Below, piece by piece: positions 1 through 64,000 of a DNA stretch of 64,000 bases; position 1 is the first letter of the stretch, and every line of letters starts with the position of its first letter. Below the pieces are notes generated by a model. That model was not told the DNA's origin, searched no databases, and worked only from the letters and a program-made list of their open reading frames with translations. The position numbers were made by a program, and so were the translations under genes. Source of the DNA: an uncultured Spirochaetaceae bacterium. Its GTDB lineage: Bacteria; Spirochaetota; Spirochaetia; Sphaerochaetales; Sphaerochaetaceae. The stretch covers positions 1 through 64,000 of the forward strand of contig CALXLH010000039.1 in NCBI GenBank assembly GCA_944389145.1, read 5' to 3'.

Positions 1-29
1 GGTCGGAGGTTCGAATCCTCTTAGTCTCG
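1..29 (+). tRNA. 3' end of a tRNA, identity unknown
   Basis: The window opens inside a tRNA. A T-arm is visible: stem GGAGG (5-9), loop TTCGAAT (10-16), stem CCTCT (17-21), then a seven-base acceptor strand TAGTCTC (22-28) and discriminator G29. The bases before the T-arm (GGTC) look like a short class I variable loop, so it is probably not another serine tRNA. The anticodon lies outside the window. CCA is not encoded, as in the two tRNAs that follow. Confidence 0.6.
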
Positions 30-36
30 TCCTATT

Positions 37-124
37 GGAGAGATGTCCGAGTGGTCGAAGGAGCCGGACTCGAAATCCGGTGTAGTGCTTTGCATTACCG
101 AGGGTTCGAATCCCTCTCTCTCCG
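37..124 (+). tRNA. tRNA-Ser, anticodon CGA (reads UCG)
   Basis: The acceptor strand GGAGAGA at 37 pairs with TCTCTCC at 117-123, with discriminator G124, as usual for tRNA-Ser. The anticodon stem CCGGA/TCCGG encloses a loop with anticodon CGA at 71-73. The variable region is a long hairpin of the class II type expected for serine. The T-loop is TTCGAAT. CCA is not encoded. Confidence 0.93.
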
Positions 125-139
125 AAACCATATGCATCT

Positions 140-225
140 GGAGAGGTGTCCGAGTGGTCGAAGGTGCACGATTGGAAGTCGTGTATGGTCAAAAGCCATC
201 GGGGGTTCGAATCCCCCCCTCTCCG
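140..225 (+). tRNA. tRNA-Ser, anticodon GGA (reads UCC/UCU)
   Basis: The acceptor strand GGAGAGG at 140 pairs with CCTCTCC before discriminator G225. The anticodon stem CACGA (167-171)/TCGTG (179-183) encloses anticodon GGA at 174-176. A long class II variable arm is present. It lies 15 bases after the previous serine tRNA, with a very similar D-arm, which suggests an ancestral tandem duplication and shared transcription. Confidence 0.93.
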
Positions 226-230
226 TCTTC

Positions 231-328
231 AGCAGCAGATCCCCGGCAATGAGCGCCGCCCAACCCCGTCAGGACAGGAATGTAGCAGCGGTAAGCGGTA
301 AGCCATGTGACCGGGACCATTTGCTGCT
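231..328 (+). ncRNA. ffs: Small (4.5S-type) signal recognition particle RNA
   Basis: This is the RNA scaffold of the signal recognition particle, which binds Ffh and targets membrane proteins. The conserved apical domain is readable: GTCAGGACAGGAATGTAGCA (269-288 region) matches the GUCAGG...GGAA...AGCAGC core that binds the Ffh M domain. The ends pair, AGCAGCA (231-237) with TGCTGCT (322-328), making a rod of about 98 nt. A T-rich stretch just after the closing stem may help termination. In many bacteria ffs lies just before dnaX, as here apart from the inserted XRE-Fic pair. The exact ends are inferred from pairing. Confidence 0.85.
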
Positions 329-376
329 GTTTTCATTTTACGATTCCAAGGCCAAGACATTCCAGAAAGATATAAG

Positions 377-405
377 TTGACAGAAAGGACGTGAGACATT
401 ATCGT
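377..405 (+). promoter_or_regulatory. Sigma-70-type promoter of the XRE/ImmA-Fic operon
   Basis: A perfect -35 box TTGACA (377-382), a 17-base spacer and a -10 TATCGT (400-405) lie upstream of the XRE gene. The expected start of transcription is near 412, inside the inverted repeat that follows. Confidence 0.6.
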
Positions 406-426
406 GATGTTCGATTTAAGAACATC
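406..426 (+). promoter_or_regulatory. Inverted repeat, probable operator of the XRE regulator
   Basis: GATGTTC (406-412) and GAACATC (420-426) are perfect seven-base inverted arms separated by seven bases. They sit just downstream of the -10 box, across the predicted transcription start. A second overlapping repeat, AACAT-CTA-ATGTT, follows at once. This position fits autorepression by the adjacent XRE protein. Binding is inferred. Confidence 0.5.
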
Positions 427-455
427 TAATGTTGACTTTCTAATAAGGAGGAGCC

Positions 456-782
456 ATGGATACGCATGATCGCCTTAGATTAGCACGGCAAAGACTATCA
501 CTTACCCAGGACTATGTGGCCTCCCTCCTGGATCTTCCAAGAACCGCCGTGGTCCAGATAGAAAGCGGAAAGAGAAAGCTGGCAAGTTCTGAGCTTGAGT
601 CCTTATGCAGGATATATGGCATATCAGCTGACTATGCATTAGGAATATCTCCTGATTCAGAAAGAACAAAGATGTATGCAAGAAGCATAGAGGCATTACC
701 CGAAGAGGATCAGATGGAGATCATGAACCTGATTGAGTTCAAGAAGAAGCTTGCAAGGAAAAGAGAGGCGGCTAGGACGTGA
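456..782 (+). CDS. XRE-family HTH regulator, probable antitoxin or repressor
   Basis: 108 residues. Residues about 5-62 form an HTH_3/XRE domain (RLRLARQRLSLTQDYVASLL, then AVVQIESGKRKLASSELESL). The C-terminal 40 residues are helical and highly charged. The start at 456 has a strong Shine-Dalgarno (AAGGAGG) just upstream. The stop overlaps the next gene's GTG by four bases, so the two are translationally coupled. XRE proteins paired with ImmA/IrrE peptidases are usually repressors cleaved by, or antitoxins to, the partner. Here it probably represses its own promoter through the repeat at 406-426. The operon is more AT-rich than dnaX and interrupts ffs-dnaX, which suggests horizontal acquisition. 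Confidence 0.85.
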   Translation: MDTHDRLRLARQRLSLTQDYVASLLDLPRTAVVQIESGKRKLASSELESLCRIYGISADYALGISPDSERTKMYARSIEALPEEDQMEIMNLIEFKKKLARKREAART

Positions 783-2125
783 TCCTCGATAAATCATATC
801 TTGCACTACATACAGGCTCAGCGGAAGAGCTTGCAGATGCTTTCTCTGCCATGGTATTCAAAGGAAAAGAACGCTCTTTCCCAATCAATCCATTTGATGC
901 CCTTACCTTACTTGATATTCCCTTCGTGTTTGCCAAGTTGCGAAAATTAGAAGGATTGCTGATTGCTGATAAGGATGATTCCCTTCCAGCTATGATAGCT
1001 ATAAATTCCAAAAGGCCCATACAGAGACAGCGATATACTTGTGCCCATGAAATCTGCCACTTCATAAAGGATGTCGGATCATATGATCCATATTCCTGCA
1101 CGGCAGGGTCCAAGATATATGTTGAAAGATTCGCAGAGAATTTCGCTGCCGCTTTCCTGATGCCACGGGATGAGATAATAAGACAGGCAAGAATATACGA
1201 GCAGAAGCTTTATCCTGACGATATATTACGCATTGCAGAATACTTCGGAACGAGCTATCAAGCCTGCCGTATAAGAATCAGGCAATGCATCCCCAAGAAG
1301 CTTCGCGATGATTATGTATATGATTCATACAAACCTGCAATAAGGAGGGAGGAATTAGGCTTCAATGACACGTCATTATATACGATGACGCTTGATTCAT
1401 GGACCCTCGCGTGGCCTGAAACGGCTGAAACACACGCAGCCTATGTGTTCAAGAATAATTACATCTATAACGATGCCAGGATGGAAGGCATAGACATAGA
1501 TGAAGAAGAAGTCGCGACAATCGTTACGGATCTACGATTAAAAGCACAAGAAAGCATATATTGTGACGGGAATCATGCAGCTTTATCGGAAATAGCCGGA
1601 CATTCCCTGCTTTACGACTATATATTCAAGATATGCCATCAACCAAGCATAGATATCTATGCATTACTTGATTTGAATCGAATCCTGTTCTCTTGCGTTC
1701 CCTTCCCAGAATATGGAGGAAGGACAAGGATACAGAACACGGCTGTCATCGGAGCTAAATTCGAAACAGTAGACTACCAAGACGTGATGAGATCGCTTAT
1801 TACCCTCAATGAGGTTATTGGACACCTAGAGAAAAATCATGATTCCATGCCTAAATCAGAAATAGTCAGGGCTATAGCCGACATCCATCATAAGCTGACA
1901 GTCATCCATCCATTCCCTGATGGAAACGGCAGGACAATCAGGGCTTTTACGAATCTACTATTCCTTCGTTATGGAATCCCTCCTATTTACATAAGGACAG
2001 AAGCAAAGAAAGAATACATCAACGCATTAAGCAAGGCAGATACAGGCACTGGAATAGATAGCCTATACTCATTGATGCTTCAGCTTATCTTCAAGAGCCA
2101 TGCCGAATTCATGAGCATCCAATGA
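779..2125 (+). CDS. ImmA/IrrE metallopeptidase fused to a Fic domain
   Basis: 448 residues with two catalytic modules. Residues about 30-175 are an ImmA/IrrE (DUF955-type) zinc peptidase: motif HEICH at 90-94 and a downstream ERFAENFAAAFLMP segment whose Glu120 is the likely third ligand. Residues about 210-440 are a Fic fold: motif HPFPDGNGR at 377-385 with His377, Asp381, Asn383 and Arg385 intact, the signature for transferring AMP or a related group to a target hydroxyl. A segment DARMEGI near 232-238 resembles the class II inhibitory helix (S/T)xxxE(G/N), with Glu236-Gly237 present and Asp in place of Ser/Thr. The GTG start overlaps the XRE stop. A stress-activated toxin with the XRE protein as antitoxin or repressor is the natural reading, but the Fic target and the peptidase substrate cannot be told from sequence. 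Confidence 0.85.
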   Translation: MILDKSYLALHTGSAEELADAFSAMVFKGKERSFPINPFDALTLLDIPFVFAKLRKLEGLLIADKDDSLPAMIAINSKRPIQRQRYTCAHEICHFIKDVGSYDPYSCTAGSKIYVERFAENFAAAFLMPRDEIIRQARIYEQKLYPDDILRIAEYFGTSYQACRIRIRQCIPKKLRDDYVYDSYKPAIRREELGFNDTSLYTMTLDSWTLAWPETAETHAAYVFKNNYIYNDARMEGIDIDEEEVATIVTDLRLKAQESIYCDGNHAALSEIAGHSLLYDYIFKICHQPSIDIYALLDLNRILFSCVPFPEYGGRTRIQNTAVIGAKFETVDYQDVMRSLITLNEVIGHLEKNHDSMPKSEIVRAIADIHHKLTVIHPFPDGNGRTIRAFTNLLFLRYGIPPIYIRTEAKKEYINALSKADTGTGIDSLYSLMLQLIFKSHAEFMSIQ

Positions 2126-2137
2126 TCTTCACGGCGG

Positions 2138-2167
2138 TGTCAAAGGCTCCCCTTTCCATGCTATACT
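2138..2167 (+). promoter_or_regulatory. Promoter of dnaX (extended -10)
   Basis: A -35-like TGTCAA (2138-2143), an 18-base spacer and an extended -10, TGC-TATACT (2159-2167), start 12 bases after the Fic stop codon. The predicted transcription start near 2174 lies after the ATG at 2122, so it supports ATG 2185 as the dnaX start. The dnaX operon therefore keeps its own promoter despite the upstream insertion. Confidence 0.55.
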
Positions 2168-2184
2168 CCCTTAGTGGAGCGAAG

Positions 2185-3891
2185 ATGACAGAAGGCAGAA
2201 GCACATACGAAGTCACGGCAACCAGGAAGAGGCCGCAGGATTTCGATTTCCTGGTGGGACAGGATTTCGTAGTCTCTACATTGGAGAATGCCATAAGCGA
2301 GAACAGGATTGCCCATGCGTACCTGTTCTCTGGCCCGAGAGGCGTCGGAAAGACAAGCTCGGCACGCCTTCTGGCAAAGGCCCTCAACTGCCAGCGGGGC
2401 ATGAGCGCACATCCTTGCGGAACCTGCGACTCCTGCGTTGAGATCGCAAAAGGAAAATCCGTCGATGTGATCGAGATAGACGGAGCCTCGAATACCAGCG
2501 TGAATGACATAAGGAACATCAAGGAAGAGATCATGTTCCCACCTCAGTCGTCGAGATACAAGATATATATCATCGATGAGGTACACATGCTCTCGACATC
2601 GGCCTTCAATGCGCTTCTAAAGACGATAGAGGAACCTCCTGAGTATATCATCTTCATCTTCGCGACGACAGAGCTGCAGAAGGTTCCTGCCACCATCCGC
2701 TCACGCTGCCAGCAGTTCCGCTTCTCCCTGATAAGCGAGGAGCTGATAATGAAGTGCCTCAGGAGCGCCGCAGAGGATATCCACATGGAGGCGGATGAGG
2801 ATGCCCTCTTCTGGATCGCGAAGGAAGCGACAGGCTCGATGAGGGACGCATATACCCTCTTCGATCAGGTAGCCGCATTCTCCGGGAACCATATAACCCT
2901 AGAGAAGATAAGGCAGAAGCTATCCATAGCCGGCTTCTCCGCGATATCCTCCATCGTCGCGAAGACGCTCTCGGGAGAGCCGGGAAAGGCTCTTGAGGAA
3001 ATCGGAGGGTTGTTCGAAGATGGGATTTCCCCGGAGCAGATCGTCAAGGACAGCGCAGAGTTCTTCAGGACGCTCCTCCTATACAAGGAGGGAATAAGGC
3101 GCACGGACGTGCTTGGCTCCGCAGTCAAGGACATTCCAGAGGATATCGTGAACGCTCTCACGAAGGAACAGATGGAAGCGGCACTAAAGGCATTCCTTAC
3201 CCTTTACAGGGAGCTGAGGTATTCGCTTTCGCCACGATTCGAGATAGAGCTTCTATACTCTCGCCTATCCTCGCTTCCGATGCTTGCGACGCCTGATGTG
3301 CTGATGAGGAAGCTCGAGGATCTGAAGAACGGCGTGGCGGCCGGCAGCGTGGTGATAAGCCATAAGGCAAAGCCGATCCAGATGCAGGCAGCGCAGGCTG
3401 AGATCGCAGCGCCCCCCCAGCCTTCACCCGCGCAGCCAGAGGAAGAAGCCGCGGCTGAGGAAGAGGATGAAGATGGCGGATCGGAGAAAGGATCCCTTTC
3501 CCTTGATGATGTCCCCGCAATAGCCGAGTCGCTGATGAAGATGGGAAGGAAGGCCGAATCAAGATATGTCTCAGACATAGAGTCGATCGACGAGAATGAT
3601 GATGGGACCTTCTCATTGCTGCTCTCCAAGCCTCTCGCATATAACAGCCTGAAGAATGCGGAAAAGGATCTGCAGAAGGCTATCGCCTCAGCAACGGGCG
3701 AAGCCTATATGATAAGGCTCCGCCTCAAGGAACAGAGGTCACAGGCCGATGAAGGCTTCTCGCCAGAGATGAGGAAGCTCAAGGCCTTCTTCGGCGGACA
3801 GCTGGTACGAAGGGAAGGAGCAATCACGGAGGAAGACAGGAATGATGAATATATCGCCATTAGAAATGATGAAGAGGATCAGTTCTCTTGA
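2185..3891 (+). CDS. dnaX: DNA polymerase III subunit gamma/tau
   Basis: Clamp-loader ATPase that opens and loads the beta clamp (DnaN) at the replication fork. 568 residues from the chosen ATG at 2185, which has GGAG five bases upstream and lies after the promoter's predicted start site. An in-frame ATG at 2122 would add 21 residues that do not resemble DnaX. The N-terminus begins YEVTATRKRPQDFDFLVGQD. Walker A is GPRGVGKTS, a zinc module has Cys at CGTCDSC, and Walker B reads DEVHMLS. The C-terminal part holds an acidic Glu-rich linker. No slippery frameshift run was seen, so gamma may not be made by frameshifting. ebfC and recR follow in the classic order. Confidence 0.95.
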   Translation: MTEGRSTYEVTATRKRPQDFDFLVGQDFVVSTLENAISENRIAHAYLFSGPRGVGKTSSARLLAKALNCQRGMSAHPCGTCDSCVEIAKGKSVDVIEIDGASNTSVNDIRNIKEEIMFPPQSSRYKIYIIDEVHMLSTSAFNALLKTIEEPPEYIIFIFATTELQKVPATIRSRCQQFRFSLISEELIMKCLRSAAEDIHMEADEDALFWIAKEATGSMRDAYTLFDQVAAFSGNHITLEKIRQKLSIAGFSAISSIVAKTLSGEPGKALEEIGGLFEDGISPEQIVKDSAEFFRTLLLYKEGIRRTDVLGSAVKDIPEDIVNALTKEQMEAALKAFLTLYRELRYSLSPRFEIELLYSRLSSLPMLATPDVLMRKLEDLKNGVAAGSVVISHKAKPIQMQAAQAEIAAPPQPSPAQPEEEAAAEEEDEDGGSEKGSLSLDDVPAIAESLMKMGRKAESRYVSDIESIDENDDGTFSLLLSKPLAYNSLKNAEKDLQKAIASATGEAYMIRLRLKEQRSQADEGFSPEMRKLKAFFGGQLVRREGAITEEDRNDEYIAIRNDEEDQFS

Positions 3892-4147
3892 GAAGAACAT
3901 GGGATCTATCTCAAAGTATGCGGAAGGCCTTCTGGTAACAGGCGAGTCCGGAGCGGGAATGGTCAAGGCATCCGTCAATGCCGATGGCATGATAAAGGAG
4001 CTGGAGATATCAGACGAGGCATATGCGCTAGGAGATAAGAACGCCCTCTCGGTGCTTATCATCAGCGCGATCAACAACGCGCAGGAAAAGAAGAAGGCTG
4101 AGCTTCAGAGCCTGGTGGTCAAGACGCTGCAGGACGGTGCGAATTGA
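3842..4147 (+). CDS. ebfC: YbaB/EbfC nucleoid-associated protein
   Basis: 101 residues of the YbaB/EbfC family, small dimeric DNA-binding proteins implicated in nucleoid structure and often lying between dnaX and recR, as here. The family pattern is readable: a helical N-terminus, a central GMVKASVNADGMIKELEIS beta hairpin and a C-terminal helix INNAQEKKKAELQSLV. The start at 3842 overlaps the last 50 bases of dnaX in another frame and has GGAGG about nine bases upstream. The stop overlaps the recR start (TTGA). Confidence 0.9.
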   Translation: MMNISPLEMMKRISSLEKNMGSISKYAEGLLVTGESGAGMVKASVNADGMIKELEISDEAYALGDKNALSVLIISAINNAQEKKKAELQSLVVKTLQDGAN

Positions 4148-4734
4148 GTGCCATCGAAGAGCTTATAAGGCTTATCAAGCACCTTCCTGGCATGGGAGAG
4201 AAATCGGCTACCCGCCTTGCCTATCACCTGATTCGCAGCGATGAGAGCTACAACAAGGCACTTGGCAGCGCGATAGCCTCTATCAAGGAAAAGATACACC
4301 CATGCCCTATCTGCGGATGCTATACCGAAGATGATATCTGCCAGTATTGTGCGGACGGACAGCGCGACAAGACGCTCCTATGCATCGTGGAAGAGCCTCA
4401 GGATGTGCTATCGATAGCCTCTTCAGGCGCATATAACGGACTGTTCCATGTCCTTGGAGGAGCGATAAGCCCGCTTGATGGCATCGGCCCAGATGCCCTC
4501 TCCTTCCCTGGGCTGATGAAGCGTATCGAGGAAGGGACCTTCCGCGAGCTGATAATAGCGACCAATCCGACAGAGGAGGGTGACACGACCGCCCTTTATA
4601 TCAGGCATCTTCTGAAAGACCGGGATGACATAACTCTGACACGGCTGGCCTCAGGGCTGCCTATAGGCGGAGATCTTGGCTATGCCGACAAGCTCACGTT
4701 AGCCCGCTCTCTCAGAGGCAGGGTCAGACTCTGA
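4144..4734 (+). CDS. recR: Recombination mediator RecR
   Basis: 196 residues, full length. With RecO/RecF, RecR loads RecA at gaps. Features in order: an N-terminal helix-hairpin-helix (LIRLIKHLPGMGEKSATRLAYHL), a C4 zinc finger (CPICGCYTEDDICQYC, near residues 56-71), then a TOPRIM domain (LCIVEEPQDVLSIASSG, ATNPTEEGDTTALYI). The start is TTG, overlapping the ebfC stop as TTGA, so the two genes are coupled. Its last 36 bases overlap, tail to tail, the end of the leftward permease gene. Confidence 0.95.
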   Translation: MSAIEELIRLIKHLPGMGEKSATRLAYHLIRSDESYNKALGSAIASIKEKIHPCPICGCYTEDDICQYCADGQRDKTLLCIVEEPQDVLSIASSGAYNGLFHVLGGAISPLDGIGPDALSFPGLMKRIEEGTFRELIIATNPTEEGDTTALYIRHLLKDRDDITLTRLASGLPIGGDLGYADKLTLARSLRGRVRL

Positions 4735-5484
4735 GAGCCCCGATGCGGCAATCTCCAGGAGAATACCGATAAGAAGGAGCGCCATTGCAGGAAAGGCAAC
4801 CATCCACGGCGCGCTTGACATTACCGTCCTGGATTCCGCGAATATCCCGCCGATGGAAGGGAGCGTGACAGGTATGCCGCAGCCAAGGAAGGAAAGCGAA
4901 GCCTCCGTAAGGATGGATGAGGAAAATATCGATATAGCCTGATAAAGAAGGGACCGTAACACCTCAGGCAGCACATGGCGGAGGAACACGAGGCTTCTCC
5001 GCTCGCCTATTCCTATCGCTGCGGCCACATAATCCTCTCCCCTCAAGACGATTATCCGGGAATATGCCGTCTGCGCTATGTCCGCAGCATGGCCGATTGC
5101 AAGCACAGCCACAAGCTTAAGGAGACCAGGGCCTGTAAGCGCATTCAGGAAAAGCGCCAGAAGGATAGTCGGAATGGACTTCAGGGATAGAAGAAGCGTG
5201 GTGAATAGCGGAGAGGAGAAAGGCCTGATGAAGAATGCATATGAAAGGCAGAGGCCCAGCAGGAGAGATGCTACCGTGGCAGCTGCGGCAATCATGATAG
5301 ATACCGCAAGCCCTGCTGAAAGCCTTTCCATAAGATCCCTTCCGAAGCTATCGGTTCCCATCGGATGCTCGGCCGATGGAGGCTGAAGGCGCATCTGCAT
5401 ATCTATATCACCGGCACCTGCAAGGACGAGAGCGAGCAGAAAGACGCAGGAGATCAATGCAATGGCAGCGATAAGCTTCCTCAC
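4699..5484 (-). CDS. ABC transporter permease, DppC/OppC type
   Basis: 261 residues, an inner-membrane permease of the peptide/nickel family. Several hydrophobic segments are visible (LIAAIALISCVFLLALVLAG at the N-terminus). The DppC-like element HPMGTDSFGRDLMERLSAG is present near residues 40-58, and the EAA-type cytoplasmic loop reads YVAAAIGIGERRSLVFLRHVLPEV. It overlaps the upstream dppB-like gene by four bases. The last gene of the operon, its 3' end runs 36 bases into recR on the opposite strand. No ATP-binding subunit is encoded nearby, so one must come from elsewhere in the genome. Confidence 0.88.
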   Translation of the reverse strand: MRKLIAAIALISCVFLLALVLAGAGDIDMQMRLQPPSAEHPMGTDSFGRDLMERLSAGLAVSIMIAAAATVASLLLGLCLSYAFFIRPFSSPLFTTLLLSLKSIPTILLALFLNALTGPGLLKLVAVLAIGHAADIAQTAYSRIIVLRGEDYVAAAIGIGERRSLVFLRHVLPEVLRSLLYQAISIFSSSILTEASLSFLGCGIPVTLPSIGGIFAESRTVMSSAPWMVAFPAMALLLIGILLEIAASGLSESDPASERAG

Positions 5485-6413
5485 TCTCCCCTCCTTACCC
5501 GCGGATCAATAAGCGGAAGCAGGCCCTCGAGCAGAAAGAAGATGATAGCTACCGCAAGCGAAAGAAGCATCATGATCGTACCGGCGAGCCTGGAATCCCT
5601 GGCCAAGGCCGCGCTGACCATCAGAGAGCCAAGGCCGGGAAGCGCGAATACCGTCTCTATCACGGCTACGCCTCCGAAAGCGGAAGCCATCGACTGGGCG
5701 ACAAGCGACGAGAGCAAAGGCAATGCAGGACGGAAGGCGCTCCTTATGGCAAGAGACCGCCGCTTCATCCCTAGGGATAAGGCAAAGAGCGAATACTGGC
5801 TCTCAAGGCCATCCGACAAGGCCCTCCGGAACACGCGGAGATAGAGCGATGAATGAAGGAGCGCAAGCGTGAGCGATGGCAGGAAGAGCGACCTGAGATA
5901 TCCGCAGGCTCCCCTAAGCATGCCAGCCACGGGGAAGACAGGAAAGCGCATCGCAAGCAGCATTACCAGAAGCATCCCTATGAGGAAGGAGGGAAGAGAC
6001 ATCAATGTCAGGGAAAAGGCCGAGAGGATGCGGTCGATAGCGCTCCCGCGCCTTGCTCCGATGATTGACAGAGGTACTGATATGATGAGGGACAGCAGTA
6101 CGGAAAGCATGGTGACCGAGGCCGTGACCGAAGCACTGCGGATAATGGTCTCCCTTATATCGAAGCCAGAGGCGGACCGTCCCCAATCCCCTCGAAGGAA
6201 TGACAGCAGGAACGAGATATATCTCGAAACGAAAGCTTCATCCTGTCCCAGGCTTTCCATATACGATCCTCTCGCATCATCAGAGGCATCCTCTGACAAT
6301 ATGAAGGCAGAGCTATCTCCAGGCGCCGCATCCGAGAGTGCAAACACGATGAATGATGACAGGATAAGCGTCATCACTATCATCAGAAGATATCTTAAAA
6401 GCCGCCTGATCAC
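5481..6413 (-). CDS. ABC transporter permease, DppB/OppB type
   Basis: 310 residues with about six membrane segments. The N-terminus (RRLLRYLLMIVMTLILSSFIVFAL) is the typical DppB first helix, and GDWGRSASGFDIRETI resembles the family's periplasmic signature. The cytoplasmic coupling loop is SLFALSLGMKRRSLAIRSAFRPALPLL. It lies 22 bases after the solute-binding protein gene and overlaps the DppC-like gene by four bases. The substrate is probably an oligosaccharide or peptide, judged by the sugar-enzyme neighbours. This is inference. Confidence 0.88.
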   Translation of the reverse strand: MIRRLLRYLLMIVMTLILSSFIVFALSDAAPGDSSAFILSEDASDDARGSYMESLGQDEAFVSRYISFLLSFLRGDWGRSASGFDIRETIIRSASVTASVTMLSVLLSLIISVPLSIIGARRGSAIDRILSAFSLTLMSLPSFLIGMLLVMLLAMRFPVFPVAGMLRGACGYLRSLFLPSLTLALLHSSLYLRVFRRALSDGLESQYSLFALSLGMKRRSLAIRSAFRPALPLLSSLVAQSMASAFGGVAVIETVFALPGLGSLMVSAALARDSRLAGTIMMLLSLAVAIIFFLLEGLLPLIDPRVRRGE

Positions 6414-6435
6414 GAGAGAAGTATAGAAGGAAAGC

Positions 6436-7980
6436 CTATCGGGAAAAAGAGGATGCCCAGAAATAGAATCCTTCCCCTAGTATCACGCCATCAAGATCGG
6501 AAGAGACGGCATAGACGGTGGAATAATGCCCAGGAACGATCACGGGAATGATTGACCACAGGTAGAGCTGAGCCTCAGTCCAGAGAGAGGAAGCCTCTTC
6601 AAGCGTAACAGCCTCATCGATATCCGCCAGCATCCCGAGAGCCTTCTCATCATTGAGCCAGCCGGGATTCGTGCTGGAAAGATAGGACTTGAGCTGAGGC
6701 AGGGATGTCCTGCTGTACGCTGAGATGAAGATATCCCAGGATGATGGATCGCTGCGCATCTCTATGAAGGATGCCCAGTCCACGACGGTGACCTCATTCC
6801 TGATGCCGGCCTCCGTAAGACAGTACGACAGGGCCACGGCTATCTTATCGATATTTGACGTATTCGATGAGAGTATCCTCACCGTGCTTCCGTCATAGCC
6901 TCCGGCTTCAAGCAGATCATCTGCGTCATCAAGGCTGAAGGAGTCATAAGGATCAAGGCTGGAATCAACGCTCCAGATGCTGCCATCCTCCATATAATCA
7001 GAATGAAGGCTGTAGCCATAATCGCCATAGCAGGCCTTCATCAGCATCTCCCTGTCCATGGCAGATGCTGCCGCCTTCCTCATCCCCAGGCTCGTGAACA
7101 CCCCTTCCTTCTTGTTGAATACGATCGCGATCGAGCCATTCTCCTCTCCGCCGAGAAGCGTGATTGATGGATCTGATGAAAGGCGCGGGATATCATCGGA
7201 GAGCACGCAGTCTATCGCATCGTACAGGCCGCTCTCCAGCCCGAGACGCCTCGTCGTCCCATCAGGCACGAAGAGATACCTTATGCTCTCAGGACCATTG
7301 GACTTGTCTCCCCAGACTCCGCTGCTCTCCGCAGCATATGGCGAGTAACCATCGAACCGCCTTAGCTCAACGGCCTCACCCGGCAGCCATTCCTCTATGA
7401 GATAAGGCCCTGTCCCGATATGCTCATGCAATAGATAATCAGAGGACACAGCCAGGCGCTCAGGCATTATCACAGCGCTCTGAGGAGCTGAGGCAATCAT
7501 CATCAGAAGCATCATCAAAGGACGCTCTGAATCGATCCAGACCTTATTCCCTTCGCTTCTGAAACGGTTTCCCATAGCCGAATCAGAGGCCGTGGCATAA
7601 CGATCCAACCAGCGATTGAGCGAAGCCGCAGCATCTGATCCATCCAGCCTGCTTCCATCATGGAACAGGACATCATCCCGCATGAGGAAGGCAAGATGGC
7701 GGCCATCCTCCGAAAGCTCGAAGGATGAGGCAAGCTCGCAGCGTATCCGACCTTCGCCGTCGAGGACGACAGGCTTCTCATAGACATTGCCAAGCGCGAT
7801 CATCCGTCCTGATATCGATGAGTTGACCTGGATATCGAGAGTCGGCGGTTCCTGCGCAAGGGCAACATCTATAGTTACGTCAGCCGTGTCAGGAGAACAG
7901 GCTGAAAGGATGATAGCCAAGATGAGTATGATCAGGGCATGAAAGGAGCCAGGTCGTCCCTGACTCCGGCGAATCGTCAT
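6436..7980 (-). CDS. Extracellular solute-binding lipoprotein, SBP_bac_5 family
   Basis: 514 residues. A hydrophobic N-terminal segment ends in a lipobox LSAC near residue 28, so the mature protein is probably lipid-anchored outside the inner membrane. The body reads as family 5 (DppA/OppA-like): early ALAQEPPTLDIQVNSSISGR, then LLHEHIGTGPYLIEEWLPGE and later RKAAASAMDREMLMKACYGD. Its ATG overlaps the stop of the upstream dehydrogenase (TAATG), so translation is coupled. Some family 5 receptors bind oligosaccharides instead of peptides, which would fit this operon. Confidence 0.88.
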   Translation of the reverse strand: MTIRRSQGRPGSFHALIILILAIILSACSPDTADVTIDVALAQEPPTLDIQVNSSISGRMIALGNVYEKPVVLDGEGRIRCELASSFELSEDGRHLAFLMRDDVLFHDGSRLDGSDAAASLNRWLDRYATASDSAMGNRFRSEGNKVWIDSERPLMMLLMMIASAPQSAVIMPERLAVSSDYLLHEHIGTGPYLIEEWLPGEAVELRRFDGYSPYAAESSGVWGDKSNGPESIRYLFVPDGTTRRLGLESGLYDAIDCVLSDDIPRLSSDPSITLLGGEENGSIAIVFNKKEGVFTSLGMRKAAASAMDREMLMKACYGDYGYSLHSDYMEDGSIWSVDSSLDPYDSFSLDDADDLLEAGGYDGSTVRILSSNTSNIDKIAVALSYCLTEAGIRNEVTVVDWASFIEMRSDPSSWDIFISAYSRTSLPQLKSYLSSTNPGWLNDEKALGMLADIDEAVTLEEASSLWTEAQLYLWSIIPVIVPGHYSTVYAVSSDLDGVILGEGFYFWASSFSR

Positions 7981-8765
7981 TACTGCGGCTGCTTTCCGAT
8001 ATAGGCAAGGATTCCGCCATCGACATACAGGACATGTCCGTTGACGAAGTTGGAAGCATCGGAGGCAAGGAACACGGCAGGCCCCATAAGATCCTCCGTC
8101 TTACCCCATCTGTTAGCAGGGGTCTTCGCGAGTATGAACTCGTTGAAAGGATGGCCAGGCGTCCTGAGCGGAGCGGTCTGCGGAGTCTCGATGTATCCAG
8201 GTCCGATGCCGTTGCACTGGATGTTATATGCGCCATACTCAGATGCGATATTCCTGGTAAGCATCTTCAGGCCACCCTTTGCCGCTGCATATGCGCTGAC
8301 CGTCTCGCGTCCAAGCTCAGACATCATCGAGCAGATGTTGATGATCTTTCCATGACCCTGCTTGATCATTCCAGGAAGGACTGCCTTGGAAACGATGAAT
8401 GGGGCATTGAGGTCAACATCGATGACCTGGCGGAAATCCTTGGCTGACATCTCAAGCATCGGGATCCTCTTGATGATTCCGGCATTGTTCACGAGGATAT
8501 CTATCTTACCGAAGTCATTTATGATCTTCTCGGTCGTCTCCTGGACCTGTGCCTCATCTGTGACATCGCAGACATAGCCCTTGGCATCGATTCCAGCCTC
8601 CCTGTAGGAAGCAAGGCCCTTATCTACAAGCTCCTGCTTGATATCATTGAAGGCAATCTTGGCTCCTGCCTTGTGGAAAGCGGTGGCGATAGCGAATCCT
8701 ATGCCATAGGAAGCCCCTGTAACCCATGCAACCTTCCCCTCGAGGGAAAAATCCTTCATTTCCAT
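7980..8765 (-). CDS. SDR oxidoreductase, gluconate 5-dehydrogenase-like
   Basis: 261 residues, a classical short-chain dehydrogenase. The cofactor motif is TGASYGIGFA (residues about 16-25), the structural motif NNAG follows, and the catalytic set Ser...Tyr-x3-Lys is visible (SMMSELGRETVSAYAAAKGG). The closest family by reading is gluconate 5-dehydrogenase/IdnO or KduD, which interconvert keto-sugar acids using NAD(P)H. The start at 8765 has AGGAGG 11 bases upstream. It sits 39 bases after the glycosidase gene and overlaps the binding-protein gene, suggesting it handles a sugar released or imported by the same operon. Confidence 0.82.
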   Translation of the reverse strand: MEMKDFSLEGKVAWVTGASYGIGFAIATAFHKAGAKIAFNDIKQELVDKGLASYREAGIDAKGYVCDVTDEAQVQETTEKIINDFGKIDILVNNAGIIKRIPMLEMSAKDFRQVIDVDLNAPFIVSKAVLPGMIKQGHGKIINICSMMSELGRETVSAYAAAKGGLKMLTRNIASEYGAYNIQCNGIGPGYIETPQTAPLRTPGHPFNEFILAKTPANRWGKTEDLMGPAVFLASDASNFVNGHVLYVDGGILAYIGKQPQ

Positions 8766-8804
8766 ATACTTTACTTCCTCCTGCCCGAAGGCATAAAAGT
8801 CAAA

Positions 8805-10226
8805 TCAAAGCTTGTCTATCAGCATCGAACACTTACCGGATGGGATAGGAAGGGTCTTCTTCTTATCCTCATCAAGAAGGTGTATGGTGAAGTAGTAGAG
8901 CTTCTCGCTCTCAAGCCTTATCTCCCATCCTCTCGCATTCTTGTTCGAAAGTATCGTGATGTTGTTCTTCTTCAGAGAGAGATCCTCTATGCCCATCTCC
9001 TCCAGAGACTGCATCGTCCAGTTGACGGTCTTGCGCGGGAGTGATATCTCAAGGCCGACGATGTTCTCGATCACCAGCGATATAGTCACGAGGCCGAGCA
9101 TCGGAAGGTAGCGCCGCCTATTCTCGGTTCCATCAGGAACATCGGCAGGCCCCTCCCCCATCGGCTTATATATCTCCCAGGCATCGCCCTGCTTCTCCGC
9201 ATCGGGATGGAGGGTATCCAGGATGAAGTACATATGCCTGATGGCACATTCCCTTGCGAATATGAACGATCCGTAGTTCATCAGCCCCTTTACCACCATA
9301 TAGGTGCAGAACGGGACGACTCCTCCGCAGTAGCCGTTTCCGGCCTTATCGAAATGGGCGGAAGAGGCAGGAACCGTCGGGAACGGATTTTCCGTACCGA
9401 ACTCATTCTCGTCCTTGAGCTTCTCGATAAGGAACGAGGCATACTCATCATTCGGGATCTCGGCCAGCAGCGTCCAGTATGCCCCGATATGCTTATTGCG
9501 TATCCTCTGCTCGTTCTCATCCAGATCATAATAGAACCGGTCCTCGCTATCCCACATCATGGAATTGATCCTGGTCTTCACGGAGAAATAGATCCGCTTA
9601 TAGCGGAACGCCAGCTCCTTATCATTGAGGATATCTCCGATATATGACATATAGAGGGCAAAGACCGCTACCGCCGCATTGAAGTCAATGGTATACACGG
9701 CACCCTCGCGAGGAAGGTTGCCCATATGCGTCGCGGCATATGGGACGCTATAAAGCCCGTCTGGCCTCATGCAGCTCTGCTGCATCCAGGAAAAGTACTT
9801 CTCAAGATACGGAAGCACGTCCTTCAGCCTCTTCTTATTGCCTATCTTATGGTAGAAGACGAACTCAACATAGGAAAGAAGAGGCAGCGACAGGCCTAGC
9901 GGGTTATCCTCGCCCAGCACTGGCAGGCCTGTTGATATATCATAACTCTCCGCGATCTGGCCATCCTCTGCCTGATGGGCATAGAAGTAATCGATCATCG
10001 AATACGGGCTGTAGCTCTGGTTGCTATATACCAGGAACAGAGAGGAGAGCGATGTATCGAAAAGGTTTATGATGCCATTGTCAGCATGGGTGAAATACCC
10101 TTCGGGGAATGGACCGTCCTTGTCTCCCTGATGCCATATCTCATCCAGCCAGACCCAGGTCCTGTCATACATGTCGACAAAATCCTGATCATAGAAATGA
10201 ATGCGTGGAACTAAATCCTTAACCAC
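8805..10226 (-). CDS. GH63/MGH-like (alpha/alpha)6 glycoside hydrolase
   Basis: 473 residues, cytoplasmic (no signal peptide). The helical-barrel pattern is typical of trehalase/GH63 enzymes such as mannosylglycerate hydrolase: WVWLDEIWHQGDKDGPFPEGYF, MQQSCMRPDGLYSVPYAATHMGNLPR, and YCGGVVPFCTYMVVKGLMNYG near the C-terminal half. The GTG start has GGAG upstream and lies 60 bases after a good promoter. First gene of the operon with the SDR and transporter genes. The probable role is cleavage of a glucosyl or mannosyl compound. The exact substrate is not readable. Confidence 0.72.
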   Translation of the reverse strand: MVKDLVPRIHFYDQDFVDMYDRTWVWLDEIWHQGDKDGPFPEGYFTHADNGIINLFDTSLSSLFLVYSNQSYSPYSMIDYFYAHQAEDGQIAESYDISTGLPVLGEDNPLGLSLPLLSYVEFVFYHKIGNKKRLKDVLPYLEKYFSWMQQSCMRPDGLYSVPYAATHMGNLPREGAVYTIDFNAAVAVFALYMSYIGDILNDKELAFRYKRIYFSVKTRINSMMWDSEDRFYYDLDENEQRIRNKHIGAYWTLLAEIPNDEYASFLIEKLKDENEFGTENPFPTVPASSAHFDKAGNGYCGGVVPFCTYMVVKGLMNYGSFIFARECAIRHMYFILDTLHPDAEKQGDAWEIYKPMGEGPADVPDGTENRRRYLPMLGLVTISLVIENIVGLEISLPRKTVNWTMQSLEEMGIEDLSLKKNNITILSNKNARGWEIRLESEKLYYFTIHLLDEDKKKTLPIPSGKCSMLIDKL

Positions 10227-10286
10227 CGTTTTTCTCCGTTTTCGAAGGAAAAAACCCTGATTTTTTGTCCTTGAATCTCATCATAA

Positions 10287-10315
10287 ATGATATATCATGG
10301 GATTCGAGAAGTCAA
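10287..10315 (-). promoter_or_regulatory. Promoter of the GH63 operon with palindromic operator
   Basis: On the minus strand, -35 TTGACT (10315-10310), a 17-base spacer and -10 TATCAT (10292-10287). The -10 box is part of a perfect 12-base palindrome ATGATATATCAT (10287-10298), a plausible repressor site. A second weaker inverted repeat with arms TCTTTAT/ATAAAGA lies upstream at 10326-10353. Confidence 0.6.
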
Positions 10316-10362
10316 ACTAATTTTATCTTTATTATCTTTAATGAAAATAAAGAATTATCAAA

Positions 10363-11304
10363 TCAACATTTTTCTTTGCTATGTATCAGGGCGATCGCCT
10401 GGGGGAGAATCTCGATATCAAAGGATGAACCGCGGCGGGAGAACACCTCGCCATCGCAATGCGCCTCTATGCCATCTCCATCCACCTCGATGCTCACCCT
10501 CCTGGCATTGAGATAATCGAAGTCGGCCCTGTCAGACACATGGGAGCCTCTGATGAATGACATGACGGCCTTAAGGATCTCCCCGAACCGGGAAAACGGA
10601 TGGGTCGTGTACATCACATCGAAGACGCCGTCGCTTATCGAGGCCTTCGGAGCCATGATGAAGGCAGACCCCATCCTGCGGCCGTTGCATACCGATATCT
10701 GCTGCGTATCCAGCTCATGCTCCCTGCCATCTATCGTAAGGCGTACATGATGGGGCTTGGGGAAATGGAAGAGTATATAGAAGAAAGCCACGATATAGCT
10801 CGGCATTCCATTCAGATGCCTATACCCCATCGCACGGAAGTTAACGGCCGGCTCGAAGCCGAAACCCGCCCCGTTGAAGAAATACATTCCATCCCTGCGC
10901 CCGGAACCCTTGCAGAATCCGACATCCACAAGCGATGACTTCTGCGATATTATCAGCTCGACTGCCTTCCGGATATCAAAGGGAATGCCCGCGAACCAGG
11001 CAAAGTCATTACCTCGCCCGATCGGGATTATCCCCATGGTGACGCTTCCGGGGTCAGAAGAGGTCATGATACCGTTCAGCACCTCGTTCACCGTACCATC
11101 CCCGCCTGCCGCTATGATCACGCGATACTCGTACTGGACACCTTTCCTGGCAAGCATCTCAGCATGCCCGGGGCCTCTGGTATAGGCCACGGTACACTGC
11201 CGGCCGAATTGCTTGAAGGTATCCTTGATCTCCTGGGCCTTTTTCTTTCCACGTCCCTTGGATGCATTCGGATTGATGATCAGCAGGATGTCCTTCTCAA
11301 GCAT
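10363..11304 (-). CDS. Diacylglycerol kinase family lipid kinase
   Basis: 313 residues from the ATG at 11304. An upstream in-frame extension to 11373 has no family resemblance and would cross the promoter. The DAGK catalytic domain begins LLIINPNASKGRGKKKAQEI, with the nucleotide-binding motif AAGGDGTVNEVLNG near residues 66-79 and IPIGRGNDFAWFAGI after it. The C-terminal half is the usual beta-sandwich (SIEVDGDGIEAHCDGEVF). Such enzymes phosphorylate diacylglycerol, sphingosine or related lipids at the membrane. Family membership is sure, the lipid is not. A TATACC box eight bases before the ATG predicts a leaderless mRNA. Confidence 0.9.
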   Translation of the reverse strand: MLEKDILLIINPNASKGRGKKKAQEIKDTFKQFGRQCTVAYTRGPGHAEMLARKGVQYEYRVIIAAGGDGTVNEVLNGIMTSSDPGSVTMGIIPIGRGNDFAWFAGIPFDIRKAVELIISQKSSLVDVGFCKGSGRRDGMYFFNGAGFGFEPAVNFRAMGYRHLNGMPSYIVAFFYILFHFPKPHHVRLTIDGREHELDTQQISVCNGRRMGSAFIMAPKASISDGVFDVMYTTHPFSRFGEILKAVMSFIRGSHVSDRADFDYLNARRVSIEVDGDGIEAHCDGEVFSRRGSSFDIEILPQAIALIHSKEKC

Positions 11305-11399
11305 AGCTTGAGGGTATATTACTTCCGGCAATATGGCAACCGATTTCTTAGCAAAGCAACGCCTGATCGGCAAGTTTCTGTACGGATATTGCCCTCTTC

Positions 11400-11428
11400 T
11401 TGATTATCAGGGCCCTTTTCACCATACT
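11400..11428 (+). promoter_or_regulatory. Promoter of the MATE gene, predicted leaderless
   Basis: -35 TTGATT (11400-11405), a 17-base spacer, -10 CATACT (11423-11428), then seven bases to the GTG at 11436. Transcription should begin at or next to the start codon. No Shine-Dalgarno is visible. Confidence 0.5.
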
Positions 11429-11435
11429 CTCCTCC

Positions 11436-12779
11436 GTGAGAATCGCTGACAGAGAGCTGATCGGCAGGCTTTCGCTCCTCGCCCTGCCAATAATGCTGCA
11501 GAATCTGCTTACATCCTCGCTTTCGTTCCTGGATACGCTCATGATCGGGCAGCTGGGACAGATGGAGATCGCGGCAGTTGGGATAGCCAGCCAGGTCTAT
11601 TTCGTGATATCCCTGCTCTTCTTCGGCATAGCCTCCGGAACCTCGATATACCTTGCCCAGTATCATGGGGCTGGAGAATATGGGAAGATGAGGAAGGCGA
11701 TGTCCTTAGCGACGATGCTGTGCCTTGCGGGAGGAGCTATCGTATCGGTTCTCTCCTTCATCTTCTCCGATCCGATCATGCGGATCTTCTCCTGTGAACA
11801 GGCCGTCATAGATGCAGGCTCGACATATCTGGAATACGTCGCGTTCTCGTACATGTTCTCTGCTGTCTCAGCAACGCTCTCGATAGGCTTCCGCTCAACC
11901 GGCAAGGCGTCGCTTCCGCTCATCGTATCATTGATATCGCTGACGATGAACGCCATCGGCAATTATCTCCTGATCTTCGGAATCGGGCCGTTCCCGTTCC
12001 TCGGAGTCGAGGGAGGCGCGATCTCCACATTCGCCGCCCGCCTTGCGGAGATGATGATCCTGATGCTGCTGGCTTGGGGAAGGCACGAGCCTTTCGCATT
12101 CTCCTTGAGAAAGGACCTTTCCTGGGACAGGGCATTCATCGCTTCATTCGCGGCAACGGCCCTCCCCGTCGTCCTGAACGAACTGTTCTGGTCGCTAGGG
12201 ATGACGCTCTACAAGGTCGCCTACTCCTCCCTAGGGACGGAAGCCCTCGCAGCAGTGAATATCACGGAATCGATCGGAAACTTCTTCTTCATCGCCATGA
12301 TGGGCATAGCCAATGGAGCTACCATCGTCCTAGGCAATGAGATCGGATCAGGAAGGCTGGAGAAGGCAAGGCGCTGGGCAAGGAAGCTTATCGCCATATC
12401 ATTGCTCACAGGTATCGTCATGGGAACACTCGAATTCCTGCTTGCCCCAATCTTCACATCATGGTTCAACGTCACGGGAGCCGTCGCGATGACCGCGGCC
12501 GCAGCGCTGAAGGTAAGCAGCTTCCGCCAGCCGCTCAAGTCATTGAACATGTGCATGATCGTCGGCGTCCTACGTTCCGGAGGAGATACGCGCTACGCAG
12601 TGTTCGCAGAGCTTGGAGGCATATGGCTGATAGGGCTCCCCCTCGCATTCATCGGAACCCGGATGCTGGGACTGCCTCTGCAGTGGATATACGCCATCTG
12701 CGCAGCCGAGGAGATATTCCAGCTCATTGCCGAGAGCATAAGGATGAAAAGCGGACGATGGCTCAACGTTCTCGCCTAA
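11436..12779 (+). CDS. MATE family multidrug/cation efflux pump
   Basis: 447 residues from GTG 11436. An in-frame TTG at 11400 would add 12 residues, but it coincides with the -35 box. About twelve membrane segments are visible. The N-terminal half reads SLLALPIMLQNLLTSSLSFLDTLMIGQLGQMEIAAVGIASQ, which is characteristic of MATE proteins, and the second half repeats the pattern (ATALPVVLNELFWSLGMTLYKVAYSSLGTEALAAVNI). These inner-membrane antiporters expel drugs or metabolites in exchange for sodium or protons. Specificity cannot be judged. nagA follows after 17 bases but has its own promoter. Confidence 0.92.
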   Translation: MRIADRELIGRLSLLALPIMLQNLLTSSLSFLDTLMIGQLGQMEIAAVGIASQVYFVISLLFFGIASGTSIYLAQYHGAGEYGKMRKAMSLATMLCLAGGAIVSVLSFIFSDPIMRIFSCEQAVIDAGSTYLEYVAFSYMFSAVSATLSIGFRSTGKASLPLIVSLISLTMNAIGNYLLIFGIGPFPFLGVEGGAISTFAARLAEMMILMLLAWGRHEPFAFSLRKDLSWDRAFIASFAATALPVVLNELFWSLGMTLYKVAYSSLGTEALAAVNITESIGNFFFIAMMGIANGATIVLGNEIGSGRLEKARRWARKLIAISLLTGIVMGTLEFLLAPIFTSWFNVTGAVAMTAAAALKVSSFRQPLKSLNMCMIVGVLRSGGDTRYAVFAELGGIWLIGLPLAFIGTRMLGLPLQWIYAICAAEEIFQLIAESIRMKSGRWLNVLA

Positions 12780-12781
12780 CG

Positions 12782-12790
12782 TGCTATACT
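12782..12790 (+). promoter_or_regulatory. Extended -10 promoter of nagA, predicted leaderless
   Basis: TGC-TATACT (12782-12790) ends six bases before the nagA ATG at 12797, so the first transcribed base should be the A of the start codon. No clear -35 is seen, which is common with an extended -10. The element begins three bases after the MATE stop codon. Confidence 0.55.
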
Positions 12791-12796
12791 CAATCC

Positions 12797-13939
12797 ATGC
12801 TGACTCTCATAAAGGATGTCATGGCCGTCGAGGACGGCCGGATCGTTAGGACCGATCTATGGATCGATGGCGATACCATAGCCGCTGCGGATACACGTAC
12901 CCCGGACAGGGTGATCGACGGGACTGGGCTCACAGCCGTCCCTGGCTTCATCGATACGCATATACACGGCTTCGGAGGCAAGGGAACGGAAGATGGTACG
13001 GCTGAAGCCATCCTCACCATGTCCGACGAGCTGGCAAGCGAAGGCGTCACGGCCTTCTTCCCCACGATATACACAGACACGATGGAACGTATGCTGAATG
13101 ACGAAAGAGCCATCGTGGAGGCAAAGGGCAGGGAAAGCGGCGCAGCCATCGGAGGCATCCATGTCGAAGGCCCGTTCATTTCCCCGGGAAAGATAGGCGC
13201 GCAGAATCCTCTGGGCCGTCAGGACCCCTCTCTTGATACCTTCCATAAGATACTCTCTGAGGGAAAGGGCCTTGTGAAGGCAATGACATGCGCTCCCGAG
13301 CTCCCGGGCATCGGAGAGATAGCCAGGGCCGCGGAGAAAGAAGGCGTCGTACTGCTGATGGGGCATACGGACGCGACCTATGATGAGGCGATGAGGGGTG
13401 TCGGCATGGGCATACGCCACACCACTCACCTCTTCAATGCTATGTCAGGGCTGATGCATAGATACCCTGGTGTCGTCGGAGCCGCATTGATGCACGATGA
13501 GGTGAATGTCGAAATAATAGGCGATGGCAAGCATGTACACAAGGATATCATCATGTTCGTAATCCGCACGAAAGGAACGGACAAGGTGGCAATCATCACG
13601 GATTCGCTCCGGCCCACCAACCAGAGGGAAGGCGTGCTCACGGCCAATGGCGTCGAGGTGGAGATGGGAGACGGGCTATGGGTAACGAAGGGCAATCCTG
13701 ATCTGATACAGGGCTCCTCGCTTACCATGCACAAGGCATTCAGGAATCTCGTAGGATGGGGGCTTACGATCCCGGAGGCCTCTGCCGTGACATCAACGAC
13801 ACCGGCGAGGATATATGGCCTGAAAGGCATGGGATGCCTCAGGCAGGGATACAGAGCTGATATAGTGCTGCTTGACAGTAGCCTTGGAATAAGGAATGTC
13901 TTTATTGGAGGAGAAATGAGATGTGGTACAGCAAACTGA
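12797..13939 (+). CDS. nagA: N-acetylglucosamine-6-phosphate deacetylase
   Basis: 380 residues. Removes acetate from GlcNAc-6-phosphate in amino-sugar catabolism and cell-wall recycling. An amidohydrolase: metal motif PGFIDTHIHGFGG (about 51-63), the NagA segment GGIHVEGPFISPGKIGAQNP, histidines in MGHTDATYDEAM and HTTHLFNAMSG, and the C-terminal catalytic Asp in VAIITDSLRPTN. A long in-frame extension to 12461 is possible but lies inside the MATE gene and is not NagA-like. The start at 12797 aligns with the family N-terminus and with the promoter. The last 19 bases overlap pepD. nagB is not in the window. Confidence 0.92.
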   Translation: MLTLIKDVMAVEDGRIVRTDLWIDGDTIAAADTRTPDRVIDGTGLTAVPGFIDTHIHGFGGKGTEDGTAEAILTMSDELASEGVTAFFPTIYTDTMERMLNDERAIVEAKGRESGAAIGGIHVEGPFISPGKIGAQNPLGRQDPSLDTFHKILSEGKGLVKAMTCAPELPGIGEIARAAEKEGVVLLMGHTDATYDEAMRGVGMGIRHTTHLFNAMSGLMHRYPGVVGAALMHDEVNVEIIGDGKHVHKDIIMFVIRTKGTDKVAIITDSLRPTNQREGVLTANGVEVEMGDGLWVTKGNPDLIQGSSLTMHKAFRNLVGWGLTIPEASAVTSTTPARIYGLKGMGCLRQGYRADIVLLDSSLGIRNVFIGGEMRCGTAN

Positions 13940-15348
13940 GCAATAAGCGCCTTTGGCAGGCGTTCAATGAGATATCCAGGATACCGCGCGAGAGCGGAAA
14001 CGAGGAAGGCATCAGGAACTATCTGCTATCATGGGCTGAGAAGCACTCGCTTGAGGCCAAGGCCGACAGCAAGGGCAACGTGGTGATCTATGCAAAGGCG
14101 ACCAAAGGCTGCGAGAAGCTGCCGACAATCGCTCTTCAGGGTCATATGGACATGGTCTGCGTCAAGAGGCCGAACTCGAAGCATGACTTCCTGATAGACC
14201 CTATATCGATCGAGACCGATGGCGTTACGATAAAGGCAAGGGGAACATCGCTAGGTGCAGATAACGGGATCGCCATAGCGATGATCCTCTCCATCCTCGC
14301 CGATCCAAAGGCGCAGCATGGTCCTGTAGAGGCGATATTCACCGTTGAGGAGGAAACAGGGCTTGGCGGCGTATACGCGCTCGACACTGAACTCGTCAAG
14401 GCAAGAAGGCTTATCAACCTGGACAGCGAGGAAGAAGGCCTGATCTACACAGGATGCGCAGGAGGCCTCGATCTTGAGGCTACCCTCAAATACAAGACGG
14501 AAGCGGCAGCAGGAACAGCCCTGAAGGTGAAGGTATCCGGGCTTCTCGGAGGCCACAGCGGAAGCGAGATCCACAAGGAAAGAGGCAATGCGATAAAGAT
14601 CCTCGCACGATACCTCAACAGGCTTCCATCCTTCTCTATCGCATCGATCGAAGGAGGAACCAGGCATAATGTCATTCCTTCGTCAGCAGAGGCCGTGATC
14701 ACGGTAGAGGATAAGGACGTCGCACTCTCCCTTGCCGCAGCGATGCAGGAGGAGCTTGAGAACGAATACAAGGTATCCGATCCAGGCGTGAAGCTCTCTG
14801 TCTCATCCACCCAGATGCCTTCGACTACGATGAAGAGGAAGAAGAGCCAGAAGCTCGCAGACCTTCTCTTCGCATCACCGCATGGCGTCGCATCGATGAG
14901 CACTGTGATCGATGGCATCGTAGAGACCTCTGATAACCTTGCGATGGTAAGGCTCGTAAACGGCAAGGCAAACGTATCCTATTCGATAAGAAGCAACGTC
15001 GACTCGAGGAAGATGCTCCTTGCGTATGAGATCATAGCGATAGCTGAGTCGCTTGGCTTCAAGGTCAAGGCAGAGGGAAACTATCCAGCATGGGAGCCGA
15101 ATCCATCATCCAAGCTTACCAAGGAAGTGGCCAGAGGATACAGGAAGATAACCGGCAAGAAGCCTGTGATCACCGCAATACATGCAGGACTCGAATGCGG
15201 CATACTCAACGAGCGCATACCTGGCATGGACTCTGTATCGATAGGCCCTGAGCTTCATGATGTCCACTCAGTGAACGAGAACCTGAACGTTGAATCCGCA
15301 GAGAGGATCTGCGACTTCCTCACGAAGCTCCTGCCAACGCTCAAATGA
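13921..15348 (+). CDS. pepD: Aminoacyl-histidine dipeptidase (peptidase D, M20 family)
   Basis: 475 residues, typical length for PepD. Zinc-ligand motifs: LQGHMDMVCVK (first His/Asp), GTSLGADNGIAIAM (second Asp), VEEETGLGGVYALD (catalytic and ligand Glu pair) and LDSEEEG. The C-terminus has the last ligand in SIGPELHDVHSVNENL. It cleaves dipeptides in the cytoplasm. The start has GGAGGAG upstream and lies within the end of nagA, so the genes are probably co-transcribed. Its stop overlaps the next start (ATGA). Confidence 0.93.
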   Translation: MWYSKLSNKRLWQAFNEISRIPRESGNEEGIRNYLLSWAEKHSLEAKADSKGNVVIYAKATKGCEKLPTIALQGHMDMVCVKRPNSKHDFLIDPISIETDGVTIKARGTSLGADNGIAIAMILSILADPKAQHGPVEAIFTVEEETGLGGVYALDTELVKARRLINLDSEEEGLIYTGCAGGLDLEATLKYKTEAAAGTALKVKVSGLLGGHSGSEIHKERGNAIKILARYLNRLPSFSIASIEGGTRHNVIPSSAEAVITVEDKDVALSLAAAMQEELENEYKVSDPGVKLSVSSTQMPSTTMKRKKSQKLADLLFASPHGVASMSTVIDGIVETSDNLAMVRLVNGKANVSYSIRSNVDSRKMLLAYEIIAIAESLGFKVKAEGNYPAWEPNPSSKLTKEVARGYRKITGKKPVITAIHAGLECGILNERIPGMDSVSIGPELHDVHSVNENLNVESAERICDFLTKLLPTLK

Positions 15349-15752
15349 CGCTTACGCTTGCCTCTCCGATGGCTTACAGGCCATCGGAGGCTTCACTGGA
15401 TGAGATGATCGATAGGGCGGCTGCAGCTCCTCCCGGCTATGACGCCATAGTCCTTTACAGCCTTACGCTGTCAGACAGCCTCCGCATCAGCAGGCTGGGC
15501 GGCGGAGAGCGCGATGCCTTCACGCCGGAGGAAAGGGAGGCTGTGGAAAAGGGCCTTCCCGTAACGGCACGGCCTGACCAGACCTTCATTCTCCCTGCAG
15601 CCACCTATTCCTTCATGCAGCTTCCTTCCATCTTCAATGAGAAGGATCTTCCACGGCTGCTGCTGCCGTTCGCCACCCAGGACCGGCAGGTCTTCGTAAG
15701 GATCTTCCATGAAAGCGTCCTAGAAACGGTGATGCAGCTCTTCATAGCATAA
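15345..15752 (+). CDS. Hypothetical protein, 135 aa, coupled to pepD
   Basis: 135 residues, not recognised. The ATG overlaps the pepD stop (ATGA), which supports real translation. No membrane segment, signal peptide or cysteine. The middle is charged and Pro/Gly-rich, the C-terminus moderately hydrophobic (LPRLLLPFATQDRQVFVRIFHESVLETVMQLFI). Its codon use resembles its neighbours. A small cytoplasmic accessory protein is all that can be said. Confidence 0.6.
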   Translation: MTLTLASPMAYRPSEASLDEMIDRAAAAPPGYDAIVLYSLTLSDSLRISRLGGGERDAFTPEEREAVEKGLPVTARPDQTFILPAATYSFMQLPSIFNEKDLPRLLLPFATQDRQVFVRIFHESVLETVMQLFIA

Positions 15753-15758
15753 CTGCTG

Positions 15759-15787
15759 TTGCCCTTGCATTTTTCCATGGCTATACT
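15759..15787 (+). promoter_or_regulatory. Promoter of the TraB-like gene, near-leaderless
   Basis: -35 TTGCCC (15759-15764), a 17-base spacer, -10 TATACT (15782-15787), then nine bases to the ATG at 15797. The predicted leader is at most one or two bases and no Shine-Dalgarno is present. Confidence 0.55.
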
Positions 15788-15796
15788 CTTTTCATC

Positions 15797-16987
15797 ATGC
15801 AGATAGAGAGAATAAGCGATACATATCACCGCATAAGCTTCTCCAACGGGAGCCAGGTCCTTCTTGTAGGAACGGCTCACGTCTCACAGAGCAGCGTCGA
15901 TGAGGTCGCTTCGATAATAGAGGAAGAGTCTCCGGACAGGGTATGCATAGAGCTTGATGCCTCACGCATGGCAAGCAAGACGAAGAAGAACAGCTGGGAA
16001 GACATGGATATCAGGAAGGTATTCAAGGAGAAGAAGGGATTTCTCCTTCTTGCAAATACTGCCCTGGCATCATTCCAGCGCCGCCTTGGAGCCCAGACTG
16101 GGGCGAATCCAGGAGATGAGATCCTAGGTGCCGCGAAGCTTGCAGAGGAGAAGGATATTCCAGTGTCGCTATGCGACAGGGAGATACAGACGACATTCCG
16201 TCGCGCATGGGCGAAAAGCTCGCTCTGGAACAAATGCAAGCTTCTGGCAACGCTGATATCCGCTGCATTCTCAGACGAGGAGATAACACCGGAGGAGCTT
16301 GAGGAGCTTAAGAAGCAGGAAACCCTTGAGGGGATGCTTAACGAGGTCGCAAAGGAGCTTCCTTCGGTAAAGGAAGTGCTCATCGACGAAAGGGACACAT
16401 ACCTAGCCTCTAAGATCTACTCGGCCCCCGGAGAGAAGAAGCTGGCCGTTATCGGCGCCGGACATACGAAGGGCGTGCTTGCGACATTCGAGAAGCTTGA
16501 GAGCGATATCCCCGTGCCCTCGACCGATGAGCTGGATACGATCCCGGAATCCAGAGGACTAGGAAAGGCCGCCGGCTATATAATACCGACGCTCATCGTA
16601 CTTCTGATCCTCATCGGCATATTCTCAAACGGCTGGGATCAAGGGCTGATGACATTCCTCTACTGGATAATCGTCAATGCAGCCAGCACTCTCATCACGA
16701 CAGCCATTGCGGCAGCACATCCGCTGAATATACTGCTATGCGCAATCACGTCACCATTCTTCGCCCTCAATCCAGTACTTGGCGTCGGGATGCTCGGAGG
16801 CATACTCGAGGCAACGTTCCGCAAGCCAAAGGTAAAGGACTTCGAGGCTCTGAATGATGATATGATGACACTCAAGGGTTGGTACAGGAACAGGATCCTG
16901 CACTGCCTGCTGGTATTCTTCCTCAGCTCGCTCGGAAGCATGCTAGGAACCTTCGTAGCATTCCCGCTCCTGATTGCCAGAATATAA
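15797..16987 (+). CDS. TraB/GumN family membrane protein
   Basis: 396 residues. The N-terminal 230 residues are a TraB (pheromone-shutdown-like) domain with the hallmark GTAHVSQSSVDEV, the segment DRVCIELDASR, later VLIDERDTYLASKI and GAGHTKGVLATF, which belong to the Tiki/TraB/EreA-type fold. Residues about 250-396 hold four or so membrane segments (IIPTLIVLLILIGIF, ILLCAITSPFFALNPVLGVGML, LLVFFLSSLGSMLGTFVAF). TraB in enterococci limits pheromone activity. The role in spirochaetes is unknown. Single-gene unit facing radA tail to tail. Confidence 0.85.
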   Translation: MQIERISDTYHRISFSNGSQVLLVGTAHVSQSSVDEVASIIEEESPDRVCIELDASRMASKTKKNSWEDMDIRKVFKEKKGFLLLANTALASFQRRLGAQTGANPGDEILGAAKLAEEKDIPVSLCDREIQTTFRRAWAKSSLWNKCKLLATLISAAFSDEEITPEELEELKKQETLEGMLNEVAKELPSVKEVLIDERDTYLASKIYSAPGEKKLAVIGAGHTKGVLATFEKLESDIPVPSTDELDTIPESRGLGKAAGYIIPTLIVLLILIGIFSNGWDQGLMTFLYWIIVNAASTLITTAIAAAHPLNILLCAITSPFFALNPVLGVGMLGGILEATFRKPKVKDFEALNDDMMTLKGWYRNRILHCLLVFFLSSLGSMLGTFVAFPLLIARI

Positions 16988-17010
16988 TGGTCAGGAGCGC
17001 TTACTAAATG

Positions 17011-18366
17011 CTATTTCCTTCCAAAAGCCGCAATTAACGCGGTTTTTATATTCTTTGCGGAAACCTCCTGAAGCCTAGTCTCAGACTGTCCGTCAGCTAC
17101 GATCACCCGTTTATAACCCATGCTTACTAATGATTTCACACGCCTTTCATGGAAAGTGACAGGCCTTACCTCCCCCGCCAGGGACAGCTCGCCGAACGAT
17201 GCCACGCCGCGAGGGATAGGGATATCCTGCCGTGATGAATAGAGAGCAAGCGCAAGGGCAAGCTCGATCGAAACCTCGGAAAGCCTCATTCCACCGGCAA
17301 CATTCACGTATATATCCTGATCGGCAAGCTGAAGGCCGGCATGCCTCTGCAGGATCGCCGCTACCCGGCTTACCCGGGCGCTGTCGATCCGCTCTGAATA
17401 AATGCGCTGCAGGCTCGACTTAGCAGGAACGACAAGCGCCTGTATCTCAACGACGAAGATCCTTGAGCCCTCAACAACTGGGGTGAATGCAATCCCGGAA
17501 GGAAGCTCATCGCCATGCCTTGATGAAAGGAAGGCTCCGGTCGGATCCTTCACGCCCCTGAGCCCTTTCTCATCCATGATGAACAGACCTATCTCATCAA
17601 CGGAGCCAAAGCGGTTCTTGCTTGCCCGGAGAAGCCGCATCCCTGACTCAGCGCTCTCAAAGTAAAGCACGGTATCAACCATATGCTCTACGATCTTCGG
17701 TCCAGCGATATTCCCATCCTTAGTGACATGTCCGATGAAGAATATTGCTGCCCCGATGCGCTTTGCTAGCAGCGACAGCTCCATGCAGCAGGCCCTTACC
17801 TGGTTGGGAGAGCCTGCCAGGGAGGCTACAGAGGCGCTATAGAGCGTCTGTAGCGAATCAATGACGATATAACCTGGCCTGATACGTTCGATGATATCCA
17901 GAAGCGCCTCAAGCCTCGTATCGCAGAATACGGAGATCCTATCGCTCCTGAGACCAAGGCGCTCTGCACGGAGCCTTACCTGGGAAGGAGACTCCTCTCC
18001 TGATACATAAAGCACGTCCGCCGCATCTGAGAGATTGGAAAGCATCTGCTCCATGATCGTCGACTTCCCGATACCAGGCTCTCCACCAACAAGCACGGAA
18101 GACGGGCGCATCACGCCACCGCCAAGGACACGGTCAAGCTCGTCAATGCCTGATGAGACCCTCATTGCCTTCTCGTATGGAATCTCCGATAGCTTACGTA
18201 CGCTTTCATCGATGACGGGCGAAGGATCAGCCTTACCCTTCTGCTTCGGTATGACCTTCTCCTCGGAGAATGTGTTCCAGCTTCCGCATTCCGGGCAGCG
18301 GCCAGTCCATTTTGCCTCTACATGGCCACATTCGCTACATACGTACCTGACAGCACCTTCCTTCAT
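17011..18366 (-). CDS. radA: DNA repair protein RadA (Sms)
   Basis: 451 residues, full length. A RecA-like helicase that promotes branch migration in recombinational repair. Order of motifs: N-terminal C4 zinc finger (CSECGHVEAKWTGRCPECGSW, split here as Cys at 10, 13, 24, 27), Walker A GGEPGIGKST near 92-101, the RadA signature KNRFG near 255, and a Lon-like C-terminal domain (GGMRLSEVSIELALALALYSS). Start ATG at 18366 with GAGAGG upstream. Downstream of the immunophilin gene with an eight-base gap, so probably co-transcribed. Confidence 0.95.
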   Translation of the reverse strand: MKEGAVRYVCSECGHVEAKWTGRCPECGSWNTFSEEKVIPKQKGKADPSPVIDESVRKLSEIPYEKAMRVSSGIDELDRVLGGGVMRPSSVLVGGEPGIGKSTIMEQMLSNLSDAADVLYVSGEESPSQVRLRAERLGLRSDRISVFCDTRLEALLDIIERIRPGYIVIDSLQTLYSASVASLAGSPNQVRACCMELSLLAKRIGAAIFFIGHVTKDGNIAGPKIVEHMVDTVLYFESAESGMRLLRASKNRFGSVDEIGLFIMDEKGLRGVKDPTGAFLSSRHGDELPSGIAFTPVVEGSRIFVVEIQALVVPAKSSLQRIYSERIDSARVSRVAAILQRHAGLQLADQDIYVNVAGGMRLSEVSIELALALALYSSRQDIPIPRGVASFGELSLAGEVRPVTFHERRVKSLVSMGYKRVIVADGQSETRLQEVSAKNIKTALIAAFGRK

Positions 18367-18374
18367 AAAACCTC

Positions 18375-19325
18375 TCAGAAATCAAGAAGCTCGACGTCGA
18401 AGATGAGGAACGAATTAGGCGGAATCACTCCAGGATATCCATACTCACCATATCCAAGCTCAGGCGGTATTATGAGCGTACGCTTCTCTCCCCTCTTCAT
18501 CGTTACAAGAGCTTCATTCCACCCTTCAATGACCTGCCCCACATTGAACACCGCAGGCTCCTTCCTGATAAGAGAAGAATCAAAGACCTTGCCGTTAAGA
18601 AGCTGTCCCTGATAATGCACCTTGACAGGCTGCCCCATCTTCGGGCTTTCAGTTCCGGTCCCCTTCTTCTCGATAATATACCTTAACCCGGTATGGGTAA
18701 TTTCAGCATTAGGATAGCGATTCTCTATCTCATGCTCGACCTTCGCGCGAGCTTCCTTCAATGCTTCCTTTTCCTTCTTCTCAACATTTTCAACATAGGT
18801 AGCGAAAGCCTCACCAGAAGTATCAAAGGATTCTGCATCTGCGCCAATACGGATAATCTCAACAGAATCAATCTTATCGTACTGCTCTATGCTATTAACC
18901 ACGTCCTGCCCCTCGATGACATGACCAAATACCGTATGCTTACCGTCCAGCCATGGAGTAGCGACGTGAGTAATGAAGAATTGGCTACCATTCGTGCCAG
19001 GACCAGCATTAGCCATCGACAGCACACCAGGGCCATCATGCTTCAACTCTGAGTTGAACTCATCTGGGAATCTATATCCAGGGCCACCAGTCCCATCCCC
19101 CTTAGGGCATCCTCCTTGAATCATGAAATCCTTTATTACCCTATGAAAGTTCAAGCCATCATAAAAAGGCTCTCCTTTATCAGCCATATTAAGCGTTCCA
19201 TCAGCCAATCCGATAAAATTACATACTGTCATCGGGCACTTCTTATATTCAAGCTCAAGTACGATATCCCCCTTATCGGTATGGATAACGGCGTAAATCC
19301 CATCTTTCAACTTTGATTTATCCAT
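18375..19325 (-). CDS. Dual-family immunophilin: cyclophilin-FKBP fusion PPIase
   Basis: 316 residues from the ATG at 19325. GGAG lies seven bases upstream, and longer starts run into the parS/terminator region. Residues about 5-165 are a cyclophilin ([27 protein letters not shown], then [25 protein letters not shown]). A charged helical linker ([24 protein letters not shown]) leads to an FKBP domain ([48 protein letters not shown]). Both active-site patterns look intact, so both halves should isomerise prolyl bonds. No signal peptide, so cytoplasmic. CFBP-type fusions are known from Treponema and Flavobacterium. Confidence 0.92.
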
Positions 19326-19353
19326 CATAAAACTCCTATAGATAATATAACAT

Positions 19354-19388
19354 AAAAAAGCCCCCATGTTTCACGTGAAACACAGGGG
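19354..19388 (-). terminator. Intrinsic terminator of parB with parS inside the stem
   Basis: On the minus strand, CCCC (19388-19385) pairs with GGGG (near 19365-19361), with the 16-base parS palindrome forming the rest of the hairpin. Six T residues follow (19359-19354). It should end the parAB transcript just before the immunophilin gene. Confidence 0.7.
19367..19382. other. parS centromere site, copy 1
   Basis: TGTTTCACGTGAAACA is a perfect 16-base match to the bacterial parS consensus bound by ParB. It lies 27 bases downstream of the parB stop and about 10 kb left of oriC, as expected for origin-proximal parS. Confidence 0.95.
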
Positions 19389-19408
19389 AAAATATCAAAT
19401 CAAGACGA

Positions 19409-20455
19409 TTAATCAAAAAGAGCGTTTCCACCAGAAATAAGAGAATAAATCCTCTCAAGATCCTGCTGTGATCTGTATTTAATAAGAAGCCTGCCCTTAT
19501 CGAGATTTCCCTTTATCTCACACCTGGATCCTATAGCAGATACAAAGCGTTCAACAACCTCAGAGACTTCAGGGTCTTCTTCCCTGACCTTTTTCTTAGG
19601 CTCGACCTTATGCCCTTTATTATATTCATCAGCCAATCGTTCAGCTTCTCTTACTGAAAGTTCATTATCAATGATCTTCTCCCTTAGAAGCTGCTGATCT
19701 GCAGGATTGACAAGCGAAAGAATCGCCCTAGCATGGCCAGCAGTAAGCTGACCAGATATGACATCATCCTTAAGCTTATCAGAGAGGCCAAGAAGCCTAA
19801 TCGAATTCGCAATTGCCGAACGAGACTTACCGACCTTCGCAGCAACCTCTTCCTGCGTCATATTCGATCTCTGAATAAGATACTGATAGGCATATGCCTC
19901 TTCGATAGGATTAAGATCCTCTCGCTGTATATTCTCAATCAGAGACATCTGAATACGCTGAATCTCGGTCAGAGTCTTCACGATGACAGGTATGCTATCT
20001 ATTCCTGCTATCTCAGCGGCCCTGAATCTACGCTCACCTGCAACGATGGAATATCTTCCAGGAACGATCTCCTCAACGATTAGCGGCTGTATGATTCCCT
20101 GCTCCTTTATGGAAGCCGCAAGCTCATTCAACGCCGCCTCATCAAATGTCTTCCTAGGCTGATTAGGATTCGGAGATATGCTCGTGATAGGAACATAAAC
20201 AGCCCTGATAGCATTAACCGTCACATCATCAGAACCCTGCGGCATAGCAGCAACTTCTTCTTCCTTAGGCTCCACCACTGCCGCTGTAACATATTTCTTA
20301 TCATCTACTTTCTTCGATTCAGCAGGCTTTCTAGAAGACTTCTTCTTGCTATCCTCTATCGCAACGATCTTCTCAACAAGCTCATCTTCTCGATCATATA
20401 AATCACCAAACAAGGCGCCCATGCCCTTACCTAATCCATGCTTCTTATCAGGCAC
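19409..20455 (-). CDS. parB: Chromosome partitioning protein ParB
   Basis: 348 residues from GTG 20455, which has GGAGG nine bases upstream. A TTG six bases earlier (20461) is less well spaced. The N-terminus LGKGMGALFG is the ParA-interacting motif. The CTPase domain reads PNPNQPRKTFDEAALNELAASIKEQGIIQPL and GERRFRAAEIAG (box II, ATP/CTP-binding Arg patch). A helix-turn-helix for parS is MTQEEVAAKVGKSRSAIANSIRLLGL. The C-terminal segment dimerises. It overlaps parA by eight bases. Two parS sites lie at 19367 and 22332. Confidence 0.95.
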   Translation of the reverse strand: MPDKKHGLGKGMGALFGDLYDREDELVEKIVAIEDSKKKSSRKPAESKKVDDKKYVTAAVVEPKEEEVAAMPQGSDDVTVNAIRAVYVPITSISPNPNQPRKTFDEAALNELAASIKEQGIIQPLIVEEIVPGRYSIVAGERRFRAAEIAGIDSIPVIVKTLTEIQRIQMSLIENIQREDLNPIEEAYAYQYLIQRSNMTQEEVAAKVGKSRSAIANSIRLLGLSDKLKDDVISGQLTAGHARAILSLVNPADQQLLREKIIDNELSVREAERLADEYNKGHKVEPKKKVREEDPEVSEVVERFVSAIGSRCEIKGNLDKGRLLIKYRSQQDLERIYSLISGGNALFD

Positions 20456-21206
20456 GATCAATCACCTCCTTCGCGAGTTCCACAAACGCCTTTGATCCAG
20501 CGCTGCTCTTATCATAGTAATTAATTGGAAGACCATGAGAGGGGGCCTCTGCAAGCCGGACATTTCTCGGGATTATGGTTTTGAATACCATATCGCCAAA
20601 GAACTGCGTAATATCTTCAACTACCTGCTCATTCAGCAAAGACCTCTTCTTATACATCGTAAACAAGATACCAAGAACACGCAGATTAGGATTAAGCTCC
20701 TTCTTCACATTCGTTATGGTCCTCATAAGAAGATTGAGGCCTTCCATCGCAAAATACTCACACTGTAGCGGAATGATTATGGAATCTGCCCATGCAAGCC
20801 CATTCATCGTCTCAAGTCCGAGAGATGGGCCACAGTCAAGCAGGATAAAGTCATAATCTGTATCAAGCGGCTCAAGAACCGTCTTTAAGAGGAACTCCCT
20901 ATTATTCTCACCGACAAGCTCAACAGAGAGCGCAGAAACATCAACCGAACCAGGAATCAGGTAAAGGTTCTTGAATATCGTAGTCTGTACGGCAGATGCA
21001 GCTTGAACATTACCAGTCACGACCTGATATATATTCGATTTCTTCGGATTTCCAGAAACCGCGCCAGTGAGGTTACACTGGGCATCAAAATCAATCAGGA
21101 GGACCTTCTTATCCAGCGAAGCCAGGGCAGAGCCAAGATTCACGCAAGAAGTCGTCTTACCAACGCCACCTTTCTGATTATAGAATATCACCTTATGCGC
21201 ATTCAT
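20448..21206 (-). CDS. parA: Chromosome partitioning ATPase ParA (Soj)
   Basis: 252 residues. A Walker-type ATPase that moves ParB-parS complexes to segregate origins. The deviant Walker A is YNQKGGVGKTTSCVNLG (residues 9-25), Walker A' is LLIDFDAQCNLT, and Walker B DFILLDCGPSLGLETMNGL. Standard Soj length. The ATG at 21206 has no Shine-Dalgarno. A TGTAAT box lies eight bases upstream, predicting a leaderless message. Operon with parB. The divergent neighbour is nfu. Confidence 0.95.
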   Translation of the reverse strand: MNAHKVIFYNQKGGVGKTTSCVNLGSALASLDKKVLLIDFDAQCNLTGAVSGNPKKSNIYQVVTGNVQAASAVQTTIFKNLYLIPGSVDVSALSVELVGENNREFLLKTVLEPLDTDYDFILLDCGPSLGLETMNGLAWADSIIIPLQCEYFAMEGLNLLMRTITNVKKELNPNLRVLGILFTMYKKRSLLNEQVVEDITQFFGDMVFKTIIPRNVRLAEAPSHGLPINYYDKSSAGSKAFVELAKEVIDRA

Positions 21207-21214
21207 GACTCAAC

Positions 21215-21244
21215 ATTACACAATAATCTGGAATATGTCACCAA
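21215..21244 (-). promoter_or_regulatory. Promoter of parAB, predicted leaderless
   Basis: Minus strand: -35 TTGGTG (21244-21239), 18-base spacer, -10 TGTAAT (21220-21215), then eight bases to the parA ATG. Confidence 0.5.
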
Positions 21245-21303
21245 TAATAAAATGCAAACTGCAAATATAATCTCAAAATGCAAAAGCAGCAAAACAGAAA
21301 ACC

Positions 21304-21331
21304 TTGACCTCAGTCACCGATACTGTTATCT
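21304..21331 (+). promoter_or_regulatory. Promoter of nfu
   Basis: -35 TTGACC (21304-21309), 16-base spacer, -10 TTATCT (21326-21331). A short leader with AAGGAG precedes the ATG at 21358. Confidence 0.5.
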
Positions 21332-21357
21332 TCAAATCATTAAAGGAGATGTAATCC

Positions 21358-21606
21358 ATGGATAATATCGCAAGCGAGCAGGCAGTCAAGGAGGCAATCA
21401 ATGCTATCAGACCTGCTCTTCAAAACGACGGTGGTGACATCGAATTCATCAAGTACGATGCAGAAAGCAAGAATGTACACGTAAAGCTTGTTGGCGCATG
21501 TGCTGGATGCCCGATGAGCCAGCTCACGTTAACGAATGGCGTTCAGCGTTATGTCCGCGAAACGGTAGATAAGGATATAAACGTAATCAACGACAACCAG
21601 CTCTGA
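21358..21606 (+). CDS. NifU C-terminal-domain iron-sulfur scaffold protein
   Basis: 82 residues, only the Nfu/NifU C-terminal domain. It carries a labile 4Fe-4S cluster, bridged between two subunits, for delivery to client proteins. The family signature is complete: RPALQNDGGDIEFIKYD near residues 19-35 and the cluster motif GACAGCPMSQLTL with the CxxC pair near residues 48-51. Start ATG has AAGGAG eight bases upstream. A strong terminator follows, so it is a single-gene unit between parAB and a long non-coding zone. Confidence 0.92.
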   Translation: MDNIASEQAVKEAINAIRPALQNDGGDIEFIKYDAESKNVHVKLVGACAGCPMSQLTLTNGVQRYVRETVDKDINVINDNQL

Positions 21607-21622
21607 TACGACAAAAGCTGAG

Positions 21623-21657
21623 AGAGGGATGCAAAACAGGCATCCCTCTTCTTTTTT
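21623..21657 (+). terminator. Intrinsic terminator of nfu
   Basis: Ten-base stem AGAGGGATGC (21623-21632) with GCATCCCTCT (21640-21649), seven-base loop, then a T-rich tail including six T residues. Confidence 0.9.
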
Positions 21658-22331
21658 CCCTGATGAATTATCACATTTCAAAAATTCCATAAACTCACCC
21701 CTCTAACCCCTTAAGTTGACGCTTAAAACATCAACCCCGAAAAATCCATATCTTATGATTCTGCTTAGAAAGTTATGGAATCAATGTGTGATAGGAAAGC
21801 AACAAAAGAAGGATGAGAGCATAAGCCAATACATTATCGTAAGCATATTTCCTTTGCGGAGCCAGTCTGGTATGCATTCCCAGACTCGAAAGATATACGC
21901 CGAAAAGAGGCACGGAAGACTGGCTACAATTGCGGCGGACTCAGGTATACACGTGACACTAAAATTCAGAGAAACGATGTATCATATGGATGAATTCTGA
22001 ACCACGCCTGCTTCGCGATAAGTTCCGGCTGGATCAAGGCAAAAAAAGCATGAACAAGACTATAAGAAGAAAGACTTACACTATACGCCATACGTCCTTC
22101 GTCCGCTCATATCAAGGAGCCGTAAACCTCTTCTGGCATGCAGATCTCAAAAACGCACAAATTTCTGAACTAATTCAATATTAATATCTGTCTAGGATAT
22201 TTTACCTTACCGTTTTCGATATCAACAAGCACGCACACTAGCAAACAATGCGGTAACATTACATTGATCAACAACGCAAATACTGAATCAATAGCAGTAC
22301 AAGTAATATAAACGCACAACAAACATCTTAT

Positions 22332-22347
22332 TGTTTCACGTGAAACA
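22332..22347. other. parS centromere site, copy 2
   Basis: A second exact TGTTTCACGTGAAACA, 2965 bases right of copy 1 and about 7 kb left of oriC. The pair brackets parA and nfu. Confidence 0.95.
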
Positions 22348-22425
22348 TTAAAAACAAAAAAGTTCTACCAACACGGCACTCTCTATTTGCCTAACATCAA
22401 GGCTGACGGTCCACAAAAAAAATGG

Positions 22426-22544
22426 TTGACTTTTACTCATATAAACGTAAGACTAAAGAAGGTTCTGGTCAGCTTTTGATTTAGAAGCTTTGAGCTGCCA
22501 CGAAACCTTAAAAACCTCAAATAAACGCTTTATTTGCAGGTTTT
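22426..22544 (+). ncRNA. Candidate structured RNA with promoter
   Basis: -35 TTGACT (22426-22431), 16-base spacer, -10-like TAAGAC (22448-22453). From 22461 a composite stem forms: GGTT (22461) with AACC (22504), TGG with CCA (22498), CAGC (22470) with GCTG (22494). A second hairpin of 15 base pairs with one bulge follows, AAAACCT-CAAATAAA (22511-22525), loop CGC, TTTATTTG-c-AGGTTTT (22529-22544). No T-tract ends the second hairpin. It could be a small RNA or a processed element. Function unknown. Confidence 0.35.
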
Positions 22545-22801
22545 AGGCCCTAAATTACTATATAAAGATACAAAATCCCGTGGCTTATCTTTCGATAAAT
22601 ACCTATTTAATAGGGTAGTATTTTGGCTTTTTTCTGACTTCTCCCCAAGGGCAAAAAAACATGGGAGTGAAATAATATTTTTTTGCTTCTGCAACCTAAT
22701 TTCACGCGTTTATTTGCCGCTTTCATAAAAAGAAACAGAATCATGTAGAGAAGATGCATTTTTACTCCAAATCTTGTATTCTTGGGTCTTATTTTCCTGT
22801 G

Positions 22802-22843
22802 TAGCAAGAAATTATAATTAATTTTTTATATAGCAAGAAATTA
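22802..22843 (+). repeat. 13-base direct repeat TAGCAAGAAATTA
   Basis: Exact copies at 22802-22814 and 22831-22843, 29 bases apart, in very AT-rich sequence. No known role. Confidence 0.6.
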
Positions 22844-23128
22844 CTTTAAAATCCAGCATTATTTGAATAATTGCGGAAGGATATGCCGTTCCTCCATCAT
22901 GAATCTTGATTTCCGATTCAAGATCATCCAGCTCATCGCATCGAGACAAGCCCCGCTCTTTCCAGGAGGAGATATACGAGCTGGTACAGTTGATCGTGAA
23001 AGTCGACCATGATCATCTTGAAAGCAGCTATACTTACACGCACTATACGATAAAGCTGGCTTCTATTCCTTTTATCGATGCCACATAGATACTTCCTGCA
23101 AGGTATTCAGGATATTCGCAGGATTACG

Positions 23129-23156
23129 AAAAAAGGCGCCTTTTCAGACGCCTTTC
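23129..23156 (-). terminator. Intrinsic terminator of gyrBA
   Basis: Minus strand: AAAGGCG (23155-23149) pairs with CGCCTTT (23138-23132), and the T-run continues to 23129. It lies about 20 bases after the gyrA stop. Confidence 0.85.
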
Positions 23157-23176
23157 TAGATTCAGGATTGGAATCA

Positions 23177-25681
23177 TCATTCCTTGTTATCTGATGATTC
23201 CTCGACCTGTGCCTCTTCAGAAGCTACGGATTCAGGCTCTGCTTCTTCTTCCTGATATCCAGTCACTGCAATGGCATTTACCGTATCATCCTTCTTCTTG
23301 AAGGATGCTACCTTCACGCCCATCGCAGCACGGCCCTGGATGGAGATGTCACGAGCATGAACCCTTATGGTCTGTCCCTTCATGGTGATGAATACGACAT
23401 CAGAATCATCATCAACGGAAACAGCTCCGATAAGCCCAGATTCCTCAACAGTATAGATTTTCTGCCCCATAGTCCCACGGCCATGTGCATTGAACTGGTC
23501 GAACCTGACCTGCTTCCCCTTTCCTTTATCGGTGACCATGAGTATGCGCTTTGAATCATCGACTGCGACAACGCCTATTACCACATCATCGTTCAGGAGA
23601 CGTATTCCTCTCACACCGTGAGTAGAACGGCCCATCGTCCTTACATCATCCGCATGGATCCTCAGGCCCTTTCCTCCTCGCGTGATGATCATCACATCAT
23701 CATCATTCTTAACGAAGATAGAGGATACAAGCGAATCGCCCTCATCAAGGATGATAGCCTTCACACCCCTTACCTTTGCATTGCGGAAATCATTCAGCAT
23801 GACCTTCTTGGCAACGCCATACCTGGTAACCATCATAAGATAGAGATCTTCGGAGAAAGTAGGGAAGGTGATCACGGATGTGACCTTCTCATTATTCTCG
23901 ATCTGCAGGAAGTTCTTTATGTTGGCCCCCTTGGTATTCTTAGCACCCTCAGGAATCTCAAAGGCCTTGATGTAATACGCCTTGCCGAAATCAGTGACGA
24001 ACATCACGATATCATGGGAAGAACAGATGAAGAGATGATCCACATAATCACCATCGACAAGCTTAGCTCCGATCGTTCCCTTTCCGCCTCTCGCCTGAGC
24101 CTTGTACTCGGTCGTGCTGAGCCTCTTGGCAAATCCCTTCTTCGATATGCTGATAACGACATCTTCCTTCTTGATGAAGTCCTCAGGAGATGCATCATCA
24201 AGCTCCTGCTCGATGATCTCGGTCCTCCTCCTGTCGCCATAGTCCTCACCGATCTTGCGTATCTCATCACGAACTACGCCGAGGATCTTGTTCCTATCAG
24301 AAAGGAGATCCTTATAGTATGCGATCTTGGCCTCAAGCTCGGAAAGCTCGTTGAGGATCTTATCGGTCTCAAGGTGAGAAAGGCGGCCAAGCTTCATATC
24401 AATGATGGCATCAGCCTGTATCTTCGTAAGGTCAAAGGCCTTTTGAAGCTCGATCGAAGCGATGTTGTTATCCTCGCTCTCCTTTATGATCCTTATGACC
24501 TCATCGATATTCTCAAGTCCGATCTTTAGCCCAAGGAGGATATGAGCCCTCTCCTCAGCCTTCTTGAGGTCGAACCTGGTACGCCTCTCTATGACCTCCT
24601 CCCTATGATCCACATAGATGGCGACCATATCCTTAAGGGTCATCAATACTGGCTTTCCGCCTACGAGCGCAAGGTTATAGGCATTGAAGTTGCTCTGAAG
24701 CGCAGTCCTGCTGAAAAGCATGTTCAGGACAATCTTAGGAACAGCTCCCTGCTTAAGCTCTATGACGACCCTGATGCCGTCACGTCCGCTCTCATCTCGG
24801 ACCTGAGCGATATTCGGTATGATATTGTCCTTTCTGAGATCATCTATCTTCTTGACCAGCTCTGCCTTATTCACCTGATAAGGCAGCTCGGTGAAGATTA
24901 TGGAATCGTGCCCGCGATCGTTCTCCTCGATCTCGTAGCGTGAACGGATGATGATCTTTCCGCGGCCCGTGGTATAGGCATCCATGATTCCTTTCTTTCC
25001 GCAGATGATGCCATAGGAAGGGAAGTCCGGTCCCTTGATGTAGTTCATCAGCTCTGGAATCGTGATATCAGGATTATCTATATACGCACAGATGCCATCG
25101 ACAACCTCCTGAAGATTATGAGGAGCGAGGTTGGTAGCCATTCCTACAGCGATTCCAGAGGATCCGTTCGTAAGAAGGAACGGGAAAGCCGCAGGCAGGA
25201 CCGAAGGCTCTGTCGTCGACTCATCGTAGTTCGGCACGAAGTCAACGGTATCCTTCTGTATATCAGCAAGCATCTCCTCGCCGATGCGGCTCATCTTGGA
25301 CTCGGTATACCTCATCGCCGCCGGTGGATCGCCATCTATCGATCCAAAGTTTCCCTGAGGCGATACGACAGGGTAGCGAAGCGAGAAATCCTGTCCAAGG
25401 CGCACAAGGGCATCATATACCGACGCATCTCCGTGCGGATGATACTTTCCAAGCACGTCACCGACGATACGCGCGCACTTCTTATTCGGACCGTTATACC
25501 TGATGCCCTGTTCCCACATATCATAGAGGATCCTGCGGTGAACAGGCTTGAGGCCATCCCTGGCATCCGGAAGCGCACGGCTTATGATCACGGACATCGC
25601 ATAGTTTATATAGCTGGTACGCATCTCCTCAGATATATCTGCATTGATGACACGTCCGTTGAGTTCCTGATTATCTTCCAT
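23177..25681 (-). CDS. gyrA: DNA gyrase subunit A
   Basis: 834 residues, full length. With GyrB it introduces negative supercoils by double-strand passage. The catalytic Tyr lies in [14 protein letters not shown] (about residue 120). The quinolone-region helix reads [24 protein letters not shown], with the usual Ser at the resistance position replaced by Ala in [11 protein letters not shown]. The GyrA box appears as QARGGKG (about residue 538), marking true gyrase instead of topoisomerase IV. The C-terminal beta-pinwheel ends in an acidic Glu-rich tail. Nine bases after gyrB. Confidence 0.97.
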
Positions 25682-25689
25682 ACTATCCC

Positions 25690-27732
25690 TTAAATATCTA
25701 GCGTCCTGACGAAAGTCGCGTTCTGCTCTATGAAGGCGCGCCTAGGCTCGACTTCCTCTCCCATCAGCATCGAGAACACCCTGTCAGCCTCCTCGGCATC
25801 CGCAAGGCATATCTTGCTGATCATCCTCGTCTCAGGATTCATAGTAGTCTCCCAGAGCTGTTCCGGATTCATCTCTCCCAGACCCTTATAACGCTGGATA
25901 GGAATCTTGTTCTCATCCATTCCCTGGGCATATTCAGCGAGGATCTTCTTCTTATCTATCTCATCATAGGCATAAAAGATCTTCTTACCGATGGTGATCT
26001 TATATAGGGGAGGCATCGCGAAGTAGACATATCCAGCCTCGATCAGCGGCCTCATATAGCGGAAGAAGAAGGTAAGCAGCAGCGTCCTGATATGCGAGCC
26101 ATCAACATCAGCATCTGCCATGATGATGACCTTATGATAGCGTACCTTGCTAAGATCGAACGTCTTTTCCTTCTTCGAGCCATCATCCTCTTCATCCTCA
26201 TCATGATCGCCGCCCATATCGTTATAGCGCGTTATGCCGGCTCCGATGGTCTGGATGACAGGCTGGAGCTTATCATTGTTGAGGACCTTGGCCTCCTGGG
26301 ACTTCTCGACGTTCAGCATCTTTCCCCAGAGAGGAAGGATAGCCTGGAACTGCCTGTCACGTCCCTGCTTGGCGGATCCGCCTGCGCTATCACCCTCGAC
26401 GATGAACACCTCACACTTCTCAGGATCCCTCTCAGTGCAGTCAGCAAGCTTTCCGGGAAGTCCGCCACCCTCACTCTTCTTCCTTATGTTCTCTCTTGCC
26501 TTCCTGGCAGCAACACGGCCCAGGGCGGCATTAGTGACCTTATCGAGAAGCTTATCGATCGAATCAGGGAACTCATCGAAGTAGTTCGTGAGATTCTCAT
26601 AGACAAGGGAATCCACGATGCCCTTCACATTTGAGTTTCCAAGCTTCATCTTCGTCTGACCCTCGAACTGCGGATTCGGGATCTTGACGGAGATCACGGC
26701 GGTAAGGCCTTCGGAGATATCTGACCCCTCAAGGCTTTCGGAGTACTTCTTCATGTACTTCACGCTCTTCTTGAGCTGGTTGTTCAGGCATCTTGATAGA
26801 GCGGCCCTGAATCCAGAGAGGTGAGTTCCACCTTCACGGGTGTTTATGTTGTTGACGAAGGTAAATATCTTCTCGTCGTACTTATCGTTATACTGAAGCG
26901 ACACCTCGACCGATACATCATCCTTCTGGCACTCGAAGGAAATAGGATCAAAGAGCGTTGTCTTATACTCGTTGAGATACCTTACGAATGACGATAGTCC
27001 GCCCTCCGCATGGAAAGTCTCGCTCCTAGGCTCTTCCCCGCGGTTATCGGAAATGGAGATCGTTATTCCCTTATTTAGATATGAAAGCTCTTTGAATCGA
27101 GCAGACAATGTCTCATAGCTGAAGGAATTAGGTTCCATTATCTCGAAATCGGGAGTAAACCTTACTATCGTTCCGGTCCTATCGGTATCTCCTATGATCT
27201 CAACAGGCTTCTCTGGAATGCCCTTATGATATACCTGCCTATATACATGAGGAGCTCTATGGACCGTTACTTCCATCCAGGAAGAGAGCGCATTGACGCA
27301 GGAAACTCCGACGCCATGAAGTCCTCCTGATACCTTATAGGCATTATGATCGAACTTACCTCCTGCATGGAGCTGGGTAAGCACGACCTCAAGCGAACTC
27401 TTGCCTTCCTCCGGATGGATATCGACAGGAATGCCTCGTCCGTTATCCTCGACCGTACAGATCTCACCATCAGGACCATCGTCAAGCATAACCCTTATCT
27501 CATTGCAGAATCCGGCCATCGCCTCATCGATCGAGTTGTCGACGACCTCATATACGAGATGGTGAAGACCCTCTATTCCTGTTGATCCGATATACATGCC
27601 AGGCCTGAGGCGCACGGCTTCAAGCCCCTTCAGGACAGTAATACCGCTGGAGTTATAATCCTCGCTTGCCTTGATCTCAGCCTCAAGCTCAGCCTTATCA
27701 TGGCCCGCGATCTTCAATTCTTCCTCTTTCAT
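25690..27732 (-). CDS. gyrB: DNA gyrase subunit B
   Basis: 680 residues, slightly longer than usual because of an acidic N-terminal extension and an insertion rich in Asp/Glu/Lys ([17 protein letters not shown]) in the TOPRIM region. The GHKL ATPase shows [13 protein letters not shown] and [28 protein letters not shown]. The TOPRIM motif is [19 protein letters not shown], followed by [23 protein letters not shown]. The [10 protein letters not shown]-type segment reads [15 protein letters not shown]. Start ATG with TAAGGA. Divergent from dnaA, on the leading strand of the left replichore. Confidence 0.97.
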
Positions 27733-27891
27733 CCTTACTATTTCCCTCTGGTTACGAACGCTCCAGCCAGCACGGACGCATGGCCAGATATGGCGGTTCA
27801 GTCCCTTTCATTATACATTCCGAGATATTTTTCTTCAAGGAGGCATGATAAAATGACCATGTATATATCTTTTTCCAAAATATGAAGTTGC

Positions 27892-27976
27892 TATACTATG
27901 CCATGACTGCCTGGGGATATGGCGGGCAACCATGTCCACAGTACTCTGCCTCCATCTGCCGAAGGTATGCTATACT
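27892..27976 (+). promoter_or_regulatory. Tandem dnaA promoters
   Basis: Two TGC-TATACT extended -10 elements: TATACT at 27892-27897 (TGC before it) and at 27971-27976 (TGC before it). The proximal one ends nine bases before the dnaA ATG at 27986, so that transcript is near-leaderless. The distal one would give a leader of about 85 bases. An ATGTCCACA DnaA-box-like sequence between them (27932-27940) could allow autoregulation. Confidence 0.5.
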
Positions 27977-27985
27977 CACAGCGAT

Positions 27986-29332
27986 ATGGCAAATCTTGAA
28001 ACTGCATGGTATGAGGCAGAGGAACGTCTGGAGGGATCGCTTCCAGCATCCAAGAAGCAATGGTTCGATAGGATTTCATATAAGGGAATCGAAGATGGCG
28101 TGATAGTCCTTTCGCTCTCTTCGGACTTCTTCAAGGACAACGCGGAGAAGAGCTGCGGCGAGGAGATAAGGAACACGATAGAGGCGATAGCCGGAGAGAA
28201 GATAGGCGTCAGGTTCATCGTGGACAGCGATTCAAAGCCCTCTGTCAAGAAGAAGGCTGCTGCAAGAAAGACACAACAGGAAGCAGTCCCTGTCTCACGC
28301 AACACTACCCTCAACAAAGCATATTCATTCGATAACTTCATCGCTGGCGATAACAGCATATTCGCGTTCAATGCAGCCAAGGTAATAGCCCAGAATCCGG
28401 GGCTAAGCTACAATCCATGCCTCATCTATGGCGGAGTAGGGCTTGGAAAGACCCACCTGCTGCAATCGATAGGAAACTATATCGATGAGCATAATCCAAA
28501 GATGAAGATAATCTACGTGACAGCAGAAAGCTTCACAAACGAATTCATCAGCTCGCTGTCAGCAAACCAGACCTCATCCTTCAAGTCGAAATACAGGAAC
28601 GTAGATGTACTGCTGATAGACGATATACACTTCCTGCAGAAGAAGGATCAGACACAGGAAGAGCTTTTCCATACGTTCAATGAGCTATACGACAACCATA
28701 AGCAGATAGTTCTCACATGCGATCGTCCCATAACAGAGCTTACTGATATAACAGACAGGCTCAAGACACGCTTCCGCAAGGGGCTTACCGTGGATCTCCA
28801 GCCACCTGCATACGAGACAAGGGTAGCGATAGCCATGCAGAAATGCAGGGAGAAGGATTACCAGATAGACAGCAAGGTGCTTGAATACATCTGCCAGAAC
28901 ATAGATACGAATATAAGGGACCTTGAGGGAGCCCTGACCACGCTAAGCTCATTCGCAAGCCTGGTAGGAAAGCCCATAACGATCGAGATAGCGAAGGAGC
29001 AGCTGAGGAACTTCATAGTAGCGCCGGCAATACGCAACAACGATATAACGATTGACATGATAATAAGGAAGACTGCTGATTACTTCAACGTAACTGATTA
29101 TGACATAAAGGGTAAGAGCAGGAATAAGAACATCATACTCGCTCGTCATATATCCATATACCTATCATCTAAGCTCACCTCATATTCCCTCTCTGAGATA
29201 GGCAAGGCGATGAATGGAAAGGATCATACGACGATAATGCATTCAGTAGACAGGATAAAGTCCCTGCTAGAGACAGATGAATCGGTAAAGACAGCGGTCT
29301 CCGCAATAGAGGAAGAGCTGACAGGATTCTGA
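27986..29332 (+). CDS. dnaA: Chromosomal replication initiator DnaA
   Basis: 448 residues from ATG 27986. An in-frame upstream start (27932) would add 18 non-homologous residues. Domain I begins NLETAWYEAEERLEGSL. AAA+ domain III has Walker A GGVGLGKTHLLQSIG (about 150-164) and Walker B LLIDDIHFL. Domain IV carries the DnaA-box-binding signature GKDHTTIMHSVDRI near residue 410. It binds the boxes in the downstream intergenic region and melts oriC. No Shine-Dalgarno precedes the ATG. Confidence 0.97.
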   Translation: MANLETAWYEAEERLEGSLPASKKQWFDRISYKGIEDGVIVLSLSSDFFKDNAEKSCGEEIRNTIEAIAGEKIGVRFIVDSDSKPSVKKKAAARKTQQEAVPVSRNTTLNKAYSFDNFIAGDNSIFAFNAAKVIAQNPGLSYNPCLIYGGVGLGKTHLLQSIGNYIDEHNPKMKIIYVTAESFTNEFISSLSANQTSSFKSKYRNVDVLLIDDIHFLQKKDQTQEELFHTFNELYDNHKQIVLTCDRPITELTDITDRLKTRFRKGLTVDLQPPAYETRVAIAMQKCREKDYQIDSKVLEYICQNIDTNIRDLEGALTTLSSFASLVGKPITIEIAKEQLRNFIVAPAIRNNDITIDMIIRKTADYFNVTDYDIKGKSRNKNIILARHISIYLSSKLTSYSLSEIGKAMNGKDHTTIMHSVDRIKSLLETDESVKTAVSAIEEELTGF

Positions 29333-29636
29333 TGAGTTTTCCACAGCCTGTGGAAAAGTCGGTGGAAAACTCACTGTAAAAGCTGTTGAAAACATGTTGA
29401 TCGAATCTGGAAATGATGTGCATAAGAGAAGGGTTTTCCACAGCCGATCGGAAAGCTTGGCGGCAGCATGTGGAAACTGTGGAAAACCAAGCCATTCATT
29501 CCACATAGTTATCCACATCGTATATCTATCCTATGCAATGATATGATATGGCTTTTCCACTTTTCCACAAAGACTATTACTACTACTGCAGTTTGTTTAT
29601 ATGTTATATTATCAATAATAGAAGGAGCCTACTACG
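29333..29636. other. oriC: DnaA boxes, DnaA-trio and AT-rich unwinding element
   Basis: The dnaA-dnaN gap holds one perfect TTATCCACA (29509-29517) and many TTTTCCACA-type boxes: forward at 29337, 29434, 29553 (last base T) and 29561, reverse at 29349, 29469 (one change) and 29478, with weaker ones at 29361 and 29384. The first two form an inverted pair around GCC. Right after the tandem boxes at 29553-29569 comes CTATTACTACTACTG (29574-29588), whose complement reads GAT-AAT-GAT-GAT 3' to 5', the DnaA-trio. An AT-rich stretch (29590-29622) follows. Boxes, trio and AT-rich DNA together form a complete basal unwinding system. Confidence 0.88.
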
Positions 29637-30749
29637 ATGAAATTCACCTGCTCGGCAAGCACGTTAAGACAGGAAATAGAATACGCAAACAACTTCTCAA
29701 GCTCAAAGAATTCGCTCTCGATAACAAGCAATGTACTTCTTGAGGCATCCAGCGATATGCTATCGGTAAGATCAACCGATCAGAAGATGGGTTTCTCTTC
29801 AACCGTTCCGGTATCAGTGATAATCCCTGGATCAACGACGGTATTCTGCGAAAAGCTCTCCGCCGTGCTTAAGAACATACCAGATGTCGACATAGAGCTG
29901 AGCGATGAGAACGGAAACCTGAGCATAACGCCGATCGAAAGGACCGAATCAATCAACTTCTCCGTAAATATAAAGACTATAGACGCATCGAAGTTTCCTG
30001 AGATGGAAAGCATAGAAGATGATGCATATTTCTCTATCGCACAGCGTGATTACTTCGATATGATAGACAAGACATCATTCGCGATAGCAGATAACGATAC
30101 GCGTCACTTCCTCACCGGCGTATACATGGAAAAGAAGGACGGAAAGCTTGTCCTTGTCGCGACCGATGGTAAGAAGCTTGCCTGCGTACGCCGCGCATTC
30201 GAGCAGGATATACCTGATTTCACTCCTGCGATCATGCCTGTCAGGTTCCTGACGCTTATGAAGTCCATAGGCACAGGCGAGGGAGTATTCTCCATAGCCG
30301 TGAAGGAAGGTACGATGTTCGCAAGGATAGGCAGCAGAACGATATACACTTCGCTTATATCTGGCGCATATCCTAATTATGAGCGAGTAATACCATCAGA
30401 TCTTGAGAACAGCCTTACGATGAAGACAGAGGATCTTGAGAAGGCTATAACGCTTATCTCCATACTTGCGGAGAATAATTCTAAGAGGATATTCCTTACC
30501 TTGAAGGAGAATGAGGTAGTGGTATCTGGAGAGAATACCGAGTTCGGAGACAGCAGGCAGGGAATTCCATGTCAGTATGACGGTCCTGAGAATACCATAT
30601 CATTCAACTTCGCCGTGCTTCAGACTCCTATAAAGAAGATGGACAGCGAATACTTCACGCTCAGATATACCTCACCTCTCAATGCCATGATATTCGCTCC
30701 TGAGCCTGAAAGGGACTATATCTTCGTTCTTATGCCTATGCAGGTATGA
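29637..30749 (+). CDS. dnaN: DNA polymerase III beta sliding clamp
   Basis: 370 residues, standard length. Forms the ring that tethers DNA polymerase III to DNA. Begins MKFTCSASTLRQEIEYANNF. The three repeated clamp domains are visible. Central strand-turn segments (FLTGVYMEKKDGKLVLVATDGKKLACVRR) and the C-terminal tail YIFVLMPMQV match the family. AAGGAG lies nine bases before the ATG. The stop overlaps recF (ATGA), so dnaN, recF and dciA are translationally linked. Confidence 0.97.
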   Translation: MKFTCSASTLRQEIEYANNFSSSKNSLSITSNVLLEASSDMLSVRSTDQKMGFSSTVPVSVIIPGSTTVFCEKLSAVLKNIPDVDIELSDENGNLSITPIERTESINFSVNIKTIDASKFPEMESIEDDAYFSIAQRDYFDMIDKTSFAIADNDTRHFLTGVYMEKKDGKLVLVATDGKKLACVRRAFEQDIPDFTPAIMPVRFLTLMKSIGTGEGVFSIAVKEGTMFARIGSRTIYTSLISGAYPNYERVIPSDLENSLTMKTEDLEKAITLISILAENNSKRIFLTLKENEVVVSGENTEFGDSRQGIPCQYDGPENTISFNFAVLQTPIKKMDSEYFTLRYTSPLNAMIFAPEPERDYIFVLMPMQV

Positions 30750-31840
30750 GATTCAGAAGCATATCGATACATGATTTCAGGAACATATCCTCCGCTTCGG
30801 TAACGACTGATGCGGAGGATGTGGTTCTTATCGGCACCAATGGCCAGGGAAAGACAAGCTTTCTGGAAGCTGTCTACATGCTCTGCTATGGATCATCGTT
30901 CAGAACGCAGCATCTAAGGGAAGCCGTGAGGCATGGACAAAGGGGATTCTCTATCAGGGCAAGCTTTGAGAATGAATACGGAGAGCTTGAGGATATACTC
31001 ACCTCATTTGAGGAAGGAAGAAGGAAGATATGCATAGATGGCAAGGAAATAAAGGACCGCAAGGATCTCATATATCATTTTCCGTGCATCGCATTCATAC
31101 ATGAGGATATATCATTCATAAAGGGAGAGCCTGAGGAAAGAAGAAGGTTCTTCGATCAGATGATGAGCCTTCATTCTCCGTTCTTCTTCGATGATCTTAG
31201 ATCTTACAGATCGATACTTATGCAGAGGAATGCTGCGGCCAAGACAGGTGATAAGTCAATCATATCATTATATGACAGAAGATTAGCTACTTATGGAATA
31301 GAGATAATGAAGGCAAGGGCAGAGGCGGTATACGGATTTAATTCGATATTTCCGTCTCTTTTCAGGAAGGTTTCGAAGCTTGATATGGACCTTGAGATAA
31401 GATATCAGCCATCATGGGCAGGTCTTAACAGCGTTGATGAGATCACTGAATATCTGTCTCAGAACATGGATAGGGATATAATACTGAAGACTACTACCAG
31501 CGGCATACACCGCGACAGGTTCACGGTAATGTCACCTCTAGGTCCTTTCTCATCGATAGGATCGACAGGCCAGATAAGGCTCTGCTCTATAATATTCCGC
31601 ATCGCGGAATCTGAGTACTTCAGGAAGATGACAGGAAAGGAGCCTATACTTCTCATTGATGACGTGCTTCTTGAGCTTGATGATGAGAAAAGGGCCTCTA
31701 TCCTTTCAGACCTTGGATCATATTCCCAGGCATTCTATACGTTCCTTCCTCGCGAAAGCTATTTCGGGAGTGATGCCGATGCCATGTACTATGAAGTGAA
31801 AGAAGGAGATATAAGTGAAGGGTGTCGTACAGATAGGTGA
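30746..31840 (+). CDS. recF: DNA replication and repair protein RecF
   Basis: 364 residues. An SMC-like ATPase acting with RecO/RecR at gapped DNA. N-terminal IHDFRNISSASV and Walker A GTNGQGKTSFLEAVYML (about 32-48). ABC signature-like SSIGSTGQIRLCSI, and Walker B PILLIDDVLLELDDEKR. ATG overlaps the dnaN stop. Its 3' end overlaps dciA by 26 bases. Confidence 0.95.
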   Translation: MRFRSISIHDFRNISSASVTTDAEDVVLIGTNGQGKTSFLEAVYMLCYGSSFRTQHLREAVRHGQRGFSIRASFENEYGELEDILTSFEEGRRKICIDGKEIKDRKDLIYHFPCIAFIHEDISFIKGEPEERRRFFDQMMSLHSPFFFDDLRSYRSILMQRNAAAKTGDKSIISLYDRRLATYGIEIMKARAEAVYGFNSIFPSLFRKVSKLDMDLEIRYQPSWAGLNSVDEITEYLSQNMDRDIILKTTTSGIHRDRFTVMSPLGPFSSIGSTGQIRLCSIIFRIAESEYFRKMTGKEPILLIDDVLLELDDEKRASILSDLGSYSQAFYTFLPRESYFGSDADAMYYEVKEGDISEGCRTDR

Positions 31841-32099
31841 AGTCATCGATGAATATATGGAGAGGCTTATCGGTAAGGAAAGGATAAGGATGGCTGCAGC
31901 CTGGCCTGGCATAGCCGGAAGCCAGCTATATGGAGTTACTGAGTTCTGGAAGGTAGAGAATGGTGTCCTGTATCTTAGGGTACGCAGCTCTTCAGCAAGG
32001 AATCTTGTCAATCTTCGTTCTTCCAGGATAATCAGGGACTTCAACGAGGCTTTTCCTGATAATCCTATTAAGTCGATACGTACATCCAGGATATCTTGA
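31815..32099 (+). CDS. dciA: DciA-like protein (DUF721), helicase loader
   Basis: 94 residues of the DUF721/DciA family. DciA is the ancestral loader of the replicative helicase DnaB in bacteria lacking DnaC/DnaI. The family core is visible: WPGIAGSQLYGVTEFWKVENGVLYLRVRSSSARNLVNL, a KH-like domain. Starts inside the end of recF. The position next to recF is common in spirochaetes. Confidence 0.88.
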   Translation: MKGVVQIGEVIDEYMERLIGKERIRMAAAWPGIAGSQLYGVTEFWKVENGVLYLRVRSSSARNLVNLRSSRIIRDFNEAFPDNPIKSIRTSRIS

Positions 32100-32195
32100 C
32101 GGCTATGATGACACTCTGATAGAATCCCAAAGCCGGGCATTTGTCCGCGTTACAGAGAATAACCGCTTAATAGCGTTGAGATTGGAGTAATCGAT

Positions 32196-32363
32196 ATGAG
32201 TTACAAAGGCAAGAGAACCTATCATCCAAGCAAGATGAAGAGGACAAGGAAGTTCGGTTTCCGCGCAAGGATGGCCACCAAGGGAGGTCGTCGCGTTCTT
32301 GCTCGCCGCAGGGCAAAAGGCAGATACAGCCTCACGGCAAGCGATGAGAAGAAGCCTTACTAA
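32196..32363 (+). CDS. rpmH: 50S ribosomal protein L34
   Basis: 55 residues, basic. Reads [20 protein letters not shown] then [22 protein letters not shown], the L34 signature, with a C-terminal extension of about ten residues ([12 protein letters not shown]). TTGGAG lies upstream. The last 20 bases overlap the start of rnpA. Too short for many ORF finders. Confidence 0.97.
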
Positions 32364-32706
32364 GACAGAGATCATAAGAAGGAAAGAGGATATCAATCGC
32401 ATCTTCAGGGAGGGCAGGTCTAGCTCTTCATATGGAATGCGATTGATCAGTCTTGATAATGGACTGGGCTTCGATCGCTTCATGGTCATACCGGCCAAGC
32501 ACTATGGAAGGGCGGTAGACAGGAATCTCCTCAGGCGAAGGGCAAAGGAGATATTCAGGTGCTATGAAGGCAGGACAAGCGTATCCGATCCCGTAATGGG
32601 AAGAGGCCAGGATCATATCCTGGTAGTGTATCCTGGGAAGGTCTCTGATTTTTCCTTGCTTGAGTCTGGATTCATTAAGCTTCTAGACAGGAACGGTCGG
32701 AGATAG
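32344..32706 (+). CDS. rnpA: Ribonuclease P protein component
   Basis: 120 residues from ATG 32344, which overlaps rpmH by 20 bases. An in-frame TTG at 32299 would lengthen the overlap to 65 bases, recalling the deep rpmH/rnpA overlap of Thermus, and cannot be excluded. The RNA-binding motif [14 protein letters not shown] (RNR-type) is present near residue 59, and [21 protein letters not shown] is the usual N-terminus. Assists RNase P RNA in trimming tRNA 5' ends. No yidD follows. Confidence 0.9.
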
Positions 32707-32775
32707 TTCCCCATCCTCATCAGCAGAGTTCCTATTCCAGCTTCCCGGATACATCCTTTCTCTTAAGGAGAGATA

Positions 32776-34539
32776 ATGGATAGGAATACCATAATCGCTA
32801 TAGTTCTATCTGTCATCGTCATCTCAGTCGGGATGACGATGCAGACATTGTTCATCGAACCTCAGCCTGTAGCCGAAGGGACTACGATGGAGGCGGAGGA
32901 AGCGATCGTTGAAGAAGGCGTAAGTCCTTCTCATTCCAGCATAGCTGCCGTCGGAGATGTAACTGACATATCACAGTTTCCGGTGACTACGGAGAATTTC
33001 GAAATAACGTTCGATCCGATCGGCGGTACGATAGCTTCTATCAAGACACTTAAGCATCTTGATAATGGGAGACCTGTCGATCTCCTTTTCAAGGATGCGG
33101 ATGATCCTAATGCCATGATGCTCTATTCAGGTTCTGGAAATGAGAACGCCATCGATGATGCATTCTCTTATAGGATCCAGCGCAGTGAGGATGGAAGCAT
33201 GCAGCGCGTGATATTCAGCCGTGATTTCGAAGCCTCTGATGGAAGCGGAAGGTTCACGCTTGAGAAGACATATACTGTTCCCAATAGCGATGAATACATG
33301 ATCAGGCTTGATGTAAGGGCATATACGTCTGATGGTTCGGAGCTTCCTATCGATGGGTACACGCTTTCGCTCGGACCTCAGGTTGGTCCTGCATTCCAGT
33401 CTGTCGGGAGCAATTATGATTATCGCCGCGTAGAGGTCATGTATGAGGATTCCGGAAGTAAGAAGAATGCTGGATTCAACAGGAATGGCCTCTTCACAGC
33501 TGATTCTGATGAGATCATCGACTGGATGGCCATATCCGGAAAATACTTCGCGTTCATCCTTGTTCCTGAGGTTACCGTAAGCGGTTATGCCGAGCAGTTC
33601 TCGTATGATGAGGGAGTCACTCAGGAAGATACCATCTATATGACCCGTGCATATGATGGTGCTTCTGACGTCAGCGATACATATTACCTATACGCAGGTC
33701 CGAAGGTTGCTGCTAATCTCAGCATCTATGATGCCGCTGATGATAATACGTTCGGGCTTTCTGGCCTTGAGCTTACTGAGATAATAGATGGCAACTGGCT
33801 CTCATGGCTTGAGGCCATCCTGAAGTGGATCCTCCAGCTTTTCTATAGGCTCATACCTAACTATGGAGTCGCCATCATCCTTCTGACGATACTTATAAAG
33901 CTTCTTCTTCAGCCTATTGCCAAGAGGGGAATGGATTCCACGGCTAAGATGAGCGCGCTGTCTCCGAAGATCGAGGAAATAAAGCAGAGATTCCCTGATA
34001 ATCCAGAGGCTCAGAACGCTGCGATGGCAAAGCTTTATAAGGAAGAGAAGATCAGTCCGATGGGATCATGCCTTCCGATGCTTATCCAGTTCCCGATATT
34101 CATCGCCCTTTATGGGCTGCTGAATACGAACTTCGATCTGCGTGGGTCCATGTTTATTCCTGGATGGATACCTGATCTCTCCATTCCTGACACGATCTAC
34201 ACGCTGCCGTTCTCCCTTCCGTTCCTCGGTACGCAGATACATCTGCTTCCGATACTCTATGTGATATCGATGATCTTCTCCATGAAGATAACGCAGAGCG
34301 CCAATACGGCTGGATCGCAGGCAGGAATGATGGCCTTCATGACTTATGGAATGCCTATCATATTCTTCTTTGTCATGTATAATGCGCCATCAGGGCTTCT
34401 TCTCTACTGGTCTACGGTGAATATCATATCGATAGGCCAGCAGATGCTTGTCAATAAGAGGAAGAAGGGTGTCTACGCGCAGGAGATAGCGGAGAAGGAT
34501 GCTGAGAAGGCCGCTAAGAAGAAGGCTAGGAGAAGATAA
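32776..34539 (+). CDS. yidC: Membrane protein insertase YidC
   Basis: 587 residues. N-terminal membrane anchor (TIIAIVLSVIVISVGMTMQTLF), a large periplasmic beta domain (about 60-340) as in Gram-negative YidC, then the conserved insertase core with PNYGVAIILLTILIKLLLQPIAKRG, SCLPMLIQFPIFIALYGLL and NAPSGLLLYWSTVNI, and a basic tail (KDAEKAAKKKARRR). Inserts membrane proteins alone or with SecYEG. AAGGAG seven bases before ATG. jag follows after two bases. Confidence 0.96.
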   Translation: MDRNTIIAIVLSVIVISVGMTMQTLFIEPQPVAEGTTMEAEEAIVEEGVSPSHSSIAAVGDVTDISQFPVTTENFEITFDPIGGTIASIKTLKHLDNGRPVDLLFKDADDPNAMMLYSGSGNENAIDDAFSYRIQRSEDGSMQRVIFSRDFEASDGSGRFTLEKTYTVPNSDEYMIRLDVRAYTSDGSELPIDGYTLSLGPQVGPAFQSVGSNYDYRRVEVMYEDSGSKKNAGFNRNGLFTADSDEIIDWMAISGKYFAFILVPEVTVSGYAEQFSYDEGVTQEDTIYMTRAYDGASDVSDTYYLYAGPKVAANLSIYDAADDNTFGLSGLELTEIIDGNWLSWLEAILKWILQLFYRLIPNYGVAIILLTILIKLLLQPIAKRGMDSTAKMSALSPKIEEIKQRFPDNPEAQNAAMAKLYKEEKISPMGSCLPMLIQFPIFIALYGLLNTNFDLRGSMFIPGWIPDLSIPDTIYTLPFSLPFLGTQIHLLPILYVISMIFSMKITQSANTAGSQAGMMAFMTYGMPIIFFFVMYNAPSGLLLYWSTVNIISIGQQMLVNKRKKGVYAQEIAEKDAEKAAKKKARRR

Positions 34540-34541
34540 TC

Positions 34542-35219
34542 ATGCAGAGCGAATTTGAAGGAAGGACCGAGCAGGAAGCGATAGATAAGGCGATTGAGGC
34601 GCTTAACCTTGAGCGTGATCAGTTCGATGTCGAGATAGTAGAGACTTCTAAGAAAGGTCTTTTCAAGAAGGGAAGCGTAAAGATACGCGTCTACTATGGA
34701 AGTGATGATAATGATGAGTTCGTTGAGGAAGAGTCGGTAAGCGATGATGCTCCTCTTGCCGAGAATGATGTTGAGAGGAAGGTGATAGAGTTCATCGAGA
34801 CGCTCATCAGGAAGATGGGCTATGAGGGAAGCGCATCTATCAGCTATCGCCGTGACAGCAAGATCGGCATATCGATCGATAGCCCTGATTCCTCGATCAT
34901 CATCGGACGCAAGGGAAAGAACCTTGATGCCATACAGCTCGTGACGAACGTCTTTGCCGGTAATCTTGATCCGGATATCAAGGTGGTCATCGATAGCGAG
35001 AACTACAGGATGAGGCATGAGGAGCAGATAATCCGCTCAGCCTACCGTGTAGCTGAATCGGTCAGGCGTACTGGACGTTCGAAGCTTCTCGATCCGATGA
35101 ATCCGTTTGAGAGGAGGCTTGTACATACCGCCCTTAATGATTTCGCTGGTGTCGAGACAAAGAGCGAGGGAGAGGGCCTTTACAAGCAGGTAAGGATCAT
35201 ACCGAGAAATGATCAGTGA
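34542..35219 (+). CDS. jag: RNA-binding protein Jag/KhpB (Jag-N, KH, R3H)
   Basis: 225 residues. Jag-N domain (FEGRTEQEAIDKAIEALNLERDQFDVEIVETSKKGLFKKG), an acidic linker, a KH domain (SSIIIGRKGKNLDAIQLVTNVFAG, GRKGKNL being the GxxG loop) and a C-terminal R3H domain (NPFERRLVHTALNDFAGVETKSEGEGLYKQVRIIP). KhpB homologues bind small RNAs and mRNAs and influence cell division. Adjacent to yidC as in most bacteria. A terminator follows. Confidence 0.95.
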   Translation: MQSEFEGRTEQEAIDKAIEALNLERDQFDVEIVETSKKGLFKKGSVKIRVYYGSDDNDEFVEEESVSDDAPLAENDVERKVIEFIETLIRKMGYEGSASISYRRDSKIGISIDSPDSSIIIGRKGKNLDAIQLVTNVFAGNLDPDIKVVIDSENYRMRHEEQIIRSAYRVAESVRRTGRSKLLDPMNPFERRLVHTALNDFAGVETKSEGEGLYKQVRIIPRNDQ

Positions 35220-35236
35220 GTGATTGCTCAGGCCAG

Positions 35237-35266
35237 CGGGAGCGGTGCTATGCTGCTCCCGTTCTT
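35237..35266 (+). terminator. Intrinsic terminator after jag
   Basis: Stem CGGGAGC (35237-35243) with GCTCCCG (35255-35261), 11-base loop, then TTCTTAATT. It ends immediately before the perR promoter. Confidence 0.65.
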
Positions 35267-35268
35267 AA

Positions 35269-35316
35269 TTGACATTAATCATTAATAATGATACCTTATT
35301 GATAATAGATATCAAT
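35269..35316 (+). promoter_or_regulatory. perR-rbr promoter with two operator-like inverted repeats
   Basis: -35 TTGACA (35269-35274), 17-base spacer, -10 TACCTT (35292-35297). TCATTA-A-TAATGA (35279-35291) fills the spacer, and ATTGATA-N5-TATCAAT (35298-35316) covers the start of transcription. Both resemble Fur/PerR-type AT-rich palindromes, implying autorepression by the adjacent regulator. Confidence 0.65.
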
Positions 35317-35337
35317 ATGAAGGATAGAAGGAACACG

Positions 35338-35736
35338 ATGCAGAGGGAGCTTACATATGAGGCTGTCCTCTCATATCCGGGCCATCCTAGCGCTGAGGAT
35401 GTATACCGGGTGATATCATCAAGATATAGCACGATATCGAAGGCTACGGTCTATCGTAACCTAAACGCCTTGTATGAGGAAGGAAAGATAGGCAAGGTTC
35501 CTCCGATGATAGGGTATGAGGCCCATTATGATCATCGTACGGATCATCATTGCCATGCGATATGCACAAGGTGCGGAAAGGTTGTCGATGTTGATGTACA
35601 ATATGATTCGGCAATGTTCACAAACGCAGTATCCATGGAAGAAGGGTTCATGCTTGACTCCCATGATCTGATATTCGAAGGCACCTGCATGGAATGCAGG
35701 AATAAGGAGAAGGAAGATGGAACTGAAGGGATCTAG
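35338..35736 (+). CDS. Fur-family regulator, PerR-like
   Basis: 132 residues from ATG 35338, chosen because GAAGGA lies five bases upstream. In-frame earlier starts (35317, 35269) overlap the operator or promoter. A winged-helix domain ([36 protein letters not shown]) is followed by the metal domain [24 protein letters not shown]. The structural zinc is held by two CxxC pairs (CTRC, CMEC). Pairing with rubrerythrin points to peroxide sensing (PerR) instead of iron sensing. Overlaps rbr by 20 bases. Confidence 0.88.
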
Positions 35737-36256
35737 GACTGAGAAGAATCTTCAGACGGCATTTGCAGGCGAGAGCCAGGCAAGGAACAAGTATACCTAT
35801 TTTGCATCAAAGGCAAAGAAGGAAGGATATGAGCAGATCGCTGCAATCTTCCTTGAGACTGCTGAGAACGAGAAGGAGCATGCAAAGCTTTGGTTCAAGT
35901 ATCTTGAGGGTGGCGATATCCAGGGAACCGCTGCTAATCTTAAGGCTGCTGCCGAGGGAGAGAACTATGAGTGGACCGATATGTACGCTGAGTTCGCCAA
36001 GGTAGCCGAGGAAGAGGGATTCAAGGAGATTGCCGCTAAGTTCAGAGGCGTTGCTGCCATCGAGAAGCATCATGAGGAGAGATATCTCGCCCTTCTCAAG
36101 AACGTTGAGGAAGGTCTTGTGTTCTCAAGGGATGGAGAGATGATCTGGAAGTGCAGGAACTGCGGACATATCGTAGTCGGAAAGAAGGCTCCTGGCATCT
36201 GCCCTGTCTGCAATCATCCTCAGGCATATTTCGAGCTTGTCGGACAGAACTATTGA
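35717..36256 (+). CDS. Rubrerythrin
   Basis: 179 residues. Reduces hydrogen peroxide in anaerobes using a di-iron site and a rubredoxin-like centre. The ferritin-like four-helix domain has di-iron ligands in [25 protein letters not shown] and [11 protein letters not shown]. The C-terminal rubredoxin knuckles are CRNCGHIV and [11 protein letters not shown]. Starts inside the end of the perR gene with AAGGAAG upstream, so regulator and enzyme share a transcript. Its presence suggests an anaerobic lifestyle. Confidence 0.95.
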
Positions 36257-36275
36257 TCCGGCATCTTATCATCGG

Positions 36276-36300
36276 GGCCCTTCAGCGAAGGGCCTCTTCT
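36276..36300. terminator. Terminator between rubrerythrin and the PfkB kinase
   Basis: Perfect eight-base stem GGCCCTTC (36276-36283)/GAAGGGCC (36287-36294) with loop AGC, then TCTTCTCTTTC. It lies between two convergent genes. The rightward T-rich tail serves rubrerythrin. Confidence 0.85.
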
Positions 36301-36303
36301 CTT

Positions 36304-37299
36304 TCATAAGCTGAACCGATCTGTTATTCCTGCTTTGATCTCATCTATGCATCCAGAGCTGAACTGCGAGCCTATCTGACCTATGATCTCGCCTGCAAGG
36401 TATGATGCGATCATCCCTGACTTCTCCGTGCCATATCCTGAGAGATAGCCGAACAGGAATCCTGCTGCATATGTATCTCCGGCTCCTGTCGTATCCACGG
36501 GATCCGTAGTTCCATATAGCGGTATCTTCTTTATCACGCCATTATCTGAGATATAGGAGCCATGCTTTCCATTCTTCACTATCGCGATGCTGCATAGCTT
36601 GCCCATAGAACGGCAGCATTCATACGCATCATAATTGTCGAACAGGAACCTTGCCTCTTCGCTGTTAGCGAATACGATGTCTGCATTATCACGTATGATG
36701 CTTAGGAAATCCTCGCGATAGCGGCCTACGGCAAATGGATCTGCCAGATCGAATGCGACCGTCTTGTTCATCTTCCTGGCTATCTCAAGCACATGGCGTA
36801 CGGCCCTGCGCTGGCTTTCCGTGTCCCACATGTACCCTGTGAAGTAGAACATATCGGCATTCTCGATGCTACTGTCATTCACGAAGCTGCTGTCGAACAG
36901 CCTGTTAGCGCCGAGATATGTATTCATCGTACGCTCCTTGTCAGGCGTGAGCAGTATTATCGATGTTCCTGTGGGGCTGTCGAATGATACGAGCTCATCA
37001 TTCACTCCGCTCTCTGCCAGCCTCCTGCGGTAGATCTTTCCTTCCTCATCGCTGCCGATTCCTCCGGCAAGGGTCGTATCGATTCCAAGCATCCTTAGCG
37101 TGACCATCGTATTTGGGCATGAGCCGCCGCAAGAGTAGGATGTATCGAGATTCCGTATATGGCTCAGTATCTCCTGACGCTTTCTCTCATCTACCAGAAG
37201 CATCGTGCCCTTATTGAGCGATAACCTATCCAGCTCCTTGTCATCAACCCTGCAAAGGCAGTCTATCAGGGGATTTCCTATTCCATACACAGATGCCAT
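36304..37299 (-). CDS. PfkB-family carbohydrate/nucleoside kinase, adenosine kinase-like
   Basis: 331 residues, ribokinase fold. N-terminal YGIGNPLIDCLCRVDD and GGSCPNTMVTLRMLG (sugar-binding region). The C-terminal PfkB signature DTTGAGDTYAAGFLFG carries the catalytic Asp and anion hole. It resembles the adenosine kinase-like subgroup most, phosphorylating a nucleoside or sugar with ATP. The substrate is not certain. A perfect -10 TATAAT lies six bases before the ATG (37311-37306), a clear leaderless promoter. Confidence 0.85.
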   Translation of the reverse strand: MASVYGIGNPLIDCLCRVDDKELDRLSLNKGTMLLVDERKRQEILSHIRNLDTSYSCGGSCPNTMVTLRMLGIDTTLAGGIGSDEEGKIYRRRLAESGVNDELVSFDSPTGTSIILLTPDKERTMNTYLGANRLFDSSFVNDSSIENADMFYFTGYMWDTESQRRAVRHVLEIARKMNKTVAFDLADPFAVGRYREDFLSIIRDNADIVFANSEEARFLFDNYDAYECCRSMGKLCSIAIVKNGKHGSYISDNGVIKKIPLYGTTDPVDTTGAGDTYAAGFLFGYLSGYGTEKSGMIASYLAGEIIGQIGSQFSSGCIDEIKAGITDRFSL

Positions 37300-37305
37300 G
37301 ACAGG

Positions 37306-37311
37306 ATTATA
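37306..37311 (-). promoter_or_regulatory. -10 TATAAT of the PfkB kinase gene, leaderless
   Basis: Minus-strand consensus TATAAT ends six bases before the ATG at 37299. No convincing -35 at 17 bases. Confidence 0.5.
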
Positions 37312-37362
37312 ACCGAAAAGGAGCCTTCTTGATACGTGCTATTGACATACGCTAGATATGGG

Positions 37363-37612
37363 TTTTCCACTAGTTTTCCACAATTGCGTGTATAACTTGT
37401 GGAAAGCTGTGGAAATCATGGCTTTCAGGCATTGTCAACAGCATATGCATGGCATTGGTCACTATAAATTAATTATTTGTAATATAATGATATAAATTGA
37501 AACATTACAATCAGGATTTAATGTAACCAATATAATTTCTTAACTTGTGGAAAACCTCTTATCATGCTGTGGAAAATGGCTTATTCGGCAAGTTTTCCAC
37601 AGGTTTTCCACA
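37363..37612. other. Second DnaA-box cluster flanking an AT-rich core
   Basis: A non-coding 408-base gap holds eight TTTTCCACA-type boxes: forward at 37363 (last base T) and 37374, reverse at 37398 and 37408 (one change each), an AT-rich core (37461-37540), reverse at 37546 and 37568, forward at 37593 and 37604. The order is forward-forward-reverse-reverse on each half mirrored around the core. Unlike the dnaA-dnaN gap, no DnaA-trio follows any box. A DnaA-titrating or regulatory locus, or a secondary origin element, is suggested. Confidence 0.7.
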
Positions 37613-37707
37613 TGGTGGCATTATTCTGCTGCTCACTTGATAACTGCTATTGCCAAAGCGAATTAGTTGAAACAGCACGAATCCTGGCATATGGAAATCT
37701 AGTGTGG

Positions 37708-38754
37708 TCAGACCATGAGTCCGATATGGTACATCCTTACGGCATTGAAGAGTTCCCTGACATTTCCGCTCCATTCGCGGTTGAGGAACGGAGCGAAGTC
37801 AGTGATCCTGTCCTGAACGCTTATGCCGATCTTCTCCTCGATATTCTCTATCAGCCTAGGTATATCTTCCATGTGCTCTGAAAGGCTTGGCATCCTCAGC
37901 GTGATTCCTGAGATCCTATGATAGAAATCGTTGCGCATCTTCTTCTCCGTGACCATGCGCTGCATGTCTATGTTTGAGGCGGTTATGAGCATGAATTCAG
38001 ATTTCTTCATCCGGTCATCGCCGATCGATCTGTACTCTCCTGTCTCCATGAGATGGAGCAGCTTCGATTGCATCCTTAATGGAAGATCCTCGATCTCATC
38101 AAGGAACAGGATGCCTCCATCAGCAAGTGATACTATGCCGTCAACCTGATCCGTCGCTCCTGTGTAGGCACCCTTTGCATGACCGAAGAACCTTGATTCA
38201 GCGAGCTCTCCATCAAGAGCGCCGCATGATTCATATACGCTCTTGCGGCTCTTCGGGAGGCAGGCCTGCTTGATATACTGCACGACGAGATTCTTCCCTG
38301 TTCCTGTATCTCCTGATATATGGAATATCCTCTGCTTTGTCTTGATGATCCTCTCTATCGTGCGCCGCAGGGCTTCCATCACCTCTGAGTCTCCGACAAG
38401 CATGTCCTTGAGCGTGCCTATCTCATCCCTTATCCTCTCGGCGTCTTCCATGGCTCTTCCAAGCTCAGGCCCAGAGTAATCATATGGAAGGTATACGGTG
38501 TGCTGATATGACAGCAGGCGAGGGATATCTATCTTATCCGGATCATACAGCGCGATCATGGCATTGAGCGATGATAGCCTGTCCCTCAATGCTGGTGGTT
38601 CGATATCTGCCATATCGATGATGATCACGTCGTCCTTCTTAGGCAATGCTGACTTAAGCCTTTCGATCGAGCTATGTATCCTTGCCACAAGCGATGGCTC
38701 TGATGAAAGCCTTTCAAGCACGCCGCTGAGAGCAGGATTGAATATCTGGTACAA
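37708..38754 (-). CDS. Sigma-54-type AAA+ activator lacking a DNA-binding domain
   Basis: 348 residues. Residues about 1-110 form a receiver-like domain that contains DVIIIDMADIEPPALRDRL but lacks an obvious phospho-accepting set. The AAA+ domain follows, with Walker A GDTGTGKN, the sigma-54 contact loop GAYTGA (GAFTGA variant, near residue 196), Walker B GGILFLDEIEDLP and sensor region WSGNVRELFN. The protein ends 12 residues later with no Fis-type HTH. It could activate sigma-54 RNA polymerase from solution. TTG start with GGGGGAG upstream. Confidence 0.85.
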   Translation of the reverse strand: MYQIFNPALSGVLERLSSEPSLVARIHSSIERLKSALPKKDDVIIIDMADIEPPALRDRLSSLNAMIALYDPDKIDIPRLLSYQHTVYLPYDYSGPELGRAMEDAERIRDEIGTLKDMLVGDSEVMEALRRTIERIIKTKQRIFHISGDTGTGKNLVVQYIKQACLPKSRKSVYESCGALDGELAESRFFGHAKGAYTGATDQVDGIVSLADGGILFLDEIEDLPLRMQSKLLHLMETGEYRSIGDDRMKKSEFMLITASNIDMQRMVTEKKMRNDFYHRISGITLRMPSLSEHMEDIPRLIENIEEKIGISVQDRITDFAPFLNREWSGNVRELFNAVRMYHIGLMV

Positions 38755-38784
38755 ACGACTCCCCCCTAATACAGATATGCCTTA

Positions 38785-38812
38785 TTTATACAGTGTATTT
38801 CTGAGAAGTCAA
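38785..38812 (-). promoter_or_regulatory. Promoter of the sigma-54-type activator
   Basis: Minus strand -35 TTGACT (38812-38807), 16-base spacer, -10 TATAAA (38790-38785). The -35 and next four bases (TTGACTTCTC) are identical to those of the GH63 operon promoter near 10315. Confidence 0.55.
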
Positions 38813-38868
38813 ATAAAAATGCATAATATATTCAAAATCAAAAAAATAAAAGATTATTTGTTTATGAT

Positions 38869-39618
38869 TTATTGCTCATCATTAGATTTCTTGCTTTGAA
38901 GGATAACTTGTATTGCTGCAGCGGCGTAAACGGCAGCGGTCTCGGACCGAAGGATGTTTGTCTTTAGCAGCACAGGAAGGGCGCCCCTGTCCTCAGCCTT
39001 GAGGCATTCCTGTTCCGAGAAGCCTCCTTCCGGGCCTATCATGGCTGTTACCGCCCTGGCATCTGCAGTGGCTTCCTCTATAGATACGGATGACTTCCTC
39101 ATTCCCTGATGAAGGATCATGAGCTTCCCTTCGGCCTCGTCGAGGGCCTTTTCGAATGGAAGTGGTCCGACAAGGGTCGGAAGGTCGGCCCCGGATTGCT
39201 GCACGGCTTCCCTCATGATAAGCGACAGCCTTTCCATCTGATGATCGTTCAGATGCCCTTCGGTGAATTCCGTCTCCATCAGGACGATCTTCCTGACGCC
39301 CATCTCGGTGAGCATCCTGATCTCTCCTTCGTTCTTCTTGTTCTTAAGCACTGAGATCATCATGGTTATCGGAAGCAGGCTGCCCTTGAATGCGGAGAGG
39401 TCATCAAGGAGCGTCTCTTCCGGATGGTCCGTTTCTTCCAGTGCCAGGCTCTCCTCATCATAGAGGAATGCCTTGAAGTATCTTCCATCCTTATCCTTGG
39501 CCGTGAACGTATCATTCATGCTCAGCCTGAGTACTGAGAAGAGGTATCTCTGCTCCTTCTTGCTTAGCTTGTAGATCCCGCTGCCGTCCCTATTGCCGCT
39601 GAGAAGGAATATCCTCAT
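38869..39618 (-). CDS. rsmE: 16S rRNA m3U1498 methyltransferase
   Basis: 249 residues, SPOUT family. Methylates N3 of U1498 in 16S rRNA. The N-terminal PUA-like part (LSKKEQRYLFSVLRLSMNDTFTAKDKDGRYFKAFL) precedes the knotted SAM-binding fold, with MTEMGVRKIVLMETEFTEG-like strand, REAVQQSGADLPT, AMIGPEGGFSEQE and LKTNILRSETAAVYAAAAI. Overlaps ctpA by four bases, so it is the second gene of that operon. Confidence 0.94.
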   Translation of the reverse strand: MRIFLLSGNRDGSGIYKLSKKEQRYLFSVLRLSMNDTFTAKDKDGRYFKAFLYDEESLALEETDHPEETLLDDLSAFKGSLLPITMMISVLKNKKNEGEIRMLTEMGVRKIVLMETEFTEGHLNDHQMERLSLIMREAVQQSGADLPTLVGPLPFEKALDEAEGKLMILHQGMRKSSVSIEEATADARAVTAMIGPEGGFSEQECLKAEDRGALPVLLKTNILRSETAAVYAAAAIQVILQSKKSNDEQ

Positions 39619-41042
39619 TCTCCAAGAACCTCCATCGCAGCCTCCAGCGCCTTGTCATATTCAGGCTCTGCCACAGGCCTGTCATTCCAGTCCATCCTGT
39701 AAAGGTATTCATTCCTTACCAGAAGCTCAAGGAGCGAGGATGGTACTCCGCTTTCCTCGTTCTCCGATACGAATAGGGCGACGTTCTCATATGAGTAATC
39801 AGGATGATCGTCTACGAAGCCTGCTATGTCCTCATTCTCCATGAAATCGCTATAGGCCTTCATATCCTCATCGCTGTATTCCTCTTCCTCTACGAGGATG
39901 TCTGGAGCTATCCCGACATGGTGGATATCACTGCCGTCAGGAGTGAAGAAATGACCTGTCGTCACCTGTATGTAGCCTTCGCTGAAAGGCCTTACCTCCT
40001 GTGATATACCCTTGCCGAAGGTCGTTGATCCGACAACCGTCGCACGGTCGTTGTCTGATAGCGCTCCCGTGAGTATCTCGCTTGATGATGCTGTTCCGCC
40101 GTTTACCAGCAGCACTACCGGCACGCTATCTGGCACGGCTGTTCCCGCAGATGCGTCTATGATGCTTTCCTTCCGCCCTGAGCCGTCCTTATAGCGCGTG
40201 ATCAGCAGCGTCCCGTCATCAAGGAACATATCTGCGATCGTTAGCGCGCTCTGGACCGTTCCTCCTCCGTTGTTCCTGAGGTCGATGATCAGCTTTCCTG
40301 CTCCTTCCTCCATAAGCTTTCCGATCTCTTCCTCGAAGCTTTCTGCCGTTGATAGCGAGAATGTGAATATCCTTATGTATCCTATGTCTTCGCTGATCAT
40401 CCCGGCTGAGGTGGAAGGCGTGTTGACTCTCTCCGGACGCAGCGTGAGATCGAATACGGCATCATCGCGATGTACCGTTATCGTTATATCCTTTCCTGCT
40501 TCTCCACGCAGCTTCCTTGAAGCCTCTACGGCGCTCATCGGAGCGACATCCTCTCCGTCTATATGGCTTATCATGTCATGAGGCCTGAGCCCGGCCCTGT
40601 CTGCCGGCCCGCCCGGGAATGGCGCCTGTATTATGACCATCATGGTAGATGGATCGGATGGATCCTGATGCGAAGGATTGTATTTCGTCAGATAGAGTCC
40701 TAGTCCTATGTAGCTTCCTTCTGAGCTTTCGTCGAATTCCTCTGCCTCATCAGATGGGATATAGTATGAATATTCATCGCCCAGGGAATCGATCATGGCG
40801 GCAACGAGCTCCTCCTCCATTGCCTTATTGTCTATGTCGCCAAGGTAATATGAGTCGAGGAATGAATACAGATTGCCGAGTGAATACAGCATGCTTGATA
40901 TGCTTACAGAGCGTTCGATCGTGCTTTCCGCTGTCAGCTCTATGGGCGCTGATGTATCAAGCGAGGTATATTCCCTGCCTCCTGATGCGGATAGCGAGAC
41001 TGAGATCAGGGCTATTGCAAGCCATGTTATTGCCTTCTTCAT
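39615..41042 (-). CDS. C-terminal processing protease CtpA/Prc (S41)
   Basis: 475 residues from ATG 41042, where a signal peptide starts (KKAITWLAIALISVSLSASG). The longer frame to 41078 spoils it. The mature protein acts in the periplasm on C-termini of substrates. PDZ domain GPADRAGLRPHDMISHIDGEDV, protease core GKLIIDLRNNGGGTVQSAL, catalytic Ser in GGTASSSEILTGALSDN and Lys in VVGSTTFGKGISQEV. A C-terminal charged region follows. TATACT lies seven bases before the ATG, predicting a leaderless transcript. Confidence 0.93.
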   Translation of the reverse strand: MKKAITWLAIALISVSLSASGGREYTSLDTSAPIELTAESTIERSVSISSMLYSLGNLYSFLDSYYLGDIDNKAMEEELVAAMIDSLGDEYSYYIPSDEAEEFDESSEGSYIGLGLYLTKYNPSHQDPSDPSTMMVIIQAPFPGGPADRAGLRPHDMISHIDGEDVAPMSAVEASRKLRGEAGKDITITVHRDDAVFDLTLRPERVNTPSTSAGMISEDIGYIRIFTFSLSTAESFEEEIGKLMEEGAGKLIIDLRNNGGGTVQSALTIADMFLDDGTLLITRYKDGSGRKESIIDASAGTAVPDSVPVVLLVNGGTASSSEILTGALSDNDRATVVGSTTFGKGISQEVRPFSEGYIQVTTGHFFTPDGSDIHHVGIAPDILVEEEEYSDEDMKAYSDFMENEDIAGFVDDHPDYSYENVALFVSENEESGVPSSLLELLVRNEYLYRMDWNDRPVAEPEYDKALEAAMEVLGE

Positions 41043-41049
41043 GGGTATG

Positions 41050-41097
41050 AGTATAGTACAACGCTCAATTGCAATCATCTCTCCAAGAGTTTAGACT
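41050..41097. promoter_or_regulatory. Divergent promoters ctpA / lgt, both leaderless
   Basis: Rightward: -35 TTGCAA (41069-41074), 17-base spacer, -10 TAGACT (41092-41097), six bases to the lgt ATG. Leftward: -10 TATACT (41055-41050), seven bases to the ctpA ATG. TTGCAA is its own complement and lies between the two. Confidence 0.5.
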
Positions 41098-41103
41098 TTC
41101 GAC

Positions 41104-42108
41104 ATGATTCCGCTTTTCGTGGCATTTCCCAGCTGGATAGACCCATATGTGATAGATGGACTGCCTGTGCGGTGGTATGCGCTTATGTATATCGTCGCAT
41201 TCTCCATTGCCTATATCCTCTTCAGATACCAGTGCAGGAATGATGGGGTGATAAGCATGAACGCATCGGAGAGCCAGGACTTCTTCTTCATCGCGATCCT
41301 CTTCCTTCTGATCTTCGCGAGGCTTTTTTCCGTCCTATTCTATAGTGATGCTAGGTATTATATCACCCATCCATGGATGATATTCTGGCCTTTCAGGGAC
41401 GGACGCTTCATAGGTCTTCCTGGGATGAGCTACCATGGAGGCGTGGCAGGGTGCATCATCGGAGGCTGGATATATGCCAGAAGGCATGGCAGGAGCCTCC
41501 TGCAGCTGACAGATATCGTGACGGCAGGGATTCCCTTGGGTTATACCTTCGGACGCCTTGGAAACTTCATTAATGCGGAACTTTATGGAAGGGTCTCCTC
41601 GCTGCCATGGGCAATGGTCTTTCCTACGGCTCCTCGCTTCTCGTCCGATGAGGCATGGGTGAGGGAATTTGCCGACCGCATCGGGATGGAGTATTCAGCA
41701 GGAGAGCTTCTGAACCTTCCGCGCCATCCTTCACAGCTCTATGAGGCATTGTTCGAGGGTATTATCCTCTTCCTGATACTTTTCTTCATCATAAGGCCGA
41801 TCAAGATCAGGAAGGGAATGCCTCATGGATTCGTGTTCTCGTTCTATCTGATGGGATATGGCCTGTTCCGCTTCCTTATCGAGTACTGCAGGCAGCCTGA
41901 TAGCAATATAGGGTATATCATAAGCCTGGGAGGAAGCGGGAATATCGCGGTATTCGAATCATTCCTAAATATCTCAGAAGGCCAGATATTCTGTCTCCTC
42001 ATGATAGCAGCAGGAGCGGCTCTGCTCGCCTTCGTCATGTGGAGGCATTCAGTTGATAGCAAGGAAGCTGCAAGGTCTAAGGGAAGAGCTAAGGGAAAGA
42101 GGGCTTGA
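41104..42108 (+). CDS. lgt: Prolipoprotein diacylglyceryl transferase
   Basis: 334 residues, inner membrane. Adds diacylglycerol from phosphatidylglycerol to lipobox cysteines, the first step of lipoprotein maturation. The Lgt signature is clear: GLPVRWYALMYIVAF at the N-terminus, GLPGMSYHGGVAGCIIGGWIYA, and ITLG-YTFGRLGNFINAELYGR containing the essential Arg/Asn. HPSQLYEALFEGIILFLILFF follows. C-terminal tail is basic. The ATG at 41104 lies six bases after a -10 box. Ends 56 bases inside pepP. Confidence 0.95.
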   Translation: MIPLFVAFPSWIDPYVIDGLPVRWYALMYIVAFSIAYILFRYQCRNDGVISMNASESQDFFFIAILFLLIFARLFSVLFYSDARYYITHPWMIFWPFRDGRFIGLPGMSYHGGVAGCIIGGWIYARRHGRSLLQLTDIVTAGIPLGYTFGRLGNFINAELYGRVSSLPWAMVFPTAPRFSSDEAWVREFADRIGMEYSAGELLNLPRHPSQLYEALFEGIILFLILFFIIRPIKIRKGMPHGFVFSFYLMGYGLFRFLIEYCRQPDSNIGYIISLGGSGNIAVFESFLNISEGQIFCLLMIAAGAALLAFVMWRHSVDSKEAARSKGRAKGKRA

Positions 42109-43789
42109 TGGTTATCTGATAACAGGAACAGATCCTCATCAGAGCGAGTATGTTCCGCTGCGATGGAGGACCCGTGAGTTCATATCTGGCTTTACCGGCT
42201 CTGCCGGTACCGTCGTAGTAACGATGGATAAGGCCCTGCTGTGGACAGATAGCCGCTATTGGATCCAGGCCGGCAAGGAGCTTGATGGTACGGGATTCAT
42301 CCTCATGAGGGATGGTGATAAAGACGTTCCGTCAGTCTCCGGATGGCTTGCTGGAAGCGGCCTCAGGATAGGTGCTGATGGCCTCACGCTTTCGCTTTCT
42401 GAGAAGATGAGGCTTGAGAAGGCTGGCGTGGATATCGTCATTACCGGTGATCTTCTCTCTCCTCTCTGGCCTGACAGGCCTTCCGTGCCATGTACTCAGA
42501 TCCGCGAGGTGGGCATGGAACAAGCAGGGCTGAGCGCGTCGAAGAAGCTGGATGCCGTTCGTTCAGCGTTGAGGGAGAAGGGTGCGGACTGGACGCTCAT
42601 ATCCTCCCTCGATGATATAGCATGGCTCACTAATCTGCGAGCAGATGATATCCCATATAATCCTGTATTCGTCTCATATGCGTTCATATCCCAGGATAAG
42701 GCTATTCTTTTCGTGGATAGCGCAAGGTTTTCCGATGAGATCATGGACGAGGTGGCCTCTCTTTATTCCATAGCTTCCTATGAGTCCATCATGGAGGAGG
42801 GAAAGGGTCTCTTTGAGGGAAAGGGCTATATCTCTCCAGAGCGTACATCCGCGTCCATCGCCTCTATGTTTTCCTCGTTCATCACAGGACGTGACATAAC
42901 CACGGATATGAAGGCAAGGAAGAATGAGACAGAGCTTGAGGGGATGAGGAAGGCCCATATCCTTGATGGCGTTGCCTATGTCCGGTTCCTTTCTCGCCTT
43001 GACCGTAACGGAAAGTATACGGAGATGGGGCTTGCGAGGATGCTTGAGGATGAGAGGGCGAGGATAGAAGGATATCAGGGCCCGTCATTCTCCCCTATAT
43101 CAGGATGGAAGGAGCATGGTGCTATCGTTCATTATGCTCCTGACGAGGAAAGCGATGCCATAGTCGAAGGAAGCGGGCTTCTCGTGCTTGATACAGGCTC
43201 ACAGTTCTCGTTCGGCATGACCGATATAACCCGTACGCTGCTCTTTGGTGAGGCGACAGAAGAGGAGAAGAGGGATTACACGCTGGTACTGAAGGGCCAT
43301 CTTGCTCTTGCAAGGGCTGTCTTCATAGAGGGTACGAGGGGTGTGCAGCTTGATGTGCTTGCAAAGCAGTTCCTGTGGAGGGAGGGAGAGAGCTTCTTCC
43401 ATGGAACGGGCCATGGCGTCGGATGCAATCTCTCTGTCCATGAGGGACCTCAGAGGATATCCTCAGCGCTTATAGATGTGCCGCTTCGTCCAGGGATGGT
43501 CATATCCGATGAGCCAGGGGTCTATAAGGAAGGGCGCCATGGCATCAGGATAGAGAATCTTGTCACGGTCAGGGAGGCGAGGACGACGGAGTTCGGTACG
43601 TTTTATTCGTTTGAGACTCTTACCCTTGTTCCGTATGAGAGGGCGCTCCTGGATATGGCTCTCCTGACGGATGAGGAAATTAATCAGATAAACTGCTATC
43701 ATGAGGTAGTAAGAAAGACTCTTTCTCATTATCTTGATAGTGAAGCACTTAGATGGCTTGAGTCCGCTACGGCTCCCATCGAGAAGTGA
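42053..43789 (+). CDS. pepP: Xaa-Pro aminopeptidase (M24B)
   Basis: 578 residues. Removes N-terminal residues before proline. TTG start at 42053, supported by GGAGG seven bases upstream, though it lies inside the lgt end in another frame. Two creatinase-like N-terminal domains (GYLITGTDPHQSEYVPLRWRTREFISGFTGSAGT, DIAWLTNLRADDIPYNPVFVSYA) precede the metal-binding pita-bread fold with LVLDTGSQFSFGMTDITRT, GTGHGVGCNLSVHEGPQ, PGMVISDEPGVYKEGRHGIRIENL. The di-metal ligands Asp, Asp, His, Glu, Glu are all present. Confidence 0.93.
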   Translation: MIARKLQGLREELRERGLDGYLITGTDPHQSEYVPLRWRTREFISGFTGSAGTVVVTMDKALLWTDSRYWIQAGKELDGTGFILMRDGDKDVPSVSGWLAGSGLRIGADGLTLSLSEKMRLEKAGVDIVITGDLLSPLWPDRPSVPCTQIREVGMEQAGLSASKKLDAVRSALREKGADWTLISSLDDIAWLTNLRADDIPYNPVFVSYAFISQDKAILFVDSARFSDEIMDEVASLYSIASYESIMEEGKGLFEGKGYISPERTSASIASMFSSFITGRDITTDMKARKNETELEGMRKAHILDGVAYVRFLSRLDRNGKYTEMGLARMLEDERARIEGYQGPSFSPISGWKEHGAIVHYAPDEESDAIVEGSGLLVLDTGSQFSFGMTDITRTLLFGEATEEEKRDYTLVLKGHLALARAVFIEGTRGVQLDVLAKQFLWREGESFFHGTGHGVGCNLSVHEGPQRISSALIDVPLRPGMVISDEPGVYKEGRHGIRIENLVTVREARTTEFGTFYSFETLTLVPYERALLDMALLTDEEINQINCYHEVVRKTLSHYLDSEALRWLESATAPIEK

Positions 43790-43816
43790 ATAGCTGAGTA
43801 TACGGAGGGTATATAG

Positions 43817-45466
43817 ATGGTTGAACCATTGAAGAAGAGCGGCAAGATCGAGAGGAAAGGCCCTGTCGTGCTTGTCATAATGGATGGTGTCGGATTCGGA
43901 AAGTATAAGGACGGGGATGCAGTCGCTGCTGCCATGACCGGCAATCTCGATAAGCTCTACGCCACATGCCCGTGGACCAAGCTGAAGGCTCATGGTGTCG
44001 CGGTAGGGCTTCCTTCTGATGCCGATATGGGAAACAGCGAGGTAGGTCACAACGCAATGGGTGCCGGAAGGGTATTCGCGCAGGGTGCTAAGCTTGTCTC
44101 GAATGCGATTTCATCCGGTGATATGTACAAGGGCGCCACATGGCAGAAGCTTGTCAAGAACGCTAAGGATAATGGTTCAACGCTTCATTTCATCGGCCTT
44201 CTTTCAGATGGGAACGTCCATTCCCATATCGATCATCTAAAGGCTATGGTTGCCGAGGCTAAGAAGGAAGGCGTGAAGAAGGTCCGCGTCCATGCGCTTC
44301 TTGATGGAAGGGATGTGGGCGAGGTTTCCGCTCTTGATTACTTCGATCCGTTTGCCCAGTATCTTGCGGAGCTTTCCGCGGATGGCACCTTTGATGCACA
44401 GATCGCATCAGGCGGCGGAAGGATGGTCATAACGATGGATCGCTACAATGCAGATTGGGATATGGTCAAGAAGGGCTGGTATACCCATGTCCTTGGCGAG
44501 GGACGCCAGTTTGCGAGCGCACATGAGGCAATTGAGACGCTCAGGGCCGAGACCGGCGCTATCGACCAGGATCTTCCTCCGTTCGTCGTCGCGAAGGACG
44601 GCAAGCCTGTCGGAACGATCGAGGATGGCGATTCCGTTGTTCTCTTCAACTTCCGTGGAGACCGCGCTATCGAGCTTTCACGCGCGTTCGACGAAGAGGA
44701 TTTCAAGGAGTTTGACAGGAAGAGATATCCTAAGGTGGAGTATGCAGGAATGATGGAGTATGACGGAGATCTTCACATCCCGGCGCAGTATCTTGTATCT
44801 CCTCCTGCTATCGATCGCACCATGGCTGAGTATCTCTGCGCCTCTGGGGTAAAGCAGTTCTCGATCTCCGAGACCCAGAAGTTCGGCCATGTCACATACT
44901 TCTTCAACGGCAATAAGTCCGGTATGTTCGATCCGAAGCTTGAGGAGTATGTCGAGATTCCTTCCGATAAGGTCCCGTTCGAGCAGAGGCCCTGGATGAA
45001 GTGCGCTGAGATCGCTGACCGCGTGATCGCTGAGATCGAGGGCGGCAAGTGGGATTTCATCAAGCTCAACTTCCCCAATGGCGATATGGTAGGGCACACT
45101 GGAGTCTTCGAGGCAGTCGTCTGTTCCATGGAGGGCATGGATCTTCAGATCGGGAGGATCAGGGATGCTGTTGAGAAGGCTGGCGGCGTTATGGTGATAA
45201 CAGCAGATCATGGCAATGCCGATGATATGTATGAGCATGGCAAGGACGGTTCCGTTAAGAAGTATGAGGACGGTGAGCCTAAGGCCAAGACCTCTCACTC
45301 CCTCAATCCTGTTCCATGCATCATCTACGATCCAGGGTATAAGGGAGAGTACTCCCAGAAGCTTGAGGAGGGCCTCGGTATCTCATCTATCGCGGCAACC
45401 TGCATGACGCTTCTCGGTTATGTACCGCCTGCAGATTACGATAAGAGCGTCGTGACGCTTAACTGA
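43817..45466 (+). CDS. gpmI: 2,3-bisphosphoglycerate-independent phosphoglycerate mutase
   Basis: 549 residues. Interconverts 3- and 2-phosphoglycerate in glycolysis with two manganese ions. Alkaline-phosphatase fold: VVLVIMDGVGFGKYKDGDAV, the nucleophile Ser in MGNSEVGHNAMGAGR, LHFIGLLSDGNVHSHIDHL, and the C-terminal metal motif VITADHGNADDMYE followed by KTSHSLNPVPCIIYDP. Start has GGAGGG upstream. Last housekeeping gene before the defence island. Confidence 0.96.
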   Translation: MVEPLKKSGKIERKGPVVLVIMDGVGFGKYKDGDAVAAAMTGNLDKLYATCPWTKLKAHGVAVGLPSDADMGNSEVGHNAMGAGRVFAQGAKLVSNAISSGDMYKGATWQKLVKNAKDNGSTLHFIGLLSDGNVHSHIDHLKAMVAEAKKEGVKKVRVHALLDGRDVGEVSALDYFDPFAQYLAELSADGTFDAQIASGGGRMVITMDRYNADWDMVKKGWYTHVLGEGRQFASAHEAIETLRAETGAIDQDLPPFVVAKDGKPVGTIEDGDSVVLFNFRGDRAIELSRAFDEEDFKEFDRKRYPKVEYAGMMEYDGDLHIPAQYLVSPPAIDRTMAEYLCASGVKQFSISETQKFGHVTYFFNGNKSGMFDPKLEEYVEIPSDKVPFEQRPWMKCAEIADRVIAEIEGGKWDFIKLNFPNGDMVGHTGVFEAVVCSMEGMDLQIGRIRDAVEKAGGVMVITADHGNADDMYEHGKDGSVKKYEDGEPKAKTSHSLNPVPCIIYDPGYKGEYSQKLEEGLGISSIAATCMTLLGYVPPADYDKSVVTLN

Positions 45467-45490
45467 TAAGGAACATCAATCGTGTGTTCA

Positions 45491-45523
45491 CGGCCTCTCG
45501 AAAGGGAGGCCGATATTCTTTCT
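45491..45523 (+). terminator. Probable terminator of gpmI
   Basis: Perfect seven-base stem CGGCCTC (45491-45497)/GAGGCCG (45506-45512) followed by a moderately T-rich stretch. Confidence 0.6.
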
Positions 45524-45568
45524 GCATATGTTTCCGCTATATGAGCGCATATCATGCAGTCATGTTGC

Positions 45569-45740
45569 TAAATTGACAATTCATAGCTCAAATTGTTTAA
45601 TTAAATGGTCTGATGCTCGAATCGCCTCTACGGAGAGTGGTTCATCAATGAGGTCAGGCTTATTTTATCTCAACAGTTTATAGTGTGTTTACATCAATAT
45701 TGCTTATTATTCTGTAAAGCCCTCACGAATAGGCATTTTA
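45569..45740 (-). pseudogene. Degraded 3' fragment of a paralogue of the 163-aa gene (left island edge)
   Basis: The reverse complement of 45607-45671 matches 55410-55476 with two substitutions and a two-base deletion. Weaker similarity continues on both sides (AAGCAATATTGA at 45694 region, and TGTCAATTTA beyond the stop). Translated, it retains KPDLIDEPLS-x-EAIRASD, while the deletion puts a TAA in the run of A residues, so it is no longer a working gene. It points left, mirroring the intact gene at 55014-55505, which points right. Confidence 0.8.
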
Positions 45741-45747
45741 TGTTTTG

Positions 45748-45776
45748 TCGAATATTCGATAAGTTTAAGATACAAT
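45748..45776 (+). promoter_or_regulatory. hsdR promoter region with palindrome TCGAATATTCGA
   Basis: A perfect 12-base palindrome (45748-45759) overlaps the likely -35 region, with -10 TACAAT at 45771-45776 (17 bases after TCGAAT). It would suit a controlling repressor site, but no controller gene lies beside it. Confidence 0.4.
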
Positions 45777-45800
45777 GTGAATTAGTTTTGGGAGATAATC

Positions 45801-48284
45801 ATGACATTTCTGAACCCTGACGAGATAGCTCAGCAGCAGCGTAATGAAGAGACAACAAAGCTTCAGATAATCACGCCGGAGATCCTGAAGAAATGGGATG
45901 ACAAGCGGATAATCATGGAATATGTGTTCACCGATGGGCGTATATCCATCGACGAATATAATGTCGCACATAGGGGAAAGCAGAAGAAGGCTGATTACCT
46001 CCTTCTCCATCGCGACAATCTTATCCTAGCTATCGTAGAGGCTAAGGGACAGGATGTATCGGCAGATGACGGCTATCAGCAGGCTGTGGATTATGCCCGT
46101 ATTCTTGATGTTCCGTTTGCATATGCTACTAATGGCATTGACCTCATCGAGAAGGACATGATATCCGGGCTGAATAAGAAGATGAAGCTCTCCCAGCTTC
46201 CAGGACCTGATGAGCTTTGGGTGCGCTATAAGGCTGAGAAAGAGATCTCTGATGATGAAGAGAATGTCATAACCTATCCTTATTACTACGAGGCTGGCGG
46301 CAAGAAGCCAAGATACTATCAGCGCATCGCCATCAACCGTGTTATTGAGCATATAGTCAAGGGTGAGGATCGTATACTCCTTGTCATGGCTACAGGCACC
46401 GGCAAGACATTTACGGCGTTTCAGATCATCTGGAGGCTCTGGAAGACGCATTTCAAGAGGAAGATCCTCTTCCTTGCTGACAGAAACATCCTTGTTGATC
46501 AGACGATGAGAAAGGATTTCAAGCCATTCACGGACGCTATGGAGAAGATAGATAATGCCAAGATCAATACATCAAAGGATATCTATCTTGCGCTCTACCA
46601 GCAGTTGAAATCTAAGGATACTGATTACTACAAGCGGTTTCCTTCTGATTTCTTCGACCTCATCGTCGTTGACGAATGCCATAGGAGCTCCGCTACCCCT
46701 GATTCCAACTGGCATGAGATACTCGGATACTTCAGCTCAGCAACTCAGATAGGCCTTACGGCAACCCCGAAGGAGACTGGGGTCGCAGAGGCACAGGAAG
46801 AGGAAGCTGAAGCCAAGGAAAGGCTTGAACGTGCAATAATTGCAGGAGAGGTTGCTGAGAAGGAAAGGGCATATAAGGCATTGAAGAAGGCAACGGAGAA
46901 ACGCGAGGAAGCCGAATCTGAATCAAATGCCGCATACTTTGGTAATCCTATATATACCTATTCGCTCAAGCAGGGAATCGAGGATGGATTCCTTGCACCA
47001 TATAAGGTCATATCAGTTGAGCTTGATATCGACAAATACGGCTATAAACCTAAGCCGGGCACGAAGGATATGGATGGCAATCCTGTCGAAGATAGGCGGT
47101 ATTACCAGAACGAGTTTGATAAGAAGATTGTCGTTGTTGATAGGCGTAAGCTCGTTGCGAAGCGCATAAGCGATTACCTCAAGACCAATGACCGTTATGG
47201 TAAGACGATAGTATTCTGCGAGGATATCCCGCACTGCGAGGAGATGGTCCGCTTTCTTGAGAATGAGAATGCTGACCTTGTCGCAGAGGATTCGAGATAC
47301 GTCATGCAGATAACAGGAGACAATGAGATCGGCAAGAAGCAGCTCGATAACTTCGTCGATCCTTCTTCGAAGTATCCTGTGATTGCTGTAACAAGCCGTC
47401 TAATGTCTACCGGGGTGGATGCTGAGACATGTGAGAATATCGTCCTCGACAGGTCCATCGGCAGCATGACGGAGTTCAAGCAGATAATCGGCCGTGGCAC
47501 GAGGATCAAGAAGGAATATGAGATCGATGGTGAGGAGAGGTCGAAGATGTACTTCTCCATCCTCGATTTCAGACGCAACTACCTGAAGTTCCAGGATCCG
47601 TCATTCGATGGCGATCCTGTGACCGTTACGGATGTACCAGAGGGTGGCGACTTCCCGAAGCCACCTGTACGTCCTACTCCGCCTCCTGCCGGCACTCCTA
47701 AACCACCAACAGCCACGAAGCAGATAAGGGTGAATGGCGTCGATGTATCGATCATCGATGAGGAAGTAACGTATCTAGACCAGAATGGCAACCTCGTGAA
47801 GCAGAACCTCGATTCATGCGTCAGGAACAATATCCTCACGCAGTATCCTGACTATGAGGACTTCAGGAAGGCTTGGCTCCTTGCCAAGGATAAGGCGCGC
47901 TTCGCTTCTGAGCTTCTTCTTGATGATGAATGGGGAAAGCGCTTCAAGATCCAGTATGGATACACAGTTGATGACTTCGATATCATCGCGTATCTCGGCT
48001 ATGACATAGAGCCTCCGATGTCGAAGCATCAGAGGACGCATAACGCGGCGATAGCAAGGCTTCTCGATTCGATGGATGACGAGAAGAAAGGAATAGTGAG
48101 GACGCTTCTTGATGCGTATGCGGAGACGAATTTCCAGAACCTCAGGGATATAAAGACGGTATTCTCGATGCCTGCTTTCACGGAGATGGGTTATACGCCG
48201 CTGAAGATAATCAAGGATTATTTCGGATCCAAGGATAAGTATTTTATTTTCCTCAGTGAACTGGAAAACAGGCTATATGAATAA
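45801..48284 (+). CDS. hsdR: Type I restriction enzyme, R subunit
   Basis: 827 residues. Translocates DNA and cuts at collision sites in complex with HsdM2S. N-terminal PD-(D/E)xK nuclease (Asp65 and Glu80-x-Lys82 in ILAIVEAKGQ). SF2 helicase: Walker A ATGTGKT (197-203), DECH box (291-294), TATP (320-323). C-terminal half (LMSTGVDAETCENIVLDR, QIIGRGTR) is helicase domain 2, then an EcoEI-type C-terminal domain. Unusually, about 50 charged Glu/Ala/Lys-rich residues (about 327-376) interrupt the usual join between TATPK and YFGNPIYTYSLKQGIEDGFLAPYKV. SD GGGAGAT upstream. Confidence 0.94.
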   Translation: MTFLNPDEIAQQQRNEETTKLQIITPEILKKWDDKRIIMEYVFTDGRISIDEYNVAHRGKQKKADYLLLHRDNLILAIVEAKGQDVSADDGYQQAVDYARILDVPFAYATNGIDLIEKDMISGLNKKMKLSQLPGPDELWVRYKAEKEISDDEENVITYPYYYEAGGKKPRYYQRIAINRVIEHIVKGEDRILLVMATGTGKTFTAFQIIWRLWKTHFKRKILFLADRNILVDQTMRKDFKPFTDAMEKIDNAKINTSKDIYLALYQQLKSKDTDYYKRFPSDFFDLIVVDECHRSSATPDSNWHEILGYFSSATQIGLTATPKETGVAEAQEEEAEAKERLERAIIAGEVAEKERAYKALKKATEKREEAESESNAAYFGNPIYTYSLKQGIEDGFLAPYKVISVELDIDKYGYKPKPGTKDMDGNPVEDRRYYQNEFDKKIVVVDRRKLVAKRISDYLKTNDRYGKTIVFCEDIPHCEEMVRFLENENADLVAEDSRYVMQITGDNEIGKKQLDNFVDPSSKYPVIAVTSRLMSTGVDAETCENIVLDRSIGSMTEFKQIIGRGTRIKKEYEIDGEERSKMYFSILDFRRNYLKFQDPSFDGDPVTVTDVPEGGDFPKPPVRPTPPPAGTPKPPTATKQIRVNGVDVSIIDEEVTYLDQNGNLVKQNLDSCVRNNILTQYPDYEDFRKAWLLAKDKARFASELLLDDEWGKRFKIQYGYTVDDFDIIAYLGYDIEPPMSKHQRTHNAAIARLLDSMDDEKKGIVRTLLDAYAETNFQNLRDIKTVFSMPAFTEMGYTPLKIIKDYFGSKDKYFIFLSELENRLYE

Positions 48285-48304
48285 TTGATAGGAGAAATCA
48301 ATAA

Positions 48305-49813
48305 ATGGGATTGGAGACTCTTATAAAAAGGCTCAAGGATATAATGAGAAAGGATATGGGTGTCGATGGGGATGCCCAAAGGCTTCAGCAAATCGTCTGG
48401 CTTATATTCCTCAAGATATTTGATTATAAGGAAGAGACGGCTGAACTTGATGACAATTATGTTCCTATAATCCCTGAAGGCTATAGATGGCGGGATTGGG
48501 CCGTAGGAACATCGCTGAAGGACCAGCTGACAGGGGACGAGCTATTAAGCTTCGTCAACAATGTTCTTCTTCCTGTTCTTAGTGGCAACGAGATCAAGGA
48601 CGAGAACGGGAAGATGATTATCCCGTTCGACTCTACGGATGAGCGAAGTATGCTGGTTAAGTCTATTATCCGGAGTTCATCTAATCTTATGCATAATGGA
48701 TATCTTCTTAGGGATGTAGTCAATATTCTGAATGAAGTGGACTTTTCTGACATTAATGACACACATCAGTTCAACATTGTGTATGAGGAATTATTGAAAG
48801 GACTCCAGTCCGCAGGAACGATGGGGGAATTCTATACAGGCCGTGCGATAACACGTTTCGGCATAGATAAGGTCGATCCTCAGATAGGGGGCATGCTTGC
48901 AGATTGGGCTTGCGGAACCGGAGGATTCCTCATCGATGCTCTTAATCATATGAGAGCGCAGGTTGGCAATGATCCTGACAAGCAGAGGATGCTTCAGCAC
49001 GCAGTCCGTGGTGGTGAGTTCAAACCTATGCCATACCGTCTTTGTGTCACAAACCTCCTTCTTCATGACATAGAGCTTCCTGATATTACATATGGTGATT
49101 CTCTCGATCAGAAGAACTTTGCTGATTATAAGGGAGATGACTTAGTGGATTATGCTGCTCTGAATCCTCCATATGGTGGTGTTGCCCTTGAATCTGACCT
49201 CAAATCCTTTCCGGCGAATCTTAGAAGTTCAGAAACGGCGGACCTATTCGTTGCTTTGACAGTTAAGAGGCTTAAGAAGAAAGGACGGGCAGTTATCGTT
49301 CTTCCTGATGGATTCCTTTTTGGCAATGACAATGCGAAGGTAGAGATCAAGAAGTATCTCATGAAGGAGTGCGATCTCCATACGATCATCAGACTTCCTC
49401 AGACATGCTTCTCTCCGTATACATCAATAGCTACGAACCTCCTGTTCTTCGATAAGACAGGGCCTACGGAAGCAATATGGTTCTATCGTCTTGATATGCC
49501 GGACGGCTATAAGCATTTCTCAAAGACAAAGCCTATGAGACGTGAGCATTTCGCTCCTGTTGATGAATGGTGGGATAACCGCACTGAGATAAAGGATGCG
49601 GATACCGATACCTACAAGGCTAAGAGATATACCATCGATGAGATACAGGCCAATGGCTATAATATCGACCTCTGCGGATATCCAACAGCTGTTAAGGAGA
49701 TACTCTCACCAGAAGATACGATAAGGAACTTCATGGAGCACAGAGCAACGCTCAATGAGAAGCTCGATAAGCAGCTTCATGACATCCTTGCTCTCATGGA
49801 GGGACAGCAGTGA
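48305..49813 (+). CDS. hsdM: Type I restriction-modification, M subunit
   Basis: 502 residues. Adenine-N6 methyltransferase that protects host DNA. N-terminal HsdM_N domain (about 1-150), SAM-binding motif I DWACGTGGFL (200-209, Trp replacing the commoner Pro), catalytic NPPY at 287-290. FYTGRAITRF-type motif is present upstream (EFYTGRAITRFGIDKV). AGGAG upstream of the ATG, 20 bases after hsdR. Overlaps hsdS by four bases. All core catalytic residues look intact, so the system is probably active. Confidence 0.95.
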   Translation: MGLETLIKRLKDIMRKDMGVDGDAQRLQQIVWLIFLKIFDYKEETAELDDNYVPIIPEGYRWRDWAVGTSLKDQLTGDELLSFVNNVLLPVLSGNEIKDENGKMIIPFDSTDERSMLVKSIIRSSSNLMHNGYLLRDVVNILNEVDFSDINDTHQFNIVYEELLKGLQSAGTMGEFYTGRAITRFGIDKVDPQIGGMLADWACGTGGFLIDALNHMRAQVGNDPDKQRMLQHAVRGGEFKPMPYRLCVTNLLLHDIELPDITYGDSLDQKNFADYKGDDLVDYAALNPPYGGVALESDLKSFPANLRSSETADLFVALTVKRLKKKGRAVIVLPDGFLFGNDNAKVEIKKYLMKECDLHTIIRLPQTCFSPYTSIATNLLFFDKTGPTEAIWFYRLDMPDGYKHFSKTKPMRREHFAPVDEWWDNRTEIKDADTDTYKAKRYTIDEIQANGYNIDLCGYPTAVKEILSPEDTIRNFMEHRATLNEKLDKQLHDILALMEGQQ

Positions 49814-51309
49814 TAGGAATCTGTGAAGACCTCAGAAAATCAGTACTGCAGGCAGCTATTCAAGGCAAGCTTACACAGCAGCTTCCGGAAGATGGGGATG
49901 CAGAGGCTCTCTATGCTGAAATCCAGAAAGAGAAGCAGAAGCTCATTAAGGAAGGAAAGATCAAAAAGGAGAAGCCGCTACCTGAAATAACCGAGGATGA
50001 TATTCCGTTTGATATCCCGGAGAATTGGAAGTGGGTTCATGTCGGAGAAGTAGTAAAGAATGTACAATATGGTACTGCTAAAAAATCATCAAAAACGGGG
50101 CTCATTCCGGTATTGAGGATGGGCAATATTCAGAACGGCAAGATTGACTATTCAAATCTCGTCTATACTTCTGATGTAGATGAGATAAGCCATTACGCAT
50201 TACAGAAAGATGATTTACTTTTCAATCGTACCAACAGCAGAGACCAGGTTGGCAAAGTAGCAATCTATAAAGCAGAAATGCCTGCAATTTATGCCGGCTA
50301 TCTTGTTCGTATAACTCCTGTTCAAGTTGATTCTGATTATATCAATTATGTTATGCAGACATCTTATTACTGGGAATACTGCCAAGCTGTTAAGAGTGAT
50401 GCTATTGGCCAGTCCAATATTAATGCAGAGAAGTTGAAAAACTTTATTTTTCCGCTTCCTTCTCTTCCTGAGCAGAAACGCATCGTTGCACGTGTCGATG
50501 AGCTCATGAAGAGAATCGATGAGATGGAGAAGACGGAGAAGGATATCACAGCGCTGTATGATGCGTTCCCGGGGGATATGAAGGCATCGCTTCTGCAGGC
50601 GGCGATACAGGGAAAGCTCACTGAACAGCTGGCATCGGATGGTGATGCAGAGACGCTGTATGTTGATATCCAGAAGGAGAAGCAGGGGCTTATCAAAGAA
50701 GGGAAGATCAAGAAGGAGAAGCCGCTTTCGGAGATATTAGAGGATGATATCCCGTTTGATATCCCGGAGAAATGGAAATGGGTAAGACAAGCAGAAGTCT
50801 GTAGAATTTATACAGGTAACAGTATTCCTGAACATATTAAACTTGAAAAATATATGAAGTCAGGTATTGAGGGGTACAACTATATTGGTACAAAAGATGT
50901 TTCTTTTGATCATGTAATCGATTATGAGAATGGTGTACGCATCCCGTATTCTGAACAAAGGTTCAAGCTCGCTCCTGAAGGATCAAGCCTTATTTGTATA
51001 GAGGGAGGAAGTGCGGGTAAAAAAGTAGGTTTTCTCTCACAGACTGTTTGTTTTGGTAATAAGCTATGTATGTTTAACCCGTATCTTATTGAACAGAAAT
51101 ATATTTACTATTGGTTGCAATCTCCAACCTTTCTTGAAAGCTTCTTTGAAAGAATGAATGGCATTATTGGTGGAGTAAAAATAAATGCTCTTTCTAATAT
51201 TATTATGCCATTGCCTCCTCTTGAAGAGCAGAAGCGCATCGTCGAGAAGCTGGATCAACTACTACCTCTCTGTGATTCCATGAAGGAGGCCATAGATGCC
51301 ACGGCCTAA
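49810..51309 (+). CDS. hsdS: Type I restriction-modification, specificity subunit
   Basis: 499 residues. Two target-recognition domains (about 75-210 and 325-470), each with the FPLPPLEEQKRIV-type end (FPLPSLPEQKRIVARVDEL and MPLPPLEEQKRIVEKLDQL) and each preceded by nearly the same conserved segment (QAAIQGKLT...GDAE...IQKEK...EGKIKKEKPL...DDIPFDIPE-WKW). That 75-residue duplication is also clear in the DNA (about 49840-50040 and 50590-50790). Such direct repeats permit domain swapping with other hsdS genes. GTG start overlaps hsdM. DNA specificity is not readable. Confidence 0.94.
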   Translation: MIGICEDLRKSVLQAAIQGKLTQQLPEDGDAEALYAEIQKEKQKLIKEGKIKKEKPLPEITEDDIPFDIPENWKWVHVGEVVKNVQYGTAKKSSKTGLIPVLRMGNIQNGKIDYSNLVYTSDVDEISHYALQKDDLLFNRTNSRDQVGKVAIYKAEMPAIYAGYLVRITPVQVDSDYINYVMQTSYYWEYCQAVKSDAIGQSNINAEKLKNFIFPLPSLPEQKRIVARVDELMKRIDEMEKTEKDITALYDAFPGDMKASLLQAAIQGKLTEQLASDGDAETLYVDIQKEKQGLIKEGKIKKEKPLSEILEDDIPFDIPEKWKWVRQAEVCRIYTGNSIPEHIKLEKYMKSGIEGYNYIGTKDVSFDHVIDYENGVRIPYSEQRFKLAPEGSSLICIEGGSAGKKVGFLSQTVCFGNKLCMFNPYLIEQKYIYYWLQSPTFLESFFERMNGIIGGVKINALSNIIMPLPPLEEQKRIVEKLDQLLPLCDSMKEAIDATA

Positions 51310-51321
51310 GAGAGAAGGACA

Positions 51322-51414
51322 ATGGAAGACAATCAATCTGCAGATATCAGCAGATCCTTAAAATCTGTGCTGGTATCAAAGATACGTCTTGGAAAAGCGC
51401 GGAGTGATGAATAA
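51322..51414 (+). CDS. Possible small peptide, 30 aa
   Basis: ATG at 51322 with AAGGA four bases upstream opens a 30-codon frame ending at 51414. The peptide is polar and unrecognised. It sits between hsdS and the DUF262 gene and could be a short translated leader or chance. Confidence 0.25.
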   Translation: MEDNQSADISRSLKSVLVSKIRLGKARSDE

Positions 51415-51432
51415 GAAGGAGAGACAACTTAT

Positions 51433-53208
51433 ATGAATTCTATGCTTTATCAGAGAGCAGATTATAAATTAGATGCTTTGCTATCGGATATCGAAACAGG
51501 TGTATTGGGACTTCCAGATCTGCAGCGACCATTTGTATGGCAAAACATAAAAGTCAGAGATCTTCTCGACTCGATGTTAAGAGGATATCCGATAGGGTAT
51601 CTAATGCTCTGGGATGCTCCTGATGATATCAACAAAGAGAAGCAGATAGGAATCGAAGAACACACAATCAAGGCTCCAAGACAGTTGATTATTGATGGGC
51701 AGCAACGTCTTACTTCCTTATATGCAGTCATGTATGGAAAGGAGGTCTTAGATTCACGTTTCCAGAAGAAGATGATCAGTATTGCCTTCAATCCATTGAA
51801 AAGAATATTTGAAGTAACGTCTGCAGCACATCGTAGAAGCGCTGAGTGGATTCCCGATGTCAGTGTTGTTTTCAGAAACTCAGGGAAGGCATATACATTC
51901 ATTGGAAGTTTCATCGCAAAACTTTCTGAATATAGGGTACAGAATGGTAATCCTCTCACACAGGAAGAAGAAGATCTTATTGCAGATAATATCCAGGCAT
52001 TGCTTTCGTTGAAGGACTACACTGTTCCAACGTTGACTATATCGAACAAGACTGATGAGGAAGCAGTAGCCGATATATTTGTTCGAGTGAATTCCAAGGG
52101 AAAGTCTCTTAATGAGAATGATTTTATCCTTACACTAATATCAGTTCATGATGAATCTGTAAGAAGGAAAATTGAGAAATTCTGCAGTGATGCTCTCATT
52201 CCCGTTGCTTCTGGAACGTCATACAATCAGCTTTTTACACCAAAGGCATCCCACATAATAAGAGCTGTTATGGCTTATGGCTTTAAGCGAGCAAGGCTCC
52301 GTTATGCATATATGGTTCTTGAAGGCAAGGATCTTTCGACCGGTCTGTATGATTCGTCACTGCGAGATAAGATGTTTGATCAGCTAAGGGTAAAGCTTGA
52401 TATTGTTCTCAATCTTTCAAATTGGCATGATTTCATGAATTGTCTTATTTCTGCAGGATATGTTTCATCAAAGCTGATAGCAGCTGATAATGCAATCGTC
52501 TATACGTATGTGATGTATCTGATTGGTCTTTGCGATTTCAAACTTGATAGGATAGAGCTAAGGAAGCTTATTGCCTTATGGTTCTATATGTCAGCAGTAA
52601 CGATGCGCTATTCAATATCGACCGAAAGTACAGTTCAGTCAGATCTGAACGACATTGGAAAGCTCACTACAGCTGATGAATTCAGGAGCTATATCATGCA
52701 GCGTATTGAAGAAACGTTCACTGATGATTTCTTTGCAATACAGCTTCCTGTGAATATGGAGACTTCAGCTGCAATCAGTCCATCGTGGAACGCATATTGT
52801 GCCGCACAGAATATCCTAGGAACAGATGCTATGTTTTCTTCTGTTCCACTTAAGATCTTGTTCTCTCCTGGTTCAGGTGGGAGTAAATCATCTATCGAGA
52901 AGCATCATCTATTTCCTCGTGCATATCTTCCGACTATAGGTTATTCAAGCCAGCAAGAAATTAATCAGATTGCCAATTTTGCTTTCATAGAATGGCCTCG
53001 CAACATCGCAATATCTGATGAAGCGCCTTCTGTATATTGGCTCCAGATTATATCTTCAATGAGTACAGATGTGATAAGAAAGCTATGTGATGAGAACGCT
53101 CTTCCTGAAGGTTGGGAGAGTATGGATTATCCAGAGTTCTTGGATGCAAGACGCCATCTGATGGCTGATATCGTGAAACGTGGATATAAAGCTCTTCTGG
53201 TGTTGTGA
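51433..53208 (+). CDS. DUF262/HNH protein, GmrSD-like restriction factor
   Basis: 591 residues. N-terminal DUF262 with its ParB/Srx-like signatures LPDLQRPFVW (about 27-36) and LIIDGQQRLTSLYAV (85-99), the nucleotide-hydrolysing part of GmrS-type proteins. ADIFVRVNSKGKSLNENDFILTLIS is another hallmark. The C-terminus has an HNH-like EKHHLFPRAYL (489-499), resembling DUF1524/GmrD nuclease. This is the one-chain arrangement of type IV-type systems that attack modified phage DNA. AAGGAGA precedes the ATG. Probably part of the island's defence repertoire and co-transcribed with hsdS or started nearby. Confidence 0.85.
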   Translation: MNSMLYQRADYKLDALLSDIETGVLGLPDLQRPFVWQNIKVRDLLDSMLRGYPIGYLMLWDAPDDINKEKQIGIEEHTIKAPRQLIIDGQQRLTSLYAVMYGKEVLDSRFQKKMISIAFNPLKRIFEVTSAAHRRSAEWIPDVSVVFRNSGKAYTFIGSFIAKLSEYRVQNGNPLTQEEEDLIADNIQALLSLKDYTVPTLTISNKTDEEAVADIFVRVNSKGKSLNENDFILTLISVHDESVRRKIEKFCSDALIPVASGTSYNQLFTPKASHIIRAVMAYGFKRARLRYAYMVLEGKDLSTGLYDSSLRDKMFDQLRVKLDIVLNLSNWHDFMNCLISAGYVSSKLIAADNAIVYTYVMYLIGLCDFKLDRIELRKLIALWFYMSAVTMRYSISTESTVQSDLNDIGKLTTADEFRSYIMQRIEETFTDDFFAIQLPVNMETSAAISPSWNAYCAAQNILGTDAMFSSVPLKILFSPGSGGSKSSIEKHHLFPRAYLPTIGYSSQQEINQIANFAFIEWPRNIAISDEAPSVYWLQIISSMSTDVIRKLCDENALPEGWESMDYPEFLDARRHLMADIVKRGYKALLVL

Positions 53209-53266
53209 TTGTTTTCGACCGAATATATTTGGTTTGGATGGGCATAGGAATCCTTGATTTATGACA

Positions 53267-53295
53267 TTGGTCTAACATGGTAGATAATTTATATT
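53267..53295 (+). promoter_or_regulatory. Promoter of the OLD-like nuclease gene
   Basis: -35 TTGGTC (53267-53272), 17-base spacer, -10 TATATT (53290-53295), 12 bases to the ATG. The expected leader is only a few bases, so the GGAG next to the -10 box may not be transcribed. Confidence 0.45.
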
Positions 53296-53307
53296 GGAGA
53301 AAACAAC

Positions 53308-54969
53308 ATGAACGTATTTCTGCCTTATAGTTTTACATTCAATGGTTATAAATGTTTCAAAGAAGTAAATAGCCTTCCGTGGTTTAAGTCTTTTAATGTC
53401 ATAATCGGTCGTAATAATTCAGGGAAATCATCTTTCATTGATATAATCCATTCTCTTTGCGATGCAAATTTCCGTGCAAGTATTTCTAAAGATATTAGAA
53501 TAACAATGAAATACAGAATTGATGGATATGAATACTTTGATCTCGATAATCTTGATTTGCAGATTTACAGAAATAGAAGTTTAACTCTTTCTTATTTTGG
53601 CTTGCATTTTATTGGTAAAGAACTAATAGCGGATGTAAGCTTAAAACAACATAACTCTGGATATAACAATTCATATGATATAGTATCTGGAAAAAGGTAT
53701 GACATAGATAATAACATAGTATTATTAAAGTTAAATGATGATACTATGCTTGATCCTTTCAACAATTCAGTTTTCAGATGTGTATCAAGTGAAAGAGATA
53801 TCACCCCAGAGGCGTTCTTTTCTGGTGCAGACCAAATCGATATAGATTCTAATGGTATAGGAACAACCAGATATGTCTGCTCGATACTTAATAATAAGAA
53901 TAAGAAAGATACAATCATACAGGAAGATGTGCTAAACGCTTTTAATGAGATACTTGGTACTGATGGTCATTATAGAAACATAAAGGTTAAGCAGGATAAT
54001 GGTGATAATTGGGAAATTGTCTTAGAAGATGATGATAAAAACCAATACCAGATATCAAAGTTAGGAAGCGGACTGAAAACCATTCTGATGGTACTTTTGA
54101 ATCTAATTGCTATTTCAAATGATTTCAAAGACAAAACCATGGTATTTGCTTTTGAAGAGTTGGAGAATAATCTTCATCCTGCATTAGAGAAGCGACTATA
54201 TTCTTACATATTCAATTATGCCCAGAAAAATAATTATATGATTTTCCTGACAACACATTCCCCGGTCGCAATAGATATGTTTTCAAGAGAAGAATCTGTC
54301 CAATTCTATAAGACAGAGAGAAATTCTAGTGGCTATCAAATTGTTCCGATCTCAAGTTTTGATGATTCAATTGAAGTAATAGACGATCTAGGGATTAAAG
54401 CCAGTGATCTCTTACAAGCAAACGGCATAATATGGGTAGAAGGGCCTTCTGATAGGATATATATCAAGAATTGGCTAAATGCGAAGTATTCTGGAATTTT
54501 TGAAGAGGGAAGGGACTACCAATTCGTTTATTATGGGGGAAGATTGTTGGCCCACTATACTGCATGTGACCCTATGAAAGAAGAAGTCGATAGCTATATC
54601 AATGTCCTCGCGGTAAATTCAAAGGCTTTCTTTGTGATGGACAGCGATCAGGATTCTCTTGATGATCCCTTGGATAAACGTAAAGAACGTATAATACAAA
54701 GACTCAAAGAGAAAGATATGGCTTATTGGGTTACAAAAGGCAGGGAGATAGAGAATTATCTTGATTTATCGAAAAGCGGCATTCAGCTAGGGCAATTTGA
54801 TAAATTGGAAGATATGCCTAAGATGGCGAACTTCGATAAGATCAATTTTGCAAGGCAACATCATGGAGATGTAGATTTCAATAAATACAATTTAAATGAG
54901 GATTTAAAATTGTTGGCGAATGAAATCGCAAGATGGAATGGTAGAGAGTTGCCTGCTGATAAATGCTGA
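53308..54969 (+). CDS. OLD-family ATPase-TOPRIM nuclease
   Basis: 553 residues. N-terminal SMC/RecF-like ATPase with Walker A GRNNSGKSS (34-42) and a downstream Walker B-like segment MVFAFEELENNLHPALEKRL (about 277-296) plus LTTHSPVAIDMF. C-terminal TOPRIM: WVEGPSDRIYIKNWL (about 376-390) and FFVMDSDQD (about 440-448), with the acidic residues expected for metal-dependent cutting. Proteins of this build defend against phages, as OLD of phage P2 or GajA of Gabija do. No GajB-like helicase is adjacent. Strongly AT-rich compared with the chromosome, a sign of transfer. Confidence 0.85.
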   Translation: MNVFLPYSFTFNGYKCFKEVNSLPWFKSFNVIIGRNNSGKSSFIDIIHSLCDANFRASISKDIRITMKYRIDGYEYFDLDNLDLQIYRNRSLTLSYFGLHFIGKELIADVSLKQHNSGYNNSYDIVSGKRYDIDNNIVLLKLNDDTMLDPFNNSVFRCVSSERDITPEAFFSGADQIDIDSNGIGTTRYVCSILNNKNKKDTIIQEDVLNAFNEILGTDGHYRNIKVKQDNGDNWEIVLEDDDKNQYQISKLGSGLKTILMVLLNLIAISNDFKDKTMVFAFEELENNLHPALEKRLYSYIFNYAQKNNYMIFLTTHSPVAIDMFSREESVQFYKTERNSSGYQIVPISSFDDSIEVIDDLGIKASDLLQANGIIWVEGPSDRIYIKNWLNAKYSGIFEEGRDYQFVYYGGRLLAHYTACDPMKEEVDSYINVLAVNSKAFFVMDSDQDSLDDPLDKRKERIIQRLKEKDMAYWVTKGREIENYLDLSKSGIQLGQFDKLEDMPKMANFDKINFARQHHGDVDFNKYNLNEDLKLLANEIARWNGRELPADKC

Positions 54970-55013
54970 TTTAACAGTATGGATTTAACCTAAAGAAGAA
55001 CTACGATAGGCCA

Positions 55014-55505
55014 ATGAAAAAGACTGTTTATGCTGCTAACAATGAACAAGCCACCTATTATCTAAAGAAGCATCAAGGTGAGAATATAAAGAATATCGAA
55101 GATGGAACTATTGCTCGGTATGGATCAGTTGGCCGTAATAAGATGATTTCAAACAAAGCCCGTGAAAAGTCTTTGAAGAATGGTTTTACTCCTCAAGAAC
55201 ATAACACAGCAGCTGCTAATATTGCCATCCTATATGAACATGGGCATAAGCTCGTTGAGCGGCCTGACAGAAAAGGGAATAATGATGTTCGAATAAGATA
55301 CTACGAAACCGGTATTGAGTTTTATCCTTCGGGGAAGCTTGGATATGCTCAGATAATGATGAAGATGAGCAATATTGAGGGTAACACGCTATATACAATC
55401 GAACTTGTCGAGATAAAAAATAAGCCTGACCTCATTGATGAACCACTCTCCGAAGAGGCGATTCGAGCGTCAGACCCTAAGATTAAATTACCATCAGAGC
55501 CATGA
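55014..55505 (+). CDS. Unknown 163-aa protein, partner of the OLD-like gene (right island edge)
   Basis: 163 residues, unrecognised. Basic N-terminal half (KNIEDGTIARYGSVGRNKMISNKAREKSL) and a beta-rich C-terminal half (VRIRYYETGIEFYPSGKLGYAQIMMKMSNIEGNTLYTIELVEIKNK) ending in an acidic KPDLIDEPLSEEAIRASD segment. No membrane segment. It begins 44 bases after the OLD-like gene, same strand, so probably one operon. A mirrored, broken copy of its 3' end lies at 45569-45740. Could be a regulator, antitoxin or phage-sensing partner. None can be shown. Confidence 0.7.
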   Translation: MKKTVYAANNEQATYYLKKHQGENIKNIEDGTIARYGSVGRNKMISNKAREKSLKNGFTPQEHNTAAANIAILYEHGHKLVERPDRKGNNDVRIRYYETGIEFYPSGKLGYAQIMMKMSNIEGNTLYTIELVEIKNKPDLIDEPLSEEAIRASDPKIKLPSEP

Positions 55506-55517
55506 AATGTCAATTTA
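55360..55517 (+). repeat. Right arm of the island-flanking inverted repeat
   Basis: The 3' end of the 163-aa gene and 12 bases after it. Its best part, 55410-55476, is 63 of 67 positions identical to the reverse complement of 45607-45671. The arms are about 9.7 kb apart and enclose hsdRMS, the DUF262 gene and the OLD-like gene. Confidence 0.8.
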
Positions 55518-55578
55518 ATGCTCTTTCCCCTTTATGATCCCAATTTTCATGCCTAGTCTGAAATCGTCTTCATTTCCT

Positions 55579-56343
55579 TCAGAACGTCTGCCTTGATGAT
55601 ACAGATAGCATCGCTACTCCTATCAGGTAGAGAATGATCGCTATCGTTCCTGATATATAATCCGTTCCTAACGATATCAGGTTGCCAGACATCAGGAGGA
55701 TGTAGCTGATCGCTCTTCCTGGAGTATGGGTTGCCCTGTCCTTTACTACTGCCATCGCATATGTAAGCGCGGCTATTATGCACATCACTACCAGCGTCAG
55801 GGCTATGTATGCGTCGTTGGATGATGAGAATAGGGTGGTTCCCGTGCTGTCTGTGCTGATCGGAGCGGCTATTGAAAGGAACACGGCAGCAAGGAGGCTG
55901 AGCGTAAGGTAGAGCCTGTTGCGTGAGTTGTTTATGCCGAAGAACTGGATAGCGGCGAATACGAATATCACGGAAGTGCCAAGGATCGCGAAGCGGGCAA
56001 TCATCACCACTGCGATAGGGGAGAGCAGCGTTACTCCTGTCACCTCCTGATACAGAGGGAAGATGTATGTCGCCTCAAGGGCTATGAACGTGAAGAGAAG
56101 AGGAAGGAGGGAGCCTTCCTGCGTGTGCGCCCTATGCCGTATGCGCAGTATGAACTGCAGCACCACTGATGCTATGATGATCACGAGCTGAGGCAGGTAG
56201 ACTATGAGAGTGATCGGCCAGTTCGTGAAGTTTCCTGATATCAGGACGATGGTCATATGGATCAGCATCGCGCCATATACCAATGATATCAGCATTTGCA
56301 GGACAAGTGCCGCTGTCCCTGATTTCTTCCGTTCCGTGGCCAC
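55579..56343 (-). CDS. Integral membrane protein of unknown function
   Basis: 254 residues with about seven hydrophobic segments (for example AALVLQMLISLVYGAMLIHM, LVIIIASVVLQFIL, LLAAVFLSIAAP, YIALTLVVMCIIAALTYAM). No family was recognised. GTG start abuts the stop of the symporter gene, so the two are co-transcribed and perhaps act together in the membrane. Confidence 0.75.
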   Translation of the reverse strand: MATERKKSGTAALVLQMLISLVYGAMLIHMTIVLISGNFTNWPITLIVYLPQLVIIIASVVLQFILRIRHRAHTQEGSLLPLLFTFIALEATYIFPLYQEVTGVTLLSPIAVVMIARFAILGTSVIFVFAAIQFFGINNSRNRLYLTLSLLAAVFLSIAAPISTDSTGTTLFSSSNDAYIALTLVVMCIIAALTYAMAVVKDRATHTPGRAISYILLMSGNLISLGTDYISGTIAIILYLIGVAMLSVSSRQTF

Positions 56344-57591
56344 TTAGAGCGTATCCTTATATGGTACTTCTATGTCGGTATCGACGAAGCAGGCTGCTAT
56401 GCTGCTTCCCATCATGGCGATAAGGGCATCTATCATGATGCCGATTCCTCCAAGAAGAGGCATGAAGGCAATCATCGCATTCTCTGCGCCATAGAGGTTG
56501 AGACCCATGAGCCGTAGCGAGAGTACCACGATGAGCGCGGCTTCCGAGCCTATTGCGGCTGAGGATATCAGCGAGACTAGTGCGGCGGCCCCAGCTGCCA
56601 TAAGGCTGACAGAGAGGGAAGGAGCTGTTCCCGTAGTCGCCTGGAACAGCGCGATAAGAGTTATCGTCGAGATGAAGGCGGAACCTCCTTTCCCGATGAC
56701 CGTAAGCAGCGGGATGGATACCGAGGATATCCTCTTCTGCACGCCCAGGCTATGCCTTGCCGTACCTTCCTCGATCGTCATTATCGATACGCTGTTAGCG
56801 GATGCCAGGCCTGCCAGCATAGGAGAGATCGAGCGATAAAGGGCCTTGTATGGATTCTTCCTGAATCCTGTGAATATGGCATATGTGAGAGGAACGACCA
56901 CCAGCACGGCAACGGCAGCCGCAGCTGCGAGAAGCATGGCGAAGGCTGGAGCCGCGAAGATCGTCTTCTCCTGATATATCTCGATGAATGAGGCCGATGA
57001 CGCGGCATATACCAGGAAGAAGCCATAAACGGAGCATGTCCTCGATATCCTGTACATCACCTCGCTCAATGAGTTCATCGTCGTGTATGCCGGCCTGATG
57101 ATATCAGAGGTTGGGCGCAGCGCCAGTCCGAATATCCAAGCGACGATGATGGCAGGAACGATGAAGTATGTCGTTGTCGTGATCGTCCAGAATGCGTTGA
57201 TCGGAAGCAGAGAGCTTGTCGCTGATGATATGGCGTAGGCTATCTGATTGGAAAGGAGCCCCTGCGGATTGCCCGCGCTGCTGGTTACGGGGAACTGTAC
57301 CTTGAACGCCATGGATACCAGTACCGCAGAGAGCGACAGCAGCACCGTGGTCACGATTGCCCATAGTACCGAAGCCTGGACTACCTTGCTCCCTTTCCTG
57401 TCCTTCCCGAGAGATGCTGTTCCTGACGCGAATGTCAGCACCATTACCGGAATCGCTATGCATATTCCCAGATTGGTCATGAAGGACGAAAGCGCGTTCG
57501 TCACCGAGAGCGCTGAAGGGCTGTCACCGAAAAGGAGTGCCGTAGCCAATCCCATGAGGAGCGCGGCTATGTATGTTACCCACGTTTTCAT
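56344..57591 (-). CDS. Dicarboxylate/amino acid:cation symporter (DAACS family)
   Basis: 415 residues from ATG 57591, where a hydrophobic helix begins (KTWVTYIAALLMGLATALLFG). Upstream residues to 57627 lack family sense. The SDF motifs are visible in degenerate form: NLGICIAIPVMVLTFASGTASLG, a serine-rich hairpin SMTIEEGTARHSLGVQK-like region (ASANSVSIMTIEEGTA) and IGKGGSAFISTITLIALFQATTG. Imports an acidic amino acid or dicarboxylate with sodium or protons. -35 TTGACG and -10 TGTAAG precede a nine-base gap, so probably leaderless. Confidence 0.85.
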   Translation of the reverse strand: MKTWVTYIAALLMGLATALLFGDSPSALSVTNALSSFMTNLGICIAIPVMVLTFASGTASLGKDRKGSKVVQASVLWAIVTTVLLSLSAVLVSMAFKVQFPVTSSAGNPQGLLSNQIAYAISSATSSLLPINAFWTITTTTYFIVPAIIVAWIFGLALRPTSDIIRPAYTTMNSLSEVMYRISRTCSVYGFFLVYAASSASFIEIYQEKTIFAAPAFAMLLAAAAAVAVLVVVPLTYAIFTGFRKNPYKALYRSISPMLAGLASANSVSIMTIEEGTARHSLGVQKRISSVSIPLLTVIGKGGSAFISTITLIALFQATTGTAPSLSVSLMAAGAAALVSLISSAAIGSEAALIVVLSLRLMGLNLYGAENAMIAFMPLLGGIGIMIDALIAMMGSSIAACFVDTDIEVPYKDTL

Positions 57592-57623
57592 AGGAATCAG
57601 CTTACAGCACCGCTTTCGGCCCG

Positions 57624-60600
57624 TCAATTATCGAGTTGTGGCGATAGCAGCTTATCCAGCTTATATTCGCTCCTTAATTCTTTTTCCAACATGGTTTTGA
57701 CGAATGAATCAGCATCAAACCCCCTGATTGCAGGCGTAAGGCTGAGAGCCAGTGCGGATATCAGGATTATCCTCTGTATCTCCTCCTTGTTGTACCACAT
57801 GATGCCCTGATACTCATTACACTGCGCCAGATCCATCACCCCTTCATCATTGATGATCGAGGCGAATAGCTCCTCAGCCTTTCCCTTCTTAGGAACGATG
57901 GCCGACACGGAGGAGAGCAGGGCAGCTGCATGCGAGACGACCCTTCTTTCTGCGTCGCTGAGGCCCATATCGTTGAATTCCGCCTCGAAGAACGTGTCCA
58001 GAAGCAGCCTGTCAGCCTCTTCCATGGCTTCCCTTGGCCTCATTCCCCTAGAGAATGGATGAAGGACGATGGATGAGAGAAGCAGCAGCGGAAGCGTGCG
58101 ATCTGCCGCGCCCCATGCCATCATGGCCTTTCCTTTCTTTCCTTTGAAGAGCTGGCAGAGCGATCTGATAAGCCTGATCATCGGCTTCGGCTCTATCTCA
58201 GCCGGCTTTACCGCGATCTGTCCCTTGGCAGGTTCCTCAAGCGAGGCATAGACCTCTGGGATGGTTGAATAGCATTCGGCTATCGTCAGCAGGAGCTCCC
58301 GCTCTTCGGATCCTGTCACAGAACCTGCGACGATGTTCCTGGCAATCCTGAGCGTTTCAAGGCTCCTCAGTCCTTCTATGGCCTTATATAGAGGCTCGAG
58401 CCTGAGCAGAGCGACGGCTTTTGCGATGTTCCTTATGCCCTTTCTGCCATACTGCCTCCAGATCCGCTCATAGCTTCCGTCGATATCCTCGACTTCCCTG
58501 ATGTTCCAGTAGACCTTCGCCTCATAGCCATCAAGGCCGAAGGAGAAGCCCTCATCATAGAGCTGGATCGAAGGGACGATGTATGTCAGTCCATCCGAGA
58601 AGCAGTCGAAGAGGGCGTAGCTGCGGCCTCCGAATGTGAGATTAAGGTTCTCCGCGAGCTTGCAGGTGACCGTGGTCCTTCCTTCCGGCCCCTTCTTCAG
58701 CTTAGGAACCGATACGCTTATCGTTCCACCGGTCCTCTCGTATCTGTTGTTTACCAGCACGAGGGTTCGCTCGCTTCCAGAACCGTTGACATAGGCATAT
58801 ACCGACTCCTCCACGCCGCCTGAGCCGTTATAGCAGTCATAGAGCTGGAAGTTGTCGACTCCGGAGAAGAGGTATCGCTTTCTGAAGAGAGGGAATATCC
58901 TGCGGTAATGCTCTCCGATAAGCCATTCATTCGGGCTTTCGTTGTAATAGGCCCTCCTGTACTCCATTCCATACTTCTCATGGAAGCCTTCGATCTGCCC
59001 GTGTCCGATCATCGGCAGGCCTGGCAGCGTAGCGAGAAGCGTGCATACCGCGAAATACTTATCTCCGTCGCCGAACTGGGCGATGGCCGTCTCCTCATCA
59101 GGGTTGTTCATGAAGTTCACATAGCGCTTGAGTATCTCCGGCTCGAATACCAGCGTGTTCTTTATTCCCAGCCTGTACTTCTGGTTCTCCTGGTTCTTGA
59201 GCATGTTCATGAACGCGGAGTTATATACCCTGTGCATTCCAAGAGTCCTGACGAAATATCCCTCCATCATCCAGAAGGCTTCGGCAAGGAGCAGCGTATC
59301 AGGAGCCTCTGTAGCCACGCGGTCGACGACCTCACGCCAGAACTCCTGGGGTATTCTCCTGTTGAACTCTTCATCGGACATCGCGTGTCCTGCCCTTCCT
59401 GCTATATCGCCGCCGCGTCCGGGCTTTGGATACCATAGCCTCTGGATATGCCTCTTCGCGAGCGTCATCGCTGCGTCGAAGCGTATGATGGGGAAGTTCC
59501 TCGCGACATGGATGATCTTCTGTATGACGGCCTCTCTTGTCTCAGGATTAAGATAATCAAGCTGGGCAGTGTCATTCCAGGGCATCGATGTACCATCATT
59601 TCCGTGGAATATGTAGCGGCAGCGCCCATTTCTCCTGTCTATGAGCCGGAAGGTGACAGCGGCATCTGTCCTGTCATAGTAATGATCCTCGATCTTGACT
59701 TCGTAGTCCGGATTAGTGGAAAGGTCCGGTCCGTTGTATGTATATGACGGGAACGGCGGCCAATCCTGCTGGATGAAGTAATCTGGATGCTCATATACCC
59801 AGTTGCCATCGATTCCCGTATGGTTTGGCACCATGTCAGAGGCAAGCCTTATGCCCCTTGCCTTGCAACGCTGGCGCAGGTTCTCAAGCGCGCTCCATCC
59901 GCCGATCGATGAGGCTATGTCATAATCCTTCAGCGAGTAGGCTGAGGCTTCGGCATCAGGGTTGCCGCAGAGGTTCTTTATCCTCTTTGATGCATCCGAG
60001 CGCTCCCATAGCCCGATCAGCCAGAGGGCTGTGAATCCTCTGTCGCGGAGCATGTCAAGCTCCTCATCGGGTATCTGATCGAGCCTGCATATGTTCCTCT
60101 TGTACTTCTTTGACAGCTGATCAAGCCAGACCAGCGTGCATTTTGCCATCATGACGACACGGGGCATCCAGTTGGAGTCATCGGAGAACGCCTCGTACTC
60201 GTTGAGATCGCTGTCGGAGTAATCTATGACGTGTGTGGGGCCGCCTCCTCCTCCGACGCCGCCTCTGTCCTTCTCCTCCTCATGGATATAGTCCAGGGAG
60301 ATCTCAAGCAGCGTTATAAGGCTATCCGGGAGGAATGCCCTCCATTCTCGCAGTATGTAGCGCATCTGCTCCTCAAGCGAGTTAGGATATAGCCTTGCGG
60401 GAAGCTGCAGCATCGTGAAGATGTCCTCGGTATTCGGACGGCCATCCCTCAGGTCATCCTTGGGAAATGATGAGAGTATCGAGGACAGGGCCTTGATTCC
60501 CTGTGGATATATCACCTCGTCCGGTGATACGAATGGCTTCGATGCGGCGAGGAGGGCAGGGTTCTGCATCAATACCTGGTGGATGAAGAATCCCCTCATA

Positions 60601-60992
60601 TCCTCCTCTATCCTCTCGGTGTCATTCGGCCTTGATTCATCCAGCGCGGGGGAGGGGAACGTCCTTGAGAAGAACCTGAGCACATCGGACAGCTCCTCGT
60701 TTGACATCACTGGAGCTATGCGGCGGGAGAAGAAATCCGCCTGTCCATCTTCCATCCTTGCAGAAAGCACGATCTGATATATAAGATGCAGCACAGCCGA
60801 TGCGTGGAGCTTTCCCGGGGAGAGGAAGCCTTCGCTCCTTCCCTCGTCCTTTAGCTTGCTGTTGTATCTGAAAGCAAGATCCGCAGCTTCCCTGTATAGC
60901 AGATCCAGGCTTTCATCCGTTGCGAATACCGGTCCGGCTATCCTGATCTTCTGCCTTGATGGCTCTGCAATCCTGAGATCCCTTCTTTTCAT
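57624..60992 (-). CDS. Large GH13-family (alpha-amylase-type) enzyme
   Basis: 1122 residues from ATG 60992. A GTG two codons earlier is possible. Residues about 1-280 are an unfamiliar helical N-terminal region with a Gly-rich stretch (KDRGGVGGGGGPTHV). A (beta/alpha)8 barrel follows (about 280-720): LRDRGFTALWLIGLWERS, RGIRLASDMVPNHTGIDGNW, the nucleophile Asp in IIRFDAAMT (about 507) and the acid Glu in LLLAEAFWMMEGY (about 571). A beta domain and a helical C-terminal region (about 900-1122) follow. No signal peptide, so it probably acts on intracellular glycogen-like or alpha-glucan substrates. Confidence 0.85.
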   Translation of the reverse strand: MKRRDLRIAEPSRQKIRIAGPVFATDESLDLLYREAADLAFRYNSKLKDEGRSEGFLSPGKLHASAVLHLIYQIVLSARMEDGQADFFSRRIAPVMSNEELSDVLRFFSRTFPSPALDESRPNDTERIEEDMRGFFIHQVLMQNPALLAASKPFVSPDEVIYPQGIKALSSILSSFPKDDLRDGRPNTEDIFTMLQLPARLYPNSLEEQMRYILREWRAFLPDSLITLLEISLDYIHEEEKDRGGVGGGGGPTHVIDYSDSDLNEYEAFSDDSNWMPRVVMMAKCTLVWLDQLSKKYKRNICRLDQIPDEELDMLRDRGFTALWLIGLWERSDASKRIKNLCGNPDAEASAYSLKDYDIASSIGGWSALENLRQRCKARGIRLASDMVPNHTGIDGNWVYEHPDYFIQQDWPPFPSYTYNGPDLSTNPDYEVKIEDHYYDRTDAAVTFRLIDRRNGRCRYIFHGNDGTSMPWNDTAQLDYLNPETREAVIQKIIHVARNFPIIRFDAAMTLAKRHIQRLWYPKPGRGGDIAGRAGHAMSDEEFNRRIPQEFWREVVDRVATEAPDTLLLAEAFWMMEGYFVRTLGMHRVYNSAFMNMLKNQENQKYRLGIKNTLVFEPEILKRYVNFMNNPDEETAIAQFGDGDKYFAVCTLLATLPGLPMIGHGQIEGFHEKYGMEYRRAYYNESPNEWLIGEHYRRIFPLFRKRYLFSGVDNFQLYDCYNGSGGVEESVYAYVNGSGSERTLVLVNNRYERTGGTISVSVPKLKKGPEGRTTVTCKLAENLNLTFGGRSYALFDCFSDGLTYIVPSIQLYDEGFSFGLDGYEAKVYWNIREVEDIDGSYERIWRQYGRKGIRNIAKAVALLRLEPLYKAIEGLRSLETLRIARNIVAGSVTGSEERELLLTIAECYSTIPEVYASLEEPAKGQIAVKPAEIEPKPMIRLIRSLCQLFKGKKGKAMMAWGAADRTLPLLLLSSIVLHPFSRGMRPREAMEEADRLLLDTFFEAEFNDMGLSDAERRVVSHAAALLSSVSAIVPKKGKAEELFASIINDEGVMDLAQCNEYQGIMWYNKEEIQRIILISALALSLTPAIRGFDADSFVKTMLEKELRSEYKLDKLLSPQLDN

Positions 60993-61091
60993 TAACACAC
61001 CCTTTTTTTTCTTATTGTTCTGCTATTCTATCACAACAGAACCGGCATTTTGAGAGAAAAAGCCCAGCAGGGTGCGAGAAATGGCCGTTTC

Positions 61092-61616
61092 TCAGCTTAT
61101 GTGGTATTCTCCTTCCTTCAAAGGGGAGGCGAGCAGCTTCCTGCAGAGGTCGAATACCTGCGATAGCCTTATCATCTCATCCCCCTTGAATGGCGAGGTG
61201 ACGAACAGCGCGAGATCTCCATGCTGCGGCTTTCCGATCCCTATGCGCAGCCGGTAGAATCCATCGCTCCCGATCCGTTCCTTGATGCTTCTCAGGCCCT
61301 TATGCCCCTGCAGGCCTCCTCCTTCCTGTACCCTTACCGTTCCAAGAGGCAGCTCGGTATCATCATGTATGACTAATATTTCTTCCGGGGATAGCTTGAA
61401 GAAGGCCTTTGCCTCCGATACTGCCGTTCCTGACAGATTCATGAACGTCATCGGCTTCATCACCTTCATATCAGGAAGGGAAAGGAATGAGGAATGGAAC
61501 TTCATCTGCCACGATGCGCAAGGATATAGCTCATCGGCAAGCAGGAATCCTGCATTATGCCTCGTGTTCCTGTATTCGCTTCCTGGATTTCCGAGGAATA
61601 CGGAGAGTCTGATCAT
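61092..61616 (-). CDS. pth: Peptidyl-tRNA hydrolase
   Basis: 174 residues from ATG 61616, fitting the family start IRLSVFLGNPGSEYRNTRHNAGFLLADEL. Frees tRNA from prematurely released peptidyl-tRNA. Catalytic His in NTRHNAGF (about residue 19). Asn and Asp in KPMTFMNLSG and IHDDTELPLG. GLQGHKGLRSIKERIGSDGFYRLRIGIGKPQ is also diagnostic. -35 TTGACC (61652-61647), 17-base spacer, -10 AATACT (61629-61624) and a seven-base gap predict a leaderless mRNA. Confidence 0.95.
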   Translation of the reverse strand: MIRLSVFLGNPGSEYRNTRHNAGFLLADELYPCASWQMKFHSSFLSLPDMKVMKPMTFMNLSGTAVSEAKAFFKLSPEEILVIHDDTELPLGTVRVQEGGGLQGHKGLRSIKERIGSDGFYRLRIGIGKPQHGDLALFVTSPFKGDEMIRLSQVFDLCRKLLASPLKEGEYHIS

Positions 61617-61623
61617 ATCGATG

Positions 61624-61652
61624 AGTATTAGAGGTAGATGCAATATGGTCAA
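61624..61652 (-). promoter_or_regulatory. Promoter of pth, leaderless
   Basis: Minus strand: TTGACC (61652-61647), 17-base spacer, AATACT (61629-61624), then seven bases to the pth ATG. Confidence 0.55.
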
Positions 61653-61704
61653 GGGAGAGACAAAGGGCTAGAATATCGATGCAGTAAATGCTTTGGAGGC
61701 AAAT

Positions 61705-62115
61705 ATGGCAACTAGCAAGGTTAGTGGGGATTTTATCCTCAAGCTGCTTGTAGGCATCCTCTTCGTCGTGATCGGCATCGAGGGTATCGCTAACTTCGGA
61801 GGCAATGATCTCTATCAGAAGCTCGACGAGGCCTTGAGGATCATCGTTGGCGTGGTCCTTCTTGTCGCGGGGCTGCTGATGATAGTTCCTTCATTCATCG
61901 GAGGAGTGAAGAAGTCTCTTGTCAAGGTCTCAACGCTCATCGCGCTTGTCGCCTGGCTCATCTATATCGTGCTTGCTGACTTCGTCTACGGCCTGAGGGG
62001 AGTGGATGGAAAGGAATGGTTCCTCTGGATCGAGAATCTCGTATACCATCTCCTGATACTCTACTGCGTGTATCGCGTGGCATCTCCTGCGGTCAAGCAG
62101 CTGGGGAACAAGTGA
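61705..62115 (+). CDS. Small membrane protein, unknown function
   Basis: 136 residues from ATG 61705, which has GGAGG five bases upstream. A TTG at 61693 would place the ribosome site inside the gene. Four hydrophobic segments (FILKLLVGILFVVIGIEGIANF, IIVGVVLLVAGLLMIVPSF, LIALVAWLIYIVLADFVYGL, IENLVYHLLILYCVYRV). Family not recognised. Faces nth tail to tail with no gap. Confidence 0.75.
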   Translation: MATSKVSGDFILKLLVGILFVVIGIEGIANFGGNDLYQKLDEALRIIVGVVLLVAGLLMIVPSFIGGVKKSLVKVSTLIALVAWLIYIVLADFVYGLRGVDGKEWFLWIENLVYHLLILYCVYRVASPAVKQLGNK

Positions 62116-62790
62116 TCATCTAGACCTCTCGACGCCCTTTCTCCGGCAGCTGTCGGCTATCGGACAGCCTGAGCAATGCGGGGAGACGGGCGTGCATACC
62201 TTCTGCCCATAGCGTACCAGCAGCTCGTTGAGCGGTATCCAGAAGCGCCTGGGCAGTATCCTTCTCAGTTCCTTCTCCGTCTCTTCCGGCGTTTTCGTAT
62301 CGACCCAGCCTATCCTGTTCGCTATCTGATGCACATGGCAGTCAACGCAGATCGCATCGATTCCGAAGCCGAGGTTCAGCACGAGTGACGCGGTCTTGAG
62401 CCCCACTCCAGGAAGTGACAGGAGGCTATCCATGTCCGAAGGAACCCTTCCGCCGTATTCTGACATGAGGATCTCCGCTATCTTCTTCAGCTGTTCACCC
62501 TTTCTCTTATAGAAGCCTGCGGGCTTTATCGTCTCGGCAATCGTCTCTGAAGGCGTTGCGGCAAGCGTCGGTATATCCGGGGCGATCTGGAAGAGGCGGC
62601 CTGATGATTCAAGCGTGACGCTGTCCTTTGTCCTGAGGCTGATGACCGTAGAGACAAGCACCCTGTATGGATCGTTTCTTTCCTCTGCGATCATGCTGAC
62701 TGATGGAAGAGGCGAACCCAGCTCTGAGAGCCTGTCGGAGAATAGGGTGAATATCGTATCGAAGTATCTGTCGTCCATGGTTTCCTTCAT
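62116..62790 (-). CDS. nth: Endonuclease III
   Basis: 224 residues. A DNA glycosylase/AP lyase removing oxidised pyrimidines. Helix-hairpin-helix LPGVGLKTASLVLNLGFG with the catalytic Lys at the expected position, catalytic Asp in AICVDCHVHQIANRIGW, and the 4Fe-4S loop Cys-x6-Cys-x2-Cys-x5-Cys (CTPVSPHCSGCPIADSC). Full length. Its start region overlaps the divergent DAHP synthase promoter. Confidence 0.95.
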   Translation of the reverse strand: MKETMDDRYFDTIFTLFSDRLSELGSPLPSVSMIAEERNDPYRVLVSTVISLRTKDSVTLESSGRLFQIAPDIPTLAATPSETIAETIKPAGFYKRKGEQLKKIAEILMSEYGGRVPSDMDSLLSLPGVGLKTASLVLNLGFGIDAICVDCHVHQIANRIGWVDTKTPEETEKELRRILPRRFWIPLNELLVRYGQKVCTPVSPHCSGCPIADSCRRKGVERSR

Positions 62791-62818
62791 TGACCAAATC
62801 GAATGGAAAAGCTAGCTT
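62790..62818 (+). promoter_or_regulatory. Promoter of the DAHP synthase fusion gene
   Basis: -35 TTGACC (62790-62795), 17-base spacer, -10-like TAGCTT (62813-62818), ten bases to the ATG at 62829. No Shine-Dalgarno. Confidence 0.4.
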
Positions 62819-62828
62819 TTTCCCTGAT

Positions 62829-64000
62829 ATGATCGTCATTCTCAAGCAGGGTATAACACCCGTCGAAAAAGATAAAGTGAAGTCATTCCTTCAGGAAAAG
62901 GGCTTCATCGTCAAGGAGATAGTCGGACAGCAGGATACTGTTCTCGGTGCCGTAGGAACAGTCCAGATGGATATAAGGACGGTGGAGCTTCTCCCTGGCG
63001 TGAGTTCCGTCGTTCCTATTTCCAAGCCATACAAGCTTGCATCACGAGAGATGAAGAAGGAGGATACGATCGTATCCGTGGGAAAGGTGAGGATCGGAGG
63101 CAACCGCGTCGTGGTCATGGCTGGCCCCTGCGCTGTCGAGAGCTATGATCAGATAATGACCATAGCGGAGGCCGTAAGGGAATCTGGGGCGGTAATCCTT
63201 CGCGGCGGTGCCTTCAAGCCTAGGACGAGCCCATACTCCTTCCAAGGGCTTGGAGAGGAAGGGCTCAAGCTTCTTCGCAAGGCTGGAGATGCCTTCGATA
63301 TGCCAATAACGACAGAGGTCGTCTCTCCGCGTGATGTCGAGATGATGGCTGGATACATCGATATGTTCCAGATAGGCGCGAGGAACATGCAGAACTTCGA
63401 GCTGCTGAAGGAAGTCGGCAAGACAGGCATGCCGGTCCTCCTCAAGCGAGGCCTTTCCGCGACGATCGAGGAATGGCTGATGGCAGCTGAGTACCTCATG
63501 GCCTCCGGAACCGATCAGGTCGTGCTTTGCGAGAGGGGCATAAGGACGTATGAGAAGGCTACCAGGAACACGCTTGACTGCTCAGCCATCCCAGTGGTCC
63601 AGAAGCTTTCCCATCTTCCTGTCATAGGTGATCCATCGCATGCGACCGGTATCCGCGACATGGTTGCTCCGATGAGCCTTGCACTGATAGCCTCAGGTGC
63701 TTCCGGCGTCATCGTCGAGGTACACAACTGTCCGGAGTGCGCTCTCTCCGATGGTCCTCAGTCCCTTTATCCATCACAGTTCGATAAGCTGGTAAGGGAT
63801 ATCCAGGCATTGTGCCCTGTAGTTGGAAAGAGCCTTGAGAAGGTGCCGAGGAACATCGGCGTGAAGAGAAGCGAAGGAAAGACAGAGATAGAGGCTCAGC
63901 CCGATCTCACGGTTGCGTTCCAGGGTGTGCGTGGAGCGTTCTCAGAGCTTGCCGTGAGGCGGTCATTCGATGAGGATGTAAGCCTCCTGCCGTGCCATAC
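62829..64000 (+). CDS. DAHP synthase fused to prephenate dehydratase (3' end off the window)
   Basis: At least 390 codons, open to the end of the window. Residues about 1-70 are the ferredoxin-like regulatory domain of Thermotoga-type DAHP synthase (IVILKQGITPVEKDKVKSFL...). About 71-340 are the barrel that joins PEP and erythrose-4-phosphate: VVMAGPCAVES, LRGGAFKPRTSPYSFQGLG, QIGARNMQNFELL, LCERGIRTYEKATRNTLD, IGDPSHATG. From about 358 prephenate dehydratase begins (LTVAFQGVRGAFSELAVRRSF). One chain would thus carry the first step of the shikimate route and a late phenylalanine step. Confidence 0.92.
   Translation, partial: MIVILKQGITPVEKDKVKSFLQEKGFIVKEIVGQQDTVLGAVGTVQMDIRTVELLPGVSSVVPISKPYKLASREMKKEDTIVSVGKVRIGGNRVVVMAGPCAVESYDQIMTIAEAVRESGAVILRGGAFKPRTSPYSFQGLGEEGLKLLRKAGDAFDMPITTEVVSPRDVEMMAGYIDMFQIGARNMQNFELLKEVGKTGMPVLLKRGLSATIEEWLMAAEYLMASGTDQVVLCERGIRTYEKATRNTLDCSAIPVVQKLSHLPVIGDPSHATGIRDMVAPMSLALIASGASGVIVEVHNCPECALSDGPQSLYPSQFDKLVRDIQALCPVVGKSLEKVPRNIGVKRSEGKTEIEAQPDLTVAFQGVRGAFSELAVRRSFDEDVSLLPCH

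Follow-up and report, generated by a model that had tools for sequence, protein, structure and literature searches.

A non-coding element of ~315 bp was recognized between a PfkB-family kinase gene and a gene for a short sigma-54 activator on contig C39 of an uncultured gut spirochaete (genome 2.13 Mb, 42 contigs), the source of the 64,000-nucleotide stretch analyzed here (the window). In the element, one tandem pair of DnaA boxes stands on each side of a central AT-rich dyad of 25 bp, and a further dyad follows on the right; the element was present in all 41 genomes of Candidatus Ornithospirochaeta that were read (of 48). From its composition and conservation, we proposed, with a probability of roughly 0.6, that the element is a DnaA-control locus that would work like Escherichia coli datA and act as a brake on initiation.

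Composition and anatomy of the element

The initial annotation had described eight boxes in 250 bases, and eight were indeed found within 37363-37612, five of them exact copies of TTTTCCACA and three with one mismatch (at 37363, 37398, and 37408). In 2,000 dinucleotide shuffles of the intergenic region 37300-37707, which holds these eight boxes at up to one mismatch, the mean was 0.38 and the count never exceeded 3; in the window as a whole, TTWTNCACA occurred 14 times compared with 2.2 expected and a peak of 7 in 100 shuffles. A density of boxes outside oriC that exceeds chance characterizes a DnaA-box control cluster, and such a density was observed here. The placement of this second cluster ~8 kb from oriC also held, the boxes of the dnaA-dnaN gap being 7.8 kb away. 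The mirrored arrangement claimed for the boxes was correct as to their order (forward, forward, reverse, reverse on the left; reverse, reverse, forward, forward on the right), but this order is not dyad-symmetric. The features are collected in table 1.

Table 1. Positions of the features in the window
Feature	Position	Strand	Remark
oriC, dnaA-dnaN gap	29337-29590	+	11 DnaA boxes (29337-29569); DnaA-trio right after the last box
Left neighbor, PfkB-family kinase	36304-37299	-	PF00294; outside the element
Left motif ACGCTAGATAT	37349-37359	+	genus form ACRCTATATAT; loose regular expression, 39 of 42 elements
Left tandem DnaA-box pair	37363-37382	+	TTTTCCACT, TTTTCCACA; 11-bp pitch
Two reverse DnaA boxes	37398-37416	-	one mismatch each; placement differs among relatives
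Central 25-bp dyad TAATTATTTGTAATATAATGATATA	37470-37494		
CAATATAA	37528-37535		by alignment, where relatives have the conserved motif TTATATAA
Two exact reverse DnaA boxes	37546-37576	-	
Right tandem DnaA-box pair	37593-37612	+	exact; 11-bp pitch; the genome's only TTWTNCACANNTTWTNCACA
Right-hand 25-bp dyad	37641-37665		TAANT-N15-ANTTA
Right neighbor, short sigma-54-activator AAA+ protein	37708-38754	-	PF00158; outside the element, 3' end towards it
DnaA box starts	37363(+), 37374(+), 37398(-), 37408(-), 37546(-), 37568(-), 37593(+), 37604(+)		

Across the relatives, the invariant core consisted of the two head-to-tail box pairs, both in the same direction and at 11-bp pitch, and the inner reverse boxes varied. 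The left motif precedes the left pair by 12-13 bp, or by 22-25 bp in the clade in which the pair is shifted by one step. The central dyad was among the genome's two best matches to TAANTNNTTNTANTANAANNANTTA (one mismatch) and ranked first within its own 20-kb region by a leave-one-out matrix; when the matrix was built from the central dyads alone, again leaving one out, the element came top in 28 of the 32 regions scored, each 10-20 kb long. The conserved positions of the central motif mirror one another in the genus copies (TAANTNNTTATAATATAANNANNTA), and a gapless comparison of 22 equal-length copies yielded the same consensus. Symmetric covariation of the variable dyad positions was absent in the genus (p 0.95), and outside the genus these positions covaried weakly (p 0.0095; L311 was dropped from the dyad tally). 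To the right, TAANT-N15-ANTTA was found 46-50 bp past the start of the right pair in 38 of the 42 elements, with at most one mismatch.

As to the surroundings, the sigma-54 activator is an AAA+ protein with GAYTGA, in which Pfam found no C-terminal DNA-binding domain. Farther along the window, past a type I restriction-like ORF (45801-48284, named by eye), the G+C content is low (35-40%) at positions 51001-56000.

Conservation and spacing among spirochaetes

Conservation in relatives had been proposed as a check on the cluster, and the genus passed it in 41 of 41 genomes, which carried 42 copies. At least five boxes (at most one mismatch) were present in 37 copies, and three or four in the other five. 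Where one contig carried both, the element lay 7-14 kb from dnaA. One of its neighbors was pfkB, rbr, or fur, and the opposite one was the short sigma-54 activator or rsmE. The element was retained where the activator was missing, which is the case at the locus in one genus clade, and also in G001 and G014, which lack both pfkB and the activator at this place; in six genomes (G018, G019, G025, G026, G032, and G062), the genes on both sides are transcribed towards it. The genome with two copies, G035, carries them on contigs C138 and C142 (L143 and L092); the copies differ, both stand with the kinase and the activator, and they reflect either a duplication or a strain mixture.

The distances from the left pair to the central dyad and from the dyad to the right pair were 107/123 bp in 22 of the 42 copies, 96/112 in 11, 107/122 in 5, and 107/124, 85/112, 107/113, and 105/123 in one copy each; the spacings of the box-poor copies of G034, G024, G003, and G031 are less certain because these were placed by alignment. 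On the DnaA tree, which carries flagged long branches including G031, the 107/123 spacing occurred in both the deepest and the main clade, and the larger changes could be read as three losses of 10-11 bp, one nested within another. The spacing of the element thus shortens in ~11-bp steps, about one helical turn each. The dyad, at a helically stepped spacing from the box pairs, would be a candidate for a bender site such as that of datA, and the steps predict that half-turn insertions would break the element and full-turn insertions would be tolerated.

Beyond the genus, 51 tandem pairs at 11-bp pitch were found in 34 of 79 genomes of the class, compared with two matches to the reversed pattern, and 40 regions from 37 genomes contained 26 chains of at least four boxes, compared with 0.3 expected; 11 of these chains were read as lying away from dnaA. 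In the family of G058, inferred to be Treponemataceae, the tandem pair occurred in 83 of 145 genomes. Fifty of these Treponemataceae loci were read (30 from the search and 20 hand-picked), and the dyad was present in all 20 loci with a STAS-domain gene (p<=0.02) and in 7 of the 30 loci without one. In the STAS-linked loci, the left spacing was 94-98 or 105-110 bp in 16 of 20 and the right spacing 113-120 bp in 16 of 20, values that are suggestive, as the pairs were chosen as the best-scoring ones; one horse-gut Treponema record showed 110/120, in total 230. Three loci of other spirochaetes (L145, L182, and L220) showed 88/116-117 in elements adjoining murA, and the gene order murA-element-STAS-activator-rsmE-S41 of L145 and L220 matches the order element-activator-rsmE-S41 of the genus. 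Thus, to judge from gene order, the locus is probably orthologous to that of the genus.

The distance to dnaA outside the genus was 9 kb in G074, ~74 kb in G093, and 474 kb in G191 (a single contig that begins at dnaA). No second box cluster was found in G072 and G097, genera of the same family, which implies either losses or independent gains. The left-hand spacing outside the genus peaked at a period of 10.5 (R 0.56, n=27, relatedness uncorrected), and the right-hand spacing showed no such peak (R 0.32). The dyad did not exceed chance (p>0.05) in 7 of 14 clusters tested outside the genus (G078, G077, G076, G075, G052, and two Atribacteria).

Matches of the same geometry in Atribacteria, Ruminococcus, Calescibacterium-like genomes, Paenibacillus, and Ktedonobacteraceae were not counted as members; those of Ruminococcus are the dnaA-dnaN gap, and two of Atribacteria lacked the dyad when tested. 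In Candidatus Atribacteria (L148, L150, and L144), two tandem DnaA-box pairs stand ~205-208 bp apart between mnmE-side and parA-parB-like genes, possibly the oriC of these genomes. Very dense DnaA-box arrays occur upstream of an alaS-like gene in Calescibacterium-like MAGs (L149, L173, and L184), repeated DnaA-box blocks lie ~1 kb from a dnaG-like ORF in a Ktedonobacteraceae MAG (L171, 3306-3558), and two exact copies of TTTTCCACA 182 bp apart adjoin an integrase-like ORF on contig C24 of G000 (L139, 1541-1731).

The origin region and alternative readings

The dyad of the element recurs at most oriCs and in most dnaA promoter regions of the genus. In the dnaA-dnaN gap, the best dyad site lay 105-121 bp before the dnaN match in 29 of 42 genomes and reached a shuffle p<=0.05 in 31 of 42; because the oriCs are homologous, this constant position is not independent evidence. 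The oriC dyad of the genome studied here is weak (4.6 bits, p 0.05, outside the region's top five sites), which counts against the proposed datA-like reading. The motif was also observed at a similar place in the gyrB-dnaA gap of most genomes listed (~27865-27889 in the window), a copy through which the same factor may also act on dnaA expression. The dyad is not confined to replication loci: at up to two mismatches, each of 16 genomes had 9-42 sites, compared with 0-9 for the reversed control, numbers that fit an abundant DNA-binding protein. A dyad regulon was considered, and no shared theme was seen by eye among the genes next to the dyads, either in 20 regions drawn from three relatives or in 15 from this genome. 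The genome has one gene of the HU/IHF family (PF00216), which among PDB entries matched IHF and Borrelia Hbb best.

DnaA boxes flank a core of 26% G+C (37421-37545), which would speak for an accessory or alternative replication origin, but this option of the initial annotation is very improbable. Trio-like runs of at least four were observed in 4 of 42 elements, matching the 10% in shuffles, and in 33 of 40 oriC gaps (those of G014 and G031, too long for the oriC alignment, were left out of the trio count); in the gapless oriC comparison (n=22), six genomes in which a stricter regular expression detected no trio were left out. The cluster had thus been rightly described as lacking a DnaA-trio. 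Moreover, the GC-skew minimum lies at 27-29 kb, that is, at dnaA-dnaN and not at the element, and the plus-strand genes on either side of the element are similar in third-position skew. We consider it just as improbable that DnaA acts through the element on the kinase or the sigma-54 activator, as it would at a promoter or other regulatory region: the element does lie upstream of pfkB in this genome, but it is kept where pfkB or the activator is absent and also where the flanking genes converge, which speaks against a promoter of either neighbor. The 3' end of the activator points at the element, and promoter-like sites there are no commoner than in shuffles. That the element is a chromosome-organizing or segregation site, with the DnaA boxes secondary, also appears improbable; the recurrence of the AT-rich dyad, many times in each genome, would agree with it, but the most constant part is the tandem DnaA pairs at 11-bp pitch.

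Two further readings, both of which we regard as unlikely, make DnaA itself the target. A plain titration sink in the style of the B. subtilis DnaA-box clusters, with no catalytic assembly, would account for the box density; deletion of all six such clusters in B. subtilis led to early initiation, which one cluster partly relieved (as an excerpt of PMC5295017 describes), and boxes in E. coli are enriched near oriC (excerpt of PMC12371093). However, a plain sink requires neither a fixed spacing in ~11-bp steps nor a central or a right-hand dyad. Alternatively, a DARS-like assembly would strip ADP off DnaA and promote initiation; DARS2 likewise combines DnaA boxes with IHF sites (in the part of PMC10380432 consulted) and has a similar geometry. 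The geometry of our element fits both inactivation and reactivation of the DARS type, but its origin-proximal position in the genus would favor a brake.

A proposed DnaA-control locus and known systems

Among the three options that the initial annotation had offered, a role like that of datA or of the DnaA-box clusters fits best, and we proposed the datA-like form. We infer that DnaA would bind both head-to-tail box pairs, and that a dyad-recognizing protein, most plausibly the genome's single bender of the IHF/Hbb type, would fold the ~230 bp between the pairs and so bring two DnaA groups together at a fixed helical phase; the assembly would then withdraw DnaA by titration, by hydrolysis of ATP-DnaA, or by both. 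The helically fixed boxes around a dyad common to oriC argue for such a folded DnaA complex. At 8 kb from oriC, the element would be duplicated almost at once after initiation and would thereby lower active DnaA and prevent re-firing, an argument specific to the genus, since the distance to dnaA is not kept outside it. No match to Hda above its cut-off was found, which leaves room for such a brake. It is also possible, more tentatively, that these elements form a class of their own that is old in Spirochaetia, with two helically phased pairs around a dyad and a dedicated protein that would also act at oriC and the dnaA promoter, coupling initiation, initiator synthesis, and inactivation where no Hda was detected.

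Most of what is known of dedicated DNA loci that control DnaA comes from E. coli; the clusters of B. subtilis are simpler. We found no description of the element in the open-licence literature on spirochaete DnaA boxes and origins, on datA in Treponema, or on Ornithospirochaeta. If Spirochaetia have a composite element that follows the logic of datA, nucleoprotein brakes of this kind may be of greater age or may have arisen repeatedly, and the element would be a testable answer to how initiation is limited in spirochaetes in which no Hda was detected.

Several known systems resemble the element in part. In Borrelia burgdorferi, DnaA binding occurs at the dnaA-dnaN oriC and upstream of other genes (excerpt of PMC9879097). 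The bipartite oriC of B. subtilis has two separated DnaA-box clusters (as portrayed in the portion of PMC5295017 consulted), but these flank dnaA, and the second cluster here lies 8 kb from it and lacks a trio. The B. subtilis DnaA-box clusters likewise lie outside the origin, their joint removal causes early initiation, and one of them, put back at various places, partly relieves it (same excerpt); in the element described here, by contrast, the boxes keep a fixed spacing about a central dyad, and the gene context is common across families. DARS1 and DARS2 of E. coli also consist of DnaA boxes in non-coding DNA, with IHF sites in DARS2 (in the consulted part of PMC10380432), but their effect is opposite to the brake proposed here. 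The closest parallel is datA, the DDAH locus of E. coli, which according to that part of PMC10380432 is a non-coding box cluster outside oriC with one IHF site, in which spacing is important, displacement from oriC impairs function, and looping is proposed to join DnaA molecules for ATP hydrolysis; position effects of datA are also covered in an excerpt of PMC5010248. Unlike datA, which stands in the context of a tRNA-Gly operon and queG (PMC10380432, same part), our element stands in the context of a PfkB kinase and a sigma-54 activator, and it combines two head-to-tail pairs at 11-bp pitch with two dyads, 8 kb from dnaA in the genus.

What the first reader, a model, noticed from the sequence alone, without database searches (positions are those of the whole stretch)
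45569..55517. Defence island bounded by outward-facing inverted copies of the same unknown gene's 3' end
The sequence shows 55410-55476 (end of the 163-aa gene) matching the reverse complement of 45607-45671 at 63 of 67 positions, with weaker similarity on both sides. The copy at the left edge is frameshifted. Everything between is defence-related: hsdRMS, a DUF262/HNH protein and an OLD-like nuclease. Either the island grew between two related modules, or these ends are recombination or insertion boundaries. Inversion of the whole 9.7 kb between the arms is conceivable. The repeat is direct observation. The mechanism is inference.
Basis: partly seen in the sequence, partly recalled or inferred. 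Interest (0 to 1): 0.82.

Follow-up and report, generated by a model that had tools for sequence, protein, structure and literature searches.

The report
Antisense RNA gene inside LPD3 module
The two matching ends of this defence island are two copies of a tiny RNA gene hidden on the opposite strand of a phage-derived, probably RNA-cutting toxin gene; the same pairing of hidden RNA and LPD3 protein recurs across the spirochaetes, which points to an unrecognised family of toxin-and-antisense-RNA modules.

Summary
The inverted repeat is real (63/67 identical, about 150 bp in all) but is probably not a recombination boundary. The right arm is the 3' end of a 163-aa LPD3 gene. On the opposite strand it carries a ~62-nt structured RNA gene: sigma70-like promoter (TTGACA-N17-TAATTT), hairpin, U-run. 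The left arm is a second LPD3 copy that lost its protein frame but keeps a complete RNA gene.

Evidence: 22 copies pair at 97.9% of cells, with compensatory changes; 63 G-U versus 3 A-C cells mark the antisense strand as the selected one; synonymous divergence falls from 0.65 to 0.03 over the hairpin.

Across Spirochaetota, 20 of 28 non-redundant LPD3 genes (standalone or inside giant polyvalent genes) carry such an antisense gene just after the domain, against 9 of 332 control windows (p 8e-20). Sequences differ; Rfam has no match.

Two LPD3 models both match the Kp342 CDI tRNase (BECR fold) best, though weakly. Best explanation: a mobile toxin plus antisense-RNA module, sitting in the gpmI/d254 insertion hotspot beside acquired hsdRMS, DUF262 and OLD genes. 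The RNA gene is strongly supported from sequence; expression and toxin/antitoxin function are inferred.

The parts
55014..55505 (+). LPD3 protein gene, 163 aa, intact (right copy of the unit)
   Evidence: Pfam PF18798, 39 bits; purifying selection among five intact relatives, pN 0.078 / pS 0.65
55416..55477 (-). Predicted antisense RNA, about 62 nt, hairpin with AUCAAU internal loop and U-run (right copy)
   Evidence: Model R1, 102 bits; fold z -3.86, 0/200 shuffles; covariation and strand asymmetry; pS 0.03 over the hairpin
55485..55490 (-). -10 box TAATTT with TGG before it
55508..55513 (-). -35 box TTGACA, 17 nt from the -10 box; homology of LPD3 units stops here
45569..45707 (-). Truncated, frameshifted remnant of a second LPD3 gene (left copy)
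45606..45667 (+). Predicted antisense RNA of the left copy, still complete
   Evidence: Model R1, 95.8 bits; fold z -3.58
45573..45601 (+). Promoter of the left RNA: TTGACA 45573-45578, 17 nt, TTTAAT 45596-45601
   Evidence: Second-highest promoter score of 22 copies
45801..51309 (+). hsdR, hsdM, hsdS (type I restriction-modification), acquired cargo
51433..53208 (+). DUF262/GmrSD_N protein, acquired cargo
53308..54969 (+). OLD/GajA/AriA-like ATPase, acquired cargo
45467..55578 (.). Insertion hotspot between convergent gpmI (43817-45466 +) and the 254-aa gene (55579-56343 -)
   Evidence: Neighbours in most congeners, with unrelated inserts in others

Best explanation
The island's two matching ends are two copies of a mobile unit: an LPD3 protein gene with a structured antisense RNA gene embedded in its 3' end. 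The right copy is intact. The left copy has lost the protein frame and keeps the RNA gene. LPD3 is a phage polyvalent-protein domain with a probable BECR-type RNase-toxin fold. The RNA starts at a sigma70-like promoter at the 3' end of LPD3, folds into a hairpin and ends at a U-run. It most likely acts as antitoxin, by pairing with the 3' end of the LPD3 mRNA and promoting its decay (as SR6 does with yonT) or, given the conserved internal loop, by binding LPD3. The unit sits in the gpmI/d254 insertion hotspot with acquired defence genes. Shown from sequence: the RNA gene, its strand, its selection and its link to LPD3 across the phylum. Inferred: expression, toxicity, antitoxin role, mode of movement.
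For: Structure: 22 copies including a phage contig, 97.9% of cells paired against 31-44% in slid controls; 6 pairs with changes on both sides against 1.8 in shuffles (0/500); 63 G-U against 3 A-C cells on the antisense strand; fold z -3.86 antisense, -1.19 sense. Selection: pS 0.65 in codons 1-133 against 0.03 in codons 136-153 of five intact genes; again 0.66 against 0.11 in an unrelated pair, L195/L196. Promoters conserved, mostly with 17-nt spacing. Generality: 20/28 non-redundant LPD3 genes against 9/332 control windows and 3/28 on the sense strand (earlier form of the rule). RNA without LPD3 is common, while each intact LPD3 of this type has the RNA; several copies with a broken LPD3 frame keep the RNA. 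Fold: Kp342 CDI tRNase 6cp9 is the first VIA match of two divergent LPD3 models and the top Foldseek hit of the better one (prob 0.97); its helix/strand order fits.
Against: No transcript data. A strict consensus scan calls neither a promoter nor a terminator on the right copy. Structural Z is below 5, which is weak. Some solo copies (G014, G018, G041, G045) lack a convincing promoter and may be plain 3'-end terminators. LPD3 relatives outside Spirochaetota gave no antisense gene, 0/6. Toxicity was not tested. Thresholds of the phylum-wide scan were set after the first examples, although the controls used the same ones.
Confidence: 0.6

Rival explanations
1. The RNA is real but is not an antitoxin: it is a phage-derived regulatory or decoy RNA, or a 3'-end processing/terminator element, that happens to be carried with LPD3.
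For: Solo copies stand at the 3' ends of unrelated genes, some without a promoter; the unpaired AUCAAU stretch is kept in nearly all close copies, more than a purely cis-acting antisense RNA would need.
Against: The link to LPD3 extends over the phylum with unrelated stem sequences, and promoters precede the hairpins in most LPD3 copies.
Confidence: 0.27
2. One reading: the arms are recombination or insertion boundaries of a composite, possibly invertible element.
For: Arms face outwards at the island edges with a 36-bp exact run.
Against: Other copies are mostly single with no inverted partner; no transposase in the island; no significant direct repeat at the window copy; conservation follows an RNA gene, not a recombination site.
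Confidence: 0.05
3. The repeat is an integron attC-like site and LPD3 a gene cassette.
For: Palindromic ends at the 3' end of a mobile gene, with a bulged base.
Against: Core triplets are GTC/GAC or ATC/GAT rather than GTT/AAC; no integron integrase over cut-off in 48 genomes; promoter and U-run; the same element lies inside polyvalent genes.
Confidence: 0.02
4. The 3'-end conservation is protein-level only (a conserved C-terminal tail).
For: The tail also follows the LPD3 domain in the phage polyvalent protein.
Against: pS of 0.03 over the hairpin; copies with broken or absent frames; low model confidence in the tail, pLDDT 46.
Confidence: 0.02

Closest known systems
Type I toxin-antitoxin yonT/SR6 (and txpA/RatA) of Bacillus subtilis prophages
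   Same: A small antisense RNA with its own promoter (extended -10) overlaps the toxin gene's 3' end by about 65 nt; carried by a prophage (PMC5848175).
   Different: The yonT toxin is a 58-aa peptide; LPD3 is a 163-aa probable RNase. Here the RNA is embedded in the coding region, is strongly structured, and also lies inside giant polyvalent genes.
SymE/SymR of Escherichia coli
   Same: A toxin controlled by a cis-encoded antisense RNA; family members lie in mobile islands with restriction-modification genes (PMC1891008).
   Different: SymE has an AbrB fold (PMC1891008); LPD3 does not resemble it. SymR overlaps the 5' part of symE (own knowledge); here the overlap is at the 3' end.
LPD3 domain (Pfam PF18798) of polyvalent proteins
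   Same: The protein is a member by score; its phage relative L165 is a polyvalent protein with an ART domain.
   Different: The paper that named it gives no function for LPD3 and does not mention antisense or small RNA (PMC5512222).
BECR-fold tRNase CdiA-CT of Klebsiella pneumoniae 342 (PDB 6CP9)
   Same: First structural match of two divergent LPD3 models; same order of helices followed by four strands.
   Different: Z below 5 and 9-12% identity; no active site shown for LPD3; neutralised by an immunity protein rather than RNA.

Membership tests
Pfam LPD3 | Score above the gathering threshold | tested here: met
   39 bits against 27
Type I toxin-antitoxin | RNA gene encoded antisense to the protein gene | tested here: met
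   At sequence level only: structure, strand asymmetry, synonymous suppression, promoter-like sites
Type I toxin-antitoxin | The RNA is transcribed from its own promoter | tested here: inconclusive
   Conserved promoter-like sites, but a strict scan finds none on the right copy
Type I toxin-antitoxin | The protein is toxic and the RNA prevents its synthesis | not testable with these tools
   Needs expression experiments
Type I toxin-antitoxin | Small hydrophobic toxin (usual, not universal: SymE) | tested here: not met
   163-aa alpha/beta domain; therefore not filed as a classical type I system
Type III toxin-antitoxin | RNA antitoxin made of tandem repeats upstream of and parallel to the toxin gene | tested here: not met
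   Single antisense hairpin at the 3' end
BECR nuclease fold | Structural match to solved BECR nucleases | tested here: inconclusive
   6cp9 first in both models, Z 4.7 and 4.9; Foldseek prob 0.97 for the better model
Integron attC site | GTT/AAC core triplets | tested here: not met
   GTC/GAC or ATC/GAT instead
Integron | Integron integrase in the genome | tested here: not met
   0 of 48 genomes over the cut-off
Composite transposon | Transposase and target-site duplication | tested here: not met
   No transposase in the island; no significant direct repeat at the window copy
Known Rfam RNA family | Match to a described family | tested here: not met
   No match to the element

The most novel reading that the evidence does not exclude
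Most LPD3 modules of Spirochaetota and their phages are pairs of a BECR-type RNase toxin and an embedded antisense-RNA antitoxin: the structured RNA lies antisense inside the protein-coding frame, even within giant phage polyvalent genes, and pairs with the mRNA or binds the protein; orphan RNA copies kept in chromosomes act as antidotes.
Probability: 0.45. Interest if true: 0.88.

Novelty: new variant of a known kind. Interest (0 to 1): 0.8.

Why it matters
LPD3 is a domain without a known function. A conserved antisense RNA gene built into its coding sequence, from standalone chromosomal genes to giant polyvalent genes across a phylum, suggests what it is (a toxin that needs silencing) and gives a direct test. 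It adds an RNA family absent from Rfam, shows an RNA gene and a protein frame under selection on opposite strands of the same DNA, and explains an apparent island boundary without recombination.

Tried and rejected
attC/integron reading: attractive at first (palindrome at a gene's 3' end), but core triplets, lack of an integrase and the promoter/U-run argue against it. REP/MITE reading: only one or two copies per genome. Direct repeats at the unit's ends: suggestive by eye, not significant except in G006 and G038. Base-level empty-site comparison: intergenic DNA of congeners looked too diverged to align. Viral pattern scan: one chance match in a P2-like phage. Two distant model matches in other families (G305, G353) look like ordinary terminators. 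LPD3 outside the phylum (Helicobacter phages, a Neisseria record, Parabacteroides, phage WC36-2): no antisense gene, 0/6. PBECR3 as a comparison domain: 4/17 against 2/200 controls, so the link is strongest for LPD3 but perhaps not exclusive. Sequence search of solved structures with LPD3: nothing credible. Pair L175/L177 was not usable for synonymous counts because the tail of one copy is in another frame. Many LPD3-containing search rows for structures are NTF2-like folds at low probability; no function is read from them.

Full report
OBSERVATION. The inverted repeat is as described: 63 of 67 positions (one 2-nt gap), 123 identical bases over 155 columns in all, 36 bp longest exact run, local score 62 against at most 14 in 200 shuffles. 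Only these two copies were found in the genome. The right arm is the end of a 163-aa gene that Pfam names LPD3. The left arm is a truncated, frameshifted copy of the same gene.

THE ISLAND. The genome's named relatives are MAGs of uncultured Spirochaetaceae/Spirochaetales. In most of 48 congeners gpmI and the 254-aa gene are convergent neighbours, often 40-100 bp apart; in others the gap holds unrelated inserts of 0.45-6.6 kb. The 10.1 kb here is one more insert in a hotspot, with 34-45% G+C against 52-53% in the flanks. Its genes are hsdR, hsdM, hsdS, a DUF262/GmrSD_N protein and an OLD/GajA/AriA-like ATPase.

THE UNIT RECURS AND IS NOT AN EDGE MARKER. LPD3 genes of this type (about 82-89% identical protein in the well-preserved copies) occur in eleven other congeners or remnants thereof, at about nine different sites, mostly between housekeeping genes; once beside another hsdRMS locus (G017) and once beside a phage integrase gene and a second LPD3 gene (G035). 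In nearly all copies the homology ends at a TGTCAATTTA-like sequence about 12 nt after the stop codon. The inverted partner seen in the window is not general; G021 has a second, same-strand solo copy 14 kb away. How the unit moves is unknown.

THE 3' END IS AN ANTISENSE RNA GENE. A core of about 60 bp also occurs without LPD3 at 84-95% identity. Read on the strand opposite LPD3 it is: TTGACA, 17 nt ending in TGG, TAATTT; then a hairpin GTCTGAC-G-CTC...GAG-GTCAGGC with an asymmetric AUCAAU loop; then TTATTTTT. The conserved boundary TGTCAA is the -35 box. Across 22 copies, including another genus (G063) and a 40-kb viral contig (L165, 67 bits), 97.9% of cells pair, six pairs change on both sides against 1.8 expected (0/500 shuffles), and slid controls pair at 31-44%. 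There are 63 G-U cells and 3 A-C cells, so the antisense strand is the one selected. The structure was drawn from one member, which inflates pairing of its close relatives but not of the divergent ones. Fold z-scores are -3.86 and -3.58 for the right and left antisense strands against -1.19 and +0.15 for the sense strands. Rfam has no match to it.

SELECTION ON TWO STRANDS. Among five intact LPD3 genes, synonymous divergence is 0.65 per site over codons 1-133 (non-synonymous 0.078, so the protein is under purifying selection), but 0.03 over codons 136-153, the hairpin. In a second, unrelated pair (L195/L196) the drop is 0.66 to 0.11; in L193/L194 it is 0.76 to 0.27, and in L195/L197 and L196/L197 it is weaker. 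In the AlphaFold model residues 142-150 have pLDDT below 50, so protein structure does not obviously explain the constraint.

THE RNA OUTLIVES THE PROTEIN. The LPD3 frame is broken or truncated in G006, G023, G033, G038, G043 and in the window's left copy, and G063 keeps only traces, yet the RNA body and in most cases its promoter remain. The left copy has a 17-nt-spaced promoter (TTGACA-17-TTTAAT) with the second-highest score of all. About eight genomes have the RNA without this LPD3. This asymmetry is what an antitoxin would show, but neutral readings are possible, and some solo copies have no convincing promoter and may be terminators.

GENERALITY. LPD3 (PF18798) occurs in 32 of 393 sampled Spirochaetota genomes, as short genes (many 137-212 aa) and inside 1000-3000-aa polyvalent genes. 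Just after the domain, on the antisense strand, most have a hairpin closed by a U-run and preceded by a good promoter, for example TTGACA-17-TATAAT (L211), TTGACA-17-TATATT (L210, L217, L218), TTGACA-17-TATACT (L207), TTGACA-16-TATAAT (L194), with unrelated stems. With one rule for all windows: 20 of 28 non-redundant LPD3 genes (below 60% identity) against 9 of 332 control windows and 3 of 28 on the sense strand, Fisher p 8e-20. An earlier form of the rule gave 20/29 against 11/344, with 2.7 expected from shuffles. The rule was tuned after the first examples. The divergent members G027 and phage contig L187 keep a similar architecture with wholly different stems. Outside the phylum the count is 0 of 6. 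PBECR3, a comparison domain, gave 4/17 against 2/200 controls.

WHAT LPD3 IS. Two models from different lineages (pLDDT 84 and 94) have helices followed by four strands, and both have the Kp342 CDI toxin 6cp9 as first VIA-align match (Z 4.7 and 4.9). For the better model it is also the top Foldseek hit (prob 0.94-0.97 for its three chains, 0.57 or less for other listed rows). The second VIA matches are both toxin-antitoxin complexes (7vd7, 3hi2). Kp342 is a BECR-fold tRNase with five helices and four strands (PMC9086364). Z below 5 is weak by itself. The paper that named LPD3 gives it no function and does not mention antisense or small RNA (PMC5512222).

MECHANISM. Most likely the RNA is the antitoxin of LPD3. 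Precedents: SR6 overlaps the yonT 3' end by about 65 nt and acts through RNase III (PMC5848175); SymE/SymR modules lie in islands with restriction-modification genes (PMC1891008). The conserved AUCAAU loop and the solo copies leave room for direct binding to LPD3 or another target. Expression, toxicity and mode of action are not shown here.

VERDICT. My estimates: embedded antisense RNA gene real, about 0.93; LPD3 an RNase-type toxin, about 0.6; toxin/antitoxin module, about 0.55; inversion or recombination boundary, about 0.05.

Noticed in passing
window 45467-55578: The convergent gpmI/d254 gap is a genus-wide insertion hotspot with unrelated cargo in different species.
   Followed up: partly
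window 49839-50036 and 50586-50783: hsdS carries two 198-bp direct repeats (79% identical), the usual two-half layout; no recombinase gene was seen nearby.
   Followed up: no
L091:3245-9691: In G017 an LPD3/RNA unit lies head-to-head with another hsdRMS locus, as the left remnant does with hsdR in the window.
   Followed up: partly
L092:10846-13215: In G035 the unit is convergent with a second LPD3 gene (no antisense gene found) that overlaps the end of a phage integrase gene.
   Followed up: partly
L142:264-835, L145:1501-2051, L143:1501-2152: In G014, G018 and G009 the solo RNA follows the same small secreted-protein gene (155-157 aa), so it may be an old 3'-UTR element there.
   Followed up: partly
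L096:1-379 and L103:1-208: Two contigs of G012 end inside LPD3, as expected of a multi-copy element or a strain-variable site.
   Followed up: no
L225 (G392 contig 10), after the PBECR3 domain: A PBECR3-containing polyvalent gene also has an antisense promoter and a 17-bp stem, hinting that other phage RNase modules may carry such RNAs.
   Followed up: partly
L219:1501-1854: A chromosome-sized Neisseria gonorrhoeae record filed among plasmids holds an LPD3-like frame (about 117 aa from the match start) without a listed gene and without an antisense RNA gene.
   Followed up: partly
window 54006-54065: Weak Rfam match to cow-rumen-1 RNA (22.4 bits, below the gathering score of 53.4) inside the OLD gene; probably chance.
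   Followed up: no
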